DNA of 64,000 nucleotides. It comes from Curtobacterium sp. MCPF17_052. Its GTDB lineage: Bacteria; Actinomycetota; Actinomycetes; Actinomycetales; Microbacteriaceae. The stretch spans positions 62,001-126,000 of the forward strand of contig NZ_QKSD01000004.1 of NCBI RefSeq assembly GCF_003234085.1. The letters run 5' to 3'. Positions within the stretch are counted from its first letter, which is position 1. Every line of letters starts with the position of its first letter. Below the pieces are notes generated by a model. It had not been told where the DNA came from. It worked only from the letters and a program-made list of their open reading frames with translations, and did not search any database. The translations under genes were made by a program, and so were the position numbers. Shown piece after piece: positions 1 through 64,000 of the stretch.

Positions 1-897
1 GTGGGACGGTCGCTGGAACCCGTCGTCCAGGCGGGTGCGCGCGTCGCCGCGGGCGGCGTTCACCTGCATCTGCGTCAGGTACACGGCTCCGCGGAGGTCG
101 GCTCCGGAGAGGTCGGTGTCACGGAGGTCCGCACCGATGCACTCGCACCGGCGCAGGTCCGCGCCGGTGAGGTCGGCACCGATGAGGAGCGCACCGCGGA
201 GGCTCGCGCCGCGCAGGTCCGCCCGCCGCAGGTCGACGCCGAGCAGGTCCGCACCGGGACCGACGCGCACGCGCCCGATCCGGCGGTCGTCGCGGGCTCG
301 GTCGACGCTGCCTCGGTCGTCCCCGGCTCGGTCGGCGCTGCCTCGGTCATCGGCGGCACCGACCCGGGCGTGCCGGCTGGCGGTGAGGAGGAGCGGTCGC
401 GCTGCGTCGTACTCGGCGTCCACGTCCACGTCCAGCAACGTGCCCGGGTCGGCGTCGCTCAGGTCCCGGACCCGGTCGAACCGTTGCGTCAGCTCGGTAG
501 CCGCATGTTGGTCGCGCGTGATGGTGATCGCTTCGTCCAGGTAGCGGAGCAGCTCGTGGAGTCGGCGGACGACCGGGAAGACGGCGAACATCGCGTCCCG
601 GGTGGCCGTGTCGTCCTGCCAGGAGCGGCCCGCGAAGGTGTGGCGGGACACCTTCTGCCCGGCACCCGAGCAGTCGAAGACCGTGCAGCCGCGGAACCCC
701 TCGGCCCGCAGGCGTGGGTGGATCGTGCAGCCGTCTGCGGGGTCGAGGTTCCCGCACGGGTCACCGGCGTCCTTGTCGACCGGGAAGTCGACCGACCGGG
801 TGAACGCCAGCGCGACGCAGCACAGGCCGAAGCAGTTGGCGCAGTCGGCTCCGAGGTCCTCGCGGCGGCCGAGGGTGACCCGGGTGCGTGTCGTCAT
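1..897 (-). CDS. Pentapeptide-repeat protein with cysteine-rich N-terminus (partial, C-terminus off the left edge)
   Basis: Read on the minus strand from ATG at 897, the frame stays open for 299 codons to the window edge. The first ~80 residues hold a cysteine cluster (CANCFGLCC near residue 19, then further single cysteines up to FDCSG), which looks like a metal or Fe-S site. The middle is charged and includes a 30-bp imperfect DNA repeat (about 293-352) giving DDRGS/DRA units. From about residue 220 come pentapeptide repeats of the A(D/N)LxG type (GADLTGADLRR, SGADLRGA), which fold as a right-handed beta helix. TAGCCT at 906-911 (minus strand) sits 8 nt before the start, so the mRNA is probably leaderless. 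The biological role is unknown. Confidence 0.8.
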   Translation of the reverse strand, partial: MTTRTRVTLGRREDLGADCANCFGLCCVALAFTRSVDFPVDKDAGDPCGNLDPADGCTIHPRLRAEGFRGCTVFDCSGAGQKVSRHTFAGRSWQDDTATRDAMFAVFPVVRRLHELLRYLDEAITITRDQHAATELTQRFDRVRDLSDADPGTLLDVDVDAEYDAARPLLLTASRHARVGAADDRGSADRAGDDRGSVDRARDDRRIGRVRVGPGADLLGVDLRRADLRGASLRGALLIGADLTGADLRRCECIGADLRDTDLSGADLRGAVYLTQMQVNAARGDARTRLDDGFQRPSH

Positions 898-946
898 CGC
901 CGACGAGGCTAGCCCAGCGCTCGGTCGCGCTCACCCACCGACGGGG

Positions 947-1363
947 TCAGCGGCGCCCGCGGAGCGCGTTCGTGGCCCAGAGCGCGACGGCGATCAGCAC
1001 CGGCTGGAACAGCAGGCGGACGAAGCGCTTCGTGTCGGTGTCGAGCCCGAAGCCGTCACGGTGGTGCATCCACTGGGCGATGTTGCCCGGGAAGATCGCC
1101 GTGAAGAACACCGCCGCGACCCAGCCGACGGTCGCCTGACGGCGGACGAGCAGCATGAGCGCGGCGCCGAGGGAGATCTCCGCGATGCCGGAGGCCAGCA
1201 CGGTGACGTCAGGGTCGAGCGGCACGAACTCGGGGACCTGGGCGCGGAACTCCTCGCGAGCGACCGTGAGGTGGCTGATGCCCGCCCACGTCATCGCCGC
1301 GCCGAGCAGGATGCGGACGACGGTGCGGGGGGCGGAGGAGCGGGAGGAGTGGCGACGGGACAT
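947..1363 (-). CDS. DoxX-like small membrane protein
   Basis: 138 residues from ATG at 1363 (MSRRHS), preceded by GAAAGG on the minus strand. There are about four hydrophobic helices with the DoxX/DUF417-like pattern: a basic N-terminus, a first helix around ILLGAAMTWAGISHLT, a helix around GIAEISLGAALMLLV and a late FFTAIFPGNIAQW segment. DoxX-family proteins are small integral membrane proteins, some linked to thiosulfate:quinone oxidoreductase or oxidative-stress complexes. Here there is no such partner, so only the family is called. The longer upstream reading to 1501 is low-complexity and unlikely to be translated. Confidence 0.7.
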   Translation of the reverse strand: MSRRHSSRSSAPRTVVRILLGAAMTWAGISHLTVAREEFRAQVPEFVPLDPDVTVLASGIAEISLGAALMLLVRRQATVGWVAAVFFTAIFPGNIAQWMHHRDGFGLDTDTKRFVRLLFQPVLIAVALWATNALRGRR

Positions 1364-1421
1364 CGGTTCGGGTGCCTTTCGGTGGTGGGGGAGGGTGAGG
1401 GGGAAGTGGCGGTTGCTCGGG

Positions 1422-1865
1422 TCAGTGCGCCCGGAGCACCCGATGCCTGCGGACGAGTTCGAACACGACGACAGCGCCGATCGCGCCGAGGAGTCCGGCA
1501 CGCGGCCGACCCCGGGTGGAACGGACCACGGCCGCCAGCCCGGCGATGGTCAGGCCGGCAGCGGCAGCCGTCCCGCCGCCGACCGCGCTGTCCTCGAGGT
1601 CCGTGCCGACCCGGACGGCACCGAGGGCGGTCGCTGCTGCAGCGGCGGCGGGACCGACGACTCCGGCGCGGCCGAGCAGCGGACCGGTCGCGATCTCGAG
1701 CAGGGGGACGAGGACAGCGTGCGGCACGCCGGGGACGAAGCCGCGGTCCGCCATCCGGCGGGCGCGCGCCCCGAGCGGCTGTGAGACGAGCGCGGCCGCG
1801 CCGTGCGCGGTGAGGCACGTGCCGATCGCGCTGGTGATCTTGCTGCGTGCAATCATGTTGCGCAC
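1422..1865 (-). CDS. Small hydrophobic membrane protein of unknown function
   Basis: 147 residues from ATG at 1865, or 143 from the internal ATG at 1853. The protein has several alanine/glycine/valine-rich hydrophobic stretches (around AAGLTIAGLAAVV and GLLGAIGAVVVFEL) consistent with three or four membrane helices, and ends in a basic tail. It lies 58 bp upstream of the DoxX-like gene on the same strand, so the two may be cotranscribed. No family is recognised. The AT-rich palindrome at 2053-2072 upstream is a plausible control site. Confidence 0.55.
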   Translation of the reverse strand: MRNMIARSKITSAIGTCLTAHGAAALVSQPLGARARRMADRGFVPGVPHAVLVPLLEIATGPLLGRAGVVGPAAAAAATALGAVRVGTDLEDSAVGGGTAAAAGLTIAGLAAVVRSTRGRPRAGLLGAIGAVVVFELVRRHRVLRAH

Positions 1866-2052
1866 AACCTAACACCTGCTGGCGCGGAACGGTCGGGAGG
1901 CTGGTCACGCTGCTGTGTGCTGGTCGCGCTGCCGGACTGCGGGTCGATGACGATCTCCGAGTGCTCGTCCTGGCGGGTGGGGTGCCACAGGGGTGCGAGG
2001 GGAGTGCACTCGCGGTCGTCAGCGGCGCTCTGCCCCACCGGAGCTCACTGAG

Positions 2053-2072
2053 TTGACATAATATGCATTATC
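2053..2072. promoter_or_regulatory. AT-rich palindromic operator/promoter element
   Basis: TTGACATAATATGCATTATC is a sharp AT island in very GC-rich surroundings. It contains a perfect inverted repeat ATAAT-ATGC-ATTAT at 2058-2071. It lies in the 352-bp gap upstream of the minus-strand gene at 1422-1865. It could be a promoter overlapped by an operator for a repressor. The regulator is not identified. Confidence 0.45.
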
Positions 2073-2126
2073 GGCGCGGAGTTCGTGGCGCCTGAACCCT
2101 GTGCGGGACGGCTCCGATCGGCTGCG

Positions 2127-2184
2127 CACAACGGAAGCCCGCCGGAACCACGGCATCCCACGGTTCCGGCGGGCTTCGGTTGTG
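2127..2184. terminator. Strong hairpin ending the peptide-catabolism operon
   Basis: Perfect 16-bp arms GAAGCCCGCCGGAACC (2134-2149) and its complement (2162-2177) enclose a 12-nt loop. After one mismatch the stem extends by another 6 bp (2127-2132 with 2179-2184). It lies 34 bp beyond the stop of the alcohol dehydrogenase gene, the last gene of the minus-strand operon. No clear T-run follows, so the strength is inferred from the stem. The rest of 1866-2217 shows only this hairpin and the AT-rich palindrome. Confidence 0.75.
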
Positions 2185-2217
2185 CGGCGGTCATCCAGAT
2201 CGCACGCGCCGCCCGTG

Positions 2218-3264
2218 TCAGCCCGCCAGCATCGCCTTGATGCTCCGTCGTTCGTCCATCGCGCGGTACCCCTCGGCGACGTCCGCGAGCGGCAGCGTCA
2301 GGTCGAACACGGCGCCCGCATCGTACGTGCCCGCCATCGTCCGCGCGACGAGGTCCGGCAGGTACCGACGGACCGGCGCGACGCCGAACCGCAGCGTCAG
2401 GTGCTGCACGAACGGCTGGAAGATACCGAGCTGCGGGCTGGTGTGCGGGACGCCGACCGCGCCGATCGTCCCGCCGACCCGGGCCATGCCGATCGCCGTG
2501 GCCCAGGACTCGGGCGTCCCGACGGCCTCGACGACGTGCCGCACGCCGAGTCCCCCGGTCATCTCGCGGACGGTCGCGACGGCTTCGTCGCCCCGCACGC
2601 TGACGACGTCCGTCGCACCGTACGAGCGCCCGAGAGTGGCTCGGTCTTCATGGCTGCTCATGAGGATCACTCGCTCTGCACCCAGGACGGAGCGTGCACC
2701 GAGCACCGCGGCCAGACCGACAGCGCCGTCGCCGATCACCGCGACGGTCGAACCGGCAGTCACGTCGGCGAGCACGGCGCCGTGGAGCCCGGTGCCCGCG
2801 ACGTCGGTCAGGGCGAGCAGCGACGCGAGCTGGCCGTCGTCGACGGCGGACGGGCCTCCCGGCACGACCACGAGGGTGCCATCGGCCAGGGGAACGCGCA
2901 CCGCCTCCCCCTGTCCCCCGTCGGTCCCCGGGGCACCGAAGGTGCCGCCGTGCTCACAGCGGGTGTGGATGCCGTCGAGGCAGGCCGGGCAGGTGCCGTC
3001 GGACCACTGGAACGGCGCGACGACGAGGTCCCCGACCGCGATGGTCCGGACGTCCCGGCCGACCTCCTCGACGACGCCGATGAACTCGTGCCCGAGGCGG
3101 GACCCCGGCTGGCGCTGGATCACGCCCCGCCAGGACCAGAGGTCGGACCCGCAGACGCAGGACCGGACGACCCGGACGACGGCGTCCGTGGAGTCGTGCA
3201 AGGCGGCGTCGGGGACGTCCTCGACGGTGACGTGGCCGGCGGCCTGGTAGATCGCTGCGCGCAT
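2218..3264 (-). CDS. Zinc-dependent alcohol dehydrogenase (MDR family)
   Basis: 348 residues starting MRAAIYQ at 3264 (GGAG 7 nt upstream); the reading to 3342 overlaps the preceding gene and is rejected. Medium-chain dehydrogenase/reductase with a GroES-like N-terminal domain carrying CGSDLW (catalytic zinc Cys) and GHEFIGVVEEVG, a C-P-x-C structural zinc loop (TCPACLDGIHTRCEHG), and a Rossmann domain with GDGAVGLAAV. It oxidises or reduces an alcohol/aldehyde with NAD(P). It is the last gene of a 12-gene operon for peptide import and breakdown, 14 bp after the ketopantoate reductase-like gene. The substrate is unknown. Confidence 0.85.
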   Translation of the reverse strand: MRAAIYQAAGHVTVEDVPDAALHDSTDAVVRVVRSCVCGSDLWSWRGVIQRQPGSRLGHEFIGVVEEVGRDVRTIAVGDLVVAPFQWSDGTCPACLDGIHTRCEHGGTFGAPGTDGGQGEAVRVPLADGTLVVVPGGPSAVDDGQLASLLALTDVAGTGLHGAVLADVTAGSTVAVIGDGAVGLAAVLGARSVLGAERVILMSSHEDRATLGRSYGATDVVSVRGDEAVATVREMTGGLGVRHVVEAVGTPESWATAIGMARVGGTIGAVGVPHTSPQLGIFQPFVQHLTLRFGVAPVRRYLPDLVARTMAGTYDAGAVFDLTLPLADVAEGYRAMDERRSIKAMLAG

Positions 3265-3278
3265 GGGAGGGCTCCAGT

Positions 3279-4253
3279 TCAGACGTGGGTGGGGAGGTCC
3301 CGCACGAAGGCCGCGAGTTCGTCGAGGTTCGCGCGCTCGCACGTGCGGCGGCCCTCCTCGACGTCGTGGACCATGGCGACGATCCGGTCGAACACCGGGC
3401 CCTGGATGTCCTTGTGCACCTCGTCGACCTCGGTCTTGCGCTTCCGGACCATGAGATCGCGCCAGATCCCGGACCGGGCCTTCGCGCTGCGGCGGTTGAA
3501 CGCGGCGAGGCGGTCGAGGGAGCCGGGCAGGTCGTCGGGCACGAAGCCGTCGAAGGACTCGACCGGGACGGGTGCCTGGTCGATGGCCTCCTGCGCGACG
3601 GCGATCATCAGCTCACGGTAGGCGGGCAGCGACAGCGAGTCGGCGATCGTCAGGTCCGAGACGGCCCCGGCCCAGAGCATCGCGCCGTAGGCCTCCTTGC
3701 CCCACAGGTACCCGAGGACGTTCTCCGTCGGCAACGCGTACGGCATCGCGTCCGCGAGCAGACCCACCCGCGGCGTGATCGCTCCCCCGGCGAGCTCGCC
3801 GATCCGGAACGCGGCGATGTTGCCCTGCAGGATCCGCCCGGGTTCGAGGTAGTCCGCGCCGACGTTGATGAAGCTCGACACGACGCGATCGGCACCGACC
3901 ACGCCGGACAGGGTGTCGGCGGTCAGCCCGTTCTGCGTCGTCAGGACGTACCCGTCGGGTGCGAGGACCTGGGCCACGAGTTCCGCAGCGGCAGCGGTGT
4001 GCAGGCTCTTCACCGCGACGACGGCCGCGCCCACGCCCCCCGGACCGGCACGGTCCGCCAACTCCCCCGGCGTGACGGCGTCGACCTGGACGGTGAAGTC
4101 CTCCACGGGTCCTTCGATGTGCAGCCCGTTGGCGTTGATCGCGGCGACGTGGTCGGCGTCCGCGTCGCACAGCAGCACGCCGTGCCCGGCGCGCGCCATG
4201 TGTGCGCCGATGGTGCCGCCGATCGCGCCGGCGCCGATGATCGTGATGTCCAC
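3279..4253 (-). CDS. Ketopantoate reductase-like dehydrogenase (ApbA/PanE family)
   Basis: 324 residues from GTG at 4253, with GAGAGGA upstream. The N-terminal Rossmann motif IIGAGAIGGTIGAH binds NADPH. TTQNGLTAD and the late helical domain (EVDEVHKDIQGPVFDRIV) match the ApbA/PanE architecture. PanE reduces 2-dehydropantoate for CoA synthesis, but this copy sits in a peptide-utilisation operon between a DUF885 peptidase-like gene and an alcohol dehydrogenase. It more likely reduces a related 2-oxo acid or oxidises a hydroxy acid released from the peptide. That role is inference from context. Confidence 0.8.
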   Translation of the reverse strand: MDITIIGAGAIGGTIGAHMARAGHGVLLCDADADHVAAINANGLHIEGPVEDFTVQVDAVTPGELADRAGPGGVGAAVVAVKSLHTAAAAELVAQVLAPDGYVLTTQNGLTADTLSGVVGADRVVSSFINVGADYLEPGRILQGNIAAFRIGELAGGAITPRVGLLADAMPYALPTENVLGYLWGKEAYGAMLWAGAVSDLTIADSLSLPAYRELMIAVAQEAIDQAPVPVESFDGFVPDDLPGSLDRLAAFNRRSAKARSGIWRDLMVRKRKTEVDEVHKDIQGPVFDRIVAMVHDVEEGRRTCERANLDELAAFVRDLPTHV

Positions 4254-4277
4254 GGGGGTCCTCTCGAGGTGGTGCGG

Positions 4278-5984
4278 TCAGTGGGACGCGCTGTGCACCC
4301 GCTGCTGCCAGCGGGTCACGGCGTCGGCCAGCACGGTGAGCGGGACGGCGCCGTTGCCGAGCACCGTCTCGTGGAAGTCCCGGATCGAGAACGTCTCACC
4401 GAGCGACTCCCGGGCAGCGGTCCGGAGCCGGAGGATCTCGCGTCGGCCGATCATGTACGCCAGGGCCTGTCCCGGCCAGGCGATGTACCGGTCGACCTCG
4501 CTCCGGACGTGTTCGTCCGTCGTGGCGGTGTTGTCGAGCATGAACTGCACGGCGCGCTCGCGGGACCAGCCGAACGCGTGCATGCCGGTGTCGACGACCA
4601 GTCGGCAGGCCCGGACCGCCCGCATCGAGAGCATCCCGAGGCGCGACAGGTCGTCCGAGTACAGGCCGGCGTCGTCGGCGAACTGCTCGGAGTACAGCCC
4701 CCAGCCCTCGTTGAAGCTGCAGGCCTCGACGTCCAGGTGCCGGCGGTACCGCGGGATGTCGAGGCGTTGCGCCATCGCGAGCTGCATGTGGTGGCCGGGC
4801 ACCGACTCGTGGAACGTCAGGGCTTCGTACTCGTAGCGGTAGTGCGTCTCCGGTGCACTGGCGTTGATGCAGAAGGTGCCCGGTCGGGTGCCGTCGACAG
4901 CGGGCGGACGGTAGAACCCGAGCGCACTCGACGCGGCGTCGACCTCGTTGATCGGTTCGATCGCGCAGTCGGTGATGTCGTCCGCGGGGAAGTACCGGTC
5001 GCGCACCGCCTCGGCACGGGCGAGGGCGTCGTGCGCGACAGCCACGATCTCCTCGCTCGAGCCGAACCGGAGCGCCGGGTCGTCGCGGAGTCGCGTGGCG
5101 ATGGCGGTGAAGTCGCGCAGCCCGAACAACCGGTCCCCGATCTCGGCGGCCTCGGCGCGGATGCCCTCGAGCTCCTCGAGCCCGATCCGGTGCACCTCGT
5201 CCGGGGTCAGGTCGGTCGTGGTGTGCCGGGCGACCGCGGCGACGTAGCCCTCGGTCCCGCCGGGCACCTCGCTGATGCCGACGTGCTCGTCGTCACGGGC
5301 CACCGGCAGCAGCGCACGGAGCGCCTCGGCCAGCGCGGCCATCCCGGGGCGCACGGACTGCGCGACGAGCTCTTCCGACTGCGCGACCAGCGACGCCGCC
5401 TCCGCCACCGTCGCCGTGCGGGCGGGCTCCAGCAGCGGGTCCTGGGCGAGCGGCAGCCCCAGGTACCCCTCGAGCTGCTCCACGGCGTGCAGGACACCCA
5501 TCCGCGTCGGGACACGGCCGGCGGCGGCCTCGTCGGCGTACCGCTCCCCCAGCGCGACGAACATCGTGCCGAGCCCAGCCAGGCGGGACGTGTACCGGGC
5601 GGCCGCGGCACGGTCCGGGACCGTCATCGCGGGCACGGCCTGGAACACGAGGCCCTGCCGGCTGACGTAGCCCTTGGCCGAGGCGTTCGCTGCCCAGAGC
5701 GCGTGCCGGGCGTCGTGCGCCGCCCCGCGGGCCAGCGCGACGAGCACGTCGCGGTCGGTGCGGCCGGCGTCGTCGAGGTCCTCCCCGGGCAGCGCCGCAG
5801 CGTCCTGCGCCACGGCGTCGAGCTCGGCGGCTGCGCGCTCACTCGCCGCCCGCGACGGGTCGCCCGGCAGGTGGTCGAACTCCGTGATCCCGAGCAGGGT
5901 CGCGTTGTACGGGTCGTACGTGTGCTGCGCGACGAAGTACCGCTCGCCGAGGGCGTGCAGTCTGGCGGCGGTGTCGGTGGTCAA
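4278..5984 (-). CDS. DUF885 family putative metallopeptidase
   Basis: 568 residues from a TTG start at 5984 with GGAGGA just upstream; the long upstream reading is a shadow of other genes. The hallmark HESVPGHH lies at residues 392-399, inside LTFHESVPGHHMQL, a HExxPGHH signature expected to bind zinc as in gluzincin peptidases. An acidic/aromatic region follows (EGWGLYSEQFADD). Length matches the family. DUF885 proteins are mostly uncharacterised. Position in an operon with two other peptidases and a peptide importer supports peptide hydrolysis. A short tandem DNA repeat lies in the 92-bp gap before it. Confidence 0.8.
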   Translation of the reverse strand: MTTDTAARLHALGERYFVAQHTYDPYNATLLGITEFDHLPGDPSRAASERAAAELDAVAQDAAALPGEDLDDAGRTDRDVLVALARGAAHDARHALWAANASAKGYVSRQGLVFQAVPAMTVPDRAAAARYTSRLAGLGTMFVALGERYADEAAAGRVPTRMGVLHAVEQLEGYLGLPLAQDPLLEPARTATVAEAASLVAQSEELVAQSVRPGMAALAEALRALLPVARDDEHVGISEVPGGTEGYVAAVARHTTTDLTPDEVHRIGLEELEGIRAEAAEIGDRLFGLRDFTAIATRLRDDPALRFGSSEEIVAVAHDALARAEAVRDRYFPADDITDCAIEPINEVDAASSALGFYRPPAVDGTRPGTFCINASAPETHYRYEYEALTFHESVPGHHMQLAMAQRLDIPRYRRHLDVEACSFNEGWGLYSEQFADDAGLYSDDLSRLGMLSMRAVRACRLVVDTGMHAFGWSRERAVQFMLDNTATTDEHVRSEVDRYIAWPGQALAYMIGRREILRLRTAARESLGETFSIRDFHETVLGNGAVPLTVLADAVTRWQQRVHSASH

Positions 5985-5997
5985 GGGTCCTCCAGAG

Positions 5998-6056
5998 GAC
6001 AGGAACAGGGACGAACAGGAACAGGACAGGACGGACAGGAACAGGACAGGACGGAC
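5998..6056. repeat. 20-bp tandem repeat in operon spacer
   Basis: Two near-identical adjacent 20-bp units (6011-6030 and 6031-6050, ACGGACAGGAACAGGACAGG type) with partial units on both sides. The array fills most of the gap between the SDR stop (6077) and the DUF885 start (5984). On the transcribed strand it is a CCTGTCCTGTT-type pyrimidine-rich stretch just before the DUF885 ribosome binding site. Confidence 0.8.
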
Positions 6057-6076
6057 TGGAGGCTCGCGGAGCCGAC

Positions 6077-6802
6077 TCAGAAGAGCGAGTGGCCGCCGTC
6101 GACGGAGAGCGTCTGTCCGCTCACCCAGCCGGCGTCCGGGGCGACGAAGAACGACACCGCGCGGGCGATGTCGTGCGGCGTGCCGGTGCGACGGACGGCG
6201 ATCCGTTCGACCAGGGCACGCTGCCCCTCGGGTCCGTAGGAGTCCCACTGCGCCTGCGTGGTCGGGTTCGAGAGCACGAACCCCGGTGCGATGCAGTTCG
6301 CGGTGATGCCGTGCGGACCGAGTTCGTGCGCCATCTGCCGGGTGAAGCCGATCTGGGCGGCCTTCGCCGCGGTGTAGGCCTGGATGCCGGTCAGGCTGAC
6401 GCTCCGCCCGGCTCCGGAGGCGATCATCACGATCCGGCCCCACCCCCGCGGCTTCATGCTCCGGACCGCGGCGCGGGTGCAGTTCCGTGTGGTCGTCAGG
6501 TTGGCGTGCAGGACGGCGTCCCACGCCTCGTCGCTGAGTTCGTCGATCGGCGTGTGGGTCTGGCCGACGACCCCACCGGCGACGTTCACCAGGACGTCGA
6601 CGGGGCCGAGCCCGGCGAACCACGCGTCGGTGGCCGCGGTGTCACTGAGGTCGACCTCGCTACGGTCGACCCGGTGCACGAGCGCACCGTCGGCGGCGAG
6701 CCGGTCCGCGATGCCGGATCCGATGCCCTGGGCCGCTCCCGTGACGACCGCGACCCGACCGTCGAGGGTCTCCACGGGCCTCCCGGCCGGCGCGGCGCTC
6801 AC
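6077..6802 (-). CDS. Short-chain dehydrogenase/reductase (SDR)
   Basis: 241 residues from GTG at 6802, whose first four bases GTGA overlap the stop of the RpiR-type gene, indicating translational coupling. Classical SDR: TGAAQGIG cofactor motif (residues 21-28), NVAGG, catalytic Ser near 129, YTAAK catalytic pair (Tyr143, Lys147), and a C-terminal DGGHSLF typical of the FabG/oxidoreductase group. It probably oxidises or reduces a hydroxyl/keto group of a product of the operon. The exact substrate cannot be read from sequence. Confidence 0.85.
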   Translation of the reverse strand: MSAAPAGRPVETLDGRVAVVTGAAQGIGSGIADRLAADGALVHRVDRSEVDLSDTAATDAWFAGLGPVDVLVNVAGGVVGQTHTPIDELSDEAWDAVLHANLTTTRNCTRAAVRSMKPRGWGRIVMIASGAGRSVSLTGIQAYTAAKAAQIGFTRQMAHELGPHGITANCIAPGFVLSNPTTQAQWDSYGPEGQRALVERIAVRRTGTPHDIARAVSFFVAPDAGWVSGQTLSVDGGHSLF

Positions 6803-7743
6803 AGCGCCCCCTCGGTGCCCGGCAGGGCGAGCGCCTCGACGTTCCCGGCTCCGACCTCGCGGGGTCCGGTGTCGTCGCGGACGTCCTCCTCGGCATGGGC
6901 AGCACGGGAGGCGCGCGTGATCCGCACCGACTCCTCCCACTGCCGCATCCGCTCCAGCCCGCGAGGTCCGGCGGCGCGCAGCACACCCTCGACCAGGGCC
7001 TCGATGAGCACCAGCAGCGGCGTCATCGAGTCGAACGGGATGCCGTCGACGGTGACCGGGAGCACGATGTCGGCACTCTCGACCACGGGCGACAGCGACG
7101 TGTCGGTGATGAGCAGCACCGTGGCACCCTGGCGCTTCGCGGCGGCCGCCGCCTGCTGTGCGACGAGCTCGTGCCGGCGGAAGTCCATCACGACCACGAC
7201 CCCGCCCTTGCCGAGCTGCAGGAACCGGCCGACGTCGTGGCCGAGCGGTTCAGCCACGAAGTCGACGTTCGGCAGGATCTGGTCGAGTTGCGCGGCGAGC
7301 ACCATCGCGAAGTACCGGCTGAAGTACCCGCCCAGCAGCGCGACCTGCTTGGGACGGTCGGCGAGCACGGCGACCGCCCGGTCGAACTCGCTCGGCGGGA
7401 CGCTCGTGCCGAGCGACTCCACGAGCGCGACGCGGTCCGCGATGGCGCGGCCGAGCGTGCCGCCGTCGCCGAGTGCGATGCCCTCCTGCGAGCGGCGGAG
7501 CGGGCTGTTGAGGTGGTCGGCGATCTCGTCACGGACCCGTGCCTGGAATTCCGGCCAGCTGCCGAACCCGAGGCGGCTCGCGAGCCTCAGGACCGTCGGC
7601 GTGCTCGTCCCGGCGGTGCGGGCGAGGCTCGCGGCGCTCTCCGTCCCGGAGGTGGGCCATGCGGCCAGCAGTGCGCGGGCGACCTTGCGCTCCGCCGGGC
7701 TCAGCTCGTCCATGCGGGCGAAGACCTCGTCGTTGATGGGCAT
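6799..7743 (-). CDS. RpiR/MurR-family transcriptional regulator (HTH + SIS)
   Basis: 314 residues from ATG at 7743 (GAGGAG upstream). The N-terminal ~80 residues form the RpiR helix-turn-helix (LSPAERKVARALL ... TSTPTVLRLASRLGF). Residues ~125-260 form a SIS domain (VALLGGYFSRYFA ... VVVMDFRRHE) that normally binds phosphosugars. Family members control sugar, amino-sugar or muropeptide genes, with the SIS ligand as inducer. It is embedded in the peptide operon and is the obvious candidate local regulator. A SIS-domain regulator in a peptide operon hints at a ligand containing a sugar, such as a muropeptide, but this is inference. Confidence 0.88.
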   Translation of the reverse strand: MPINDEVFARMDELSPAERKVARALLAAWPTSGTESAASLARTAGTSTPTVLRLASRLGFGSWPEFQARVRDEIADHLNSPLRRSQEGIALGDGGTLGRAIADRVALVESLGTSVPPSEFDRAVAVLADRPKQVALLGGYFSRYFAMVLAAQLDQILPNVDFVAEPLGHDVGRFLQLGKGGVVVVMDFRRHELVAQQAAAAAKRQGATVLLITDTSLSPVVESADIVLPVTVDGIPFDSMTPLLVLIEALVEGVLRAAGPRGLERMRQWEESVRITRASRAAHAEEDVRDDTGPREVGAGNVEALALPGTEGAL

Positions 7744-7828
7744 CCCGGCTCCTCGTCGTCGGTGGTGGTCGTGGTGCTCGCGGACGAGCCTGGCAGGTGC
7801 GGCCGGGCGTCGGCCAACGCCGCCCGGG

Positions 7829-8776
7829 TCAGGTCCGGAGCACCAGGCCGCTGCCGTCGTCGAACGCCGCGAACATCGTCGGCGAGTTGTGCGCGACGAC
7901 GATCCGGCCATCCGCCCCGACCGCGACGAGCCCGCCGCTGGCGTGCTCCTCGGTCAGCTCCTCCTGGATGGTCGCGGCCACGGCGTCGGGCAGCACACTG
8001 CCGCCGTACCGCATCCGCGCGACGATGTCGTAGGACACGACCCCGCGGATGAACGCCTCACCCTCGCCCGTGCAGGAGATCGCGGCGAACCCGTCGAGCG
8101 CGTAGGTGCCGGCGCCGATGATCGGCGAGTCACCGACGCGGCCGTCCTCCTGGTTCGCCATGCCACCGGTGGACGTGGCCGCCGCGATCGAGCCGCTCCG
8201 GTCCCGGGCCACCGCCCCGACGGTCCCGTGCCGCGGTGCGACGAGCCGGTCCGCCAGGATGCGGGCGAGCTGCGCCTGCCGGGCCTCGGTGACGAAGTGG
8301 TCCTGCTCCGCGGTGGCGAGTCCCCACGACTCGACGAGCGCGCGGGTCGGGTGGACCAGGAGGAGGTGGGCGGACCGCTCCATGACGGCGCGCGCCAGGT
8401 GCACGGGGTTGCGGGCATGCCGGGAGGCTGCGATCGCCCCCGCCAGGCCGGTCCGGCCGTCCATCACGGCCGCGTCCAGTTCCACCTCGCCGTCGGTGGT
8501 CAGGGCGGCGCCTCGCCCGGCGTTGAACAGCGGGTCGTCCTCGAGCTGTTCGACGGTCGCGCAGACCGCGTCGAGTGCGGTGCCGTCCTGGTCGAGGACC
8601 GCCTCACCGGCCCGGTAGGCGCGGGTCAAGCCCGCCTCGAAGCGCTCGCGCTCCTCGGCGGCGAGTTCCTGGATGCGGCCGCCGGCACCGCCGTGCAGGG
8701 CGAGCGACCAGCCGCGGACGGCGGGCACGTCGAACAGGACGGTGTCGCGTGGTGGGGCGATCGACTCCTCGGGCAT
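7829..8776 (-). CDS. Isoaspartyl peptidase / plant-type L-asparaginase (Ntn hydrolase)
   Basis: 315 residues from ATG at 8776 (GGAGGA upstream), sharing one base with the M55 peptidase stop. FNAGRGA at residues 84-90 and GTVGAVA at 184-190 are the family hallmarks. Thr185 is the expected nucleophile exposed by autocleavage into alpha and beta subunits. GDSPIIGAGTYA follows. The family cleaves beta-aspartyl dipeptides and asparagine. Paired with a D-aminopeptidase and peptide importer it suggests use of peptides with beta-aspartyl or D-residues. Confidence 0.9.
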   Translation of the reverse strand: MPEESIAPPRDTVLFDVPAVRGWSLALHGGAGGRIQELAAEERERFEAGLTRAYRAGEAVLDQDGTALDAVCATVEQLEDDPLFNAGRGAALTTDGEVELDAAVMDGRTGLAGAIAASRHARNPVHLARAVMERSAHLLLVHPTRALVESWGLATAEQDHFVTEARQAQLARILADRLVAPRHGTVGAVARDRSGSIAAATSTGGMANQEDGRVGDSPIIGAGTYALDGFAAISCTGEGEAFIRGVVSYDIVARMRYGGSVLPDAVAATIQEELTEEHASGGLVAVGADGRIVVAHNSPTMFAAFDDGSGLVLRT

Positions 8777-9609
8777 CAGCGTCCTCCGGCCTGTCGGGTG
8801 ATGTAGTTGACGGCGACGAAGCGGGTGAAGACCGACAGCAGGTCGTCGCCGCGGATGGCGACCGTGCGGGTGGCGGTCCGGTCGACGCCGCCGACCCAGG
8901 TGGCGACGTCGGCCATGTCGCCCGTCTGCAGGTCGAGCTCGAGGGTGGCCGGGGCGGTGATCGGTGCGCTGGCCATCTCGCCGACCCGACGTGCGGCGCG
9001 TTCGGCGGCGTCGTGGATCCGGCGGCACGACTCGGTCGGGTGCAGCGAGTCCGCGCTGGCGCGGGTGATGGAGGTCTTCGTCACGACGTGCTCGGCGTCC
9101 GGAGCGAACGGCTCGGTCTCGTCCCAGGTGACCTCGTCGCCGGTGACCAGGGCGATCGGCACCCCGTGGTGGGCGGTGACGAGGGCGTTGATCCCGCTCT
9201 CCCCCACCCACGTGCCGTTGACGCGGGCACCGGAGAAGACCTCGGGGTTGTAGGTGTGCGACATCGTGGACGGCTCCCCCGAGATCGAACCGTGGTAGCC
9301 GATGAGGAACGCTCCGTCGACGGTGTCGTCGAGCCCCTGCATCATGTACATCGGCTTGTGACGGCCGGTGATGAAGCGCACCTTGTCCGGGTGCACCACG
9401 GCACGCGGGTCGAGGTTCGACATCCGGCTGTGGGAGTCGTTGAGGAGCACCTCGGTGGCACCGCCGGCGACGGCACCCTCGATGGCCGCGTTCACCTCGT
9501 CGAGGAGCAGTGCGCATCCCAGGGCGTAGCCGTCGCTGCCCGGTCGGCACTGGTCCCAGTCGACGATGCCGGCGACGCCCTCCATGTCGTACGAGATCCA
9601 GATCTTCAT
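8776..9609 (-). CDS. M55 family D-aminopeptidase (DppA-like)
   Basis: 277 residues from ATG at 9609, overlapping the upstream ABC ATPase stop by 4 bp. The DppA zinc ligands are visible: Asp8 and Glu10 (YDMEG), His60 (NDSH), His106 (GYHG) and Glu137 (VGESG), with His118 as the likely nucleophile. DppA of Bacillus hydrolyses D-Ala-D-Ala and related D-amino dipeptides and also lies in a dipeptide transport operon. The enzyme here probably removes D-residues from imported peptides in the cytoplasm. Confidence 0.92.
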   Translation of the reverse strand: MKIWISYDMEGVAGIVDWDQCRPGSDGYALGCALLLDEVNAAIEGAVAGGATEVLLNDSHSRMSNLDPRAVVHPDKVRFITGRHKPMYMMQGLDDTVDGAFLIGYHGSISGEPSTMSHTYNPEVFSGARVNGTWVGESGINALVTAHHGVPIALVTGDEVTWDETEPFAPDAEHVVTKTSITRASADSLHPTESCRRIHDAAERAARRVGEMASAPITAPATLELDLQTGDMADVATWVGGVDRTATRTVAIRGDDLLSVFTRFVAVNYITRQAGGR

Positions 9610-10841
9610 GCGGACGGTTCCTCCTGGTGGTGCGCGGCCGTGGTGGCCGGGGCGGCTGGTGCGACCGGGTTGGCTTCGGGCTCGACGACCCGTTCGGGGT
9701 CGAGGAGCACGTCGGGACGGGTCAGTGCCGGATCGTCGGGTTCGATCGCGGGCTCGTGGAGCGGGTCGACGTCGCCGAGCTCCGCGGAGCGGATGCAGGC
9801 GGCGACGTGCGCATCAGGCGTGTGCACGTCGGCGGCCGACGTCGGGACCGTGGTCGTGCCTCCCGGCCGGGTGCCGAGCACCAGCGGGACCGGCGTGAGC
9901 GACGGGTCCGTCGTCCGGCAGGCGTCGACCGCGTAGGGGCAGCGCGGGTGGAACCGGCAGCCGGACGGGATGTCGAACGGGCTCGGCGGGTCACCCTGCA
10001 GCGCGAGCCGCGTCGTGACGCTCTCCGCGCCCATGCGCGGGATGGAGTCGATGAGCGCTCGGGTGTACGGGTGCCGCGGGTTGCGGAACAGCTCGTCGGT
10101 GTCGGCGACCTCCACGATCCGGCCGAGGTACATCACGGCGACGCGCTGGCTGAGGTGCTGGACGACGGCCAGGTTGTGCGCGACGAACAGGATGCTCAGG
10201 CCGAGCTCGCGCTGCAGCCGGGCGAAGAGCTCCAGGATCGTCGCCTGCACGGAGACGTCGAGGGCGGACACCGGCTCGTCCGCGATGAGCACGTCGGGCC
10301 GTACCGCAATGGCGCGGGCGATCGCGATGCGCTGTCGCTGGCCGCCGGAGAACTGGCTCGGGTACGCGTCGAGGGCGTCCTCTTCGAGCCCCACCAGGTT
10401 GAGCAGCCGGATGCTCTCCGCGCGGACCTCGTTCCGCGGCACGATGCGGTGCAGGAGCAGGAGTTCCCGGAGCATCGAGCCGACCGAGATCCGCGGGTTG
10501 AGCGAGGAGTACGGGTCCTGGAACACCATCTGGATCCGGCGTGAGGCGTCCTTGTCACGGTGGACGGGCATTCGCTCGCCGTCCGCGTCGAGGGTGCCAG
10601 TGGTGGCGGTGACGCTCCCGACCAGGATCTTGGCCAGGGTCGACTTGCCGGACCCGGACTCCCCCACCAGGGCGAGGACCTCGCCGCGGCGGAGCTCCAG
10701 GTCGATGCCGTCGAGCGCGGTCAGGGCGGTGGGGGCCGCCTTGCGCATCCGGTCGATGACCGTCACGGGCAGCTGGTAGCGCTTGGTGACGGCCTCGGCA
10801 CGGAGGACCGGGGCGGTCGCGGTGCTGGTGTTCGGGCTCAT
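9606..10841 (-). CDS. Peptide ABC transporter ATP-binding protein (OppF/DppF-like)
   Basis: 411 residues from ATG at 10841, overlapping the OppD-like stop by 4 bp. Walker A GESGSGKST, Q-loop FQDPYSSLNPR, signature SGGQRQR, Walker B DVLIADEP, and the oligopeptide-binding C-terminal domain with a Cys-rich CRFHPRCPYAVDAC cluster. A long acidic/proline tail of ~70 residues follows, longer than usual. It powers the importer together with the OppD-like ATPase. Confidence 0.92.
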   Translation of the reverse strand: MSPNTSTATAPVLRAEAVTKRYQLPVTVIDRMRKAAPTALTALDGIDLELRRGEVLALVGESGSGKSTLAKILVGSVTATTGTLDADGERMPVHRDKDASRRIQMVFQDPYSSLNPRISVGSMLRELLLLHRIVPRNEVRAESIRLLNLVGLEEDALDAYPSQFSGGQRQRIAIARAIAVRPDVLIADEPVSALDVSVQATILELFARLQRELGLSILFVAHNLAVVQHLSQRVAVMYLGRIVEVADTDELFRNPRHPYTRALIDSIPRMGAESVTTRLALQGDPPSPFDIPSGCRFHPRCPYAVDACRTTDPSLTPVPLVLGTRPGGTTTVPTSAADVHTPDAHVAACIRSAELGDVDPLHEPAIEPDDPALTRPDVLLDPERVVEPEANPVAPAAPATTAAHHQEEPSA

Positions 10842-11851
10842 GCCAGGACCTCCACCGGTTCGCCGGGGGCGGCGGAGCCGATCTCGTGCGTGCGGATGCA
10901 GGCGGCGGTACGGCCGGGGCCGACGTCCTCCTGCGCGGGCATCGCCGTCGTGCAGGCGTCGATCGCGAACCGGCAGCGCGGTGCGAACGGGCACCCGTCC
11001 GGCCGTTGCGCGACGTTCGGCGGGAAGCCGGGGATCGGCACGAGCTCCCGGTCCGGGTCGTCGAAGTCCGGCGCCGACTCGAGCAGCCCACGCGTGTACG
11101 GGTGACGCGGGTCGCGGAAGACGTCCTTCACCGGACCCGCTTCGACCCGGTGCCCCGCGTACATCACCGCGAGTTCGGTGCATGTCTGGTTCACCACGGC
11201 GAGGTCGTGCGTGACGAACGCCAGCGCAGTGCCCGTCTCGTCGCAGAGTTCCTCGACGAGCTGCAGGACCTGGTGCTGCACCGTCACGTCGAGCGCCGTC
11301 GTCGGCTCGTCGCACAGCAGCAGCCGCGGGGAACACGACAACGCCATCGCGATCATGATGCGCTGTCGCAGCCCGCCGGAGAGTTCGTGCGGGTAGGCCC
11401 GTGCCCGGCGCGCCGGGTCCGGGATGCCCGTGCGACGCATCATCTCGACCGCCAGGTCGGCAGCGGCAGCCCGCGAGAGCCCGAGGTGCCGGCGCGGACC
11501 TTCGGCGATCTGCTCACCGACGCGGACGACGGGGTTGAGCGCCGTCATCGGCTCCTGGAACACCATCGCGATCTGCGGGCCCACCAGCTTCCGCCGAGCG
11601 GTGGCGGACATGCCGCCGAGGTCCTCGCCGTTGTAGCGGATCGCGCCGGAGAGCACCTCGACGCCCTTGGGCAGGAGCCCGGCGATCGCGCGGAGCGTCA
11701 GGGACTTGCCGGAGCCGGACTCGCCGACGATCCCGAAGCGCTCGCCGGGCTGGATGGCGAACGTGAGGTCCTCGACGATGCGGACGTCGTCGCGGCCCTT
11801 GCGGCGGATGCCGATGGTGAGGTCCTCGACCTCGAGCAGTGCGGCGGTCAT
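10838..11851 (-). CDS. Peptide ABC transporter ATP-binding protein (OppD/DppD-like)
   Basis: About 337 residues. I chose ATG at 11851 (MTAALLEVEDL) because GAAGGA lies 6 nt upstream; ATG at 11866, with GGAGG 7 nt upstream, is nearly as good and adds five residues. Walker A GESGSGKSL, Q-loop FQEPMTALNP, signature LSGGLRQR, Walker B LLLCDEP, H-loop THDL, and the C-terminal CPFAPRCRFAIDAC oligo-peptide domain. Partner of the OppF-like protein. Confidence 0.92.
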   Translation of the reverse strand: MTAALLEVEDLTIGIRRKGRDDVRIVEDLTFAIQPGERFGIVGESGSGKSLTLRAIAGLLPKGVEVLSGAIRYNGEDLGGMSATARRKLVGPQIAMVFQEPMTALNPVVRVGEQIAEGPRRHLGLSRAAAADLAVEMMRRTGIPDPARRARAYPHELSGGLRQRIMIAMALSCSPRLLLCDEPTTALDVTVQHQVLQLVEELCDETGTALAFVTHDLAVVNQTCTELAVMYAGHRVEAGPVKDVFRDPRHPYTRGLLESAPDFDDPDRELVPIPGFPPNVAQRPDGCPFAPRCRFAIDACTTAMPAQEDVGPGRTAACIRTHEIGSAAPGEPVEVLA

Positions 11852-11867
11852 GTGCGTTCCTTCCATG

Positions 11868-12752
11868 TCAGCGCCTCCGGTCCGGGCTGAGCAGGTCGCT
11901 GATCCCGTCGCCGAGCCAGGAGAGACCGAGGCTCGTGACGACGACGACCAGGCCGGGGATCGTGGTCTGCTGCCACTGGGTGGTGATGAACTCCTGCCCG
12001 TCGACGATCATCGAGCCCCACTCCGCCGTCGGCGGCTCGATGCCGAGCCCCAGGTAGCCGAGGGTGACGATGGCCATGATGTCCATCACGATGTCGCTCA
12101 TCGCGTAGATCACGGCCTGGCTCATCACGTTCGGGGCGATGTGGCGGACGAGCAGCCGGGCGTGGGACATGCCGCCGAGTCGTGCGGCGACGACGTAGTC
12201 CTGCTGGCGGGCGACGATCACCTCGCCGCGGACGATCTTGGCGTAGGAGACCCACGACACCGCGGCGATGGCGAGGTAGATGCTCGTCTCCCCCGCGCCG
12301 AGGACGAACACCAGCACGATCACCATGACGTAGAAGGGGAACGCGAAGAACACGTCGACGATGCGCATCAGGACCGTGTCGACGATGCCGCCCACGTACC
12401 CGGCGATCGCGCCGACGACGCTGCCGACGACGAACGGGATGAGCACGGCCAGGAAGCCGACGCGCAGGTCGACCCGGGCGCCCCAGATCAGGCGGGACAA
12501 CACGTCACGGCCGTACTTGTCGGTGCCGAGCCAGTGCGCGGCGCTCGGCGACTCGAGCGCCTGCTCGAGGTGCTGCGCGATCGGGTCGTACGGTGCGATG
12601 ACGGGTGCCAGCACGGCGACGAGCACCAGCAGGCCGACGATGACGATGCCCGCCATCAGGGACCCGTTGCGGTACCAGGCGCGGAGCGACCGGGAGCGCG
12701 ATGCGCGACGGCGCTGCTTGAGGCCCACGAGCGCGGCGGTGGGGGTGGTCAT
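11868..12752 (-). CDS. Peptide ABC transporter permease (OppC/DppC-like)
   Basis: 294 residues from ATG at 12752, overlapping the OppB-like stop by 4 bp. A basic N-terminus, a first membrane helix (GSLMAGIVIVGLLVLVAVLAP), the OppC-type periplasmic segment with HWLGTDKYGRDVLSRL, five further helices and the EAA loop (VVAARLGGMSHARLLVRHIAPN). It forms the membrane channel with the OppB-like subunit. Confidence 0.93.
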   Translation of the reverse strand: MTTPTAALVGLKQRRRASRSRSLRAWYRNGSLMAGIVIVGLLVLVAVLAPVIAPYDPIAQHLEQALESPSAAHWLGTDKYGRDVLSRLIWGARVDLRVGFLAVLIPFVVGSVVGAIAGYVGGIVDTVLMRIVDVFFAFPFYVMVIVLVFVLGAGETSIYLAIAAVSWVSYAKIVRGEVIVARQQDYVVAARLGGMSHARLLVRHIAPNVMSQAVIYAMSDIVMDIMAIVTLGYLGLGIEPPTAEWGSMIVDGQEFITTQWQQTTIPGLVVVVTSLGLSWLGDGISDLLSPDRRR

Positions 12753-13708
12753 GGGGTGGTGCCTCCGGCCAGGTCGACCCGCGGGTCGAGCATCGTGTAG
12801 ACGACGTCGGTCAGGATCCCGACCACGACGACGAAGATCGCGACGAACAACGTCACGCCCTGGATCGTCGGGAAGTCACGGGCGAAGATCGCGTTCACCA
12901 TCAGGGAACCGAGGCCGGGGAGCGCGAAGACCTTCTCGATGACGAGCGACCCGCCGACCAGGTAGCCGAGGTTCACGCCGATGATCGACACCGTCGGGAT
13001 CGCGGCGTTCCGCAACACGTGGTCCCGGAACAGGGGCAGGCCGGCTGCACCCTTCGACTTCGCGGTGCCGACGTACTCGGACTCGAGCACCCCGATCATC
13101 GACGCCCGGAGGCTGCGGATGATCGTCGGCGACATCGCGATCGCCAGCGTCAACGCCGGCAGGAACAGGAAGTACAGGTGGGCGCCGGCACCGTCGCCGT
13201 ACCCACCGACCGGGAAGGCACGCACGTTCACGGCCAGCAGCAGGATGAGCATGATGCCGACCCAGAACTGTGGCATGCCCTGCCCGAGCAGGGTGAACCC
13301 GCGGGCGAACAGGTCGCCGGCGCGGTTCGGACGACTGGCCGCCACGGAGGCGAGCGGGATGCTGATGAGCAGCGCCATCACGAGCGCGAGCCCCAGCAGC
13401 GACAGGGTGACCGGCACCGCCTGGAGGACCAGCTGCCCGACGGGCAGCTGGTAGGTGAGGCTCGTCCCGAGGTTCCCGTGCACGATCTGCCCGAGGAACC
13501 GGAAGTACTGCTCCCAGAGCGGCTTGTCCAGACCGAGCTGCTCGGTCAGCGCCGCGACGCTGGCCTTCGTCGCGCGCTCGCCGAGGAGTGCGAGCGCCGC
13601 GTTGCCGGGCAGCAGGTGGGAGAGGAAGAAGACGATGATGGTCACGCCGAACGCGACCGGGACGGCCTGCAGGAGTCGTCCGGGGATGAACCGGAGCCGG
13701 TGGAGCAT
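12749..13708 (-). CDS. Peptide ABC transporter permease (OppB/DppB-like)
   Basis: 319 residues from ATG at 13708 (MLHRLRF), with GAAAGG upstream; the in-frame reading to 13759 begins inside the spacer. The N-terminal motif ending FFLSHLLPGNAA, a large extracytoplasmic region (LGLDKPLWEQYFRFL), six predicted helices and the EAA loop (EYVGTAKSKGAAGLPLFRDHVLRNA) identify it. It is the second gene of the operon, 57 bp after the binding-protein gene. Confidence 0.93.
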   Translation of the reverse strand: MLHRLRFIPGRLLQAVPVAFGVTIIVFFLSHLLPGNAALALLGERATKASVAALTEQLGLDKPLWEQYFRFLGQIVHGNLGTSLTYQLPVGQLVLQAVPVTLSLLGLALVMALLISIPLASVAASRPNRAGDLFARGFTLLGQGMPQFWVGIMLILLLAVNVRAFPVGGYGDGAGAHLYFLFLPALTLAIAMSPTIIRSLRASMIGVLESEYVGTAKSKGAAGLPLFRDHVLRNAAIPTVSIIGVNLGYLVGGSLVIEKVFALPGLGSLMVNAIFARDFPTIQGVTLFVAIFVVVVGILTDVVYTMLDPRVDLAGGTTP

Positions 13709-13765
13709 GACTGCCTTTCCGAGAGGGGTGGTGGGGTCCGGCGTCGGGCCGGACCCCACCGGGTC

Positions 13766-15331
13766 CTACTTGGCCTTGGAGACGTCCTCGAGCTGGTAGT
13801 TGCCGAGGGGCGTCACGTGGAAGTCGTTGACCTTGTCGGTCGTCGCGAACACGTAGGGCGAGTAGTAGAGGTACGCCAGGAAGGCGTCGTCACCGGTCTT
13901 CTGCTGCAGTTCGGAGTAGAGCTCCTGCCGCTTGGCCGGGTCGGTCTCCTGCTGTGCCTTCTTGTTGATCGCGAGCACGTCCGGGTTGTCGTAGTGCGTG
14001 AAGGCCGAGTTCGAGCCGCCTTCGGGGTCGACGGCGAACGAGGTCCACTCGTCGGGGTCCGGGATGTCCATCGTCCAGGCGGACCAGGCCATGTCGAAGT
14101 CGCCGGCGAGTCGGGCTTCCTTGTTCGCCGTCGGGTCGAGCTGCTTGATCTGCATCGTGATGCCGATCTCCTTGAGCTCGGACTGCATGATCTGCGCGAT
14201 GGAGGTCTGGTTCGGGTCACCCGACCGGATGAGCAGCGTCGTCGTGAACCCGTTCGGCTTCGACGACTTCGCCAGCTCGGCCTTCGCCTGCTTCACGTCG
14301 TACGTCGGCCCGTCCGCCTTCGCGTCGTAGTACGGCGTACCGGGCGACAGCAGCGAGTTCGCGGTCGTGCCGTTGCCGAACAGCACGGCCTTGACCATGG
14401 CCTTGCGGTCGAGTGCGTACGCGATCGCGCGGCGCACGTGCACGTCGTCGAAGGGCTTGCGCTGCTGGTTGAAGGCGACGTAGTCGATCTGCGTCGACTT
14501 GAACGTCTCCGCGTTGACGCCCGATGCCGACTTCAGCGACGAGAGGCTCGACCAGTCCGGGGTGTCGTCGATGTCGACCTGGCCGCCCTGCACCTGGAGC
14601 TTCCGGGTGTTGGCGTCCGGCACGACGGTCCACTTGACGCCGTCCAGGTACGGCTTGCCCTTCTGCCAGTAGTCGTCGTTGGCGGTGAGGCTGAGCGACT
14701 GGCCCTTCTTCCACGAGTCCCAAACGAACGGTCCGGTGCCGATGGGGTGGGTGTAGAACTCCTTCTTCGACTCCCCCGCGTAGTCCGCCGGGACGATCGC
14801 GTTGCTGAAGAGGGACAGGTCGGCGATGAGCGGTGCCCACGCGTACTTCAGGTCGATCTCGACCGTCTCGTCGTCGACGGCGCTGACCTTGTCGATCGCC
14901 GCGTTGATGTAGCCCCAGCCGGACGCCCCGGTGGCGGTGTCGGCGTCGATGGAGAAGACGACGTCCTTCGCGGTCATCGGGTCCCCGTTGGAGAACTCGA
15001 CGCCCTTGCGGAGGTGGATCGTGTACTTCTTGCCGTCCTCCGACGCGTCGTACCCGGTGGCGAGCCACGGCTCGAGCTTCTTGCCGTCTGCACTCACGTT
15101 GAACAGCGGTTCCATGATCTGCTGCATCACGTGGATGGAGTTGTTGTCGAAGGTCGTGGTGTTGTCCATCGAGATGATGTCGGCGGACCGCGCCATCGTC
15201 AAGACACCGCCCTTCGGGTGGCCGCCGGCCGCGGTGCCGGTGTCCGCCGAGCCGCCGGCGCTGCAGCCCGCGAGGACCAGGGCCGCTGCCGCCGTCACCG
15301 CGGCCAGGGCCGCCCGATTCCGTTGTCTCAT
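13766..15331 (-). CDS. Peptide ABC transporter substrate-binding lipoprotein (family 5)
   Basis: 521 residues from ATG at 15331 (MRQRNR, GAGG upstream). A signal peptide ends in lipobox LVLAGC, so the mature protein is anchored by lipidated cysteine. The SBP-5 body is clear (GGVLTMARSADIISMDNTTTFD; FDDVHVRRAIAYALDR; late domain with DPDEWTSF). It captures the peptide outside the cell and defines the substrate range. It is the first gene of the 12-gene operon. Confidence 0.93.
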   Translation of the reverse strand: MRQRNRAALAAVTAAAALVLAGCSAGGSADTGTAAGGHPKGGVLTMARSADIISMDNTTTFDNNSIHVMQQIMEPLFNVSADGKKLEPWLATGYDASEDGKKYTIHLRKGVEFSNGDPMTAKDVVFSIDADTATGASGWGYINAAIDKVSAVDDETVEIDLKYAWAPLIADLSLFSNAIVPADYAGESKKEFYTHPIGTGPFVWDSWKKGQSLSLTANDDYWQKGKPYLDGVKWTVVPDANTRKLQVQGGQVDIDDTPDWSSLSSLKSASGVNAETFKSTQIDYVAFNQQRKPFDDVHVRRAIAYALDRKAMVKAVLFGNGTTANSLLSPGTPYYDAKADGPTYDVKQAKAELAKSSKPNGFTTTLLIRSGDPNQTSIAQIMQSELKEIGITMQIKQLDPTANKEARLAGDFDMAWSAWTMDIPDPDEWTSFAVDPEGGSNSAFTHYDNPDVLAINKKAQQETDPAKRQELYSELQQKTGDDAFLAYLYYSPYVFATTDKVNDFHVTPLGNYQLEDVSKAK

Positions 15332-15400
15332 CGTTGCCTCTTCGCTTCTGTGCACCCGTGGGGTGCGTTGTCCGTCTTCGGGGAGGTGGAGCGAGTGGTG

Positions 15401-15458
15401 CTGTACTGATGATTACAGTAAGGCAACTTGTTTTCAGTTTTGTTACGTTTGGAAGACA
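15401..15458. promoter_or_regulatory. Divergent control region between peptide operon and GNAT gene
   Basis: An AT-rich stretch in the 127-bp gap between the divergent starts at 15331 and 15459. It holds inverted repeats TACTG-N7-CAGTA (15404-15420), interlocked with CTGTA-N8-TACAG (15401-15418). On the plus strand TACGTT (15444-15449) lies 9 nt before the GNAT start and may be its -10. The inverted repeats are a candidate operator for the operon's RpiR-type regulator; that link is inferred from position only. Confidence 0.45.
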
Positions 15459-15959
15459 ATGACGAACGATGACCTCGACCTCGTCCTGCGGCCGTTCCGA
15501 CCGGGTGACGCCGCGACCGTCGTCTCCTGGTTCCGCGGACACGCGGATGCGCTCGCCGTCGCCGGCACGGGTGCACCCTGGCCGTACGGGGCCTCGAACC
15601 TCCTCGCCGCGTCCGGACGACCCGACCGGACGCCGCTCACGCTCGTCGCACACGACGACGACGCGACGGTGCTCGGCCACGTCGCCGTCGTCCGTGTGAC
15701 GGAGACCGCGGGGCGGCTGGCGCGGATCGTCCTCGCGCCGAACCTCCGCGGACAGGGCCGGTCCGGCGTGCTCGTCCGGCTCGCGATCGCCGAGGCCCGG
15801 TCGCTCGGCCTGGAGGAACTGGCCCTGTTCGTGGTGCCCGGGAACGAACCGGCGCTCCGGGCCTACGCGGCGGTCGGGTTCAGCCGGTCGGACCCCGACC
15901 CGGAGCACCCGGAGTACGTGCGTCTCACCCGTCGCCTATCCGGCACGATGGACGCATGA
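15459..15959 (+). CDS. GNAT family N-acetyltransferase
   Basis: 166 residues from ATG at 15459 (MTNDDLDL), with GGAAGA upstream. The GNAT fold is shown by LVLRPFRPGDAATVVSWF at the start, beta-4 RIVLAPNLRGQGRSGVLVRLAIAEA (acetyl-CoA binding R/Q-x-x-G-x-G/A), and the late VVPGNEPALRAYAAVGF. It transfers an acetyl group from acetyl-CoA to an unknown amine. Its last bases overlap the ArsC-like gene by 4 bp. Confidence 0.85.
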   Translation: MTNDDLDLVLRPFRPGDAATVVSWFRGHADALAVAGTGAPWPYGASNLLAASGRPDRTPLTLVAHDDDATVLGHVAVVRVTETAGRLARIVLAPNLRGQGRSGVLVRLAIAEARSLGLEELALFVVPGNEPALRAYAAVGFSRSDPDPEHPEYVRLTRRLSGTMDA

Positions 15960-16408
15960 CCGAAGCGTCCGAACGCGACCAGCACGACGAGCACGACGAG
16001 CACGACCAGCACGACCCCCGCCCCGCCGTCCTGTTCGTGTGTGTGCACAACGCCGGCCGCTCGCAGATGGCAGCGGGCTTCCTCCGCGCGATCGCCGGTG
16101 ACCGCATCGACGTCTTCTCCGCCGGCTCCGAGCCCGCCGACCGAGTGAACGAGGTCGCGGTGGCCGCCATGCACGAGGTCGGGATCGACATCGTGGGACG
16201 GACCCCGACTGTCCTCACCACCGAGGCCGTCCGTCACGCCGACGTCGTCGTGACCATGGGCTGCGGCGACGCCTGCCCCGTCTTCCCCGGCAAGCGCTAC
16301 GAGGACTGGGAGCTCACCGACCCGGCGGGCCTGCCGATCGAGGACGTCCGTCCGATCCGCGACGACGTCCGCAGACACGTCGAACGCCTGGTGTCGACAC
16401 TCGTCTGA
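15956..16408 (+). CDS. ArsC-type low-molecular-weight phosphatase / arsenate reductase
   Basis: 150 residues from ATG at 15956, overlapping the GNAT stop by 4 bp. The LMW-PTP P-loop CVHNAGRS (Cys29 to Arg35, CX5R) and a later MGCGDACPVFPG with paired cysteines match thioredoxin- or mycothiol-dependent arsenate reductases. The first 20 residues are an odd His/Asp-rich tail (HDEHDEHDQHD) encoded by a 9-bp repeat; it might bind metal. No arsR or arsB neighbour is present, so the arsenate role is likely but not certain. Confidence 0.85.
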   Translation: MTEASERDQHDEHDEHDQHDPRPAVLFVCVHNAGRSQMAAGFLRAIAGDRIDVFSAGSEPADRVNEVAVAAMHEVGIDIVGRTPTVLTTEAVRHADVVVTMGCGDACPVFPGKRYEDWELTDPAGLPIEDVRPIRDDVRRHVERLVSTLV

Positions 16409-16452
16409 GTGCCGTCACCAGGCGTCCGGCGTGCTGTGCGAGCGCGCTCGCG

Positions 16453-16614
16453 TCAGTTCGACGAGTCGTCCGACGTCGTCGGGACGTCCGAGCTGTCGAT
16501 CTCGAGGGCTGCCTGCTCCCCGCCCTGCTCGCCGACGGTGGACTGCTCCGTGTCGGGCTGCTCGGGCTCTGCCTGCGTGGTCTCTTCTGCCGGATCCGGC
16601 TGGCTGTACGTCAT
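16453..16614 (-). CDS. Small acidic hypothetical protein
   Basis: 53 residues from ATG at 16614 (MTYSQPDPAEE). It is strongly acidic and Gln/Thr/Ser-rich with no hydrophobic core, so probably unstructured. No convincing ribosome binding site. It lies 58 bp downstream of the Nudix gene on the same strand. Coding status is moderately supported by codon-position GC and clean ends only. Confidence 0.45.
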   Translation of the reverse strand: MTYSQPDPAEETTQAEPEQPDTEQSTVGEQGGEQAALEIDSSDVPTTSDDSSN

Positions 16615-16672
16615 GGCCGCGACGCTACGCCGGAGACCGCCCACTGCTCGCAGGGACCGTGACGGTCGCCGA

Positions 16673-17125
16673 TCAGTCGCGGTGGCGACGCACCAGGTCC
16701 GGCAGCTCGGCGGGCTCGTACGACTCGTCCGTCGCGTCGAGCTCGTCGGCGGTCCACCAGCGCGACGCCAGGATGTCCACCCGTTCGTCATCGGTCCATC
16801 CCGCATCCGACAGCTCGAACCCCGGCGTCCGTACCACGTAGAACTCGGCGTGCCCGCGGTCGTGGTCGGCCTGGTCCCACCCGACCGCGAAGTCCCACGA
16901 CCACACCGGCTCGCCCGGGTCGGTGACGGCGATGCCGGTCTCCTCGCGGAGCTCGCGGATCGCCGCGTCCCGGTGGGACTCCCCCGGGTCGACGCCGCCG
17001 CCCGGCGTGATCCACCGGTGTGCTCCGTCGGACGACGGCGCCTTCGTGTCCATCAGGAACACGCGGCCCGCCGGGTCGAGCAGCAGGATGCGGGAGGTCC
17101 GGCGCAGGCCCGGTGTGGCGGTCAC
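16673..17125 (-). CDS. Nudix hydrolase
   Basis: 150 residues from GTG at 17125. The Nudix box occupies residues 42-64 (GGGVDPGES then REL-REETGI), with the Mg-binding glutamates in place. The context R-I-L-L-L-D at the start and WWTADEL near the end are usual in housecleaning Nudix enzymes that hydrolyse nucleoside diphosphates linked to another moiety. The substrate is unknown. It starts 4 bp after the SDR stop, suggesting cotranscription. Confidence 0.88.
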   Translation of the reverse strand: MTATPGLRRTSRILLLDPAGRVFLMDTKAPSSDGAHRWITPGGGVDPGESHRDAAIRELREETGIAVTDPGEPVWSWDFAVGWDQADHDRGHAEFYVVRTPGFELSDAGWTDDERVDILASRWWTADELDATDESYEPAELPDLVRRHRD

Positions 17126-17129
17126 GGTG

Positions 17130-17891
17130 TCACGCCGTGAAGGAGCTGACGTCGCCGACGAGCTTGGTGTGGTCGGCGGGGATCGGCTCGACTGCGGCGA
17201 GGGCGATCTCGGCGGCGAACTCGGAGACGCTGTAGAGCTTGCCGACGGCGTCGCGACGACCCTCGATCGCGCCGGGGTTGAGACGGTTCAGCAGGGTCGC
17301 CGTGATGGTGCCCTCGATCATGTCGCCGGAGACGGTGACGAACTCGATGCCCGCGGCCTCGAGCTGGGGCAGGAGCTCGCGGAGGGCGAGTTCGCCGGCG
17401 CGCTTGCTCTTCGCGACCGGGACGTACTCGGGCATGGTCTCGGCGGTCTCGACGAAGTGCGCCTGGTGACTCGTGACGAAGACCACGCGGGAGCCGGACG
17501 GCATGTGCGGCACGGCCGTCTGGAGCATGTCGACCTGGGCGTCGCGGTTCAGGCGGAGCGCGTAGTCCTCGCCCATGCCGGACTCCATGCCACCGGAGGC
17601 GTTGAGCACGAGCAGGTCGATGCCACCCCACTCGGCGACGACCGCGTCGACCATGGCCTGAACGGAGTCGTGCTCCGTGAGGTCGGCCTGCAGTGCCAGG
17701 GCCGATCCCCCGGCGGCGGCGACCTTCTCGACGATCTGCTCGGCGCGACGGGCCTTGTTGCGGTAGTTGACGACGACCTTCGCACCGGCCTCGGCCAGGT
17801 ACCCGACCGTGTCCGCACCGATGCCGCGAGAGGACCCGGTGACGAGGGCGCGCGTGCCGTCGAGGGATCCGGGGGCGAGGGGGCTGCTCAC
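17130..17891 (-). CDS. SDR family oxidoreductase with atypical active-site spacing
   Basis: 253 residues from GTG at 17891 (AGGAG 8 nt upstream). TGSSRGIG (18-25), a D70 and LNASGGM identify an SDR. The active-site Ser is at 141 (VTSHQ), but after Tyr156 the sequence is YVPVAKSK: the first lysine is at Tyr+5 and the next at Tyr+7, not the classical Tyr+4. This spacing is confirmed in the DNA and may mark a distinct subfamily. Substrate unknown. Divergent from the NfeD gene. Confidence 0.85.
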   Translation of the reverse strand: MSSPLAPGSLDGTRALVTGSSRGIGADTVGYLAEAGAKVVVNYRNKARRAEQIVEKVAAAGGSALALQADLTEHDSVQAMVDAVVAEWGGIDLLVLNASGGMESGMGEDYALRLNRDAQVDMLQTAVPHMPSGSRVVFVTSHQAHFVETAETMPEYVPVAKSKRAGELALRELLPQLEAAGIEFVTVSGDMIEGTITATLLNRLNPGAIEGRRDAVGKLYSVSEFAAEIALAAVEPIPADHTKLVGDVSSFTA

Positions 17892-18066
17892 AGTGGTGAC
17901 TCCTGTCGTCGGGCGGCGCCGGTCCTGGTCGTCCCGGGCGGCATCGAGCCTAGCAAGGGGCCCGCGCCACGTCGGCCCGTCAGTGGTGGCTGATACGTTG
18001 GACGCAACAGGACCGGACGTCGCGATGCTGCGGATGCCGTGCGCGATGCCAGGGGAGGGAGATCGC

Positions 18067-18540
18067 GTGAACGTCTCGGAATGGACCCAGGTGATCGTGT
18101 GGATCGCCCTGGTGCTCGTGTTGGGAGTGGTCGAGGTCTTCACGCTCGACTTCATCTTCCTCATGCTCGCGGCCGGTGCCGCCGGCGGGTTGATCGCCGC
18201 ACTGCTCGGCGCCCCGTGGTGGCTCAGCGCCATCATCGCCGCGGTGCTCGCGCTGCTGCTGCTCGCCGTCGTCCGCCCCCGCGTGCTCCACGCGCTGAGC
18301 CGTGGTGCCGACCCACACCGCACCGGCGTCGAGGGTCTGGTCGGCATGGCCGGCACGGTCGCCCTCGCGTTCACGCCGTCCGCCCCCGGCCAGGTCCGCC
18401 TGGCCAACGGTGAGACCTGGAGCGCCCGGTTCGCACCCGGCGCCGTCGACCGCACGCCACCGCTCGGGACGCGCGTCGTCGTCGAGTCCATCGAAGGTTC
18501 CACCGCCGTCGTCCGCATCGAACAGAAGGCAGCCCAATGA
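18067..18540 (+). CDS. NfeD-family membrane protein
   Basis: 157 residues from GTG at 18067, chosen because a GGAGGG run precedes it by 7 nt; ATG at 18046 is in frame. Two or three N-terminal membrane helices (VIVWIALVLVLGVVEVFTL; a long AIIAAVLALLLLAVV) are followed by an OB-fold soluble domain (VRLANGETWSARF ... VVVESIEGSTAVV). Short NfeD proteins work with SPFH/stomatin partners in membrane quality control. The next gene overlaps by 4 bp and is exactly such a partner. Confidence 0.87.
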   Translation: MNVSEWTQVIVWIALVLVLGVVEVFTLDFIFLMLAAGAAGGLIAALLGAPWWLSAIIAAVLALLLLAVVRPRVLHALSRGADPHRTGVEGLVGMAGTVALAFTPSAPGQVRLANGETWSARFAPGAVDRTPPLGTRVVVESIEGSTAVVRIEQKAAQ

Positions 18541-19700
18541 CGCTCTCCACCGGGACGGTCGTGCTCATCGTCCTGATCGTGGTCATCGTGATCTTCGTGA
18601 TCACGGTCCTCTCGAAGGCCATCCGGATCGTTCCCCAGGCCACGGCCGGTGTCGTGGAACGGCTCGGGAAGTACCACAAGACCCTCACGCCCGGGTTGAA
18701 CCTGCTTGTGCCGTTCATCGACCGGCTCCGGCCGCTCATCGACATGCGTGAACAGGTCGTCTCGTTCCCGCCGCAGCCCGTCATCACCGAGGACAACCTG
18801 GTCGTCTCGATCGACACGGTCGTGTACTTCCAGGTGACCGACGCCCGCGCCGCCACCTACGAGATCGCGAACTACCTCGGTGCCGTCGAGCAGCTCACGA
18901 CCACCACGCTCCGCAACGTCGTCGGTGGTCTGAACCTCGAAGAGGCCCTGACCAGCCGCGACAACATCAACGGCCAGCTCCGCGTCGTGCTCGACGAAGC
19001 GACCGGCAAGTGGGGCATCCGCGTCGGCCGCGTGGAGCTGAAGGCCATCGAGCCACCCGTGTCGATCGTCGACGCCATGGAACAGCAGCTGCGCGCCGAG
19101 CGGAACCGTCGTGCGGCGATCCTGCAGGCCGAGGGCACCAAGCAGTCGCAGATCCTCGAGGCCGAGGGGCAGCGGCAGGCCGCGATCCTCGGTGCCGAAG
19201 GTGACGCGAAGGCCCAGGTCCTCCGGGCCGAGGGTGAAGCGCAGGCCATCGCCACGGTGTTCGACGCCATCCACCAGGGCGACCCGGACGAGAAGCTGCT
19301 CTCCTACCAGTACCTGCAGATGCTCCCGAAGATCGCCGAGGGCAACTCGAACAAGCTCTGGATGATCCCGAGCGAGTTCACCGAGGCGCTGTCCGGGATC
19401 GCGAAGGGTTTCAGCGCCCAGCGGACCGGTCCTGGCGGGTCGGCTGCCGGCGGCGCTGCCGGATCGGACTTCCTGTCCCGCATCTCGAAGCTCGCCGACG
19501 AGAGCCTCGCGAACACCCAGGCGCGGGACGGCGCCGGACGCTCCGGCTCCCCCGCGGCCGACGCCTCGGTCGCGGACATCGTGCCGCCGTCGGAACTCGA
19601 CGACCGCCTGGCCCAGTCGGACCGCAGCATGGACGAGCGTCTCTCCGCCGCCGACCAGGAGGCCGACACGGCGTTCGGCACCGACCCGACGCGCGACTGA
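18537..19700 (+). CDS. SPFH/Band 7 (slipin-like) protein
   Basis: 387 residues from ATG at 18537, coupled to nfeD by ATGA overlap. One N-terminal membrane helix (VVLIVLIVVIVIFVITVL), the SPFH domain (VERLGKYHKTLTPGLNLLVPFIDRL ... REQVVSFPPQPVIT) and a coiled coil with five AEG-containing repeats (ILQAEG, ILEAEG, ILGAEG, VLRAEG, about residues 195-235). The C-terminal ~100 residues are Gly/Ala/Ser/Asp-rich and poorly ordered. It should oligomerise at the membrane with NfeD. Confidence 0.92.
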   Translation: MTLSTGTVVLIVLIVVIVIFVITVLSKAIRIVPQATAGVVERLGKYHKTLTPGLNLLVPFIDRLRPLIDMREQVVSFPPQPVITEDNLVVSIDTVVYFQVTDARAATYEIANYLGAVEQLTTTTLRNVVGGLNLEEALTSRDNINGQLRVVLDEATGKWGIRVGRVELKAIEPPVSIVDAMEQQLRAERNRRAAILQAEGTKQSQILEAEGQRQAAILGAEGDAKAQVLRAEGEAQAIATVFDAIHQGDPDEKLLSYQYLQMLPKIAEGNSNKLWMIPSEFTEALSGIAKGFSAQRTGPGGSAAGGAAGSDFLSRISKLADESLANTQARDGAGRSGSPAADASVADIVPPSELDDRLAQSDRSMDERLSAADQEADTAFGTDPTRD

Positions 19701-19723
19701 CCCCGTTCGACGCCGGACACGCC

Positions 19724-19757
19724 AACGGCCCGCTCCCCTGCTGGGGGGCGGGCCGTT
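19724..19757. terminator. Hairpin between convergent genes
   Basis: AACGGCCCGC (19724-19733) pairs with GCGGGCCGTT (19748-19757), extended inward by a CCCC/GGGG stem around a short loop. It ends the nfeD-SPFH unit and, since rbpA converges from the right, may serve both directions. Only a weak T-rich tail follows. Confidence 0.7.
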
Positions 19758-19769
19758 CTCGTCTGTTCC

Positions 19770-19811
19770 GGTGCTGCGGCGCTCTGGTCCGGTGCTGCGG
19801 CGCTCTGGTCC
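19770..19811. repeat. 21-bp direct tandem repeat next to rbpA stop
   Basis: Two perfect copies of GGTGCTGCGGCGCTCTGGTCC (19770-19790, 19791-19811) and the beginning of a third (GGTGCTGCT) that runs into the rbpA stop codon at 19819-19821. Repeat copy-number change here could alter the region just beyond the rbpA stop. Confidence 0.85.
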
Positions 19812-19818
19812 GGTGCTG

Positions 19819-20169
19819 CTAGGCGCCGCGGCGGGCCCGGAGGACCTGGAGACGTTCCTCCAGCAGTTCCTCGAGCTCCTCGCGGGAGCGCCGCTCGAGC
19901 AGCATGTCCCAGTGGGTCCGCGGTGCCTTGACGTCCTCTGCGGCGATCTCGACGGGCTTGCCGTCCTCGCCGAGGAGACGCCCTTCCCAGCCGCTGCGTG
20001 GGTCCGACCACACCGGCGGGACCTCGGCGTCGGCGGAGAACACCACGTCGAAGGTCTCACCCGATGCCGCCTGGTAGACGGCACGCTTCCGCTCGGAGAG
20101 CTCGACACCGTCCTCGCTCTGGAGGCTCTGGCTCCCGAGCCGCATGCCTCGGAGACTCCGATCAGCCAT
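19819..20169 (-). CDS. rbpA: RNA polymerase-binding protein RbpA
   Basis: 116 residues from ATG at 20169 (AGGAG upstream). The start MADRSLRGMRLGSQS and the end with APRTHWDMLLERRS and EELEELLEERL match actinobacterial RbpA, which binds the principal sigma factor and core enzyme and stabilises open complexes. The Zn-ribbon-like middle has no cysteines here, as in some RbpA proteins. A sigma-R-like promoter precedes it (20201-20226), matching the known stress control of rbpA in Streptomyces. Confidence 0.93.
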   Translation of the reverse strand: MADRSLRGMRLGSQSLQSEDGVELSERKRAVYQAASGETFDVVFSADAEVPPVWSDPRSGWEGRLLGEDGKPVEIAAEDVKAPRTHWDMLLERRSREELEELLEERLQVLRARRGA

Positions 20170-20200
20170 GTCCGACTCCTCTCGCTCGTTCCCCCGGTCC

Positions 20201-20226
20201 AACCCACACCACCCGCGTTTCGTTCC
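20201..20226 (-). promoter_or_regulatory. Sigma-R-like promoter of rbpA
   Basis: On the minus strand GGAAC (20226-20222), an 18-bp spacer, then GTT (20203-20201), which fits the GGGAAT-N18-GTT consensus of the thiol-oxidative-stress sigma factor SigR. Transcription would begin about 25 nt before the rbpA ATG. rbpA is reported as a SigR target in Streptomyces coelicolor. Activity here is inferred. Confidence 0.55.
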
Positions 20227-20290
20227 GGTGGGGTTGCATTCACAGTCGCTTCCCAGTGCGCAGGATCCGACGGGGACCCGTCGGACGGCG

Positions 20291-21886
20291 TCAGCGGTGC
20301 CCGCGTCGCCAGGGAGCGCAGGCCAGCAGCACGAGCAGTCCCCCCAGCGACAGCACGAGCGTGACGTCCCCGGAGGCGACGGTCGCGGGCGTCGTCGAGG
20401 TGCCCAGTGGGACGTCGGTCACCATCGAGGTCGCCGTGTAGGCAGGCACCCGGTCGATGGTGTGCCCGTCCGGGTCGATCACCTGCGACGCGCCGACGGT
20501 CGAGATGTTCACGAGCGAGCGTCCGGTCTCGACGGCCCGCATCCGCGCGATCTCGAGCTGCTGCAGGTTCTCGTCGGTCCCGTCGAAGTCCGCGTTGTTC
20601 GTCTGCGCCAGGATGACCTGCGCTCCCCCACGTGCCAGGTCGGCGGTCAGCCCGTCGTCGACGACGTCGAAGCAGATCATCACACCCGCGCGGATGCCGG
20701 CGACCGGCAGCACGTTCGGCTTCGTCCCGGGTGTGTAGTCGCGCTGCAGCAGGCCGATCAGCGAGGGCGCGAGCTTCGAGTAGAACCAACGGTCGGGAAC
20801 GTACTCGCCGAACGGCACCGGCCGCTTCTTGTCGTAGGAGGCCTGCCAGCCGTCCGCGCCCCAGACGAACGAGGTGTTGTGGAGCACGCCCGACGACGTC
20901 TGCGTCACGGCCCCGGCGACGAGGGGTGCGCCGACGCTCTGCACGACCGCGTCCAGGGCGCCGGCGATGACCGGTTCCCGTCGCGGGTCGTACTCGGCGG
21001 CCGCCTCGGGCCAGACGACCAGGTCCACGCCCCGGGCGTCGACGTCGGTCGCGGCGACCTGGGACCGCAGCACGTCACCCGGCTGCGCACGGTCGAAGTA
21101 GCCCGCGGGGCCGTTGCCCTGCACGGACTCGACACGCACTGTCCCCTGGACGGCCGTCGGCCACGCGGGCACGGCCAGCACCGCGGACACGAGCAGTCCC
21201 GCCGTCGCGATCCGCATCGGCAGCCGGACACCGCCGACCAGCCCGAGCGAGACCACCACGGCGACGCAGTACACGACGACGAAGCTCAGTCCGAGCACGC
21301 CGACGTACGCGGCGAGGTGCGTGAACGGACCCTGCGACTGCGACAGACCGACCCGTCCCCACGCGAAGCCGCCGTACGGCCAGCTGCCGGAGAACCACTC
21401 GCGTCCGGTCCAGAGCGCTGCCACCACGGCCGGGAGGCCCCACACCCGCCCGGCGGTCGAGGGCACCACGCGCGCGACCCAGCGGTAGGCCAGTGCGATC
21501 GCGACCGTGCCGACGGCGAAGAGCGCCGCCTCGAGCAACGCCAGCGCGAACCAGGGCACCGGTCCGAGGTAGCGGCCCGCCCACGAGATCGCGGGCAGCC
21601 AGAACGTCGCTCCGGCGAGCAGTCCGAGCCAGGCCGCCCGACGAGCGCGCTGTCCCATCGCGGCGAGCAGGAGGCACGCCACGGCCGGGTAGGCGAGGAA
21701 CCACCAGCCGGGCGACGGGAACGACAGGGCGAAGAGCAGTCCCCCGATCACCGACAGCGGCAGCGCCTGGCCGAGCGGCAGCGCGGCGAACACCGACGTC
21801 GACTGCGCGACGACGGGCGTCGTCGTCCGGGTCGCACGGCCGGCGTCCGCACGCGCCGGGCGCACGGCTGTCCCGGGGACCGACAC
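20291..21886 (-). CDS. lnt: Apolipoprotein N-acyltransferase
   Basis: 531 residues from GTG at 21886 (GGGAGG upstream), 11 bp after the helicase stop. Six to seven N-terminal membrane helices (residues ~40-240) precede a nitrilase-like domain. The catalytic triad is visible: Glu294 (VVWPE), Lys353 (YDKKRPVPFGEYVP) and Cys405 (GVMICFD). Lnt adds the third acyl chain to lipoproteins; GC-rich Gram-positives have it. A final helix ends in basic residues. A short stem at 20266-20285 follows the stop but has no T-run. Confidence 0.92.
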   Translation of the reverse strand: MSVPGTAVRPARADAGRATRTTTPVVAQSTSVFAALPLGQALPLSVIGGLLFALSFPSPGWWFLAYPAVACLLLAAMGQRARRAAWLGLLAGATFWLPAISWAGRYLGPVPWFALALLEAALFAVGTVAIALAYRWVARVVPSTAGRVWGLPAVVAALWTGREWFSGSWPYGGFAWGRVGLSQSQGPFTHLAAYVGVLGLSFVVVYCVAVVVSLGLVGGVRLPMRIATAGLLVSAVLAVPAWPTAVQGTVRVESVQGNGPAGYFDRAQPGDVLRSQVAATDVDARGVDLVVWPEAAAEYDPRREPVIAGALDAVVQSVGAPLVAGAVTQTSSGVLHNTSFVWGADGWQASYDKKRPVPFGEYVPDRWFYSKLAPSLIGLLQRDYTPGTKPNVLPVAGIRAGVMICFDVVDDGLTADLARGGAQVILAQTNNADFDGTDENLQQLEIARMRAVETGRSLVNISTVGASQVIDPDGHTIDRVPAYTATSMVTDVPLGTSTTPATVASGDVTLVLSLGGLLVLLACAPWRRGHR

Positions 21887-21897
21887 TGGGCCTCCCG

Positions 21898-24336
21898 TCA
21901 GACCGTCGCGTACGCGACGATGCCGCGGCGGACCGCGTCGGTGGCGCGCCGGGCGGTCTGCGCGAGGTCCGGGTCGCCGGCGTTCCGGATCTGGTCGAGG
22001 AGGTCGATGACCTGCTTCGACCAGCGCACGAAGTCCCCCGCGGCCAGGTCGAGCGAGCGCAGGACGTCGTCGAGCGGCGAACCCGACGCCCAGCGGAACA
22101 TGCCGAGCGCGATCGCCGGGGTGGGCGGCTCGGACCCGGCCAGCCGGGCGTCCCGCTCGACGTCGTCCAGGCGGGACCAGATCGTCAGCGTCTCGTCGAG
22201 CGCCGGCCGGAACGCCCCGCGCGGGACGGCGTGCTCGGTGCCCGGTGCGTCCTCGCGACGCGGCTGGTAGACGATCGTCGCCGCCATGCCGGCGAGCTGC
22301 GCGGGGGTGAGGTCCTTCCAGACCCCGGCTTCCAGGCACTCGGCGACCAGCAGGTCCCGGTCGCCGTAGATGCGCTGCAGTCGGCGACCACCGGCGGCCA
22401 CGGTCACGTCGCCCTGCTCGTCCTGCACCAGGTACCCGAGGGCGAGGAGCACGTCGGTGACGCGGTCGAACGTCGTCGCGACCGCGCCCGTGCGGGAGCG
22501 GATCTGCTGCACGAGCTTGTCGTTGGTGCGCTTGAGCTTGTACCAGCGCTCGGCCCAGCGGGCATGCGCCTCCCGGTCGGGGCAGGCGTGACAGGGGTGC
22601 CGCTGGAGCTGGCGGCGGACCTCGCTGATCGCGGCCTGACGCTCCTGGCGGGCACCGTGCGACGCTTCACGACCACCGGGCACGTTGGTGCGCTCGAGGT
22701 CCGAGAGCCGCCGACGCAGCGCCGCGTACTCGGTGAAGTCGCCGAGGTGGCACTGCATGGCGTCCTGGTAGCCGTCCAGGGACTCCTGCTGCGACCGCAC
22801 CTTACGCGCCAGGTCGACGACCGAACGGTCCGCCTGGAACTGGGCGAACGAGGTCTCGAGGACCTCGCGGGTGCGGTCCCGACCGAACTGCTCGATCAGG
22901 TTCACGGCCATGTTGTACGTCGGCTTGAACGACGAGTTCAGCGGGTAGGTGCGACGGCTCGCCAACGACGCGACGGCCTGCGGCTCGAGCCCGTCCGTCC
23001 ACTGCACGACCGAGTGCCCCTCGACGTCGATGCCACGACGACCGGCGCGACCGGTGAGCTGCGTGTACTCCCCCGGCGTGATCGGCACCCGGGCCTCGCC
23101 GTTGAACTTCTCGAGCTTCTCGAGCACGACGGTGCGCGCGGGCATGTTGACCCCGAGCGCGAGGGTCTCGGTGGCGAAGACGACCTTCACGAGCTTGCGC
23201 TGGAACAGGTCCTCCACCACCTCCTTGAAGGCCGGGAGCAGGCCTGCGTGGTGCGCGGCGACGCCGCGCTCCAGACCCTCGAGCCACTCCCAGTAGCCGA
23301 GCACGGCCAGGTCCTCGTCGAGCAGGGTGCGGCAGTGGTACTCGGCTGTCTCCCGGATCTCCCGGCGCTCGTCGGCCGTCGTCAGGGACAGCCCGGAGCG
23401 CACGACGTGGCGGACGCCCTGGTCGCAGCCGTTCCGGCTGAAGACGAAGAAGATCGCCGGCAGCAGCATCCGCTCGTCCAACATCTTCGCGATCTGTTCG
23501 CGGTGCGCCTTCTCGGTGCGCGGGCCCCGGCGCTCCGGGAACCCACCGCGGCCACCGCGTCGACCCCGCGGACCACCGGACCCCCGGGAGGCGCTGCCCA
23601 CCAGACGGAGCAGCTCCGGGTTGACCCGGTTGGTCGCGGCGGCACCCGACGAGTCGAACAGGTCGACCATCTTGTTGCCGACGAGGACGTGCTGGTCGAG
23701 CGGGACCGGACGGTCCTCGGACACGATCACGTCGGTGTCGCCGCGGACCGTCTGCAGCCAGTCGCCGAACTCCTCGGCGTTGCTGACCGTGGCGGACAGC
23801 GAGACCAGCCGGACCTCGGTCGGCAGGTGCAGGATGACCTCTTCCCACACCGCGCCGCGGAACCGGTCGGCCAGGTAGTGCACCTCGTCGAGCACGACCC
23901 ACGCCAGGTCGTCGAGCAGGTCGGAGTCCGCGTAGATCATGTTCCGCAGGACCTCGGTCGTCATCACGACGACGCGGGCCCGGGGGTTGACGTTCGTGTC
24001 GCCCGTGAGCAGGCCGACCTCGGTCTCCCCGTAGGCCTGGACGAGCTCGGCGTACTTCTGGTTGCTCAACGCCTTCATCGGCGTCGTGTAGAACACCTTC
24101 GCCGTCGGCTGCCGCATCGCCAACCAGATGGCGAACTCGGCGATGATCGTCTTGCCGGCACCGGTCGGCGCTGCGACCAGGACGCTCCGGCCCTGGTCGA
24201 CGGAGTCGCACGCAGCGAACTGGAACGGGTCGAGGTCGAAGCGCAGGTCGGTGCGGAACAGCTCGAGGTTCCGGGACCGGGAACGGACCTTCGCGGCGGC
24301 GAACCGCTCGGCGGGGCTGAGGCTGGTCTCGGTCAC
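21898..24336 (-). CDS. DEVH-box RNA helicase (HelY/Mtr4-like)
   Basis: 812 residues from GTG at 24336, whose GTGA overlaps the tatC stop. Walker A APTGAGKT (56-63), DEVH (150-153), SLSAT motif III and the second RecA domain with QLTGRAGRRG. A Gly/Arg-rich insertion (RGSGGPRGRRGGRGG, near 270) and a C-terminal ratchet-like region with DUF3516/Ski2-like features follow. Family members unwind structured RNA. In many actinobacteria this gene follows tatC, as here. Confidence 0.92.
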   Translation of the reverse strand: MTETSLSPAERFAAAKVRSRSRNLELFRTDLRFDLDPFQFAACDSVDQGRSVLVAAPTGAGKTIIAEFAIWLAMRQPTAKVFYTTPMKALSNQKYAELVQAYGETEVGLLTGDTNVNPRARVVVMTTEVLRNMIYADSDLLDDLAWVVLDEVHYLADRFRGAVWEEVILHLPTEVRLVSLSATVSNAEEFGDWLQTVRGDTDVIVSEDRPVPLDQHVLVGNKMVDLFDSSGAAATNRVNPELLRLVGSASRGSGGPRGRRGGRGGFPERRGPRTEKAHREQIAKMLDERMLLPAIFFVFSRNGCDQGVRHVVRSGLSLTTADERREIRETAEYHCRTLLDEDLAVLGYWEWLEGLERGVAAHHAGLLPAFKEVVEDLFQRKLVKVVFATETLALGVNMPARTVVLEKLEKFNGEARVPITPGEYTQLTGRAGRRGIDVEGHSVVQWTDGLEPQAVASLASRRTYPLNSSFKPTYNMAVNLIEQFGRDRTREVLETSFAQFQADRSVVDLARKVRSQQESLDGYQDAMQCHLGDFTEYAALRRRLSDLERTNVPGGREASHGARQERQAAISEVRRQLQRHPCHACPDREAHARWAERWYKLKRTNDKLVQQIRSRTGAVATTFDRVTDVLLALGYLVQDEQGDVTVAAGGRRLQRIYGDRDLLVAECLEAGVWKDLTPAQLAGMAATIVYQPRREDAPGTEHAVPRGAFRPALDETLTIWSRLDDVERDARLAGSEPPTPAIALGMFRWASGSPLDDVLRSLDLAAGDFVRWSKQVIDLLDQIRNAGDPDLAQTARRATDAVRRGIVAYATV

Positions 24337-25154
24337 AGTCCGTACTCCTCGTCGAGCTTCGCCTGGCGCTTGGCCACGCGGCGGTCGTGGATCCACGTCA
24401 CCAGGCAGGCCGCGAAGTAGAGCACGACCATCGGGATCGCCAGGATGAACATCGACAGGATGTCCGCCGACGGGGTCACCAGTGCGGTGAAGACCAGGAT
24501 GAGGACGATCGCGACCCGCCACGAACGGACGATCGCCGCCGCCGACAGGACGCCGACGAAGTTCAGCAGCACCAGGAAGACCGGCAGCACGAAGGCGATG
24601 CCGACCGCGACGATGAGCTTGATGACGAAGTCGTAGTAGGCCTTCGCGTCGACGATCGAGGTGTCCTGTGCGGAGACGAAGCTGCCGAGGATCCCGACCA
24701 CGTGCGGCAGGACGTACCAGCCGAACGCGCAGCCGGCGAAGAACAGCGGGATCGCGGTGCCGAGGAACCCCCACACGTACTGCTTCTCACGGCGGACCAG
24801 GGCCGGGACGATGAACGCCCAGATCTGGTAGAGCCACACCGGGCTCGCGAGGACGACCCCGATCGTGATCGCGATCTGCAGGCGGAGGTCGAAGGCGCCG
24901 GTGATCATCGGGAAGTTCAGCTCGGCAGTGTGCCCACCGACCCGCGCGAGCTGCGTCACCGGGGCACGGAGCGAATCGAGCACGAAGGGGGTGAGGAACC
25001 AACCGCCGATCGCACCCACCAGCACCGCGACGACCGCCTTGAAGAGACGGTTGCGCAGCTCGATCAGGTGCTGACCGAGGGACATGCGGCCTTCGGGCTC
25101 CTTCGGCCGGCGCCCTTGCCGCTTCTCTCGCCCGCTCGCGGTCGTCGAAGCCAT
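24333..25154 (-). CDS. tatC: Sec-independent protein translocase TatC
   Basis: 273 residues from ATG at 25154. Six membrane helices and conserved TatC features: MSLGQHLIELRNRLFKA at the start of the core, FxLxxxFG-type LPLFFAG region, and PSADILSMFILAIPM. It recognises twin-arginine signal peptides. TAGGAT (25161-25166, minus strand) is 6 nt from the start, so translation is probably leaderless. The usual tatA between pafC and tatC is missing; only 25 bp separate them. Confidence 0.95.
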   Translation of the reverse strand: MASTTASGREKRQGRRPKEPEGRMSLGQHLIELRNRLFKAVVAVLVGAIGGWFLTPFVLDSLRAPVTQLARVGGHTAELNFPMITGAFDLRLQIAITIGVVLASPVWLYQIWAFIVPALVRREKQYVWGFLGTAIPLFFAGCAFGWYVLPHVVGILGSFVSAQDTSIVDAKAYYDFVIKLIVAVGIAFVLPVFLVLLNFVGVLSAAAIVRSWRVAIVLILVFTALVTPSADILSMFILAIPMVVLYFAACLVTWIHDRRVAKRQAKLDEEYGL

Positions 25155-25179
25155 GGTCCGATCCTACGGCAGCGGTCTC

Positions 25180-26151
25180 TCAGTGGACGTCGAGAGCGGC
25201 GGCGGCGAAGTCGCGGACGGCCTGCCGGGCGGCCGGCGGGTCGAGCACCACGGCACGGCCCGGCAGGCCGGCCACCAGACGGACCACCCCGTCGAACCCG
25301 GCCGACGCGGCGAGCCGGATGCGCACCCGTCCGTCGTCGTCCGGCGCGTCCGCGGTGTCCGCGAGGAAGTCGGCGACCAGCGGCAGCGACGACCCGTCGA
25401 GCTCCACCGTCACGATGACGTCCTGGGCGCTCTGCTGGAACAGCGTGTCGGGCAGGACGACGTCCTCGATGGTCCGTTCCGCGGGCCGGTCGTCGACGCG
25501 CACGCCGGACATCCGGTCCAGTCGGAAGGTCCGGATCGCGGCACGGTCGAGGTCCCAGGCGCGCAGGTACCAGTCCGCGTCGATCGACTCCACCCGGAGC
25601 GGGTCGACCCGGCGCGTGCTGCCCTGCGTCCGCGGTCCGGCGTACTCGAAGTGCAGGCCGCGGCGGCCTGACATGGCCTCCCGGATCACCGTGAGGGCGG
25701 CGTCGTGCAGGTCCTGGCCGACGGCGACGTTGCCCGCCACACCGCCGGCACCACGGGACAGCTTCGCCATCAGGGCACGGATCGCGTCCTTGTCAGCCGC
25801 CTCGGGCAACGCCGACAGGTACTGCAGCCCGGCGATGAGCGCCGAGGCCTCGCGGGCCGACAGCCGCGGAGCGTCGTCGATCGCCACCAGGTTCGTCAGG
25901 ACGATCATGTCGTTCTGGTCGAAGTCGTCCCAGGCGATGTCGAACAGGTCACCGTGCTGGTACTGCATGGTCTCGCCGGGGACACCGGAGACCGCGATGA
26001 GCTCGACGGCACGGCGGATCCGGGACTCCGGGACGCCGAAGTGCCGAGCCGCCTCGGACACGGAGACACGCTCGCGGTCGATCAGGTACGGCACGAGGGC
26101 CAGCAGGAAGGCCAGCTTGTCCTGCGCCTGCAGCGGTTGGGCGTCAGCCAT
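25180..26151 (-). CDS. pafC: WYL-domain regulator PafC
   Basis: 323 residues from ATG at 26151 (MADAQPLQ). N-terminal winged helix (VSVSEAARHFGVPESRIRRAVELI), then a WYL domain with intact DWYLRAWD near residue 215 and a WCX tail. With PafB it forms the PafBC transcription factor, which in mycobacteria drives the LexA/RecA-independent DNA-damage response. It overlaps pafB by 8 bp. Confidence 0.9.
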   Translation of the reverse strand: MADAQPLQAQDKLAFLLALVPYLIDRERVSVSEAARHFGVPESRIRRAVELIAVSGVPGETMQYQHGDLFDIAWDDFDQNDMIVLTNLVAIDDAPRLSAREASALIAGLQYLSALPEAADKDAIRALMAKLSRGAGGVAGNVAVGQDLHDAALTVIREAMSGRRGLHFEYAGPRTQGSTRRVDPLRVESIDADWYLRAWDLDRAAIRTFRLDRMSGVRVDDRPAERTIEDVVLPDTLFQQSAQDVIVTVELDGSSLPLVADFLADTADAPDDDGRVRIRLAASAGFDGVVRLVAGLPGRAVVLDPPAARQAVRDFAAAALDVH

Positions 26152-27226
26152 GTGTCGCTCCGTCGTTCCCCGTGGTCGCGCCCGCGACGCCGCTCTCCGG
26201 TGCACCGGTGTGGTCCTCGACGAGCACGCGGAGCCGGTCGACCACGCGCTGCCGCAGGTCCTCGGGTTCGACGACGCGGACCTCGGGCCCGAAGGCCGCC
26301 AGTTCCTCGGCCAGGATCTGCGGGTCGACGTGGTGGATCACGAGTTCACCCTCGGCGGTCGAGGTCGTGTCCCGGCGTCGGGTCAGTCGTCGTTCAGCGT
26401 CGGAGCCCGGGACGACGTGCACGGTCGCCGTGCGCTCGGCCCAGACCCGGTCGAGGCCCGCCAGCGCCCGTTCCCCGGCGTCGGCCGGCGCCGGGTGCTG
26501 CCCGACCTCGTACTGGGTGACCGGCCCGACGATCCGGGCGAGCAGGTAGTTCTTCTCGGAGCGGGTCGCGAACTCGTGCGCGGCGAGCATCCACCGGCCG
26601 CCGTGCTGCACGAGCGCGAGCGGGGCGAGTTCGCGCACCCGCGCATCGTGGTGCCCCGGTGTGATGTAGGAGAACCGGACGGCCGCCGCCCGGTCGAGGG
26701 CCGAACGCAGCGGCTCGAAGGCGGCGTCCCGGGTGCGCAGCCGCGGAGCGTACGCACCGATGGCGGCGGCGCCGTCACCGGCGTCGTGCTCCGACCCGTC
26801 GTCGTCGGACCCGGCGGAACGGACCTTCAGCAGACCGCGGCGGGAGTCGGCGGACAGCGCGCCCTCGCGCCAGGCCATCGCGGCCAGGGAGAGCAGCGCG
26901 GACTCGTCCGGGGTGAACCGGACGTCGAGGGGCAGGTCGTACTCGCCCTTCGGGATGCGGTAGCGCAGCGTCTGGTTGTTGCCGGCGGCGCCCGGGGTCT
27001 CGATCGTCTCGAGCGGGATGCCGAGCTCGCGGACGTCGTCCTTGTCGCGCTCGAACTGTCGCTCGAGCGACGCGTTGTCCCCGCCGGTGCTGTAGCGCTG
27101 CCGGTAGCCCTGCACGTTCGCCAGGATCTCGGACTTCGTCAGCCCGGACTCCGTCGACAGCAGCGCGAGGACCAGGCTGAACAGCCGTTCCTCAGCGGGC
27201 ACACGGGGAGCACGAGTGGTGGGCAC
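26144..27226 (-). CDS. pafB: WYL-domain regulator PafB
   Basis: 360 residues from GTG at 27226. Winged-helix N-terminus (GLTKSEILANVQGYRQRY), WYL-type domain in which the signature reads RWMLAAHE, and an acidic linker between (SDDDGSEHDAGDG). PafB partners PafC. TAGGAT at 27233-27238 (minus) lies 6 nt from the start, suggesting a leaderless mRNA for pafB-pafC. In species with a Pup-proteasome the pair lies downstream of pafA; here that system is absent. Confidence 0.9.
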   Translation of the reverse strand: MPTTRAPRVPAEERLFSLVLALLSTESGLTKSEILANVQGYRQRYSTGGDNASLERQFERDKDDVRELGIPLETIETPGAAGNNQTLRYRIPKGEYDLPLDVRFTPDESALLSLAAMAWREGALSADSRRGLLKVRSAGSDDDGSEHDAGDGAAAIGAYAPRLRTRDAAFEPLRSALDRAAAVRFSYITPGHHDARVRELAPLALVQHGGRWMLAAHEFATRSEKNYLLARIVGPVTQYEVGQHPAPADAGERALAGLDRVWAERTATVHVVPGSDAERRLTRRRDTTSTAEGELVIHHVDPQILAEELAAFGPEVRVVEPEDLRQRVVDRLRVLVEDHTGAPESGVAGATTGNDGATHG

Positions 27227-27256
27227 GTGCCGATCCTACGCAGCCTGTGGTGCGGG

Positions 27257-28180
27257 TCAGCGCGGCATCACGCCGAGCACGTCGATGACGTACGCGTACG
27301 CGGCACCCTGCTCGTGCACGATCGCCAGCACCTGGTCACCCACGTGGCGGCCGAGCAGGGCGTTCCGGATGCCGTCGACGACCTGGCCCTTCGCCAGCGG
27401 CAGCGGCTGGGAGCCCGAGCCGTCGGTCCAGCTGGAGCCCGCGACGGTCGAGTCGGCCGTGCTGCTGCCCCACGTGACGGCGGTGTACTTCACCACGGCG
27501 GTGTCCTTCGCCGTGAGGGTCGCGCCGTCGCCCTTGCGGAGCAGGTGCTGCTCGTCCTGCTTCGGGGCGGACCACGACGGGATCGTGATGCCGGGCGCGC
27601 CGTCGGGTGCGAGCACGACGGCAGGCATGCGGTCACCCGCGAGCTGTGGCGTGCCCGTCGCGCGGGCGTCGAAGGCCCGCTTGACGTCGACGACGAAGAC
27701 GGCGGCGTCCTCGGCCTTCGACCCCGAGCGACCCTGGTCCGCAGCGGTGCCGGAGAGCGCGGACTTCGGCAGTGCCACGGCCAGGCGGTCGCCCACCTGG
27801 GCGCACTCGAGCGCCTCGCCGAGCGCGCCGCCGTTGGTGGAGCCCGCCGTCAACGGTGCGGTGCTGCCGGTGTAGCCGCTGGTCTGGGCCACCGCGCCGG
27901 TGGCACCGTCGACCAGCGTGTACTCGAGCACCACGGGGGTGCCGTCGCCGATCGTGCGGCCCTCGCCCTGGCGGAGCACGGAGACCTGCGTGCCGCGGAC
28001 GGTCAGACCGGCCGGCACGGTGACCTCCGGCTCGGAACCGAAGGCGCCCTTCGCCGACACGGCCTGGGACGCGGCGCCGGACGGGGCGCACGTGCCGGCC
28101 GATCCCGCACCGGGCGTGGCGCACGCGGTCAGCGACGCGAGGAGTCCGATGGTGACGACGAGTGCGGGGATGGCGCGCAC
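27257..28180 (-). CDS. FKBP-type peptidyl-prolyl isomerase lipoprotein
   Basis: 307 residues from GTG at 28180 (AAAGAGGA upstream). Signal peptide ending in LTAC lipobox, then two FKBP-like halves: a divergent first (GTPVVLEYTLVDGATG) and a better conserved second (AVVKYTAVTWGSSTADST ... QVVDGIRNALLGRHVGDQVLAIV). It should assist folding of exported proteins at the cell surface. In the canonical actinobacterial locus this gene sits between pafA and pafB. Confidence 0.87.
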   Translation of the reverse strand: MRAIPALVVTIGLLASLTACATPGAGSAGTCAPSGAASQAVSAKGAFGSEPEVTVPAGLTVRGTQVSVLRQGEGRTIGDGTPVVLEYTLVDGATGAVAQTSGYTGSTAPLTAGSTNGGALGEALECAQVGDRLAVALPKSALSGTAADQGRSGSKAEDAAVFVVDVKRAFDARATGTPQLAGDRMPAVVLAPDGAPGITIPSWSAPKQDEQHLLRKGDGATLTAKDTAVVKYTAVTWGSSTADSTVAGSSWTDGSGSQPLPLAKGQVVDGIRNALLGRHVGDQVLAIVHEQGAAYAYVIDVLGVMPR

Positions 28181-28222
28181 GGATCCTCTTTCCGGTCGAT
28201 GCAGGACGGGCACGGGGGAAGC

Positions 28223-29359
28223 CTACCGGTCGCCGTCGGAGGGACCGGACGCCCCGAGGACCGCTGCCGTGGGCTCGGACGCTGCCGCGACGGCGGCCTC
28301 GGACGCCGCTTCGGCAGCGGCGACCTTCCGCGCCTGGGCTGCAGCCTGACGGGCGACCTTCCGGAGCTTCTTGTCGCTGGCACCGCGCTCGCCGACCGCG
28401 CCGGGGGTCCACGCCTCGACGTCCTCGTCGGAGAACTCCGCCTTGCCGGCTCGACGCTTCAGGTTCGGTAGGACGACACCGTCGGCCAGTCGACGGGCCG
28501 TGATGAGGAAGCCGGTGTGCGCCACCATGCGGTGGTCGGGTCGGACTGCGAGACCCTCGACGTGCCAGGTGCGCACCAGGGTCTCGCTCGACTGCGGGTC
28601 GGTGAAGCGTCCGGTGTCGCGGAGCGCCTCGGCGGTGCGGGAGAGCTGCGTCACCGTGGCGACGTAGCAGACGATGAGACCCCCGGGCGCGAGGGCGTCG
28701 GCTGCCTCGTCGACGCACTCCCAGGGCGCGAGCATGTCGAGCACGACGCGGTCGATGCTCTGCGGCTCGACGGCCTGCGGCAGTTCCTCGACCAGGTCGC
28801 CGACGGTGACCGACCAGTTGTCGGGGACAGCGCCGAGGAACGTGCCCACGTTGCCACGGGCGATCGCCGCGAACTCCTCGCGTCGCTCGAAGGACTGCAG
28901 GCTGCCGCTCGGGCCGATGGCGCGGAGGAGCCAGAGCGACAGTGCGCCCGACCCGACGCCGGCCTCGACCACGCGGGCGCCGGGGAAGACGTCCGCGAAG
29001 GCGACGATCTGTGCCGCGTCCTTCGGGTAGACGATCGCGGCTCCGCGCGGCATCGACATGACGTAGTCGTTGAGGAGCGGCCGGAGGGCCAGGTACTCGT
29101 CGCCCGTGCTGGCCCGGATGACCGACCCGTCCGGCTGGCCGATGACGTCGTCGTGCGCGAGCATGCCGCGGTGCGTGTGGTAGACCACGCCGGGCTCGAG
29201 CGAGAGCGTCGTGAGCTTGCCCTTCGGCCCGGTCAGCTGCACCCGGTCACCGGCGCGGAACGGACCGCGGGGCGGGGTGTGCGGGGCGCCGCCGGCGGTG
29301 TGCGGCAGCTCGGCCTCCGGAACAGCAGCGGCGTCGTGCACGGTGGTGTCGTCGCTCAT
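28223..29359 (-). CDS. trmI: tRNA (adenine-58-N1)-methyltransferase TrmI
   Basis: 378 residues from ATG at 29359. N-terminal barrel (GPFRAGDRVQLTGPKGKLTTLSL), SAM motif VVEAGVGSGALSLWLLRAIG, motif IV VVLDMLAPWE, and a C-terminal Ala-rich/charged tail unlike the compact family end. It methylates A58 in the T-loop of tRNAs. It overlaps the HAD gene by 4 bp. In many actinobacteria the proteasome ATPase/dop/pup genes follow; here the next gene is the FKBP, 42 bp away. Confidence 0.92.
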   Translation of the reverse strand: MSDDTTVHDAAAVPEAELPHTAGGAPHTPPRGPFRAGDRVQLTGPKGKLTTLSLEPGVVYHTHRGMLAHDDVIGQPDGSVIRASTGDEYLALRPLLNDYVMSMPRGAAIVYPKDAAQIVAFADVFPGARVVEAGVGSGALSLWLLRAIGPSGSLQSFERREEFAAIARGNVGTFLGAVPDNWSVTVGDLVEELPQAVEPQSIDRVVLDMLAPWECVDEAADALAPGGLIVCYVATVTQLSRTAEALRDTGRFTDPQSSETLVRTWHVEGLAVRPDHRMVAHTGFLITARRLADGVVLPNLKRRAGKAEFSDEDVEAWTPGAVGERGASDKKLRKVARQAAAQARKVAAAEAASEAAVAAASEPTAAVLGASGPSDGDR

Positions 29360-30129
29360 CGCGCGTCCCCTTCGGTGGCGGGGGCCGACGTCGGGACGGA
29401 GGTCGGGCCTCCTTGGCGTTCGGCTGCCCGCGCGCTGAGCGCCGGGCCGGTGAGTTCGAGCAGGCGGTCGACGTCGACGCCGTCCAACGTGGTGAGGTGG
29501 ACGTCGCTCGCGCCCTCGGCGATCGGGACGATGTGCTCCACCGCGACGGTGACGGCGCCCGAGGCCCGGGCGGAGGCGACGCCCGTGGCGGAGTCCTCGA
29601 TCGCGACGCAGGCGGTGGGTTCGACGCCGAGCTGTGCGGCGGCGGTCAGGTACGCGTCCGGGTGCGGCTTCGGACGGTCGACGTCGTCACCGGCCACGAC
29701 GACCCGGAAACCGCGGGCACCGAACGCCTCGGCCGTCACGAGCGCCATCGTCCGACGGGACATCGTCACGAGGGCCGTCGGGATGCCGCGGTCGTGCAGT
29801 TCCTCGACGAGTTCACGGGCGCCGGGACGCCAGGGCAGGTCGTCACCGTGCAGCCGCTCGACCACGAAGTCGGTCATCCACTGGACGATCTCCTCGACCT
29901 CCAGGTCGACGCCCTTGTCACGGAGGATCTCCCCCGACCGCTCCAGGCCACTGCCGACGAGCGACAGACCGTCCTGGTGGGTCCACTCGGCGCCGTAGCG
30001 GGCGGTGAGCACGACCTGCGACTCCTGCCAGATCGGCTCGGTGTCGATGATCGTGCCGTCCATGTCCCACAGCACGGCTGCGGGCAGCACCGATGCGGGC
30101 TGGGCGGGGGTGGGGGGTTGCGCGGTCAC
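29356..30129 (-). CDS. HAD-superfamily phosphatase (beta-phosphoglucomutase/Gph-like)
   Basis: 257 residues from GTG at 30129; TAGACT at 30138-30143 (minus) is 8 nt away, so leaderless. HAD motif I DMDGTIIDTEP, motif II TMSRR, motif III KPHPD, motif IV IEDSATG. The C1 cap places it with phosphoglycolate phosphatase/beta-phosphoglucomutase-type enzymes. The substrate is unknown. It is coupled to trmI and commonly found beside it. Confidence 0.88.
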   Translation of the reverse strand: MTAQPPTPAQPASVLPAAVLWDMDGTIIDTEPIWQESQVVLTARYGAEWTHQDGLSLVGSGLERSGEILRDKGVDLEVEEIVQWMTDFVVERLHGDDLPWRPGARELVEELHDRGIPTALVTMSRRTMALVTAEAFGARGFRVVVAGDDVDRPKPHPDAYLTAAAQLGVEPTACVAIEDSATGVASARASGAVTVAVEHIVPIAEGASDVHLTTLDGVDVDRLLELTGPALSARAAERQGGPTSVPTSAPATEGDAR

Positions 30130-30263
30130 GGGCGACGAGTCTACCGGCGGCGCGGTCGGTGGACGGCGGCCTGTGGAGAGCGGGACTATCGTGGATGCCT
30201 GATCGTGTCCGGTCGGCACGCGCGTGAGCGCGGCGGACCACTCCACCACCAGGAGGCCCTGCC

Positions 30264-31196
30264 GTGCCACAGCACTCCCCCTTCAGTGACGGACGGCTCC
30301 TCGTCGTCGCGTTCGAGGGCTGGAACGACGCGGGAGAGGCCGCGAGCGGTCTCGCCCGACGCATCGTCGACTCGCTCGAGCTCGACGAACTGCGCGAGAT
30401 CGACGGGGAACGCTACGTCGACTACCAGTTCAACCGGCCCGAGGTCGGTTTCGACGACGACGGCGAACGCGGAGTGCAGTGGCCCCGCATCGTCCTGCAC
30501 GGCCCCAGCGCCGAGGGCCGCCCGGTGATCGGGGCGACCGGTGCCCCGACCGAACGCGACGTGTTCGTCCTCGTCGGCCCCGAACCGTCGCGCACCTGGC
30601 GCGGCTTCTGCGCCGAGGTCATCGACCTGGCCGACGTCTACTCGATCGACGCCGTCGTGTTCGTCGGCGCGATGCTCGCCGACGTGCCGCACACCCGTCC
30701 GATCTCGGTCTTCGTGTCGAGCGAGAACGCCGGCGTCCGGGCCGCGTTCGACGTGGACAAGTCGACGTACGAGGGGCCCACCGGCATCCTCGGGGTCCTC
30801 GCCGACTCGATGGACAAGGCCGGGCTCACGACGCTCTCGCTGTGGGCGTCGGTCCCGCACTACGTGCACAACGCACCCTCCCCCAAGGCCACGCTGTCAC
30901 TCCTCGACAAGATGGAGGAGCTCACCGACGTCACCGTGCCCCGCGGCACGCTGCTCGACGACGCCGCGCAGTGGGAGGAGGGCATCGACGCCCTCGCCTC
31001 GGACGACGAGGACATGGCGTCGTACATCGGGCAGCTCGAGCAGGCGCGTGACACCGTCGACTCCCCGGAGGCCTCGGGGGACGCCATCGCGCAGGAGTTC
31101 GAGCAGTACCTCCGGCGTCGCGAGCACAAGGACGGCAAGGACGGCAACGGGGCGGCGGGTGAGGGGCCGTGGCGTCCGCCGCAGCCGCCGCAGTAG
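30264..31196 (+). CDS. PAC2 family protein (proteasome assembly chaperone-like)
   Basis: 310 residues from GTG at 30264 with AGGAGG 7 nt upstream. LLVVAFEGWNDAGEAASG opens the PAC2 domain, with DVPHTRP and YEGPTGILGVL in the middle, and an acidic-then-basic tail. PAC2 in eukaryotes helps assemble the proteasome; actinobacterial members are widespread with unknown function. Here it persists beside a locus without proteasome genes. TATCGT at 30187-30192 is a candidate -10. Confidence 0.88.
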   Translation: MPQHSPFSDGRLLVVAFEGWNDAGEAASGLARRIVDSLELDELREIDGERYVDYQFNRPEVGFDDDGERGVQWPRIVLHGPSAEGRPVIGATGAPTERDVFVLVGPEPSRTWRGFCAEVIDLADVYSIDAVVFVGAMLADVPHTRPISVFVSSENAGVRAAFDVDKSTYEGPTGILGVLADSMDKAGLTTLSLWASVPHYVHNAPSPKATLSLLDKMEELTDVTVPRGTLLDDAAQWEEGIDALASDDEDMASYIGQLEQARDTVDSPEASGDAIAQEFEQYLRRREHKDGKDGNGAAGEGPWRPPQPPQ

Positions 31197-31210
31197 GCGC
31201 GAGACCCTGA

Positions 31211-31254
31211 CGGACGGGAGGCCCGGGACCAGCTGGTCCCGGGCCTCCCGTCCG
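31211..31254. repeat. 44-bp palindromic element, copy A (perfect)
   Basis: A perfect inverted repeat of 22-bp arms reading CGGACGGGAGGCCC... and centred on AGCT. It sits 15 bp past the PAC2 stop, between convergent genes, and would form a long hairpin acting as a bidirectional terminator. Same-length relatives occur at 35249, 37206 and 62790. Confidence 0.9.
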
Positions 31255-31327
31255 TCCGGTGCGTGCGTCAGGAACGCGACTCCGCTCGCCGAGACGGCGC
31301 GACTCGCCGCCCGCCGGTCGCCGGTCG

Positions 31328-31373
31328 CCCGAGGTGCCGGGACACCGGCACCTCGGGCCCCGGGACACCGGGG
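31328..31373. terminator. Two adjacent hairpins with identical GACA loops
   Basis: First stem: CCCGAGGTGCCGG (31328-31340) pairs perfectly with 31345-31357 around loop GACA. Second stem: CCCCGG (31358-31363) with CCGGGG (31368-31373), again with loop GACA. They lie just beyond the mshC stop (31422) on its transcribed side, so likely end mshC transcription. Confidence 0.6.
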
Positions 31374-31421
31374 TGTCGGCACCTCGGCGAAGCGGGTGGG
31401 CGTGCGCGCAGGCGCGCCGCG

Positions 31422-32663
31422 TCAGCCGATGCGGATGCCGAGGAGCGCGTCGACCAGGTCGACGAGCTCGGGCGTCGCCGCCGTGCCGGCCGCGATCGCG
31501 GTGTCGACGACCGCGACGGCACCCGGCGTGTCGAGGTCGTCCGCGACGCGGGCGCGGAGGCGGCCGATCACCTGGTCGGCGTCGTCCTGCTCGCCGCGAC
31601 CGCCCGCGGCCCAGGCGTCCCAGGACGCCAGCCGGCGCTCGGCGTCCTCGAGGTCGCCGTCGAACCACTCCCAGTCGTCGGAGTAGCGGTGCGACAGCAG
31701 CGCCAAGCGGATCGCCCGCGGATCGGCGCCGGCGTCCAGCAGACCGCGGACCGTGACCAGGTTGCCGAGCGACTTCGAGATCTTCGTGCCCTGGTAGGCG
31801 ACCATGCCGGTGTGCACGAACGCGTTCGCGAGCGGCTGCTGGGCGAGGGCTGCGGCGTGCCCGGCGCTCATCTCGTGGTGCGGGAAGACCAGGTCGCTGC
31901 CGCCGCCCTGCACACTGATCGGCAGGCCGAGCCGGTCGCCCGCGATGACGCTGCACTCGATGTGCCAGCCGGGACGCCCGGGGCCGATCTCGGTGTCCCA
32001 GCTCGGCTCGCCCTGGCGCTCGGCACGCCACAGGAGCGGGTCGAGGGGGTCGCGCTTGCCGGGGCGGTCGGGGTCACCGCCGCGTTCGGCGGAGAGGGCG
32101 AGCATGGTGTCGCGGTCCAGACGGCTCTCGTCACCGAGCGTCCACACGTCGTTCGCCCGGTTCACGTCGAAGTACAGGTCCTCACCGTCGGAATCGGGCG
32201 TGGGCACGGTGTAGGCGGCGCCGGTCTCCTCGAGGTAGGCGACGGCCTCGGCGACGCGGTCGACCTCGTCCGTGACGGCCACGTAGTCGTCCGGCGGCAG
32301 GACGCGGAGGGCCTCCATGTCGCGGCGGAACAGGTCGATCTGCGACGCGGCGAGCTCCCGCCAGTCGACGCCGTCGCGGGTCGCGCGCTCCAGCAGCGGG
32401 TCGTCGACGTCGGTGGTGTTCTGGGCGTACTGCACCTGCAGGCCGGCGTCGCGCCAGACCCGGCCGAGCGTGTCGAACGCCAGGTAGGTGGCGGCGTGGC
32501 CCAGGTGCGTGGCGTCGTAGGGCGTGATGCCACAGACGTACAGCGCCGCCCGGTCGGCACCGCGCGTCGGGTCGACGGGCTTGCCGGTGGCGGTGTCGTG
32601 GACGACCGGGCGGGGACCGGCGCCGGGGACCTCCGGGACGGACGGTGCCGACCAGGCCCTCAT
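31422..32663 (-). CDS. mshC: Cysteine--glucosaminyl-inositol ligase MshC (mycothiol biosynthesis)
   Basis: 413 residues from ATG at 32663. Class I synthetase fold with Cys44 zinc ligand, [12 protein letters not shown] (46-57, HIGH-like) and KISKS (294-298). The start [12 protein letters not shown] and length fit MshC, not the longer cysteinyl-tRNA synthetase, which lacks the [11 protein letters not shown] variant. It joins cysteine to GlcN-inositol in mycothiol synthesis, the low-molecular-weight thiol of actinobacteria. Overlaps uppP by 4 bp. Confidence 0.92.
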
Positions 32664-33487
32664 GCCTGCACCACCCCGAGCGAGAGCAGCACGATGAGGA
32701 CGATGCCGAGCAGGATCCGGTAGACGACGAAGGGCATGAAGCTCCGCTTGCTGATGTAGTTCATGAAGGCGGCGATCACGACGAAGCCGACGACGAACGC
32801 CACCACGGTCGCGATGAGCGTGTCCGCCAGGCCGAACGGTGCGCCGGTGTCACCGAGGCTCGTCGCTGCCTCGTACAGGCCGGACAGGAACACCGCGGGG
32901 ATCGCCAGGAGGAACGCGAACCGCGCCGCGGCCGGCCGCGTGTACCCGAGGGCGAGCCCCATCGACACGGTGGCTCCGGAGCGGGAGACACCCGGCACGA
33001 GCGCCAGGACCTGTGCCAGGCCGATCAGGATGCCGCCGGTGAAGGTCATCTGCTCGATCGGACGGACCTTGCGGCCGACGCGGTCCAGCACGCCCAGGAC
33101 GACCCCGAAGACGATGAGGACGATGGCGACGATCCACAGCGACCGGAACGTGGTCTCGATGGTGTCCTGCAGGAGCAGCCCGATGACGCCGATCGGGATC
33201 GTGCCGATGATGACGAGCCATCCGACGCGGACGTCCGGGTCGTTCCGTGGCACCTTCCCGGCCAGGGCGCCGAACCACTTCCGGACGATCCGGACGATGT
33301 CCTTCCAGAAGTAGATGAGCACGGCGGTCTCGGTGCCGAGCTGCGTCACCGCCGTGAAGGCCGCGCCGGGGTCCTGTGCGTCGGGCAGGAACAACCCGAC
33401 GATGCGCAGGTGGGCGCTGGAGGAGACCGGCAGGAACTCCGTCAGCCCCTGGACGAAGCCGAGGAAGATCGCTTCGAAGATGTGCAC
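32660..33487 (-). CDS. uppP: Undecaprenyl-diphosphatase
   Basis: 275 residues from GTG at 33487. Glu17 motif [11 protein letters not shown] and PGVSRSGAT (166-174) are the two BacA/UppP catalytic regions; eight hydrophobic helices surround them. It removes a phosphate from C55-PP to recycle the lipid carrier of peptidoglycan synthesis and gives bacitracin tolerance when abundant. Coupled to mshC, a common actinobacterial pairing. Confidence 0.95.
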
Positions 33488-33551
33488 GTGTGCGGCCTTT
33501 CGCCGGTGCTGGACTCGGTTGTGCCGTCACCGACGACGACCATGCACGGTA

Positions 33552-34850
33552 TCAGTAGGTCGCGAACAGGTCCCCGAGGACGCGGCGGCCGAACGCCAAC
33601 GACTCGAGCGGAACGCGCTCGTCGACGCCGTGGAACATCGCGGGGAAGTCGACGCCAGCCGGCAGCTGCAGCGGCACGAAGCCGTACCCGGCGATGCCCA
33701 GTCGCGAGAGCGCCTTGTTGTCGGTACCGCCGGACAGCAGGTACGGCAGCACCGGAGCACCCGGGTCGTGACGCTCGAGGACGTCCCGGACGGCGTCGAC
33801 GAGCGGGCCGCCGAAGTCCTGCTCGAGCCCGACGTCCTGGTGCGTCATCGTGACCTCGACGTCGTCGCCGGCCAGTTCGCGAACCCGGGCCAGGACCGCG
33901 TCCTCGTCACCGGGCAGGCAGCGGATGTCCACGAGCGCGGTGGCCTGGTCGGGGATCACGTTGTGCTTGTACCCGGCGCTCAGGACGGTCGGGTTCGTCG
34001 TCGTGTGCAGGGCGGCGTGGATGAAGCGGGCGGCCGACCCGGTGGCGAGCGCGACCTCGTCCGGTCCGGTGGCGACCGGGTCGACCCCCAGGAACCGGGC
34101 CACCTCGGTGACCATCGCGGTGGTCGTGTCGGACAGCCGGACCGGCCACTCCTCGCTGCCGATCCGGGCGACGGCGGCGGCGATCGTGGTGACCGCGTTG
34201 TCCTTGATGACGTGCGAGCCGTGCGCCGCGGTCCCCCGCGCGGTGAGCTTCACCCACATCAGGGCCTTCTCGCCGGTCTGCAGCAGGTAGGCGCGCCGGT
34301 CACCGACCGTGATCGAGTAGCCACCGACCTCGCTGATCGCCGCGGTGGCGCCGTCGAAGACCTCGGGGTGGGTGTCGACCACGTGGTGGGCGCCGAGGAT
34401 GCCGCCCGCCTCCTCGTCGGCGAAGTACGCGATCACCAGGTCCCGCTCCGGGGCGCCCCGCTGCTCGATGACGTCCGACAGCGCGGTGAGCATCATCGCG
34501 TCCATGTTCTTCATGTCCACGGCGCCGCGGCCCCAGAGGGACCCGTCGCGCACCTCGCCGCCGAACGGGTCGACGGACCAGTTCGCCGGGTCGGCGGGGA
34601 CGACGTCGAGGTGTCCGTGCACGACGAGTGCCGGCTTGCTGCGGTCACGACCGGGCACGCGGGCGACGACGCTGACGCGGTCCGGTTCGGACTCGAACAG
34701 CTGCGGCGTGAGCCCGAGCTCCTGCAGCGCGGACTCGACGTAGTGCGCCGCCTCGGTCTCACCGCGCGACTTCCCCTCACCCCAGTTCGTCGTGTCGATC
34801 CGGATCAGGTCCCGCGCGATCGCCGCGGTGCGTTCCAGCTCGGACGTCAT
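33552..34850 (-). CDS. M20 family metallopeptidase
   Basis: 432 residues from ATG at 34850. Zinc-site motifs VVHGHLDVVPAD, LWGRGAVDMKN, and YFADEEAGG, then the dimerisation domain with GTAAHGSHV and the late SGGTDNKALSRLGI. Acts as an aminoacylase or dipeptidase on an unknown substrate. TAGCGT at 34857-34862 (minus) is 6 nt from the start, so leaderless. Adjacent to tRNA-Leu, transcribed away from it. Confidence 0.9.
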   Translation of the reverse strand: MTSELERTAAIARDLIRIDTTNWGEGKSRGETEAAHYVESALQELGLTPQLFESEPDRVSVVARVPGRDRSKPALVVHGHLDVVPADPANWSVDPFGGEVRDGSLWGRGAVDMKNMDAMMLTALSDVIEQRGAPERDLVIAYFADEEAGGILGAHHVVDTHPEVFDGATAAISEVGGYSITVGDRRAYLLQTGEKALMWVKLTARGTAAHGSHVIKDNAVTTIAAAVARIGSEEWPVRLSDTTTAMVTEVARFLGVDPVATGPDEVALATGSAARFIHAALHTTTNPTVLSAGYKHNVIPDQATALVDIRCLPGDEDAVLARVRELAGDDVEVTMTHQDVGLEQDFGGPLVDAVRDVLERHDPGAPVLPYLLSGGTDNKALSRLGIAGYGFVPLQLPAGVDFPAMFHGVDERVPLESLAFGRRVLGDLFATY

Positions 34851-34909
34851 GGTCCAACGCTACCGGCGAAGCCGCTCCGACTGCGCCGCGCCCGGGATGC
34901 GCGACCGTG

Positions 34910-34939
34910 TTCAACGCGCGTTCACACCCGTGCTAGTGT
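34910..34939 (+). promoter_or_regulatory. Candidate tRNA-Leu promoter
   Basis: TTCAAC (34910-34915) and TAGTGT (34934-34939) with an 18-bp spacer resemble -35 and -10 boxes about 70 nt upstream of the tRNA-Leu gene on the same strand. Confidence 0.45.
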
Positions 34940-35015
34940 CTTCTCTCGGCAGGAACGCCGGGGAAACCCGGTCGAACGGCCCGATGCGGGCATCATGTGC
35001 AACGCATCACACCCA

Positions 35016-35101
35016 GTCCGGGTGGCGGAATTGGTAGACGCGCTAGCTTGAGGTGCTAGTGCCCGTATTAGGGCGTAGGGGTTCAAGTCCCCTCTCGGAC
35101 A
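35016..35101 (+). tRNA. tRNA-Leu (anticodon GAG)
   Basis: An 86-nt class II tRNA. The acceptor stem pairs GTCCGGG (35016-35022) with CTCGGAC (35094-35100), with one G-T pair. D-loop GGCGGAATTGGTAGAC, anticodon loop CTTGAGG giving anticodon GAG, a long variable arm (GTGCCCGTATTAGGGCGT) and T-arm GGGTTCAAGTCCC. CCA is not encoded; ACG follows. Reads CUC/CUU leucine codons. Confidence 0.97.
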
Positions 35102-35156
35102 CGCAGTACCCGCTCTTCGGAGCACGTACTCGAACACTTGTGTTGAGACAAGCGGC

Positions 35157-35189
35157 GAACGGCCCTCCTTCGGGAGGGCCGTTCGTTTT
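35157..35189 (+). terminator. Rho-independent terminator after tRNA-Leu
   Basis: GAACGGCCCTCC (35157-35168) pairs perfectly with 35173-35184 around a TTCG tetraloop and is followed by GTTTT. The strongest classical terminator in the window. Confidence 0.92.
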
Positions 35190-35248
35190 GGTGCGCCCGT
35201 GACAGGACAATGCGTTCTCGGACCGTCACGTCTCCGGCCGCCACGTCA

Positions 35249-35292
35249 CGGACGGGAGGCCCGTCACCATCTGGTCACGCGCCTCCCGTCCG
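35249..35292. repeat. 44-bp palindromic element, copy B
   Basis: Same 44-bp length and outer arms (CGGACGGGAGGC ... GCCTCCCGTCCG) as copy A, with three mismatches between arms near the centre (CCATCTGG). It lies between the tRNA-Leu terminator and the convergent hypothetical gene at 35343. Confidence 0.85.
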
Positions 35293-35342
35293 TCCCGTAC
35301 GCCCTACGCCCTCACGGAAGCTGGCCTCACGGACACTGGGCG

Positions 35343-35930
35343 TCAGCGTCGCGCGCGCCGCACCACCCACACCGCCACGCCGCCGATGAGCAGGTAGGGC
35401 CACATGGTGACGACCGGGTCGAGCACCCCGTGCCGCCAGTCGCTCCGGGTCGACCCGAGCCGCGCGCCGATCGGACTGTCGGCCTGCTCCGCCGCGATGC
35501 CGGTCTCGCGGATCAACCGGTCCGGCCGCCCACGCAGCGCGTCCGTCACGCGGTGCGTGGCCACGTCGAGCCGGTCGCCGACGACGAGCAGCATCCAGTG
35601 CGCCAGGCGCCCCTCGCTGAACCGCCGGTACGCGTACCGCTTGACGATCCCGGCGGGACCGGCGAGCGGTTGCGCGGTCCCGAACACGGGCGTGACGTGG
35701 GCGTGCTCGATGGACCGCTCGCGTCCCTCCGCCCCGGCCTGCTGCTCGGGACGCTCCCAGTGCGCGTTGGTGGCGGAGCCGGCCTCGCGGGACAGTTTCG
35801 GCACGCTCGGCCGGTCGGCGAGGTCCAGGTCGCTCCCCCACCCCGGGATCCGTGCCCGCAGCTCGTCCGCGGACGGCAGGTCCCGGGGCTTGTCCGCCAC
35901 GTAGGCGATGTGGTCGTCGGCGTTGCTCAT
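35343..35930 (-). CDS. Hypothetical protein with C-terminal membrane helix
   Basis: 195 residues from ATG at 35930 (MSNADDHIAY). Soluble charged N-terminus, a central region rich in Arg (VKRYAYRRFSEGRLAHWMLL) and a single C-terminal helix (MWPYLLIGGVAVWVV) ending VRRARR, the pattern of a tail-anchored protein. It lies 26 bp downstream of the alcohol dehydrogenase stop on the same strand. No domain is recognised. Confidence 0.65.
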   Translation of the reverse strand: MSNADDHIAYVADKPRDLPSADELRARIPGWGSDLDLADRPSVPKLSREAGSATNAHWERPEQQAGAEGRERSIEHAHVTPVFGTAQPLAGPAGIVKRYAYRRFSEGRLAHWMLLVVGDRLDVATHRVTDALRGRPDRLIRETGIAAEQADSPIGARLGSTRSDWRHGVLDPVVTMWPYLLIGGVAVWVVRRARR

Positions 35931-35956
35931 GCTCTGCTCTCCGTTCCCGGTCCCGC

Positions 35957-37096
35957 TCACGGCACGATCACCGGCTTGATGCACCCGTCGAGCTTCGACG
36001 AGAACAGGTGGTAGGCCTCACCGATGTGCTCGAGCGGGATCCGGTGCGTGATGATGTCGCTCGGCTTGAGGTGCCCGGCCTGGATGTGCTCGAGCAAGCG
36101 CGGCCACTGACGCTTCACCGGCGCCTGGTTCATGTGGATCGTGACGCCCTTGTTCATCGCGTCGCCGAACTTCACGAGGTTCGGGATGGGCCCGTAGGCA
36201 CCCATCGCCGAGACGGTGCCGCCCTTCCGGACGCCGTCGATCGCCCAGTTCAGGGCGACCGGCGACCCACCCTGCATCTTCAGCTTGGCGCTCGAGACGT
36301 GCATCAGGAAGTTGCCGTCCGCTTCGGCACCGACGGCGTCGATGATGCTGTCCGCTCCGAGGAAGCCCGTCTGCTTCTTGATCTCGACGACGACGTCGTC
36401 CACCTCGGCGAAGTTGATCGTCTCGGCCTGGGCGAACTCGCGCGCCTTGGCCAGGCGGTACTCGAGCTGGTCGATGACGATCACCCGTCCGGCGCCCATG
36501 AACCATGCCGACTTCGCTGCGTACAGCCCGACGGGTCCGGCACCGAGCACCACGACGGTGTCGCCCTCGCGGATCGAGGCGAGCTGCGCTCCGAAGTACC
36601 CCGTGCCCAGCGCGTCCGTCATCATCAGCGCGTCCTCGGGGTCGAGCCAGTCCGGGATCACCTGCGGGCCGACGTCGGCGAACGGCACCCGGACGCGTTC
36701 CGCCTGGCCGCCGTCGTAGCCGCCGGTGGTGTGCGAGTAGCCGAAGATGCCGCCGACCGCGGTGGCGTTCGGGTTCACGTTGTGGCAGTTCGTGAAGAGA
36801 CCGCGGGCGCAGAACCAGCAGGTGCCGCAGGAGATGTGGAACGGCACCATCACCCGGTCTCCCACGTTGAGGGTCTCCACCGACGACCCGACCTGTTCGA
36901 CGACCCCGATGAACTCGTGGCCGAAGGTGTGGCCGACGCGGGTGTCGGGCATCATGCCGTGGTACAGGTGCAGGTCCGACCCGCAGATCGCCGCCCGTTC
37001 GACGCGGATCACGGCGTCGTTCGGGTGCTCGATGCGGGGGTCCGGCTTGTCCTCGACGCGGACCCGGTAGGGGCCGCGGTAGGTCATGGCGCGCAT
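35957..37096 (-). CDS. Zinc-dependent alcohol dehydrogenase (formaldehyde dehydrogenase-like)
   Basis: 379 residues from ATG at 37096 (GAGAGGAG upstream). CGSDLHLYHG and GHEFIGVV catalytic zinc motifs, a four-Cys structural zinc loop (SCGTCWFCARGLFTNC), NAD motif GAGPVGLYAAKSAW. The insert around DSIIDAVGAEADG and the C-terminal PLEHIGEAY resemble glutathione-independent formaldehyde or broad alcohol dehydrogenases. Substrate unknown. Confidence 0.87.
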   Translation of the reverse strand: MRAMTYRGPYRVRVEDKPDPRIEHPNDAVIRVERAAICGSDLHLYHGMMPDTRVGHTFGHEFIGVVEQVGSSVETLNVGDRVMVPFHISCGTCWFCARGLFTNCHNVNPNATAVGGIFGYSHTTGGYDGGQAERVRVPFADVGPQVIPDWLDPEDALMMTDALGTGYFGAQLASIREGDTVVVLGAGPVGLYAAKSAWFMGAGRVIVIDQLEYRLAKAREFAQAETINFAEVDDVVVEIKKQTGFLGADSIIDAVGAEADGNFLMHVSSAKLKMQGGSPVALNWAIDGVRKGGTVSAMGAYGPIPNLVKFGDAMNKGVTIHMNQAPVKRQWPRLLEHIQAGHLKPSDIITHRIPLEHIGEAYHLFSSKLDGCIKPVIVP

Positions 37097-37205
37097 GGCG
37101 CTCCTCTCGGTCGTGCCGTCCACGCTGACGGTCGGCGGATGGGAGGAGGTCCAGGGTCGCGTTCCGTGTCCCAGCCGGCAGCAGCGCACCAGGACCGGTG
37201 GCGGA

Positions 37206-37249
37206 CGGACGGGAGGCCCGGTACCAGCTGGTACCGGGCCTCCCGTCGG
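37206..37249. repeat. 44-bp palindromic element, copy C
   Basis: Arms of 22 bp with a single mismatch, centre ACCAGCTGGT, outer CGGACGGGAGGCCCGG. It sits 27 bp beyond the NDH-2 stop and so could terminate that gene; the 179-bp spacer holds nothing else recognisable. Confidence 0.9.
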
Positions 37250-37275
37250 CAGGCAGTCGCGTCGCGACGCGTGCG

Positions 37276-38604
37276 CTAGCTCTTCGCCGCGTCGACGAAG
37301 GTGCGACGCGGGTCGGTCTCCTTGATGAGGGAGGTCGCGTCGCGGCCGGACACCGCACCGGTGACCCAGCCGATCACGATGCGCGCCTTGCGGTTCAGCG
37401 TCGGCATCGCGTAGACGTGGTAGGCGCGGTGCGCGAGCCAGGCCAGCAGGTTCGTCATCTTGATGCCCTTGATGTTCGCCGCACCCTTGGCGACACCGTA
37501 CGAGGCGACCGTGCCGATCGACGGGTGGCGGTACTCCTCGAGCGGCTTGCCGCTGATCGACGCCACGATGTTGTCGGCGACGACGACGGCCTGACGGACG
37601 GCGTTCTGGGCGTTCGGCGGGTAGTAGGCCGGCTGCTTCTCGGCGGTCAGGTCGGGGACCTGGGCGACGTCTCCGAGGCCCCAGACACCGGGGACGACCT
37701 CGTGGGTGTCCTCGGCCTCGACCTGGAGCTTCGCGTTGGCGGCGAGGTGCCCCTTCGGGCCGCGCGGCAGGTCGGTGGCGTCGAGGAGCGGGTTCGGCTT
37801 GACGCCGGCGGTCCAGACGAGCAGGCCGGTGGCGAACTCGTCGCCGTCGGACAGCTTGACGACGCCGCCCTCGCAGCTCGGCATGGTCGTCTTCAGGCGG
37901 ACGTCGATGCCACGGGCCCGGAGGGACTCGAGGGTCCACTTCGACAGCTCCGGCCCGACCTCGGGCGCGACGCGGTCGAGGGCGTCGATGAGCACCCAGC
38001 GGGGCTGCTCGCCGGCGAGGGACGGGTAGGTGGCGATCGCGGCCTGCGAGACGTCGAACAGCTCACCGATCGCCTCGACGCCGGTGTAGCCACCGCCGAT
38101 GAAGATGCTGGTGAGGAGACGACGACGCTCGTCCTCGTCGCGGGTGGCGGCGGCCTTCGCGATGTTGTCGAGGAGCTTCGCACGCACGTACGCGGCTTCC
38201 TCGACGGTCTTGAACCCGACGCCGACCTCGTCGAGGCCCGGGGTCGGGAAGGTGCGGGTGACCGAACCGAGCGCGACGACGAGGTGGTCGTAGCCGAGGG
38301 TGCGGTCGTCGCCGCCGGCCGTGGCGACCGCGACGGTCTTGTCGGCCGAGGAGATGCCGGTCACCTTGCCCTGGATGACCCGGGTCTTGCGGAGCGCGCG
38401 TCGGAGTTCGACGGTGACGTCCTTGGGGGCGATGTGACCGCCGGCGACCTCGGGCAGGAACGGCAGGTACGTGTAGTACGTGTTCTGGTCCACGAGGGTG
38501 ATGCGCATCGGCACCGTGGCGGCGTGCTTCTGCAGCTGCTTGACGGCGGTGTAGCCGGCCGAGCCGCCGCCGAGGACGAGGACGTGAGGGATGGAGTCTG
38601 CCAT
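37276..38604 (-). CDS. Type II NADH:quinone oxidoreductase-like (NDH-2)
   Basis: 442 residues from ATG at 38604, with GGAGGA directly upstream. Two dinucleotide folds: LVLGGGSAGYTAVKQL (FAD) and FIGGGYTGVEAIGEL (NADH), plus GLGDVAQVP and the quinone-side region AQNAVRQA. A C-terminal helix region (TNLLAWLAHRAYHVY) anchors it on the membrane. Oxidises NADH without proton pumping. Carotenoid/FAD variants with different acceptors are possible. Confidence 0.9.
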   Translation of the reverse strand: MADSIPHVLVLGGGSAGYTAVKQLQKHAATVPMRITLVDQNTYYTYLPFLPEVAGGHIAPKDVTVELRRALRKTRVIQGKVTGISSADKTVAVATAGGDDRTLGYDHLVVALGSVTRTFPTPGLDEVGVGFKTVEEAAYVRAKLLDNIAKAAATRDEDERRRLLTSIFIGGGYTGVEAIGELFDVSQAAIATYPSLAGEQPRWVLIDALDRVAPEVGPELSKWTLESLRARGIDVRLKTTMPSCEGGVVKLSDGDEFATGLLVWTAGVKPNPLLDATDLPRGPKGHLAANAKLQVEAEDTHEVVPGVWGLGDVAQVPDLTAEKQPAYYPPNAQNAVRQAVVVADNIVASISGKPLEEYRHPSIGTVASYGVAKGAANIKGIKMTNLLAWLAHRAYHVYAMPTLNRKARIVIGWVTGAVSGRDATSLIKETDPRRTFVDAAKS

Positions 38605-38680
38605 TCCTCCGGTCTACCCGATCCTGCCCGTCCCCGTCACCAGCGCCGCACCTGTCCGGGCGATCCGTACCGGATCCGGG

Positions 38681-38887
38681 TCACTTCCTGCCGTCCCGGA
38701 GGCGCCACCAGGCGGTCTCGGCGATCTCCCGGCCGGTGTAGACGCCGTACTGGGTGCGGCGGGACTCGTGCAGCGAGAAGCGCCGGAGCCGGTAGCCGCC
38801 GCCGAACCGGTCGATGATCGCCTCGGGTGAGGAGTCCGCGTCGCGCTTGACGTACCAGGTGCGGTCGTCGTCGACGGGCTCGATCAC
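38681..38887 (-). CDS. Small conserved-looking hypothetical protein
   Basis: 68 residues from GTG at 38887 (MIEPVDDDRTWYV). A mixed charged sequence with a compact aromatic-rich end (ETAWWRLRDGRK) and no Cys. It follows the helicase stop by 13 bp on the same strand, so it is cotranscribed. Function unknown. Confidence 0.6.
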   Translation of the reverse strand: MIEPVDDDRTWYVKRDADSSPEAIIDRFGGGYRLRRFSLHESRRTQYGVYTGREIAETAWWRLRDGRK

Positions 38888-38900
38888 GCGCGGACCGTCT

Positions 38901-40805
38901 TCACCGACGACCGCCGATGCGGGACCGCAGGATGTCGATGCGCTTCTGGATCTGCTCGATGCTCGCCTGCGCCACGGCGGGTCCCCCGCTGATCCGACGG
39001 AGTTCGGCGTGGATCGACCCGTGCGGCTCGTTCGCGTGCCGGGACCAGATCGAGACGAGGCGCTGGAGTTCGGAGCGCTGCTCCTTGATGGTCATGTACA
39101 TCGGCCGGTTCTCCGGCTCCGGCGCCTTCGGCAGCCCGTCCTTCACCACGCGCCCCTTGGACCGCTTCGCCTGGGTCGCCTGGCGGGCACGGAGCAGGTC
39201 CCGCACCTGGTCGGGTTCGAGCAGCCCCGGGATGCCGATGAAGTCGAGTTCCTCGAGCGACCCGACCTCGCCCCCGGTGCCGAACTCACCGCCGTCGTAG
39301 AGCACCCGGTCGAAGGACGCCTGCGAGTCGAGCGCCTCGAACGGCTGCATGTCGAGCAGGCTCTCGGAGGCACGTTCGTCTTTGTTGGCCTCGGCGACCA
39401 TGGCGTCTTCGGGGTTGTACATGCCGTCCTCGGCGTCCTTCGGACGGTCGAGTGCGTGGTCCCGCTCCAGCTCGAGGGTGGCGGCGAGGGCCATCAGACC
39501 GGGCACGCTCGGCAGGAACACCGACGCGGTCTCACCACGACGACGGGCGCGGACGAACCGGCCGATGACCTGGGCGAAGAACAGCGGTGTGCTCGCACTC
39601 GTCGCGTACACGCCGACGCACAGGCGCGGGACGTCGACGCCTTCCGAGACCATGCGCACGGCGACCATCCAGCGCGAGGTGTCCTCGGCGAAGGACTGGA
39701 TGCGGCTGGAACCCGCGGCCTCGTCGGAGAGCACGACCGTGGGGCGTTCCCCGGTGATCCGCTGCAGGATGCGCGCGTAGGCCCGGGCGGTGGTCGTGTC
39801 GGTCGCGATGACCAGCCCACCGGCGTCAGGGACACCCCGGCGCACCTCGGTGAGGCGTTTGTCGGCGGCCGAGAGCACGGCGGGCATCCACTCGCCCTCG
39901 GGCGACAGGGCGGTCCGCCACGCCTGCGCGGTGATGTCCTTCGTGACGGCTTCGCCGAGGGACGCCGACATCTCGTCGCCCATCCGGGTCTTCCAGCGCA
40001 TCTGGCCGGCGTACGCCATGAACAGCACGGGCCGGACGACGCCGTCCTTGAGCGCGCGGCCGTAGCCGTAGTTGTAGTCGGAGATCGAGGTGCGGATGCC
40101 CTGCTCGTCGGGGGCGTACTGCACGAACGGGATCGGTGCCGTGTCGGAACGGAACGGGGTGCCGGAGAGCGAGAGGCGCCGGGTGGCCTTCGAGAACGCC
40201 AACCGGATGCCGTCACCCCAGGTGAGGGCGTCGCCGCCGTGGTGCACCTCGTCGAGGACGACCAGGGTCTTGCCGCCGGCGGTGATCCGTTCGTGCACCT
40301 CGGGGTTCATGCCGACCTGGGCGTAGGTGATCGCGACGCCCTGGTAGTGCCGACCGAACATGCCGTCGCCGTTCTTGAACATCGGGTCGAGTCGGATGTT
40401 GACGCGGTCGGCGGCGTCGGCCCACTGCCGCTTGAGGTGCTCGGTCGGTGCGACGACGACGAGCCGGTCGACGGTGCCGCGGGCGAGCAGTTCGGTCGCC
40501 AGCCGCAGCGCGAAGGTCGTCTTGCCCGCGCCCGGGGTGGCCGCTGCGAGGAAGTCGCGCGGTTCCTTCTCGAAGTACTTCGTCAACGCCTCGACCTGCC
40601 AGGCACGGAGCTTCGAGGCGGTGCCCCATGCGGCTCGTTCCGGGAACGCCGGGGAGAGGTGCTCGGCGGCCGCGTTGCCCGCGACCTCGGCGATGGCCGC
40701 CGGTTCGGTCGGAGCCGGCTGGGTCGGGGCGGTCCCGTTCGCCGACGGCCCGTCGATCGGGAGTTCGGCGGGTTCCTGGTGCTCGATGTTCTCCGCTGCG
40801 CTCAC
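38901..40805 (-). CDS. DEAD/DEAH-box superfamily II helicase
   Basis: 634 residues from GTG at 40805, supported by TACACT (40814-40819, minus) placed for a leaderless mRNA; an in-frame GTG at 40826 would add seven residues. Walker A AATPGAGKTTF, Walker B LVVLDEVHHGGD, SGTPFRSD motif III, and the C-terminal domain with VSEGVDVPRL and IGRFVRARRRG. The architecture resembles UvrB/RecG-like type III restriction or XPB-like helicases. No restriction partner lies nearby, so a repair or RNA role is equally possible. Confidence 0.88.
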   Translation of the reverse strand: MSAAENIEHQEPAELPIDGPSANGTAPTQPAPTEPAAIAEVAGNAAAEHLSPAFPERAAWGTASKLRAWQVEALTKYFEKEPRDFLAAATPGAGKTTFALRLATELLARGTVDRLVVVAPTEHLKRQWADAADRVNIRLDPMFKNGDGMFGRHYQGVAITYAQVGMNPEVHERITAGGKTLVVLDEVHHGGDALTWGDGIRLAFSKATRRLSLSGTPFRSDTAPIPFVQYAPDEQGIRTSISDYNYGYGRALKDGVVRPVLFMAYAGQMRWKTRMGDEMSASLGEAVTKDITAQAWRTALSPEGEWMPAVLSAADKRLTEVRRGVPDAGGLVIATDTTTARAYARILQRITGERPTVVLSDEAAGSSRIQSFAEDTSRWMVAVRMVSEGVDVPRLCVGVYATSASTPLFFAQVIGRFVRARRRGETASVFLPSVPGLMALAATLELERDHALDRPKDAEDGMYNPEDAMVAEANKDERASESLLDMQPFEALDSQASFDRVLYDGGEFGTGGEVGSLEELDFIGIPGLLEPDQVRDLLRARQATQAKRSKGRVVKDGLPKAPEPENRPMYMTIKEQRSELQRLVSIWSRHANEPHGSIHAELRRISGGPAVAQASIEQIQKRIDILRSRIGGRR

Positions 40806-40828
40806 TCCACCCGAGTGTACCGGCACGC

Positions 40829-42073
40829 TCAGTCCTGTCGGGCGTGCGGGGCACGCTGCTCCGGCGTCGCGCGGACGAGCGAGGCGGGTCGCAGCACGCC
40901 GGCGCCGAAGCGGGCGGTGACGGCGTCGACGGTGGTCTCGGTGTCGCGCCACGGCGCGTCGTCGTCCCACAGGGCGTTGCTCGCGGCTGCCGGCACCAGG
41001 TTCTCGCCGCGGACGCCGATCAGTCGGATGCGGTTGCCCGGGCGGTGCAGGACGTCGTACAGCTCGACGGCTTCGCGGTGGATCCGCTTGGCGACGTCGC
41101 TGGGTTCGGCGAGCGTGCGGGACCGGGTGAGCGTGGTGAAGTCGGTGTACCGGACCTTCAGCGCGACCGTGCGCGCCTGCACCTCGGCGCGGCGGAGCCG
41201 GACCGCGACCTTCTCGGCCAGGCGCAGCAGTTCCCGGGCGACGTCGTCGCGTTCGGTGAGGTCGCGGCCGAAGGTGACCTCGTGCCCGATCGACTTCTCG
41301 CCCACCCCGGCCTCGACGGTGCGCGGGTCGCGGCCCCAGGCGAGGTCGTGCAGCCGCTGCCCGCCGGACGGTCCGAGCAGGGCCACGAGCGACGGCAGCG
41401 GCGTGGTGGCGAGGTCGCGGACGGTGTGGATCCCCCGGCGCTCGAGGGTCTCCTGCGTCTTGCCGCCGACGCCCCAGAGCGCGGAGACGGGCTGCGGGTG
41501 CAGGAACTCGATCGTGTACGCGTGCGGGACGACGAGCAGCCCGTCGGGCTTGGCGCGGCTGGACGCCAGCTTCGCCACGAACTTCGTGGACGCGGCACCG
41601 ACCGAGCAGTGCAACCCGGTCTCGGCGAACACGGTCCGTCGGATCTCGGTGCCGATCTGCCACGGCGTGCCGTAGAGCCGGAGCGCACCGGCCACGTCGA
41701 GGAACGCCTCGTCGATCCCGAGGCGCTCGACCCGCGGCGTGAACCGGTCGAAGATCCGCATGACCTGGGCGGAGCGCGCGCTGTACTTCTCGAAGTGCGG
41801 CTCGACGATCACCGCCGCCGGGCACCGACGTTTCGCCACGGCCATCGGCATCGCGGAGTTGATGCCGTACCTGCGCGCCTCGTACGTGGCGGCCGTGACG
41901 ACCGAGCGGTCCGAGTCGTGGCCGACGATGACCGGCAGACCGACCAGGTCGGGGCGGTCGAGCAGTTCGACGGAGGCGAAGAAGGCGTCCATGTCGACGT
42001 GCAGGACCGTCGCCGTGGCGTCGTCGACCGGCGCGTCGGTGACGAGTCGGTTCCGTCCGTCCTGCTTGCTCAC
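40829..42073 (-). CDS. dinB: DNA polymerase IV (Y-family, DinB)
   Basis: 414 residues from GTG at 42073. Catalytic acidic residues in HVDMDAFFASVE (Asp27) and LGIDEAFLDV (Asp121, Glu122), fingers motif YEARRYGI, thumb helix-hairpin-helix (ALWGVGGKTQETLERRGI) and a little-finger domain. Error-prone translesion synthesis. A beta-clamp binding motif is not obvious at the C-terminus. Adjacent helicase gene starts 23 bp beyond its stop. Confidence 0.93.
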   Translation of the reverse strand: MSKQDGRNRLVTDAPVDDATATVLHVDMDAFFASVELLDRPDLVGLPVIVGHDSDRSVVTAATYEARRYGINSAMPMAVAKRRCPAAVIVEPHFEKYSARSAQVMRIFDRFTPRVERLGIDEAFLDVAGALRLYGTPWQIGTEIRRTVFAETGLHCSVGAASTKFVAKLASSRAKPDGLLVVPHAYTIEFLHPQPVSALWGVGGKTQETLERRGIHTVRDLATTPLPSLVALLGPSGGQRLHDLAWGRDPRTVEAGVGEKSIGHEVTFGRDLTERDDVARELLRLAEKVAVRLRRAEVQARTVALKVRYTDFTTLTRSRTLAEPSDVAKRIHREAVELYDVLHRPGNRIRLIGVRGENLVPAAASNALWDDDAPWRDTETTVDAVTARFGAGVLRPASLVRATPEQRAPHARQD

Positions 42074-42151
42074 CGGGTCATGCTCGCACGGACCGGCGAC
42101 ACCCGGACCGACGGCGCCCGCGACACCGGACCCCGCGCGACCGGGCCCGAC

Positions 42152-43318
42152 TCAGCGGGGCAGCGGCCCGAACTCCGCCGCCGCGATCGTCCGCATCGCC
42201 GAGTCCCGCGTCGACGGGTGGTACTGGCCGGCGCGGACGTCCCGGGCCAGGCGAGCCAGTTCGTCCGACGCCCGGAACGCCGATCCACCGACGACCCGCA
42301 GCGCCTCGTCCACCACGGACTGCGCCGTGTCCACCGCACGGGCCTTCGTGCCGACGAGCAGCGGGAACCACCGGTCGTGCTCGACGAGCTCGTCGGCGTC
42401 CCGGGCGAGCGCGTCGACCTGCAGCGCGATGGCGTCGGTCGCACTGCGCATCGCGGCGACCGCGCGCCGGACGTCCGGGTCGGCCGAGCGCCGCGTCCCG
42501 TCCATGGCGACCCGCTCGGCGACCCGCTCGACCGCCAGGGTGACGGCGCGCGAGGCGAGCCCCACGTACACCGACGCCACGAGCAGTTCGAAGGCGGCGA
42601 AGATCCCGAACACGAGCGGGTCCGCCACCGGACCGACCGGCAGCACCCGGACGATGCGCTCCGCCGGCACGTGCAGCCCCTCGAGGATCGTCGTCCGGCT
42701 CTGCGTCGCCCGCATGCCGAGCGTGTCCCAGTCGTCCAGGTGCCGGACCCCGTCGTCGGCACGGACCGCGAAACCGTGCACGAGCCGCGGTTCGGTGCCC
42801 GAGGTGTCCTTCCCGAACACGCTCAGCAGGTCCCACGCGGGTGCGAGCGAGGTCGACACCTTCGTGCCGGTGAACCGGTACCCGCCCGCGCCGTCCGGCT
42901 CGGCTGTCGTCAGCGAGTCGAAGAGGACGGCGTCGTTGCCCGGCTCGCTCACCCCGAAGGCGAGCAGCCGGTCCGCCGCCGCTGCGTCCGTGACGGTCTG
43001 GAGGAACGTCCCACCCCGGACGGACACGCTGCGCGCCGCCTGCACCCAGACCTGGTGCATGCCGAGCCCGAGTGCCGTCGCCGGTGCGGCGGTCGCGAGG
43101 GTCCGCTGGACCGCAGCGGTCTCGCGGAGACCCAGCCCCGAGCCTCCGTCCCGGATCGGCACCCCGATCCGGAGGTACCCCGCCTGCCGGAGCTCCGCCA
43201 GGTCCTCCGCGCAGAAGGCGTTGTCGGTGTCGTAGCCGGGGGCGCGTGCGGCGATGCGTGCCAGGAGGTCGTCCGGAACGGTCCAGGGACGTCGCTTGCC
43301 GGGAGTGGACTCGGTCAT
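42152..43318 (-). CDS. Acyl-CoA dehydrogenase-like flavoprotein
   Basis: 388 residues from ATG at 43318. N-terminal helical domain, FAD-contact region AFGVSEPGNDA, a beta domain (GGYRFTGTKVSTSLAPAWD) and a C-terminal helical bundle with VVGGSAFRASDELARLARDVRAG. The usual catalytic Glu near the C-terminus is not evident, and the pattern fits the flavin-dependent monooxygenase/DszC-like side of the family. Leaderless from TACTCT (43325-43330, minus), overlapping the promoter of the divergent gene. Confidence 0.8.
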   Translation of the reverse strand: MTESTPGKRRPWTVPDDLLARIAARAPGYDTDNAFCAEDLAELRQAGYLRIGVPIRDGGSGLGLRETAAVQRTLATAAPATALGLGMHQVWVQAARSVSVRGGTFLQTVTDAAAADRLLAFGVSEPGNDAVLFDSLTTAEPDGAGGYRFTGTKVSTSLAPAWDLLSVFGKDTSGTEPRLVHGFAVRADDGVRHLDDWDTLGMRATQSRTTILEGLHVPAERIVRVLPVGPVADPLVFGIFAAFELLVASVYVGLASRAVTLAVERVAERVAMDGTRRSADPDVRRAVAAMRSATDAIALQVDALARDADELVEHDRWFPLLVGTKARAVDTAQSVVDEALRVVGGSAFRASDELARLARDVRAGQYHPSTRDSAMRTIAAAEFGPLPR

Positions 43319-43342
43319 GGGACGAGAGTACGGTCGCCTGTC
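43319..43342. promoter_or_regulatory. Overlapping divergent promoters, both leaderless
   Basis: Only 24 bp separate the divergent starts (43318 minus, 43343 plus). The minus-strand -10 TACTCT (43330-43325) and the plus-strand -10 TACGGT (43329-43334) share two bases, and each lies 6-8 nt from its start codon. RNA polymerase cannot occupy both at once, so the two genes are likely reciprocal or alternately transcribed. Confidence 0.6.
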
Positions 43343-44128
43343 GTGTCAGACGAGCATCCCTGGACCCGGTACGTCGCGATCGGCGACTCCTTCACCGAGG
43401 GGATCGGTGACCCGGACACGCACTCGGTCGGCGGCCACCGCGGCTGGGCCGACCGCGTTGCCGAGACCCTGGCCGACCGCACCGACGAGGACTTCGGCTA
43501 CGCCAACCTCGCCGTGCGTGGACGTCTGCTCGGGCAGATCGTCGACGAGCAGGCCGAGGCCGCCGTCGCCCTCGGTCCGGACCTGATCACCGTGTCGGCG
43601 GGCGGCAACGACATCATCCGTCCGGGCTCCGATCCGGACGCCCTGGCGGAGCGCTACGACCGCATGATCGCGACCCTCCGTCGTGACGGTGCGACCGTGG
43701 TGCTGTTCACCGGCCCCGACGTCGGCATGACGCCGGTCCTCGGCATGGTGCGTGGCAAGACCGCGATCTACAACGAGCACCTGCAGGCCATCGCGCTGCA
43801 GCACGGGGCGCTCGTCACGAACCTCTGGGCGCTCCGGGTGCTGCGGGACCCGCGGATGTGGGCCGCCGACCGGCTGCACCACTCCCCGCTGGGACACGCC
43901 ACCGTCGCCGCCGCCGTGCTCGACACGCTCGGCGTCGCCCACGAACTCGGCGCCGCGGTCCCCGAGCCGCTCGCCGCTCGGCCCTGGCGGGAGGCCCGCG
44001 TCGAGGACCTCGGCTGGGCGAAGGAGTACCTCGTGCCGTGGGTGGTCCGACGCGTCCGTGGGACGTCGTCCGGCGACGGCATCACGGCCAAGCGGACCTC
44101 GATGCAGCCGGTCGCCCCGCGGGACTGA
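43343..44128 (+). CDS. SGNH/GDSL hydrolase
   Basis: 261 residues from GTG at 43343. Block I AIGDSFTEGIGD (nucleophile Ser), block II AVRGRLLGQI, block III SAGGNDI, block V DRLHHSPLGHATVA (catalytic Asp-His). It is an esterase/lipase of the SGNH superfamily with no signal peptide, thus cytoplasmic. It probably removes acyl or acetyl groups; the substrate is not known. Confidence 0.9.
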   Translation: MSDEHPWTRYVAIGDSFTEGIGDPDTHSVGGHRGWADRVAETLADRTDEDFGYANLAVRGRLLGQIVDEQAEAAVALGPDLITVSAGGNDIIRPGSDPDALAERYDRMIATLRRDGATVVLFTGPDVGMTPVLGMVRGKTAIYNEHLQAIALQHGALVTNLWALRVLRDPRMWAADRLHHSPLGHATVAAAVLDTLGVAHELGAAVPEPLAARPWREARVEDLGWAKEYLVPWVVRRVRGTSSGDGITAKRTSMQPVAPRD

Positions 44129-44161
44129 GCGCAGCCCCGATCACGGGCAGCGCCGGCCCGG

Positions 44162-45418
44162 TCAGCCGACGAGCGCCCGGTCGAGCTCGACACCGCGGAA
44201 CGGGTTCGACCACCGCCACCAGACCCCCGGGTCCTCGATGGACCGGTCGAGCTCGAGCGGGACCGTCACCGGGTCGTGGTGCGAGACCGCGAACCGCACC
44301 GACCCGACGCGCTCCCCCGCCGACCCGAACGTCAGCGGTTCCAGCGTCGTCTTCGCGGTCACGTCGGTCCGTCCCCAGACCAGGAGCGACGCCGCACGGC
44401 TCGCCGTCGCGTCGACCTCCTCCTGCCAGGGCGCCTGGTACGTGCCGAAGGTCTGCCCGGCGTTCGTCAGGGTGATGGTGTGGAAGTCGTCCGCCACCGA
44501 GTGCAGCAGCTTCCGCACGTCGCCGTCGAGCGAGTCGTGGTCGACCCCGCCGAGCATCGCCCCGATCACCGTCACCGTGCGGCCACCGCGCTGGTAGGTC
44601 GCCGCGAAGAGCAGGCACGCTCCGGCCTCGTCGAGCGTGCCGGTCTTGATGCCCTCGACGCCGTCCATGCCGAGCAGCTTGTTCGAGTTCTCGATGTCGC
44701 CGACGCCCGGCACCGTCGCCGACGCCGTCCCGACGACCTCCTTGACGAGCGGGTCCGCCAACGCCAGCTTGCCGAGGTCGACCAGGTCCGTCGCGGTGCT
44801 CTGGTTCCGGGGGTCCAGGCCGGTCGGTTCCACGATCGTGGTGTCGTCCAGGCCGTGGTCGTCGAGCCAGGTCGCCGCGGCCTTGCGGTAGCCGTCCATC
44901 GACCCGAACGCCCAGAGCGCCAACGAGCCGGCGTAGTTGTTCGCCGACTTCATCAGCATCACCTGGAACGCCCGGTACTCGGACAGCCGCAGGTTCGTCG
45001 GCAGCGGCGCCACCTCACCGTTCTGCGCCGCGTACTGGCCGTACAGCGCCTCCATCTGGGGCGTGAACCGCACGTCCGGGCCCTGGTCACCGGGCTGCAG
45101 CGGCTTCTCCTCGAGCACGACCAGAGCCGTGACGACCTTCGAGATGCTCGCGATCGAACGTGCCTTCCGGTCCCCGCTGGTGGTCAGGCTCTCCGGGAAC
45201 CCGTCGGCCTCCACCGCCGTCGCACCGTAGTCCGGGAACCGGACGTCCGCGGCGCTCGCGGTCGGCGGGCGGTACGTCGCCGTGCTGGCCGTCGCCGGTG
45301 CGAACGGCACGACTGCGGCGGCCACCAGGAAGGCGACGACGAGCAGGAGCACCGCGATGACGGCAACCGTCACGGGCCTCCGGATCGCGGAGCGGGGGCG
45401 GCGGACGACGTTCGGCAC
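44162..45418 (-). CDS. D-alanyl-D-alanine carboxypeptidase (S11, PBP5-like)
   Basis: 418 residues from GTG at 45418; TACGAT (45427-45432, minus) 8 nt upstream suggests leaderless. N-terminal signal anchor (VTVAVIAVLLLVVAFLVAA). The penicillin-binding triad is complete: SISK (91-94), SAN (158-160) and KTG (258-260). Trims stem-peptide D-Ala in the cell wall. A ~140-residue C-terminal domain follows the S11 core. Confidence 0.9.
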   Translation of the reverse strand: MPNVVRRPRSAIRRPVTVAVIAVLLLVVAFLVAAAVVPFAPATASTATYRPPTASAADVRFPDYGATAVEADGFPESLTTSGDRKARSIASISKVVTALVVLEEKPLQPGDQGPDVRFTPQMEALYGQYAAQNGEVAPLPTNLRLSEYRAFQVMLMKSANNYAGSLALWAFGSMDGYRKAAATWLDDHGLDDTTIVEPTGLDPRNQSTATDLVDLGKLALADPLVKEVVGTASATVPGVGDIENSNKLLGMDGVEGIKTGTLDEAGACLLFAATYQRGGRTVTVIGAMLGGVDHDSLDGDVRKLLHSVADDFHTITLTNAGQTFGTYQAPWQEEVDATASRAASLLVWGRTDVTAKTTLEPLTFGSAGERVGSVRFAVSHHDPVTVPLELDRSIEDPGVWWRWSNPFRGVELDRALVG

Positions 45419-45608
45419 GAGACCGGATCGTACTGGAGGCCCGGGCCGACCCCCTGGGTCCGGTGCGGCTCGTCGCGGGGCCGGGGTGGGCCTCCCGGCA
45501 TCACCGTCCCGCTCCGCACAGGCACCGGTCGATGCCACGCACGCCGCTGCCGAGCCGACCGCCAGGGTAGGGCTCGACGTCGAACGGGACGCGGTCCCCG
45601 GCGCGCAG

Positions 45609-45983
45609 CTACCGCGGCGGCTCGACCCTCTCGTCGACCAGCGCGACGAACCGGCTGCCGACACCCTCGACCTCGTGCCGCACGAAGCCCGCGGTCGGCT
45701 CAGGAGCCTGGTACGGCGCGTGGTAATCGCACATCAGGTGGTCCCAGTCGGGCCACCACTTCTTCGGCCGCGCCTCTTCCCAGTAGCCGCACACGACGCA
45801 CTCCAGGCGCACCCAGACCTTCTTCGCACCCGTGCGGTTCGCCCGCGACTGCACCAGCCAGGCGGGCGGGTCCTGCTCGATCGCTGTCAGTTCAGCCTCG
45901 CTGAGGCGCGACGGGATCCCGTGGTGGGTCGCCATCTCGAGGGTGATGTCGAGCCGGACGGCGGCGTCGCGTCGGGAGAGCAT
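45609..45983 (-). CDS. Hypothetical protein with CxxC motif (possible 3-prime truncation)
   Basis: 124 residues from ATG at 45983, leaderless from TAGGCT (45990-45995, minus). A helix-forming N-terminus (LSRRDAAVRLDITLEMA, AELTAIEQDPPAWL) is followed by a zinc-like ECVVCGYW plus a later MCDYH. It ends at TAG (45611-45609). The same frame then stays open for 35 more codons (LRAGDRVPFDVEPYPGG...) with strongly GC-rich third positions before TGA at 45501. The protein may have lost its end by a nonsense change, or the extension may be chance. Confidence 0.6.
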   Translation of the reverse strand: MLSRRDAAVRLDITLEMATHHGIPSRLSEAELTAIEQDPPAWLVQSRANRTGAKKVWVRLECVVCGYWEEARPKKWWPDWDHLMCDYHAPYQAPEPTAGFVRHEVEGVGSRFVALVDERVEPPR

Positions 45984-46005
45984 CCGGCAAGCCTAAAGGA
46001 GGGGA

Positions 46006-46821
46006 TCAGCGTGCACGTTGCGCGTGCGCGACCGCCCACAGGCCGACGGCGCTCGCCGCGGCCACGTTGAGTGAGTCGACGCCGTGGTGCATCGGGATCC
46101 GCACCGTGGTGTCGGCCGCCGCGACCGCAGCCGGCGTGAGGCCCTGTCCCTCGGTGCCCATGACCAGGGCGACCCGCTCCGGCACGTCGGCGACGAACTC
46201 CTCCAGGTCGACGGAGCGGTCGGTGAGGGCCATCGCGGCGACGTGGAAGCCCTGCGCGCGGAGGTCCTCCCCCGCGGCCGGCCACTCTCCGATGCGCGTC
46301 CAGGGGACCTGCAGCACGGTGCCCATGCTCACCCGGACACTCCGGCGGTAGAGCGGGTCGGCGCAGCGCGGGCTGACCAGGACGGCGTCGGCACCGAGAC
46401 CGGCGACGCTGCGGAAGACGGCCCCGACGTTCGTGTGGTCGACGATGTCCTCGAGGACGACGACGAGCCGGGCGTCGCGCACGACGTCGGCGACGCTGGG
46501 CAGCTCGGGTCGGTGCATCGCCGCGATCGCACCGCGGTGCATCCGGAAGCCGGTGAGCTCCTCGAGCAGCGCGTCCGACCCGACGAAGACCGGCCCGTCG
46601 TGCTCGGCGACCAGCGGCAACACGCTGTCCAACCACTTCTCCTGCACCAGGACACTCCGCGGCACGTGCCCGGCACGGACGGCGCGCTCGATGACGGTGT
46701 TCGACTCGGCGATGTACAGCCCACCCTCGGGCTCCGTCACGCGGCGGAGCGCCACGTCGGTGAGCCGGGCGAAGTCGTCCAGGCGCGGGTCGTCGAGGGA
46801 GTCGATGCGGACGGGGTGCAC
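46006..46821 (-). CDS. SpoU/TrmH family RNA 2-O-ribose methyltransferase
   Basis: 271 residues from GTG at 46821 (start not firmly fixed). N-terminal substrate-binding region (VTEPEGGLYIAESNTVIERA), then the SPOUT knot with VLEDIVDHTNVGAVFRSVAGLGAD, VALVMGTEGQGL and IPMHHGVDSLNVAAASAVGL. Methylates a ribose 2-OH in rRNA or tRNA. It is divergent from the sirtuin gene. Confidence 0.9.
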   Translation of the reverse strand: MHPVRIDSLDDPRLDDFARLTDVALRRVTEPEGGLYIAESNTVIERAVRAGHVPRSVLVQEKWLDSVLPLVAEHDGPVFVGSDALLEELTGFRMHRGAIAAMHRPELPSVADVVRDARLVVVLEDIVDHTNVGAVFRSVAGLGADAVLVSPRCADPLYRRSVRVSMGTVLQVPWTRIGEWPAAGEDLRAQGFHVAAMALTDRSVDLEEFVADVPERVALVMGTEGQGLTPAAVAAADTTVRIPMHHGVDSLNVAAASAVGLWAVAHAQRAR

Positions 46822-46917
46822 GGTGCTCGTTCCGGTCGGGAGGATCGTGGTCTGGTCGCGGACGTCAGCCCGGGGAAGGACCGGGGACGCTCGGCGGTTG
46901 AGGGTACCGTGGACACG

Positions 46918-47856
46918 ATGGCGACGAGCGACGGCACAGCGACCGACGGCACGGCGACGGACGGCACGGCGACCGACGCGACGGACGGCACGGCGACCGA
47001 CGCGACCGACGCGACCGACGCGACCGTCACCGACGTCGACCGGGCGGTCGCGGTCCTCCGCGGCAAGCGCATCGCCGTCCTGACGGGCGCCGGTGTCAGC
47101 ACCGACTCCGGCATCCCCGACTACCGCGGCGCGGGACGTGTCGTCCGGAAGCCGATGACCTTCCAGGAGTTCCTGGCCGACCCCGCGAAGCGCCAGCGCT
47201 ACTGGGCGGGCTCGCACCTGGGGTGGCGGACGTTCGCCGCTGCCCGGCCGAACGACGGACACCGGGCTCTGGCCGCCCTCGAGTCCGCCGGGGTCGTCAG
47301 CGGCATCGTCACCCAGAACGTCGACGGCCTGCACCTGCGAGCCGGGTCCCGTCGTGTCGTCGAGATCCACGGCTCGATGGACCGCGCCGTCTGTCTGACC
47401 TGCGGGCAGGTGTTCTCCCGCGCCGACCTGGCCGCCGTGCTGGACCGCGAGAACCCGTGGATCGACGAACCGGGTTCGGTGCAGCTGCAGCCGGACGGCG
47501 ACGTGGAGATCAGCGACGTCCAGCGGTTCCGGGTGCCCGACTGCACCGTGTGCGGCGGTGTCCTGAAGCCCGACGTGGTGTTCTTCGGCGAGTTCGTCCC
47601 CGCCGAGAAGTTCCGCGAGGCCGTGTCGATCGTGGCCGAGGCGGACGCGTTGCTCGTCGTCGGTTCCTCGCTGACCGTGAACTCCGGCGTCCGCCTGCTC
47701 GACCACGCGACCCGGCGGAAGCACCCGGTCGTGATCGTGAACCGCGGCGTGACCCGCAGCGACCGTCGTGCCGCGGTGAAGATCGACGCCGGCACGACCG
47801 AGACCCTCGTCGAACTGGCGGCACGGCTGTCCGCGTCTGCGATGATCGACGGGTGA
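46918..47856 (+). CDS. Sir2-family NAD-dependent deacylase
   Basis: 312 residues from ATG at 46918; TACCGT (46905-46910) 7 nt before it supports a leaderless mRNA. Conserved GAGVSTDSGIPDYRG, TQNVDGLH, catalytic His in IHGS, and zinc pairs CLTC/CTVC. The first ~36 residues are a Thr/Asp/Ala low-complexity tail (DGTAT and DAT repeats, DNA repeat 46930-47025). Removes acyl groups from lysines at the cost of NAD. Overlaps the next gene by 4 bp. Confidence 0.92.
   Translation: MATSDGTATDGTATDGTATDATDGTATDATDATDATVTDVDRAVAVLRGKRIAVLTGAGVSTDSGIPDYRGAGRVVRKPMTFQEFLADPAKRQRYWAGSHLGWRTFAAARPNDGHRALAALESAGVVSGIVTQNVDGLHLRAGSRRVVEIHGSMDRAVCLTCGQVFSRADLAAVLDRENPWIDEPGSVQLQPDGDVEISDVQRFRVPDCTVCGGVLKPDVVFFGEFVPAEKFREAVSIVAEADALLVVGSSLTVNSGVRLLDHATRRKHPVVIVNRGVTRSDRRAAVKIDAGTTETLVELAARLSASAMIDG
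46930..47025 (+). repeat. In-frame tandem repeat in sirtuin N-terminus
   Basis: Four copies of a 15-bp unit (GACGGCACGGCGACC type, DGTAT) interleaved with four 9-bp units (GACGCGACC type, DAT). Both unit lengths are multiples of 3, so copy changes stay in frame and would vary the tail length. Confidence 0.85.
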
Positions 47857-48491
47857 CGACGCTCCTCTACCTGGTCCGCCACGGCGAGACCGACTGGAAC
47901 CGGCAACGACGCATCCAGGGTTCGACGGACGTGCCGCTCAACGACACCGGCCGCCGACAGGCCGCCGAGACCGCTGCGCTCCTCACCCGCCGCCGGTTCG
48001 ACGCGGTCGTCTCGTCGCCGCTGTCCCGGGCGCTCGAGACCGGCACGATCATCGCCACACGCCTCGGCCTCCCCGAGCCGTCGACGTACGACGGGCTGCG
48101 CGAACGCTCCTACGGCGACGCCGAAGGGCTCACACACCCGGAGATCGAGTCCCGCTGGCCGCACGACGCGGTGCCCGGTCGCGAATCCCGGGCGGCACTG
48201 CTCGACCGCGTCACCGAGACGCTCGCCGAGATCGCCGTCCGCTTCGACGCCGGCTCGGTCGTCGTCGCGACCCACGGCGCGGTCATCCGGACCGTGGTCG
48301 ACGCGGCCGCTCCGGGCACCATCGAGCGGTCGACCGTACCGATCCGGAACGGTTCGGTGCACTCGTTCCGCTGGGACCCGGAGCGCTTCCGTGCGGAACT
48401 CGTCCGCTCCGACGACCCGATCGAGGACGTCTCGGACGCCCCGGGTCGCTACGCCTTCGAGTACCAGAACCCGCTCGAACGCCGGAACTGA
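47853..48491 (+). CDS. Histidine phosphatase family protein
   Basis: 212 residues from GTG at 47853, overlapping the sirtuin stop. RHG motif LVRHGETDWN (phospho-accepting His), SSPLSRALETG, catalytic Glu in LRERSYGDAEG, and THGAVIR. The fold is that of cofactor-dependent phosphoglycerate mutase, but the compact form suggests a broad phosphatase. Confidence 0.9.
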   Translation: MTTLLYLVRHGETDWNRQRRIQGSTDVPLNDTGRRQAAETAALLTRRRFDAVVSSPLSRALETGTIIATRLGLPEPSTYDGLRERSYGDAEGLTHPEIESRWPHDAVPGRESRAALLDRVTETLAEIAVRFDAGSVVVATHGAVIRTVVDAAAPGTIERSTVPIRNGSVHSFRWDPERFRAELVRSDDPIEDVSDAPGRYAFEYQNPLERRN

Positions 48492-48497
48492 CCCGGG

Positions 48498-48713
48498 TCA
48501 GATGCCCGAACCGCCCGTGTAGCCGGTCCCACCCGCGGTCCGGGCGGCCTGCGCCTCGGCCACCCGCAGGTCGTGGCCATCCGGACCGCTGCCGTGCAGG
48601 ACGCCGGCGTCCGGCAGGCCGCGGAGCAGACGCGCTCGGCGGCGGTCGGCGACCGCCATCCCGACGGCGATCGCCACGATGACGACGCCGACGGCGATGA
48701 GTGTGAAGAGCAT
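48498..48713 (-). CDS. Small single-pass membrane protein
   Basis: 71 residues from ATG at 48713 (GGGGGA upstream). An N-terminal helix (MLFTLIAVGVVIVAIAVGMAVA) followed by a basic stretch and a Gly/Thr-rich tail (TAGGTGYTGGSGI). Function unknown. Convergent with the histidine phosphatase. Confidence 0.6.
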   Translation of the reverse strand: MLFTLIAVGVVIVAIAVGMAVADRRRARLLRGLPDAGVLHGSGPDGHDLRVAEAQAARTAGGTGYTGGSGI

Positions 48714-48851
48714 GGTCCCCCCGTCCGACGGAGGCCCGTGCCCCCGTCGAGCTCCACCGTAGCGTGACCGAGAGCACACGCCCAGTGCGCGGACTACGCT
48801 CCGGTGGACGACGCGGCCCGACGCTCGGGCCGCCCGCTGCGAGGTGACGTT

Positions 48852-49598
48852 GTGAGCGCTGGTGGACGGCACACCGACCCTCCTCGCGGCCGCGATCCGT
48901 GGGATGACGACGACGACCTCGACACGGCGTTCGGACCGGACACGGCGTCGATCCGCTCCCGCTCCCGTCCCGAGCGGGTCCGGGCTGGAACGGCGATCGT
49001 CCTCGGCGTCATCGGCGTCGCGGTGGTCCTCGTCGTGGTGCTCGGCGTGATCCTGTCCGGCGTGCAACGCGGCGTCGGGGGCGTGTTCCCGCAGCCCGAG
49101 GCCGACCGGGCGCGGTTCGTGGCGGCAGCGTCTGCGCTGCCCGGGGTGACGGCCGTCGAGCGAGCCCGCAGTGAGAAGACCTCGTTCGCGGGCTACGACG
49201 TGACCGCGCTCGTGCGTGCCGATCCGGCGCTCGGTGCCGACGACCGCCGCGCACTCGTCTCGGCCGTGAGCGCCGCTGCGGCCGATGCCTCGGGTTCCGG
49301 CGTCCGCATCTGGGCCGACGTCGACTTCGGATCGCAGCAGGTCGGGGTGTCGGACTCCGAGGATGCCAGCCAGCGACGACTGCGGATGGCCGGACAGCTC
49401 GACGCGATCGGTGGCGTGGTCGGCGTCAGCTGCACGTTCGCAGCCGGCGCCGACGGGCGCTCCGACGAGCCTGCGGCGCAGCAGGTGACGGTCCGGTCAG
49501 CGGGTACGGGCACCGGGTTCGCCGCGGTCGCGGCTGCCGCCGAGCAGGTGGGCGACGACGTCTTCCCGGGCGTGCAGGTCCGGACCGTCCAGCCCTGA
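48852..49598 (+). CDS. Membrane-anchored protein of unknown function
   Basis: 248 residues from GTG at 48852, selected because GAGGTGA lies 5 nt upstream; an in-frame GTG at 48804 is closer to the candidate -10 TACGCT (48795) but lacks a ribosome site. An acidic cytoplasmic N-terminus (DPWDDDDDLDTAF), one membrane helix (AIVLGVIGVAVVLVVVLGVIL) and an extracytoplasmic domain with repeated ~90-residue alpha/beta halves. No family is recognised. Confidence 0.7.
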   Translation: MSAGGRHTDPPRGRDPWDDDDDLDTAFGPDTASIRSRSRPERVRAGTAIVLGVIGVAVVLVVVLGVILSGVQRGVGGVFPQPEADRARFVAAASALPGVTAVERARSEKTSFAGYDVTALVRADPALGADDRRALVSAVSAAAADASGSGVRIWADVDFGSQQVGVSDSEDASQRRLRMAGQLDAIGGVVGVSCTFAAGADGRSDEPAAQQVTVRSAGTGTGFAAVAAAAEQVGDDVFPGVQVRTVQP

Positions 49599-49617
49599 GG
49601 TCCGGATGGCGACCCCG

Positions 49618-50706
49618 TCAGCGGCGGTGGGCCGCTCGGTCCGAGACGGCGCGCTCGACGGCACGGACGACCTGCTCGGCGGAGTCCTGCCAGCGGAACC
49701 GGGCGGCCTGCGCGACCGACGCCTGCGAGGCGGCACTCCAGCGGGCCTCCAGTCGGCGGACGGCAGCCGCGACGGCAGAGGGCGACGAGGGGTCGAAGTA
49801 CTCGGCCACCTCGCCCCCGATCTCCCGGAAGATCGGGATGTCGCTGACGACCACCGGTGTCCCGACGCCCATCGACTCCACCAGCGGGATGCCGAAGCCC
49901 TCGTCGTACGAGGCGGTCGCCAGGGCCGTGGCGGACCGGAGCACCGACCGGTACTCCTCGTCGCTCGCGCCGTCGTGGAAGACCACGGCGCCGGCCGGCG
50001 CGAGACGGCCGATGCGCGCCCGGTCGGCGTCCGACACGCGCGACATGCAGTGCAGGGTCCAGTCCGGCCCGAGCAGGGGCAGGGCGGCCGCCAGCGTCTC
50101 GACGTTCTTGTACGGCATGAACGAGCCCATGTAGACGAGCGCCTTCTGCCGGGGAGCGTCGGCGTCCCGGGGCTCGGCCGGGTCCGCGGCGTTGTACGCG
50201 ACCGTCACGGGACGGTCGGTCAGCCGGTGCTCCCGGATCAGCCCGGCGGTCGTCTCCGAGACCGTCACGACACCGTCCGCGCCGTTGAGCAGCATCCGCT
50301 GGGGCCACCAGGCCAGGTGGAACGCACGCCAGCCGAGGCGCAACGGCCACGAGAACTCCCGCGGGGGCGTGCGGTTCCGGTAGTAGATGAGGTCGTGGAG
50401 CGTGAGCACCAGGGCGTACCGGCGGCCACGGGAACCCATCGTCTGCATCGGCGAGAACACCGCGTCGAGGCCCAGGCGGTTGACCCGCCGCGCCACCAGC
50501 GGCTCCCCCGCCTCGGTCGGCGCCGGGACGAGTTCCCACGGCAGGTGTGACGGGAGTGATCCGAGCTGCCGTTCGTCGGACACGAGCAGCACGTGGTCGT
50601 GTCGGTCCGGCAGGTGCGCGGCGACCCCCGCCGTGAAGCGGCTGATCCCGTCATGGCGGCCGATGCGGACGTAGCGGCAGTCGATGCCGATCCGGAGGCG
50701 GGTCAC
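49618..50706 (-). CDS. Glycosyltransferase (GT4-like)
   Basis: 362 residues from GTG at 50706, coupled by GTGA overlap with the hydrolase stop. GT-B fold: RIGIDCRYVRIGRHDGISRF near the start, LTLHDLIYYRNR, VYMGSFMPYKNVETL, and the nucleotide-sugar E-x7-E region SYDEGFGIPLVESMGVGTPVV. Transfers a sugar to an unknown acceptor, possibly a cell-surface glycan. Confidence 0.88.
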   Translation of the reverse strand: MTRLRIGIDCRYVRIGRHDGISRFTAGVAAHLPDRHDHVLLVSDERQLGSLPSHLPWELVPAPTEAGEPLVARRVNRLGLDAVFSPMQTMGSRGRRYALVLTLHDLIYYRNRTPPREFSWPLRLGWRAFHLAWWPQRMLLNGADGVVTVSETTAGLIREHRLTDRPVTVAYNAADPAEPRDADAPRQKALVYMGSFMPYKNVETLAAALPLLGPDWTLHCMSRVSDADRARIGRLAPAGAVVFHDGASDEEYRSVLRSATALATASYDEGFGIPLVESMGVGTPVVVSDIPIFREIGGEVAEYFDPSSPSAVAAAVRRLEARWSAASQASVAQAARFRWQDSAEQVVRAVERAVSDRAAHRR

Positions 50707-51617
50707 GGGGTCTGCATCCGTCGGAGGACCGCGCTCGCGGCCGCGGCGGGCGTCTCGTAGTGCACCAGGTGGCCGACGCCGGGGACGACGACGAGTTCCG
50801 CGTCGGCGAGGCGCTCCGCCAGGGCACGCTGCTCCGGGACGGCAGTGATGTCGTCGTGCTCGGCGGCGACCAGCAGGACCGGCACCGGGATCCGGTCGGC
50901 GAACTGGGCGACGTCGTGCGTCACGGACGTCCGGAACGCCTCCATGACGCTGGTGCGGTTCGCGAAGGCCGAGAAGTAGCGGTCGTGCTGGTCGTGCACC
51001 CACCGCCGGAGCGACGGCCGGCGCGACTTGAGCATCGCGATGCTCATCGCCCGGACGATCGCCCGGTTCCGCAGGAGCCCGAGTCCGAGCGGGCGCGGCA
51101 ACCAGGCGCCGAGACGGTAGTAGGCGATGGCGATGCCGGTGCCGACCGCCCGGGGACCCTGCAGCGCGGGCGCGGCGATCGGGTTCACCAGGACGAGCAG
51201 CCGGGTGTCGAGCCCGGCGGCGGCCGCAGCCGACACGACGATCGACCCGAAGGAGTGGCCGAGGACGACGGTGTCACGGTCGAGCCCGAGTGCCGTCCGG
51301 AAGCCCTCGAGCCAGTGGACGTAGCCGTCGAGGTCGGAGGTCGGGAGCGGGTCGGACACCCCGAACCCGGGCAGGTCCGGCACGATCACCCGGACGCCGG
51401 TCGGGTGTCCGGACACCAGGTGCGCGGCGATCGACTCGAGTCCGTGGTGGTCGCCGCGGAACCCGTGCACCGCGAGGACCGTCGCCGGGGCGGTCCCGGC
51501 GTCGGCGGGGCCGTACTCCCAGAAGTGTGTGGTCCGGTCTGCCACCAGGACCGAGCGGTGCACGACGGGGGTGGCCGCCATCAGCGACTGGTACGGGGAC
51601 AGCACGGGCGGTTCCAT
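50703..51617 (-). CDS. Alpha/beta hydrolase
   Basis: 304 residues from ATG at 51617, leaderless from TAGACT (51625-51630, minus, gap 7). VHGFRGDHHGLE oxyanion region, nucleophile in GHSFGS, catalytic His in GVGHLVHYE. A hydrophobic lid region (LRNRAIVRAMSIAML) suggests a lipid-like substrate. Coupled to the glycosyltransferase. Confidence 0.87.
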   Translation of the reverse strand: MEPPVLSPYQSLMAATPVVHRSVLVADRTTHFWEYGPADAGTAPATVLAVHGFRGDHHGLESIAAHLVSGHPTGVRVIVPDLPGFGVSDPLPTSDLDGYVHWLEGFRTALGLDRDTVVLGHSFGSIVVSAAAAAGLDTRLLVLVNPIAAPALQGPRAVGTGIAIAYYRLGAWLPRPLGLGLLRNRAIVRAMSIAMLKSRRPSLRRWVHDQHDRYFSAFANRTSVMEAFRTSVTHDVAQFADRIPVPVLLVAAEHDDITAVPEQRALAERLADAELVVVPGVGHLVHYETPAAAASAVLRRMQTP

Positions 51618-51734
51618 CCGCGTCAGTCTAGGGAACGTCCCCGGCGACGTGGTGTGCGCGTCGGGGGTCGCCCGGCTAGCGTGTCCGGGGCGGCCCTCCT
51701 GCTCTGGAGGCCGCCACGACCTCCGAGGAGCACG

Positions 51735-53489
51735 GTGTCCTTCACAGCCCCGATCCAGCAGCCCGGACTGACCCTCGACCCGCTCTGGTACAAGCGTTCG
51801 GTGTTCTACGAGTGCATGATCCGCTCGTTCGTCGACTCGAACGGCGACGGCACCGGAGACCTGCAGGGCCTGATCAGTCGGCTCGACTACCTGCAGTGGC
51901 TCGGCGTCGACGCCCTCTGGCTGCCGCCGTTCTTCCGTTCACCGCTGCGTGACGGTGGCTACGACATCTCCGACTACAAGGCGATCCTGCCCGAGTTCGG
52001 CACCCTCGACGAGTTCCGCGAACTCGTCACGAAGGCGCACGAGCGCAACATGCGCATCGTCATCGACATGGTCATCAACCACACGAGCGACCAGCACGAG
52101 TGGTTCCAGCAGTCGCGCGAGGACCCGGACGGCCCCTACGGCGACTTCTACGTCTGGCGGGACACCGACGAGGAGTACTCCAACATCCGCGTCATCTTCG
52201 TCGACACCGAGGAGTCCAACTGGACCTTCGACCCGGTCCGACGCCAGTTCTTCTTCCACCGGTTCTTCTCCCACCAGCCGGACCTCAACTACGAGAACCC
52301 GGCCGTGGTCGAGGCCGTGTACGACGTCGTCCGGCACTGGCTGGACCTCGGCGTCGACGGCCTGCGCCTGGACGCGATCCCGTACCTGTTCCAGTCGGAG
52401 GAGGGCAACGGCGAGGGCGAGCCGGAGACGCACGAGTGGATCAAGAAGCTCCGCACGATGATCGACGACGAGTACCCCGGTCGTGTGCTCATCGCTGAGG
52501 CGAACCAGTGGCCCCGGGAGACCGCTGCGTTCCTCGGCACCGACGAGGAACCCGAGTGCCACATGGCCTTCGACTTCCCGGTGATGCCGCGCATCTTCTA
52601 CTCGCTGCGGGCCCAGCACGCCAAGGAGCTCCAGGCGATCCTCTCCGAGACGCTCGACGTGCCGGAGACCGCGGCCTGGGGTGTGTTCCTCCGCAACCAC
52701 GACGAACTCACCCTCGAGATGGTGAGCGAGGAGTACCGGCAGGCGATGTACGGCTGGTACGGCTACGACCCGCGGATGCGGTCGAACATCGGCATCCGGC
52801 GACGGCTCGCACCGCTGCTGGACAACTCGCGCGCCGAACTCGAGCTCGTGCACGCGCTGCTGTTCTCGCTCCCCGGCTCGCCGTTCCTGTACTACGGCGA
52901 CGAGATCGGGATGGGCGACAACATCTGGCTGCCGGACCGCGACTCGTCCCGCACGCCGATGCAGTGGACCCCGGACCGCAACGCCGGGTTCTCGTCCGCC
53001 GACCCGGGCAAGCTCTTCCTGCCCGTCGTGCAGTCCCTGGTGTTCAACTACGCCCAGGTGAACGTCGAGGCCCAGCTGGCGCAGTCGCGCTCACTGCTGC
53101 ACTGGATCCGCAACGTCATCCACGTGCGGAAGGCGCACCCGGTGTTCGGCATGGGGTCGATCGCCGTGCAGCAGACCTCGAACGACAGCGTGCTGGCGTT
53201 CGTCCGGTCCTGGGCGGGCTCCGGTTCGGACCAGCAGTTCGGGCCGAGCGCCGAGGACGTGCTCTGCGTGTTCTCGTTCGCGCACAACCCGACCTCGGTG
53301 ACGATCACCGCGCCCGAGTACGCGGGCCGGCCGCTGGTCGACCTCTTCGGTGGCGGCGCGTTCCCGTCCTTCGACGCCGAGGGCACCGTGACGCTGACGC
53401 TCGGCACGCAGGCGTTCTACTGGCTGCACGTCGGTCGGGGTGCGGAGAACGCGAGCGCGCCTCGCGGGGCTGTCGGTGCCGTTGGCTAG
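51735..53489 (+). CDS. treS: Trehalose synthase (maltose alpha-D-glucosyltransferase, GH13)
   Basis: 584 residues from GTG at 51735, GAGGAG 4 nt upstream. The GH13 regions are clear: DMVINHTSDQHEWFQ, GLRLDAIPYLF (nucleophile Asp), VLIAEANQWP (acid Glu), FLRNHDELTLEM. The N-terminal LDPLWYKRSVFYE and length fit TreS, which interconverts maltose and trehalose. No pep2/glgE partner is adjacent in this window. Candidate -10 TAGCGT near 51678. Confidence 0.93.
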   Translation: MSFTAPIQQPGLTLDPLWYKRSVFYECMIRSFVDSNGDGTGDLQGLISRLDYLQWLGVDALWLPPFFRSPLRDGGYDISDYKAILPEFGTLDEFRELVTKAHERNMRIVIDMVINHTSDQHEWFQQSREDPDGPYGDFYVWRDTDEEYSNIRVIFVDTEESNWTFDPVRRQFFFHRFFSHQPDLNYENPAVVEAVYDVVRHWLDLGVDGLRLDAIPYLFQSEEGNGEGEPETHEWIKKLRTMIDDEYPGRVLIAEANQWPRETAAFLGTDEEPECHMAFDFPVMPRIFYSLRAQHAKELQAILSETLDVPETAAWGVFLRNHDELTLEMVSEEYRQAMYGWYGYDPRMRSNIGIRRRLAPLLDNSRAELELVHALLFSLPGSPFLYYGDEIGMGDNIWLPDRDSSRTPMQWTPDRNAGFSSADPGKLFLPVVQSLVFNYAQVNVEAQLAQSRSLLHWIRNVIHVRKAHPVFGMGSIAVQQTSNDSVLAFVRSWAGSGSDQQFGPSAEDVLCVFSFAHNPTSVTITAPEYAGRPLVDLFGGGAFPSFDAEGTVTLTLGTQAFYWLHVGRGAENASAPRGAVGAVG

Positions 53490-53498
53490 CCTGACCGC

Positions 53499-54257
53499 GT
53501 GACCTCCCCCGCTGCCGCGCTCGACCCGGCGACCCGGCCCCCGCAGGACCTGACCACCCGACCGTGGTGGCACGCGCTCGGGGTGTTCGACCTCGAGACG
53601 ACCGGGATCGACGTCGAGACCGCGCGGATCGTCAGCGCACACGTCGGCCTCATCGACATGACCGGCCGTTCCATCGTCGAGGGCAGCTGGCTCGCCGACC
53701 CCGGCGTCGAGATCCCCGAGCAGGCCGCGGCGGTGCACGGCATCACGACCGAACGCGCCCGTGCCGACGGACGCCCGGCCGGCGAGGTCGTGGCCGAGAT
53801 CGTCGCCGCGGTCGAGGCCGTGTTCGCCCGCGGCATCCCGCTGGTGATCTACAACGCCCCCTACGACCTGACGCTGCTCGACCGGGAGGCCAAGCGCCAC
53901 GGGATCGCCTCCCCCGTGATCGGCAACGTGGTCGACCCGTTGGTGATGGACAAGGCGCTCGACACCTACCGGAAGGGCAAGCGGACGCTCGAGGTCGCGT
54001 CGCAGCTCTACGGCGTGCAGCTCGACGACGCGCACGACGCCGGTGCCGACGCGATCGCCGCCGGTCGGGTCGCGCAGGCGATCGCCGCCAAGTACCCCGA
54101 CGAACTCGGCATCAGTGCCGAAGAACTGCACCGCAAGCAGGTGACGTGGTGCTCCGAGCAGGCTGCGTCGTTCCAGGAGTACATGCGGGGCAAGCGCGAC
54201 CCCTCGTTCACCGCCGACGGCCGCTGGCCCCGACGGCACTCGGCCCCGAGCATGTAG
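53499..54257 (+). CDS. 3-prime-5-prime exonuclease (DnaQ-like, DEDDh)
   Basis: 252 residues from GTG at 53499; TAGCCT (53487-53492) 6 nt upstream indicates leaderless. ExoI FDLETTGID, ExoII YNAPYDLTLL, ExoIII HDAGADAIAAG: the DEDDh set. Acts on DNA ends; an epsilon-like proofreading or RNase T-type role cannot be separated from sequence. It ends 91 bp before the ter cluster begins but is probably independent of it. Confidence 0.88.
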   Translation: MTSPAAALDPATRPPQDLTTRPWWHALGVFDLETTGIDVETARIVSAHVGLIDMTGRSIVEGSWLADPGVEIPEQAAAVHGITTERARADGRPAGEVVAEIVAAVEAVFARGIPLVIYNAPYDLTLLDREAKRHGIASPVIGNVVDPLVMDKALDTYRKGKRTLEVASQLYGVQLDDAHDAGADAIAAGRVAQAIAAKYPDELGISAEELHRKQVTWCSEQAASFQEYMRGKRDPSFTADGRWPRRHSAPSM

Positions 54258-54348
54258 CATTCCGAGAGGGGGAGGGCCGGATCGCGCCGTCCCCTCGACG
54301 ACCGCACTGCAGGCACCGCCTGCACCGCTCAAGGGGAGATCCGCGCAC
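54258..54348 (+). promoter_or_regulatory. Leader region of the TerC-family gene
   Basis: TAGCAT (54255-54260) is a candidate -10, giving a leader of about 80 nt before the GTG at 54349. The leader holds a hairpin GCAGGC-ACC-GCCTGC (54308-54322) and an AAGGGGAG ribosome site. It heads the ter cluster and could carry metal-responsive control, though no known riboswitch is evident. Confidence 0.4.
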
Positions 54349-55479
54349 GTGTTCCTGAAGACCTTCGGGTGGTCCCTGGCCATCACCGTGCTCGCACTGG
54401 CCATCGCGCTGGTCTACGGCGGATGGAGCGCGGTCATCATCACCGCGATCCTCGGCGTGCTCGAGATCAGCCTCAGCTTCGACAACGCGGTCGTCAACGC
54501 CCGCATCCTCGAGCGGATGAACCCGTTCTGGCAGAAGATGTTCCTGACGGTGGGCATCGTCATCGCCGTCTTCGGCATGCGCGTGCTCTTCCCGCTGCTC
54601 ATCGTCGGCGTCACGGCGTCGCTGAACCCGGTCGAGGCCGTGCAGCTCGCTCTCGAGAAGGGGCCGATCGACGAGCCCGGCACGTACGCGTACCTGCTCC
54701 ACGAAGCGCACCCGCAGATCGCGGCCTTCGGCGGCATGTTCCTGCTGATGATCTTCCTGGACTTCATGTTCGAGGAGCGCGACATCCTCTGGCTGCGCTG
54801 GCTCGAGCGCCCGTTGCTCTTCATCGGCAAGCTCCCGATGGTCAACGTCATCGTCGCCCTCGTGCTGCTGGCCGTCGCGGGCACCACCGCCGGCGAGCAC
54901 CAGTCGACGGTCCTCGTCGCGGGCATCGCCGGCCTCGTCACGTACTTCCTGGTCACCGGACTCGGCGGGCTGTTCGACGTCGACGACCCGGAGGACGACG
55001 GCAACTCGTTCGAGAGCACCGGCGAGATGGTCGCCGAGGCGAACCGCATCAGCAACAAGCGCCGCGTCGGCAACGTCGCCGGCAAGGCCGCGTTCCTGCT
55101 GTTCCTCTACCTCGAGGTCATCGACGCGTCGTTCTCGTTCGACGGGGTCATCGGCGCCTTCGCGATCACCGCCGACCCGATCATCATCGCGCTCGGTCTG
55201 GGCCTGATCGGTGCCCTGTTCGTGCGTTCTCTCACCGTCTTCCTGGTCCGACAGGGCACGCTGGACGAGTTCGAGTACCTCGACCACGGGGCGCACTGGG
55301 CGATCGGTGCTCTCGCGGCGATCCTGCTCGTCACGATCACCACCGAGGTGAACGAGGTCGTCACCGGCCTCATCGGCGTCGTCTTCATCCTCGCCGCGTT
55401 CATCTCCTCGGTGGTCCGCAACAAGCGCAAGGCCGGCGACCACGAGCCGGCAGACGACCACGCAGCCGTCGCCTCCTGA
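54349..55479 (+). CDS. TerC/DUF475-family membrane protein
   Basis: 376 residues from GTG at 54349. About nine membrane helices. The first contains the TerC acidic motif EISLSFDNAVVNA, repeated in the second half as EVIDASFSFDGVIGAF, the two expected ion-interacting sites. TerC-family proteins lie in tellurite-resistance clusters and are linked to metal handling and protein metalation. It leads the ter gene series and is 40 bp from the first TerD. Confidence 0.92.
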   Translation: MFLKTFGWSLAITVLALAIALVYGGWSAVIITAILGVLEISLSFDNAVVNARILERMNPFWQKMFLTVGIVIAVFGMRVLFPLLIVGVTASLNPVEAVQLALEKGPIDEPGTYAYLLHEAHPQIAAFGGMFLLMIFLDFMFEERDILWLRWLERPLLFIGKLPMVNVIVALVLLAVAGTTAGEHQSTVLVAGIAGLVTYFLVTGLGGLFDVDDPEDDGNSFESTGEMVAEANRISNKRRVGNVAGKAAFLLFLYLEVIDASFSFDGVIGAFAITADPIIIALGLGLIGALFVRSLTVFLVRQGTLDEFEYLDHGAHWAIGALAAILLVTITTEVNEVVTGLIGVVFILAAFISSVVRNKRKAGDHEPADDHAAVAS

Positions 55480-55519
55480 CGGTCGCGACGACTGCACCAC
55501 CGACGAAGGGTTCACCGCA

Positions 55520-56107
55520 ATGGGTCTCAGCCTCCAGAAGGGCCAGGCGCTCTCGCTCACGAAGACCGACGGCAGCGCACTGACGCGCGTCCGTCTCGGT
55601 CTCGGGTGGGACGCCGTGGCGACGAAGCGCGGACTGTTCGGCGGCAAGAAGTCCGCGGACGTCGACCTCGACGCCTCGGCGGTCTTCTTCGGCGCCGACG
55701 GCCAGCCCGTCGACTACGTCTGGTTCAACCAGCTCCGCAGCAAGGACGGCTCGGCGCAGCACACCGGTGACAACCTGACCGGTGAGGGCGACGGCGACGA
55801 CGAGGTCATCCGCATCGACCTCAGCGCGGTGCACGGCGCCGTGCAGCAGATCGTCTTCGTCATCAGCAGCTACAGCCGGCAGACGTTCGACAACGTGCAG
55901 AACGCGTTCTGCCGGGTGGTCGACGACTCGACCGCCGGTGCGCCCGAGGTCGCCCGCTACCAGCTGACCGACTCCGGGCAGCACACCGCGATGGTGATGG
56001 CGAAGGTGTCCCGCACCGGAGCAGGATGGACCTTCACGGCGATCGGCGAACGTGCCGACGGCCGGACGGTGCAGGACCTGGTCGGTCCCGCGGCCGCCGC
56101 GCTCTGA
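55520..56107 (+). CDS. TerD-family protein (TerZ-like)
   Basis: 195 residues from ATG at 55520. TerD jelly-roll with calcium-site residues: DLDAS near 49-53 and the acidic loop [13 protein letters not shown] (83-95), plus VWFNQL. TerD proteins bind Ca2+ and are thought to sense metal or other stress at the membrane. The first of three close paralogues. An insertion [11 protein letters not shown] before the calcium motif is specific to this copy. Confidence 0.92.
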
Positions 56108-56136
56108 CGGCACCCCACCAGACGGAAGGACGACCG

Positions 56137-56718
56137 ATGGCGACCCTCTCGCTCTCGAAGGGCAACAACCTCTCCCTGACCAAGACCGACCCGGGGCTGC
56201 GACGCGCCATGATCGGCCTCGGCTGGGATCCGCGGACGACGGCCGGCGAGCAGTTCGACCTCGACGCCTCGGCCCTGCTGGTCGGTGCGAACGGCAAGGT
56301 CCGCTCGAACGACGACTTCATCTTCTACAACCAGCTGCAGTCCGTCGACGGTTCGGTCGTCCACCAGGGTGACAACCGCACCGGCGAGGGTGACGGCGAC
56401 GACGAGCAGATCCTCATCGACCTCGACCTGGTCTCCGCCGACGTCGCCCGGGTGGTCATCGTCGTCACCATCGACCAGGCCGACGCCCGCCACCAGAACT
56501 TCGGGCAGGTGCGTGGCGCCTTCTGCCGGGTCGTCAACGACGAGACCGGCAACGAGGTCGTCCGCTTCGACCTCACCGAGGACGCCGCGTCGGAGACCGG
56601 CATGATCTTCGCCGAGATCTACCGGTACGACGGCGAGTGGAAGTTCCGCGCGGTCGGCCAGGGCTACGCGACCGGCCTCCGCGGCGTCGCGACCGACTAC
56701 GGCGTCGTCCTCGACTGA
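56137..56718 (+). CDS. TerD-family calcium-binding stress protein
   Basis: 193 residues from ATG at 56137 (GGAAGGA upstream). DLDAS (41-45), DFIFYNQ (60-66), [13 protein letters not shown] (78-90) are all intact, so it should bind Ca2+. Closest relative of the following gene, showing tandem duplication. Confidence 0.94.
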
Positions 56719-56761
56719 CGGTCAGACGACCTCCCTCCCCCACAACCGAAAGGACCCGATC

Positions 56762-57340
56762 ATGGCCGGACTCTCCCTCAGCAAGGGCGGCAACCTCTCC
56801 CTCACGAAGACGAGCCCCGGGCTCACCGTGGCCACCGTCGGCCTCGGCTGGGACCCGCGCACCACGGCCGGCGAGGCGTTCGACCTCGACGCGTCAGCGC
56901 TCCTGGTCGGTCCCGACGGCAAGGTGCGCTCGGACGCCGACTTCATCTTCTACAACCAGCCCAAGAGCGCCGACGGATCCGTCGAGCACAAGGGCGACAA
57001 CCGCACCGGTCAGGGCGACGGTGACGACGAGCAGATCGCCATCGACCTGCAGAGCCTGCCGGCCGACGTGGACCGTGTCGTCGTCGTGGTCTCGATCGAC
57101 CAGGGCGAGGCTCGTCGACAGAACTTCGGCCAGGTCCGCAGCGCGTACTCCCGCGTGCTCGACCAGGACGGCGCCGAGATCGTCCGGTTCGACCTCTCCG
57201 AGGACGCCGCCCCCGAGACCGCGATGATCTTCTCGGAGATCTACCGCAGCGGCGCCGAGTGGAAGTTCCGCGCGGTCGGCCAGGGCTACCAGTCCGGTCT
57301 CGCCGGCGTCGCGACGGACTTCGGCGTCAACCTCAGCTGA
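56762..57340 (+). CDS. TerD-family calcium-binding stress protein
   Basis: 192 residues from ATG at 56762. DLDAS (41-45), FIFYNQ and [13 protein letters not shown] (78-90) are intact. It is about as similar to the previous TerD as family paralogues are and ends VNLS. A 75-bp spacer with a tandem repeat separates it from telA. Confidence 0.94.
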
Positions 57341-57353
57341 CCCAGCGCACGAC

Positions 57354-57393
57354 CAGCAGCACCCAGCAGTTCCCAGCAGCACCCAGCAGTTCC
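57354..57393. repeat. 20-bp tandem repeat upstream of telA
   Basis: Two perfect copies of CAGCAGCACCCAGCAGTTCC (57354-57373, 57374-57393) lie in the terD-telA spacer, with the ribosome site ACAGGAG just beyond. Internally each unit also repeats CAGCA. Confidence 0.9.
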
Positions 57394-57415
57394 ACCTCGT
57401 CACAGGAGACCACCG

Positions 57416-58636
57416 ATGCCCGGACCGCTCGCTCCGCCGGAGCCCACCGACCCGTCGCAGGACGCCCTCGTCCTGCGTGCTGCCGACGCTGCCGAGGTCG
57501 TCACCCCGGAGGACGCTCCGGGCATGGTGCCGGTGGACGCGGACCGGCAGGCGCAGATCGCGGCCCAGGCCCGGGAGTTCGTCGACGAGGTCGCCCGGCT
57601 CGACCCGCGGTCCCCCGCGTTCACCGAGAAGGTCGACGGCATCAACGCGATCGCCGGATCCGAGATCGCCCGGTCCGGCGGGTTCTCCTCGCGCATGCTC
57701 GAGCGCTCCCAGTCGTCGGTCGCCGGTGCCAAGCGGACCGGGGACGGCACGCAGGTCAAGGTCGCCACCACGCTCGGTGACCTGCGGTCCACGGTCGAGG
57801 ACCTGACGCCGAACGCTGCCGACCTCAGCACCGGCCGGAAGATCCTCGGCATGATCCCGGGCGGCAACAAGCTGGCGAAGTACTTCCAGCGCTACGAGTC
57901 CGCGCAGACCCAGCTCGACCACATCATCAAGTCCCTGATGGCCGGGCAGGACGAGCTCCGTAAGGACAACGCGACGCTCGCCGACGAGAAGGTCCAGCTG
58001 TGGGAGACCATGCAGCAGCTGAGCGAGTACGCGGTGTTCGCGAAGGCCCTGGACGCGGCGACGGTCACCAAGATCGAGAGCCTGCGGAACGGCGGCCGCG
58101 TCGACGAAGCGCAGAAGCTCGAGTCCGACGTGCTGTTCCCGGTGCGGCAGCGCCACCAGGACATCCTGACCCAGCTGGCCGTGTCGGTGCAGGGCTACCT
58201 GGCGATGGACCTGGTCCGGAAGAACAACACGGAGCTCATCAAGGGTGTGGAGCGCGCCCGCACCACGACGATCGCGGCGCTCCGGACGGCCGTCGTCGTG
58301 GCCCAGGCCCTGGCGAACCAGAAGATGGTCCTCGACCAGATCGACGCGGTGAACAACACCACGAACGCGATGATCCTGCAGACCAGTGAGATGCTGCGTG
58401 ACCAGACCACGCGGATCCACGAGCAGGCGACGAACTCCGGTGTCAGCGTCGAGACCCTGCAGAAGGCGTTCGACAACGTGTTCCAGACGATGGACGCGAT
58501 CGACTCGTTCCGCTCGCAGGCGGCACAGAACATGTCCTCCACCGTCTCGGCGCTCGAGTCCGGCATCCAGCGCGCCAAGCCTTACCTGGAGCGCGCGCGC
58601 CAGACCGACGACGACCCCCGATCGGTCACGCGATGA
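57416..58636 (+). CDS. telA: TelA family toxic-anion resistance protein
   Basis: 406 residues from ATG at 57416. The TelA/KlaA helical body is clear: QILGMIPGGNKLAKYF-type core (IPGGNKLAKYFQRYESAQ), LWETMQQLSEYAVFAKALD, VSVQGYLAMDLVRKNNTELIKGVERA, VALQNQKMVLDQ. Long coiled-coil helices and no membrane span. TelA confers tellurite and other stress tolerance with TerD proteins; its mechanism is unknown. Confidence 0.93.
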   Translation: MPGPLAPPEPTDPSQDALVLRAADAAEVVTPEDAPGMVPVDADRQAQIAAQAREFVDEVARLDPRSPAFTEKVDGINAIAGSEIARSGGFSSRMLERSQSSVAGAKRTGDGTQVKVATTLGDLRSTVEDLTPNAADLSTGRKILGMIPGGNKLAKYFQRYESAQTQLDHIIKSLMAGQDELRKDNATLADEKVQLWETMQQLSEYAVFAKALDAATVTKIESLRNGGRVDEAQKLESDVLFPVRQRHQDILTQLAVSVQGYLAMDLVRKNNTELIKGVERARTTTIAALRTAVVVAQALANQKMVLDQIDAVNNTTNAMILQTSEMLRDQTTRIHEQATNSGVSVETLQKAFDNVFQTMDAIDSFRSQAAQNMSSTVSALESGIQRAKPYLERARQTDDDPRSVTR

Positions 58637-58654
58637 CCCCTGCGGTCGGCTGCC

Positions 58655-59227
58655 GTGCATAATCGCCTGCGCGCGCTGTTCGGCCGCGACGACGACGACC
58701 AGGACCGACGGGTGCCCGACCCGGACGCCGAGACGCCGTCGTCGGCTGCAGCTGCTGCAGCGGCCCGCATCGACGTCCGGGGTTCAGGTGGCGCGGCCGA
58801 CGACGCTGCAGCCGCGGCCGGGCTCGACGACCTCCGGACCATCGTGCGCGCGGCCGGAGCCGATCTGCCGACCGTCGTGTCCTCGCGCGTCCGACACGTC
58901 GAGGACCTCCTCCGGGAGGCCGCCGGCACCGTCATCGCGCGTGGCGCCTCGACCGAGCAGCGGTACCTCTTCCAGGCCATCGTGAACGACTACCTGCCCA
59001 CGCCCGTCCGGACGTACCGCTCGCTGCCCGCGGCGGACCGCACGCCGGAGAGCGCAGCCACGGCGACCCTCGCCGGCCAACTCGACGTCGTCGCGGAGAC
59101 GGTGGAGGACATGCACGAACAGATCAGGAGCGGTGCCATCGCCGAACTCTCCTCGCACGGCCGGTTCCTGCGGGACCGACTGGGCGACGGCGACGAGGGC
59201 CTGCGCCTCCGCGGAGCCGACTCGTGA
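58655..59227 (+). CDS. XpaC-like helical protein, TelA partner
   Basis: 190 residues from GTG at 58655, 18 bp after telA. An acidic/Ala-rich disordered first third, then a helical domain with RYLFQAIVNDYLPTPVRTYRSLP and a coiled coil (LAGQLDVVAETVEDMHEQI). In Bacillus, xpaC lies next to a telA gene (yaaN), and this domain is reminiscent of XpaC. The assignment is by context plus a weak motif match. Its end overlaps the next gene by 4 bp. Confidence 0.6.
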   Translation: MHNRLRALFGRDDDDQDRRVPDPDAETPSSAAAAAAARIDVRGSGGAADDAAAAAGLDDLRTIVRAAGADLPTVVSSRVRHVEDLLREAAGTVIARGASTEQRYLFQAIVNDYLPTPVRTYRSLPAADRTPESAATATLAGQLDVVAETVEDMHEQIRSGAIAELSSHGRFLRDRLGDGDEGLRLRGADS

Positions 59228-59784
59228 CCGGGCAGCTCGTCCCGGGAGCGAACGCTGCGCTGACGGCCGAGAACCCCGGCCTCACCGCGGTCGTCGTCGG
59301 CATCCACTGGGACCAGATCGCCAGCCGCGGGCCCTCGGCCGAGCTCGTCCCGGTGGCGATCGTCTGCGGCCCGGACGGGCACGTGCTCTCCGACGAGGAC
59401 CTCGTCTTCTTCAACCAGATCGAGAGCGCCGACGCGTCCGTCCGGTACCTGGCCGAGTCCGACCAGGAGGAGATCGACGTCGACTTCGCCTCGATCCCCG
59501 ACGTCGTCGACAAGATCGTCTTCGCGGTCTACCTGGACCCTGACCCGCGGTCCCCGAAGGACCTCGGCTCGGTCCGGTCGATGTCGGTCCGCGTCTGCGC
59601 GCCCGACGGTCGCGAACTCGTCGCGTTCCCGCTGCCGTCGGAGCGGAACCACCTGATCGACGCGGTGATCCTCGGCGAGCTCTACCGCCACCGCTCGGAG
59701 TGGAAGTTCCGCGCCGTCGGCCAGGGGTACACGACGGGTCTGACCGGCCTCCGCACCGACCACGGCATCGGCCGCGCGCGATGA
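59224..59784 (+). CDS. Degenerate TerD-like protein without calcium site
   Basis: 186 residues from GTG at 59224. The TerD frame is kept ([37 protein letters not shown]), but DLDAS has become LVPVA (41-45) and the GDN-acidic loop is AESDQEEI. It should therefore not bind Ca2+ in the same way. It may act as a partner of the intact TerDs. Coupled on both sides by 4-bp overlaps. Confidence 0.85.
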   Translation: MTGQLVPGANAALTAENPGLTAVVVGIHWDQIASRGPSAELVPVAIVCGPDGHVLSDEDLVFFNQIESADASVRYLAESDQEEIDVDFASIPDVVDKIVFAVYLDPDPRSPKDLGSVRSMSVRVCAPDGRELVAFPLPSERNHLIDAVILGELYRHRSEWKFRAVGQGYTTGLTGLRTDHGIGRAR

Positions 59785-60644
59785 CGACGGGGCACCCGTT
59801 CCTCCGCCGTCGCGTCCGTCCGACCCCGCCCGGCCAGGAGGCCCGCCCGACCGCCGCCACGTCCGGCACCGCCACCACGTCGGGCACCACCGCCACGCCC
59901 GGCGTGCCGCTCCGCCGCCCGACCCCGCCCGCCGGAGCGCCCGTGGCATCGGCACCGGCCGCGCCCGCCAGCTCCGGCGGCGGGCTGAGCCTGTCCTCCG
60001 GGCGGCAGCCCGCACCGTCGACGGTCCGCATGCCGGCGCAGCGCAGCTCGACCGCACCGTCGGCCTCCGCGGCCGCCCCCGGCGCGACCCCGCCCCGTTC
60101 CGACCGTGTCGCACGTCGACTGCGGGAACGGGCCTCCCGGATCCGACCGTTCCCCGCACCGGACCCCCGCGACGTCCGCGTGCTCGGACCCGAGGACCCG
60201 GTGGTCCGCATCGACCGTCGCCGCTCCGCCGTCGGAGCACTCCGGATCACCGGTTCGACGAGTGCTGCGTGGGAGTCGGTGGACCACGTCGTCGGTGCTG
60301 CGACCGCGGACGGCGCGACGGCCGGACGCGCCGTGTCCACGCGCGGCAACCGCCCCCTGGTCGGCTACGACGGCTCCGACGTCCTGATCGCCCTCCGCCA
60401 CGTCCGCGAACTGCGGCGGGCACTCGTGATGGGTCGCGGACCGGACCGGCTCGTCGTCGCCTTGCACGACGGCACCACCCTCGCGATGGCCACCGGAGAC
60501 CCGGACACCACCACGATCCTGGCGCTCTCCGTCATCGACGGTGAACTCGAGCTCCGCGCCGAGCCGTTCCCCAGGGCCACCCACGACGGCGACGTGTTCG
60601 CCGCGTTCGGGTTCGTCCTGTCCGCCCCGACCGTCGGAGTCTGA
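59781..60644 (+). CDS. Proline/alanine-rich protein with divergent TerD/TerF-like domain
   Basis: 287 residues from ATG at 59781. Residues 1-120 are a disordered Pro/Ala/Thr/Arg-rich region (PTPPAGAPVASAPAAP). From ~125 a beta-rich domain (VRIDRRRSAVGALRI ... VLIALRHVRELRRALVMGRGPDRLVVALHDG) resembles the C-terminal half of TerF/TerA-type proteins. Role unknown; stands between TerD and biosynthetic genes. Confidence 0.6.
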   Translation: MTTGHPFLRRRVRPTPPGQEARPTAATSGTATTSGTTATPGVPLRRPTPPAGAPVASAPAAPASSGGGLSLSSGRQPAPSTVRMPAQRSSTAPSASAAAPGATPPRSDRVARRLRERASRIRPFPAPDPRDVRVLGPEDPVVRIDRRRSAVGALRITGSTSAAWESVDHVVGAATADGATAGRAVSTRGNRPLVGYDGSDVLIALRHVRELRRALVMGRGPDRLVVALHDGTTLAMATGDPDTTTILALSVIDGELELRAEPFPRATHDGDVFAAFGFVLSAPTVGV

Positions 60645-60647
60645 TCC

Positions 60648-61814
60648 GTGCGCCACTTCGCCAACATCGCCGATCAGGAACCGCTCTTCCTCAGACCACC
60701 GGAGGACGTGACACGGGAGAGCCCGCAGGACCTCCGCGCGGTGGCACTCGGGGCGACCCTGTACACGCCGGGGATCCGGCCGGACCTGGTGCGTGACGTC
60801 CGACGGCAGACGGAGCTCGGCGCGGGGTCGATCGTCCTCTGCCTGGAGGACTCCGTCGCCGACGACGACCTACCCGCGGCCGAGGCGAACGTCGAGGCCG
60901 CGCTGCGGACCCTCGCTGAGGAGCTCGACACGGCGACGCTGCCGCAGCTGTTCCTCCGGGTCCGGACGCCGGAGCACTTCGCACGGCTGCTCGACCGCTT
61001 CGGCAGTCGGGCGCTCGACGTCCTGGCCGGGATCGTGCTGCCGAAGTTCGAGGACCCCGACGGTGCCGGCGCCGCGTGGTTCGAGGTCCTCGACGCCGCG
61101 AACGAGGGTCGGGCACCCGGCCGCCGTCTGCTCGTGATGCCGATCCTCGAGTCCCCCGCGATCATGCACCGTGAGTCGCGCACCGAGGCCCTGGCCGACG
61201 TCCACGACCTGCTGCTCGAACGACGGGACGACGTCCTGGCGGTGCGCATCGGGGCGACGGACCTGTCGAGCGTGTACGGCCTCCGGCGTCCCTCGCACCT
61301 GACCGTGTACGACGTGCAGGTGTTGGCGTCCGTGATCGGCGACGTGGTCAACGTCCTCGGTCGGGCGCGGGACGGCTTCGTGGTCGCCGGGCCGGTGTGG
61401 GAGCACTACCCCGACTCCGACCGGGTGTTCCGCACGCAGTTGCGCACCACGCCGTTCCAGGAGGCCGGGGACCTCAGACTCCGTCGGCAGCTGCTCCTGG
61501 AGGGCTTCGACGGGCTCCTCCGCGAGGTCACCCTCGACCGCGCGAACGGCCTGACCGGCAAGACCGTCATCCACCCGCGCCACGTTCCCCTCGTCCACGC
61601 GATGTCGGTGGTCAGCGACGAGGAGTTCTCCGACGCGTCCGACGTCCTCGCGAACGCCACGGGTGGGGTCGCCGCCTCCCGCTACGGCAACAAGATGAAC
61701 GAGATGAAACCGCACCACGCCTGGGCGGAGCGGACCATGCTCCGCGCCCGGGCGTTCGGTGTGGCCACCCCGGACGTGACCTACGTCGACCTGCTCGAGC
61801 GGAGCCTCCCGTGA
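60648..61814 (+). CDS. CitE/HpcH-HpaI-like lyase of the ter module
   Basis: 388 residues from GTG at 60648, 3 bp after the previous stop. A TIM-barrel aldolase/citryl-lyase with LYTPGIRPDL, LCLEDSVADDDL (Mg-binding acidic), LVMPILESPAI, IGATDLSSVYGL and GKTVIHPRHVPLVHA. In published analyses of ter gene neighbourhoods a CitE-like aldolase recurs with phosphoribosyltransferases and ATP-grasp ligases in a nucleoside-like pathway. Overlaps the next gene by 4 bp (GTGA). Confidence 0.88.
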   Translation: MRHFANIADQEPLFLRPPEDVTRESPQDLRAVALGATLYTPGIRPDLVRDVRRQTELGAGSIVLCLEDSVADDDLPAAEANVEAALRTLAEELDTATLPQLFLRVRTPEHFARLLDRFGSRALDVLAGIVLPKFEDPDGAGAAWFEVLDAANEGRAPGRRLLVMPILESPAIMHRESRTEALADVHDLLLERRDDVLAVRIGATDLSSVYGLRRPSHLTVYDVQVLASVIGDVVNVLGRARDGFVVAGPVWEHYPDSDRVFRTQLRTTPFQEAGDLRLRRQLLLEGFDGLLREVTLDRANGLTGKTVIHPRHVPLVHAMSVVSDEEFSDASDVLANATGGVAASRYGNKMNEMKPHHAWAERTMLRARAFGVATPDVTYVDLLERSLP

Positions 61815-64000
61815 CCACGACCACCTCGACGACCGCGATGCCGGACGCCGCCCTGCCGAGCCCGGAGGAGCTCGGCGTGGTCCTGACCGACGCGCCGATC
61901 GTGCCCACCGCACCCGGCGTGCCGCTGGCGTCGCTCGTCCGGCTCGCACTCCGTCGGAACCCCCGACGGGCGCACCTGCTGGTGTCCACCGTGCTCGCGA
62001 AGCACGTCCCGACCGTGCCCGCGGTCGCGCTCCTCGCCGGTGAGGCGCTCGGCGCCCGGGTCGCCGACGTCCTGGACGGCGGTGCGCGGCTCGACGCCGG
62101 CGCCGCCGCGCGCCTCCGGGCCGTGCTCGACCGCCAGCAGGCGACCGACGTTGCGGGCGACGGGTCCGATGCCCTGCACCGGGCCGCGACGACGCTCCGC
62201 ACCGACCTCGCCGCGGTCCGGCCGACCCTGGCCGACGTCCTCGTCCTCGGGTTCGCCGAGACCGCGACCGCCCTCGGCGCGACGGTCGCCGAGGCCCTCG
62301 GTGCCGGGTACCTGCACTCGACGCGCCACGACCCGCCCGGGGCGACGCCGGCCGCCGGCTTCGACGAGGCGCACTCGCACGCCACGGCGCACCGCCTGCT
62401 GCCCGCCGAGGACGACTGGCTGCCGGCCGACGGCACCGTGGTCCTGGTCGACGACGAGCTGAGCACCGGAGCGACGGCCCGCGCCACGATCCGCGCCCTG
62501 CACGCCGTCGCACCGCAGCGACAGTGGGTCGTCGCCGCGCTCGTCGACCTCCGCTCCGACGCGGACGTCGCCGCCACCGAGGCCCTCGCGACCGAGCTCG
62601 GCGCGCCCGTCGCGGTCGTCGCCCTCGGCCGCGGCCGCGTCTCCCTCCCGGACGGTCTCACCGTTACGGCAGCGGAGCTCGTCGCCTCGGCCGCGGCGCC
62701 CCTCACCACGACGACGCCGGACCGCACGACGTCATCCGACGGCACCACCCCACCGGACGGCACGACGGCACCGGACCGCGGACCGACCGCGGACGGGAGG
62801 CCCGCACCAGGCCCGGCACGCGCCTCCCGTCCCGACGCGGTCACCGTCGTCGCCGCCCCGCCGACCGCCGTCGACCGCACCGGGACGCCCGCCGCACGCG
62901 TCCGCACCCCGCGGACCGACGTCGAGGGCATCGCGGCCGACCTCGCCCGGGTCCTGACCGACACGTCCGGCCGGGTGCCGGACCGGGTCCTGGTCCTCGG
63001 GACCGAGGAACACATGGCGACGCCACTCGCCGTCGCGGACGCACTCCGCCGTCGGACGACGGCGGACGTCCGGTCCTCGACGAGCACCCGCTCCCCCGTC
63101 GCGGTGTTCGACGCCCCGGCCTGGCCGATCCGGTCCGGCATCCGGCACCGGTCCCACGACGTCACGGTCGACGGTCCCGGCGAGCGGTACGCGTACAACG
63201 TGCACGGCTTCGACGCGGTCGTCGTCGTCCCCGAGCCGGGCACCGGACGATCGTCGCTCGAGGGTCCCGACGGCCTGCTCGACGTCCTGGCCACCGTGAC
63301 GCCCCGGGTGCTGCTCGTGGACAGCGCCCTCGAACCCGCCGGTGCTGCCGCGTCCTCGCCCCGTCCGCTCACCGGGCCGTCCTTCGGGTCGTACGAGCCG
63401 GACGAGGTGACCTGGCTGCTGCAGGACCTCGCCGACGCCGCCCTCGAGGCCGACACCGCCGACCGGGAACGCGCCACCCAGCTCGAGGGCGCCAACTACG
63501 CGGAGTCGCTGCCCGTCGAGTACGTGCCGTCGGAGTCCTACGAGGAGCTGTACCGGGAGGCCCTCACGCGATCTGCGGAGCGGATCGCGGAGGCGGTCGG
63601 GATCGTCACGGACCTGGTCCTCCTCGACCGGCCGGACGCGGTGCTCGTCTCGCTCGCGCGCGCCGGGACGCCCGTCGGGATCCTGATGCGCCGGTGGGCC
63701 GAGCAGCAGCGCGGTGTCCGGCTGCAGCACTACACGGCGAGCATCGTCCGCGGGGTCGGCATCGACGAGACGGCCCTCCGCTGGCTCGCCGCGCACCACG
63801 ACGCGTCCCAGGTCGTCTTCGTCGACGGGTGGACGGGCAAGGGCGCCATCACGCGCGAGCTGACCGACGCGCTCGACCGGTTCGCGGCCTCCGACGGCGT
63901 GCGCTTCGGCGACGGACTCGCGGTCCTCGCCGACCCGGCCGGCTGCACACCGCTGCACGGCACCCGCGACGACTACCTGGTGCCGTCGGCCTGCCTCAAC
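61811..64000 (+). CDS. Phosphoribosyltransferase-TRSP-StiP fusion of the ter module (partial, runs off the right edge)
   Basis: 730 codons from GTG at 61811, still open at the edge. Residues ~20-330 form a type I phosphoribosyltransferase domain with PRPP-loop LVDDELSTGATA (212-223). A linker follows holding a 44-bp palindromic element (62790-62833). Residues ~365-505 are the TRSP domain, with the eponymous TRSP at 426-429 and a Tyr/His-rich end (YAYNVHGFD). From ~523 (SYEPDEVTWLLQDL) comes a StiP cysteine-protease-like domain with SLARAGTPVGILMRR and, near the end, VDGWTGKGAIT. In many genomes StiP is a separate gene, so this looks like a fusion. It likely makes or attaches a nucleoside-like product. 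Confidence 0.88.
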   Translation, partial: MTTTTSTTAMPDAALPSPEELGVVLTDAPIVPTAPGVPLASLVRLALRRNPRRAHLLVSTVLAKHVPTVPAVALLAGEALGARVADVLDGGARLDAGAAARLRAVLDRQQATDVAGDGSDALHRAATTLRTDLAAVRPTLADVLVLGFAETATALGATVAEALGAGYLHSTRHDPPGATPAAGFDEAHSHATAHRLLPAEDDWLPADGTVVLVDDELSTGATARATIRALHAVAPQRQWVVAALVDLRSDADVAATEALATELGAPVAVVALGRGRVSLPDGLTVTAAELVASAAAPLTTTTPDRTTSSDGTTPPDGTTAPDRGPTADGRPAPGPARASRPDAVTVVAAPPTAVDRTGTPAARVRTPRTDVEGIAADLARVLTDTSGRVPDRVLVLGTEEHMATPLAVADALRRRTTADVRSSTSTRSPVAVFDAPAWPIRSGIRHRSHDVTVDGPGERYAYNVHGFDAVVVVPEPGTGRSSLEGPDGLLDVLATVTPRVLLVDSALEPAGAAASSPRPLTGPSFGSYEPDEVTWLLQDLADAALEADTADRERATQLEGANYAESLPVEYVPSESYEELYREALTRSAERIAEAVGIVTDLVLLDRPDAVLVSLARAGTPVGILMRRWAEQQRGVRLQHYTASIVRGVGIDETALRWLAAHHDASQVVFVDGWTGKGAITRELTDALDRFAASDGVRFGDGLAVLADPAGCTPLHGTRDDYLVPSACLN
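62790..62833. repeat. 44-bp palindromic element, copy D, inside the fusion gene
   Basis: The same 44-bp length and outer arms (CGGACGGGAGGCCCG ... CGCCTCCCGTCCC) as the intergenic copies, with five arm mismatches. It is translated in the linker between the phosphoribosyltransferase and TRSP domains (GRPAPGPARASRP) and keeps the frame open. Confidence 0.75.

Follow-up and report, generated by a model that had tools for sequence, protein, structure and literature searches.

A ter biosynthetic module without an ATP-grasp gene at one chromosomal site in Curtobacterium

The window, a stretch of 64,000 nucleotides from Curtobacterium sp. MCPF17_052, ends within a single ter cluster of 11 plus-strand genes (54349-65328), of which 1.3 kb extends beyond its right edge. 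Judged from its sequence, the locus represents an actinobacterial form of the known ter biosynthetic module that lacks ATP-grasp. Intergenic gaps across the block range from -4 to 91 bp (Table 1), and the block is present all-or-none at one site in the chromosome. An earlier note on this DNA had described at least ten plus-strand genes in near-continuous order and a cluster running past the window's end, and both descriptions hold. We lean modestly towards reading the block as a single operon, an actinobacterial stress variant of the module in which a metal-dependent sensing arm would be joined to a pathway for a ribosylated signal.

Table 1. Genes of the ter block and its left neighbor, with positions counted from the first letter of the window
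Feature	Position	Strand	Evidence and remarks
DnaQ-like exonuclease gene	53499..54257	+	left boundary, outside block; label from reading the sequence
TerC-superfamily membrane protein (DUF475)	54349..55479	+	PF04332 421.9 bits, PF03741 60.5 bits
TerD1, acidic motifs intact	55520..56107	+	PF02342 164.5 bits
TerD2	56137..56718	+	PF02342 272.7 bits
TerD3	56762..57340	+	PF02342 264.2 bits
TelA	57416..58636	+	PF05816 283.3 bits
g190, XpaC-like helical protein	58655..59227	+	hhalign to XpaC family, alignment
TerD4, without DLDAS and GDNxTGxGDGDDE segments	59224..59784	+	PF02342 150.1 bits
g288, Pro/Ala-rich N-terminus and highly divergent TerD-fold domain	59781..60644	+	
C-C bond lyase (CitE/HpcH-like TIM barrel)	60648..61814	+	PF15617 374.3 bits
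PRTase_2-TRSP-StiP-PELOTA fusion, 901 aa	61811..64516 (window ends 64000)	+	PF15609 (PRTase_2) 196.9 bits, PF12500 (TRSP) 71.8 bits, PF11202 (StiP) 309.2 bits, PF15608 (PELOTA) 115.2 bits
HAD phosphatase	64513..65328, beyond window	+	4-bp overlap with fusion gene; NCBIfam HAD-IIB 28 bits, under its 41.8 cut-off

Ten of the block's proteins were scanned with Pfam and the eleventh, the HAD, with NCBIfam. The Pfam matches comprise DUF475/TerC, four TerD, TelA, C-C_Bond_Lyase, and PRTase_2, TRSP, StiP and PELOTA on one protein, while TerB and TerF (vWA) have no Pfam match among the ten. The CitE-like lyase and the phosphoribosyltransferase-TRSP-StiP fusion that had been read from the letters are thereby borne out. 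The PELOTA domain anticipated to the right of position 64000 is present as the fourth domain of the fusion itself, and the anticipated HAD gene lies directly downstream. No Rfam family reached its gathering score in L005 (1-12600).

The same note had also expected an ATP-grasp gene downstream, and none was found at the locus. A tblastn search with two ATP-grasp proteins found none in any of 108 actinobacterial StiP loci, some of them only 5 kb long, and recovered one in all three loci from Pseudomonadota and Deinococcus. The sole ATPgrasp_Ter match in the genome (76.6% complete) is partial, at 31 bits, within an apparently CarB-like frame of 1242 aa some 84 kb from the locus, and an ATP-grasp partner is accordingly rejected or at least weakened as a component, although an unlinked gene may lie in the missing part of the genome. 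Of 25 genomes searched that have an actinobacterial StiP, 10 do contain a strong ATPgrasp_Ter match (114-127 bits), namely nine Streptomyces and one Actinacidiphila, with no ATP-grasp detected by tblastn inside their fetched StiP loci. In S. coeruleorubidus (G164), the one complete chromosome among the 10, the match would lie about 5 Mb from StiP. Because the ATP-grasp gene is missing at the locus, we file it as a variant and not as the classical form of the module.

In other respects the locus resembles the module of Pseudomonadota and Deinococcus, represented by Enterobacter cloacae pECL_A, P. putida pNY5709-IMP and Deinococcus radiophilus pRadio2, where PRTase, StiP, C-C lyase, HAD and TerD/TerC-type genes also stand side by side. 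Each of those three loci has ATP-grasp, which in E. cloacae was detected by tblastn alone, and encodes PRTase and StiP as split genes, whereas here ATP-grasp is absent and the other two are fused. In the plasmid gene tables, which are incomplete, TerB is listed in two, vWA in two and TelA in none. Nearer relatives in Streptomyces and Mycolicibacterium share TerD, DUF475, the C-C lyase, PRTase-TRSP, StiP-PELOTA and HAD, and ATP-grasp was not found there either; the Mycolicibacterium locus differs from the fusion here in having PRTase and StiP split. Searches of the Streptomyces loci turned up no TelA, XpaC-like gene, TerD4 or g288, and that half of the block is therefore not essential to the module. 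Loci L060-L139 are the best 80 of 577 relatives and so are biased towards close ones, and L061 and L039, to judge by their equal length, seemingly come from the same contig. The enterobacterial tellurite-resistance operon terZABCDEF has TerD paralogues and a TerC-superfamily protein in common with the block, but also TerB and TerF (vWA), in place of which TelA and the XpaC-like gene are found here.

The DLDAS and GDNxTG acidic segments of TerD have a role in Ca2+ binding. The earlier note's description of TerD sensors holds in part: TerD1-3 keep these segments, TerD4 lacks both in 22/22 loci, and g288 is even more divergent. Both segments (DLDAS/Q in TerD1) are found in all 24 aligned rows of TerD1, 21/22 of TerD2 and 24/26 of TerD3; the three TerD2/TerD3 misses are two rows of L036 and one of L057, and two of the three adjoin the XpaC-like gene. 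TerD2 is the paralogue nearest to solved TerD structures (2kxt, E 1.4e-78; 3ibz, E 1.3e-72). For g288, which is also present in locus L050, Foldseek gave no match at E 0.001, and TerD-family chains surfaced only in the VIA second look. We call g190 'XpaC-like' because its link to the family is a weak profile match (hhalign E 2.4e-4, probability 44%), with no Pfam match to PF10112 in 11 homologues; the XpaC model also has no match in the genome itself. In the alignment, g190 lacks the membrane segment that one relative, L034, shows.

The conserved acidic and arginine residues E67, D68, R104, E168 and D205 of the C-C lyase are invariant in nine sequences, and the HAD motifs are intact in 13/13. 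In the divergent congeneric copy L038 the lyase is absent within the 19 kb fetched, so it is perhaps not strictly needed.

The AlphaFold2 model of the fusion has a mean pLDDT of 84.7, and the best structural match to the predicted fold of the StiP region is CriT, a PRTase-fold, PRPP-dependent ribofuranosyltransferase with a HAD phosphatase as partner. With the fusion as query, the 50 Foldseek matches listed are nucleobase PRTases and PyrR, the matched part of the fusion being unspecified. As with CriT and CrpP in Bcs3, the Hib capsule polymerase, StiP would combine a PRTase-type predicted fold and a HAD partner with a three-loop layout; many of its invariant residues sit in three stretches arranged like PRPP loops. 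The likeness has its bounds: no sequence similarity to CriT was found, the helical HB-2 insert has no counterpart, and the HAD here is nearest among solved structures to trehalose phosphatase (E 3e-23), unlike that pair. With respect to the CriT-type split acidic pair (D680/E818), D672 in StiP loop 3 is invariant and the loop-1 Asp is missing, loop 1 having no acidic residue at all, where the pairing is taken from order. Sequence profiles do not support StiP as a PRPP enzyme: hhalign gave E 0.17 for uracil PRTase (UPRT) and 0.14 for PRTase_2, with HAD (0.28) and lyase (0.51) as controls, and kinship to uracil PRTase, no better than these controls, was rejected or at least weakened on this measure. 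Against the PDB, the StiP-PELOTA profile gave only weak L7Ae matches to its PELOTA part (E 0.3).

A different view of the domain is carried by its current Pfam and NCBI names and by the product name on plasmid records, all of which call StiP a cysteine protease; the operon would then tie the proteolytic cleavage of a target to a signal of nucleotide type. C728 is invariant across 63 aligned fused proteins, while H640 and H753 do not vary across the 39 sequences of a broader StiP alignment (A9; 35 chosen from 107 actinobacterial loci plus four plasmid loci). In that alignment, however, no cysteine is invariant: C712 is kept in 37/39 and C728 in 35/39, the latter giving way to Ile in the Enterobacter cloacae and Pseudomonas putida sequences and to Ala in Deinococcus and L038. 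Together with the loop-like layout, the structural match to CriT and the name 'Phosphoribosyl transferase (PRTase)...' given by one source to P0073, which shares all four domains, this makes a protease quite unlikely. A bolder proposal, which we put forward tentatively and consider rather improbable as a whole, is that the 'cysteine protease StiP' proteins are ribosyltransferases and not proteases: with a PRTase fold and dependent on PRPP, they would act jointly with the neighboring HAD in two steps, as CriT/CrpP do. On this view the ter metabolite would be a small molecule that carries ribofuranose, produced through a C-C lyase and a pair of PRPP-dependent steps, finished in Actinobacteria without ATP-grasp ligation, and read independently of metal by TerD4 and g288.

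Anantharaman, Iyer and Aravind reportedly proposed in 2012 that ter modules make a nucleoside-like metabolite linked to metal stress; titles and abstract openings in the literature searched mention no test of the product or trigger. In the operon reading that we prefer, the DUF475/TerC, TerD1-3, TelA and XpaC-like products would, going by their families, form a sensing arm that is linked to the membrane and depends on metal. The C-C lyase may provide or trim a small carbon acceptor; PRTase_2 and, tentatively, StiP would add a phosphoribosyl group taken from PRPP, after which the HAD would strip the 5′-phosphate. Two PRPP-using domains and a phosphatase could thus yield a ribosylated signal, nucleoside-like or a ribofuranoside, with no ATP-grasp ligation step encoded at the locus. 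TerD4 and g288, without acidic metal-type motifs, may be metal-independent ligand binders or scaffolds.

Within Curtobacterium, a genus that includes a regulated crop pathogen, the block behaves as an 11-kb all-or-none unit with a single site in the chromosome; 19 genomes have this site filled, and it is empty in 12 others inspected (11 of the 46 StiP-negative genomes, and G029, whose divergent copy lies elsewhere). The DnaQ-like gene, which has matches in 64/66 genomes of the genus with or without the ter block, adjoins the block at filled sites and rpmE2/ABC at empty ones. Such presence and absence at one site provides natural carrier/empty pairs for comparison. On the flank tree, presence changes 8 times, against 9.8 for shuffled labels (76/500 shuffles as low), and given this near-random scatter the block may be a dispensable niche trait.

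An island-like pattern at a single site would also suit an anti-phage defence island, and phage resistance has been proposed for ter systems (PMC7824862). PADLOC, however, matched none of the nine proteins scanned of the 11 (E 0.001), leaving anti-phage use without support here, and none of the block's ORFs stood out as an integrase gene; we regard this role as unlikely. TerD, TerC and TelA are known tellurite-resistance families, and according to PMC8115787, terZ-F supplied in trans is enough to make E. coli MG1655 resistant to tellurite, which would fit an ordinary resistance operon with the biosynthetic genes as passengers. Yet TelA and the biosynthetic genes are present or absent together in the genus (TelA in 20/20 StiP-carrying genomes; four solitary TelA excepted), and in distant Streptomyces the biosynthetic core adjoins TerD/TerC, as it does here, in loci without TelA. 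A passenger role is very unlikely.

StiP, as a marker of the ter biosynthetic module, is found on 2567 of 72,556 plasmid records, mostly enterobacterial. With one HAD and one lyase beside a 901-aa protein that holds four of the predicted domains, and with no ATP-grasp, the present locus is the simplest set in this analysis to reconstitute in vitro. Lastly, a hairpin with arms of 8-14 bp lies beside rpmE2 in 31/31 loci, a count that stands without a random control, and a similar hairpin is directly visible in the sequences of the locus itself and of L141, L142 and L147.

Sequence extended past the right edge of the window bears out the ter cluster described in the earlier note and enlarges it to eleven consecutive genes that run across that edge (see table). 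Gene identities were assigned with Pfam, except for the HAD phosphatase; this gene, which had been expected downstream, was found as the last of the block through an NCBIfam subfamily score below its cut-off, together with intact motifs. Neighbouring genes lie -4 to 91 bp apart, and four pairs overlap by 4 bp. A strong hairpin (-37.5 kcal/mol for a 60-base fold) lies directly 3′ of the HAD gene and is followed by rpmE2 on the opposite strand, so the transcription-unit-like block ends at HAD. Beyond rpmE2 lie an ABC ATPase gene and glgA/glgC, assigned by reading. The same rpmE2 gene is present in all 19 other filled sites (the chromosomal site between the DnaQ-like exonuclease gene exoDnaQ and rpmE2/ABC, when carrying the ter block) and in 12 of 12 empty ones. 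Alternative L31 proteins have a link to metal. On its outer sides the site is flanked by a GH13 gene, trehalose-synthase-like by reading, and by the glgA/glgC-like genes, a neighbourhood retained in all 12 empty sites.

Coordinates and assignment of features of the ter block, its flanks and its relatives
Feature	Coordinates	Strand	Remarks
Ter gene block, eleven genes	54349-65328	plus	L005 (own locus, extended past window edge)
Ter genes 1-6, 5′ to 3′		plus	DUF475/TerC, TerD1, TerD2, TerD3, TelA, g190 (XpaC-like)
Ter genes 7-11, 5′ to 3′		plus	TerD4, g288, C-C bond lyase, 901-aa PRTase_2-TRSP-StiP-PELOTA fusion, HAD phosphatase
rpmE2 (ribosomal protein L31)	65399-65647; L005:11399-11647	minus	outside window; by reading sequence
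GH13 gene	about 51.8-53.5 kb		in window
glgA/glgC-like genes	66.7-69.2 kb		beyond window
Divergent ter copy (L038)	G029:C2:282584-301830		
707-aa protein with N-terminal TerD domain (L036)	14690-15220 of reversed locus		
C-C lyase relative, phage record MT836648.1	6281-7213		

The kind of system had been recognized correctly, and the block is a new variant of the known, putatively biosynthetic ter system. The prediction of an ATP-grasp gene downstream was wrong, as none is present in the own locus. Across the source genome (3.54 Mb, 76.6% complete; the window is bases 62001-126000 of its contig 26), the ATPgrasp_Ter model gave a single partial match of 30.8 bits, in a 1242-aa frame that we read as CarB; the model also matches 13 of 14 control genomes. 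Used as queries, the ATP-grasp proteins encoded in the clusters of P. putida and Deinococcus found a match in 3/3 Pseudomonadota/Deinococcus loci and in 0/108 actinobacterial loci, some of which are short. Taken together, the own-locus, genome-wide and 108-locus searches indicate that ATP-grasp is missing from this variant at the locus. Strong ATPgrasp_Ter matches (114-127 bits) occur outside the fetched StiP locus in 10 of 25 searched genomes with an actinobacterial StiP, all ten streptomycetes (G154, G155, G156, G158, G159, G160, G162, G164, G168 and G169), where they possibly mark a second, classical ter cluster.

StiP is carried by 27 of 149 genomes, own included, 20 of them from the window's genus, and by 20 of 396 genomes in a phylum-wide draw (own included; 19 above cut-off). 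That genus is very likely Curtobacterium, the name attached to close homologues of the fusion. Among the relative loci fetched (23 long, of 19 kb, and three short), the 18 from congeners that occupy this site all conserve the full gene order. In L040 the PRTase part and StiP fall in different frames and in L047 g190 is split over two, each a real break or a sequencing error. PRTase and StiP share a single open frame in 20 of the 25 fetched loci with both (own included) and in 70 of 77 such named genome loci. Among the named loci, the best 80 of 577 relatives and thus biased to close ones, the most frequent pattern is TerD/DUF475/lyase/fusion/HAD without TelA (57/80), and every one of the 62 loci that exceed 20 kb contains lyase, PRT, TRSP, StiP, PELOTA and HAD. 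StiP would more likely be a PRPP enzyme than a protease, which is a useful lead. The literature searched, with most subscription papers outside its scope, yielded, among the matches listed, no experimental work on the product of the biosynthetic module; passages in PMC8115787 and PMC7824862 repeat the 2012 proposal of a nucleoside-like metabolite.

The view of the TerD proteins as sensors holds only partly. The DLDAS/Q and GDNxTG segments, which bind Ca2+, are retained in 24/24 rows of TerD1, 21/22 of TerD2 and 24/26 of TerD3; TerD4, otherwise a clear TerD, lacks both acidic segments in 22/22 rows. Of the three failing TerD2/3 rows, two come from L036, a relative from another family, and one from L057. 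The L057 row and one L036 row, both encoded beside the XpaC-like gene, resemble equivalents of TerD4; the second L036 row is a 707-aa protein with an N-terminal TerD domain, encoded after HAD. For g288, Pfam gave no TerD match, Foldseek no significant match, and hhalign against TerD an E of 0.003 at 10% probability. Its C-terminal domain is predicted at high confidence, with 9a6r_B (GLPD-SCP2, of which SCP2 is presumably a TerD-family protein), 2qz7 and 2kxt as the three best structural matches. The latter two are titled TerD, and the title of 2kxt names calcium-binding properties.

Matches to exoDnaQ occur in 64 of the 66 genomes of the genus. Between it and rpmE2/ABC, a ter block of 10.7-11.4 kb is present in 20 loci: the own one, 18 from congeners, and L035, which belongs to a different genus of the same family. 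In 12 other genomes inspected, 439-1262 bp containing rpmE2 (12/12) separate exoDnaQ from the ABC gene, and no ter gene matched at these sites at E 1e-5. The block thus behaves as an all-or-none island. On the flank-protein tree, ter presence calls for a minimum of 8 changes, of which well-supported branches force 6; label shuffling gave 9.8, with 76 of 500 shuffles as low as observed, so presence is nearly unclustered. The ter-gene tree is largely congruent with the flank tree. They conflict over L042/L043: one tree groups these with L053 (SH-aLRT 99), the other with L039/L044/L048/L050 (95), a placement that suggests some exchange. From the shared position of the block in L035 we infer that it was inserted long ago and then repeatedly lost as a whole, with exchange in addition.

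Relatives also occur away from this site. G029, a congener and one of the twelve genomes with an empty chromosomal site, carries a divergent copy (L038) whose StiP is 53% identical; it lies on a contig of 567 kb and shows no C-C lyase within the 19 kb fetched. Between its TelA and TerD4 sits an ORF that, by reading, resembles a DNA methyltransferase (DPPY motif). TelA is found in 24 of the 66 genomes of the genus, namely all 20 StiP carriers and four others (L153, L154, L155 and L156; TelA 51-53% identical), with no other ter genes found within about 8-9 kb of these four. An unannotated 15-kb faecal phage record encodes a 30% identical C-C lyase.
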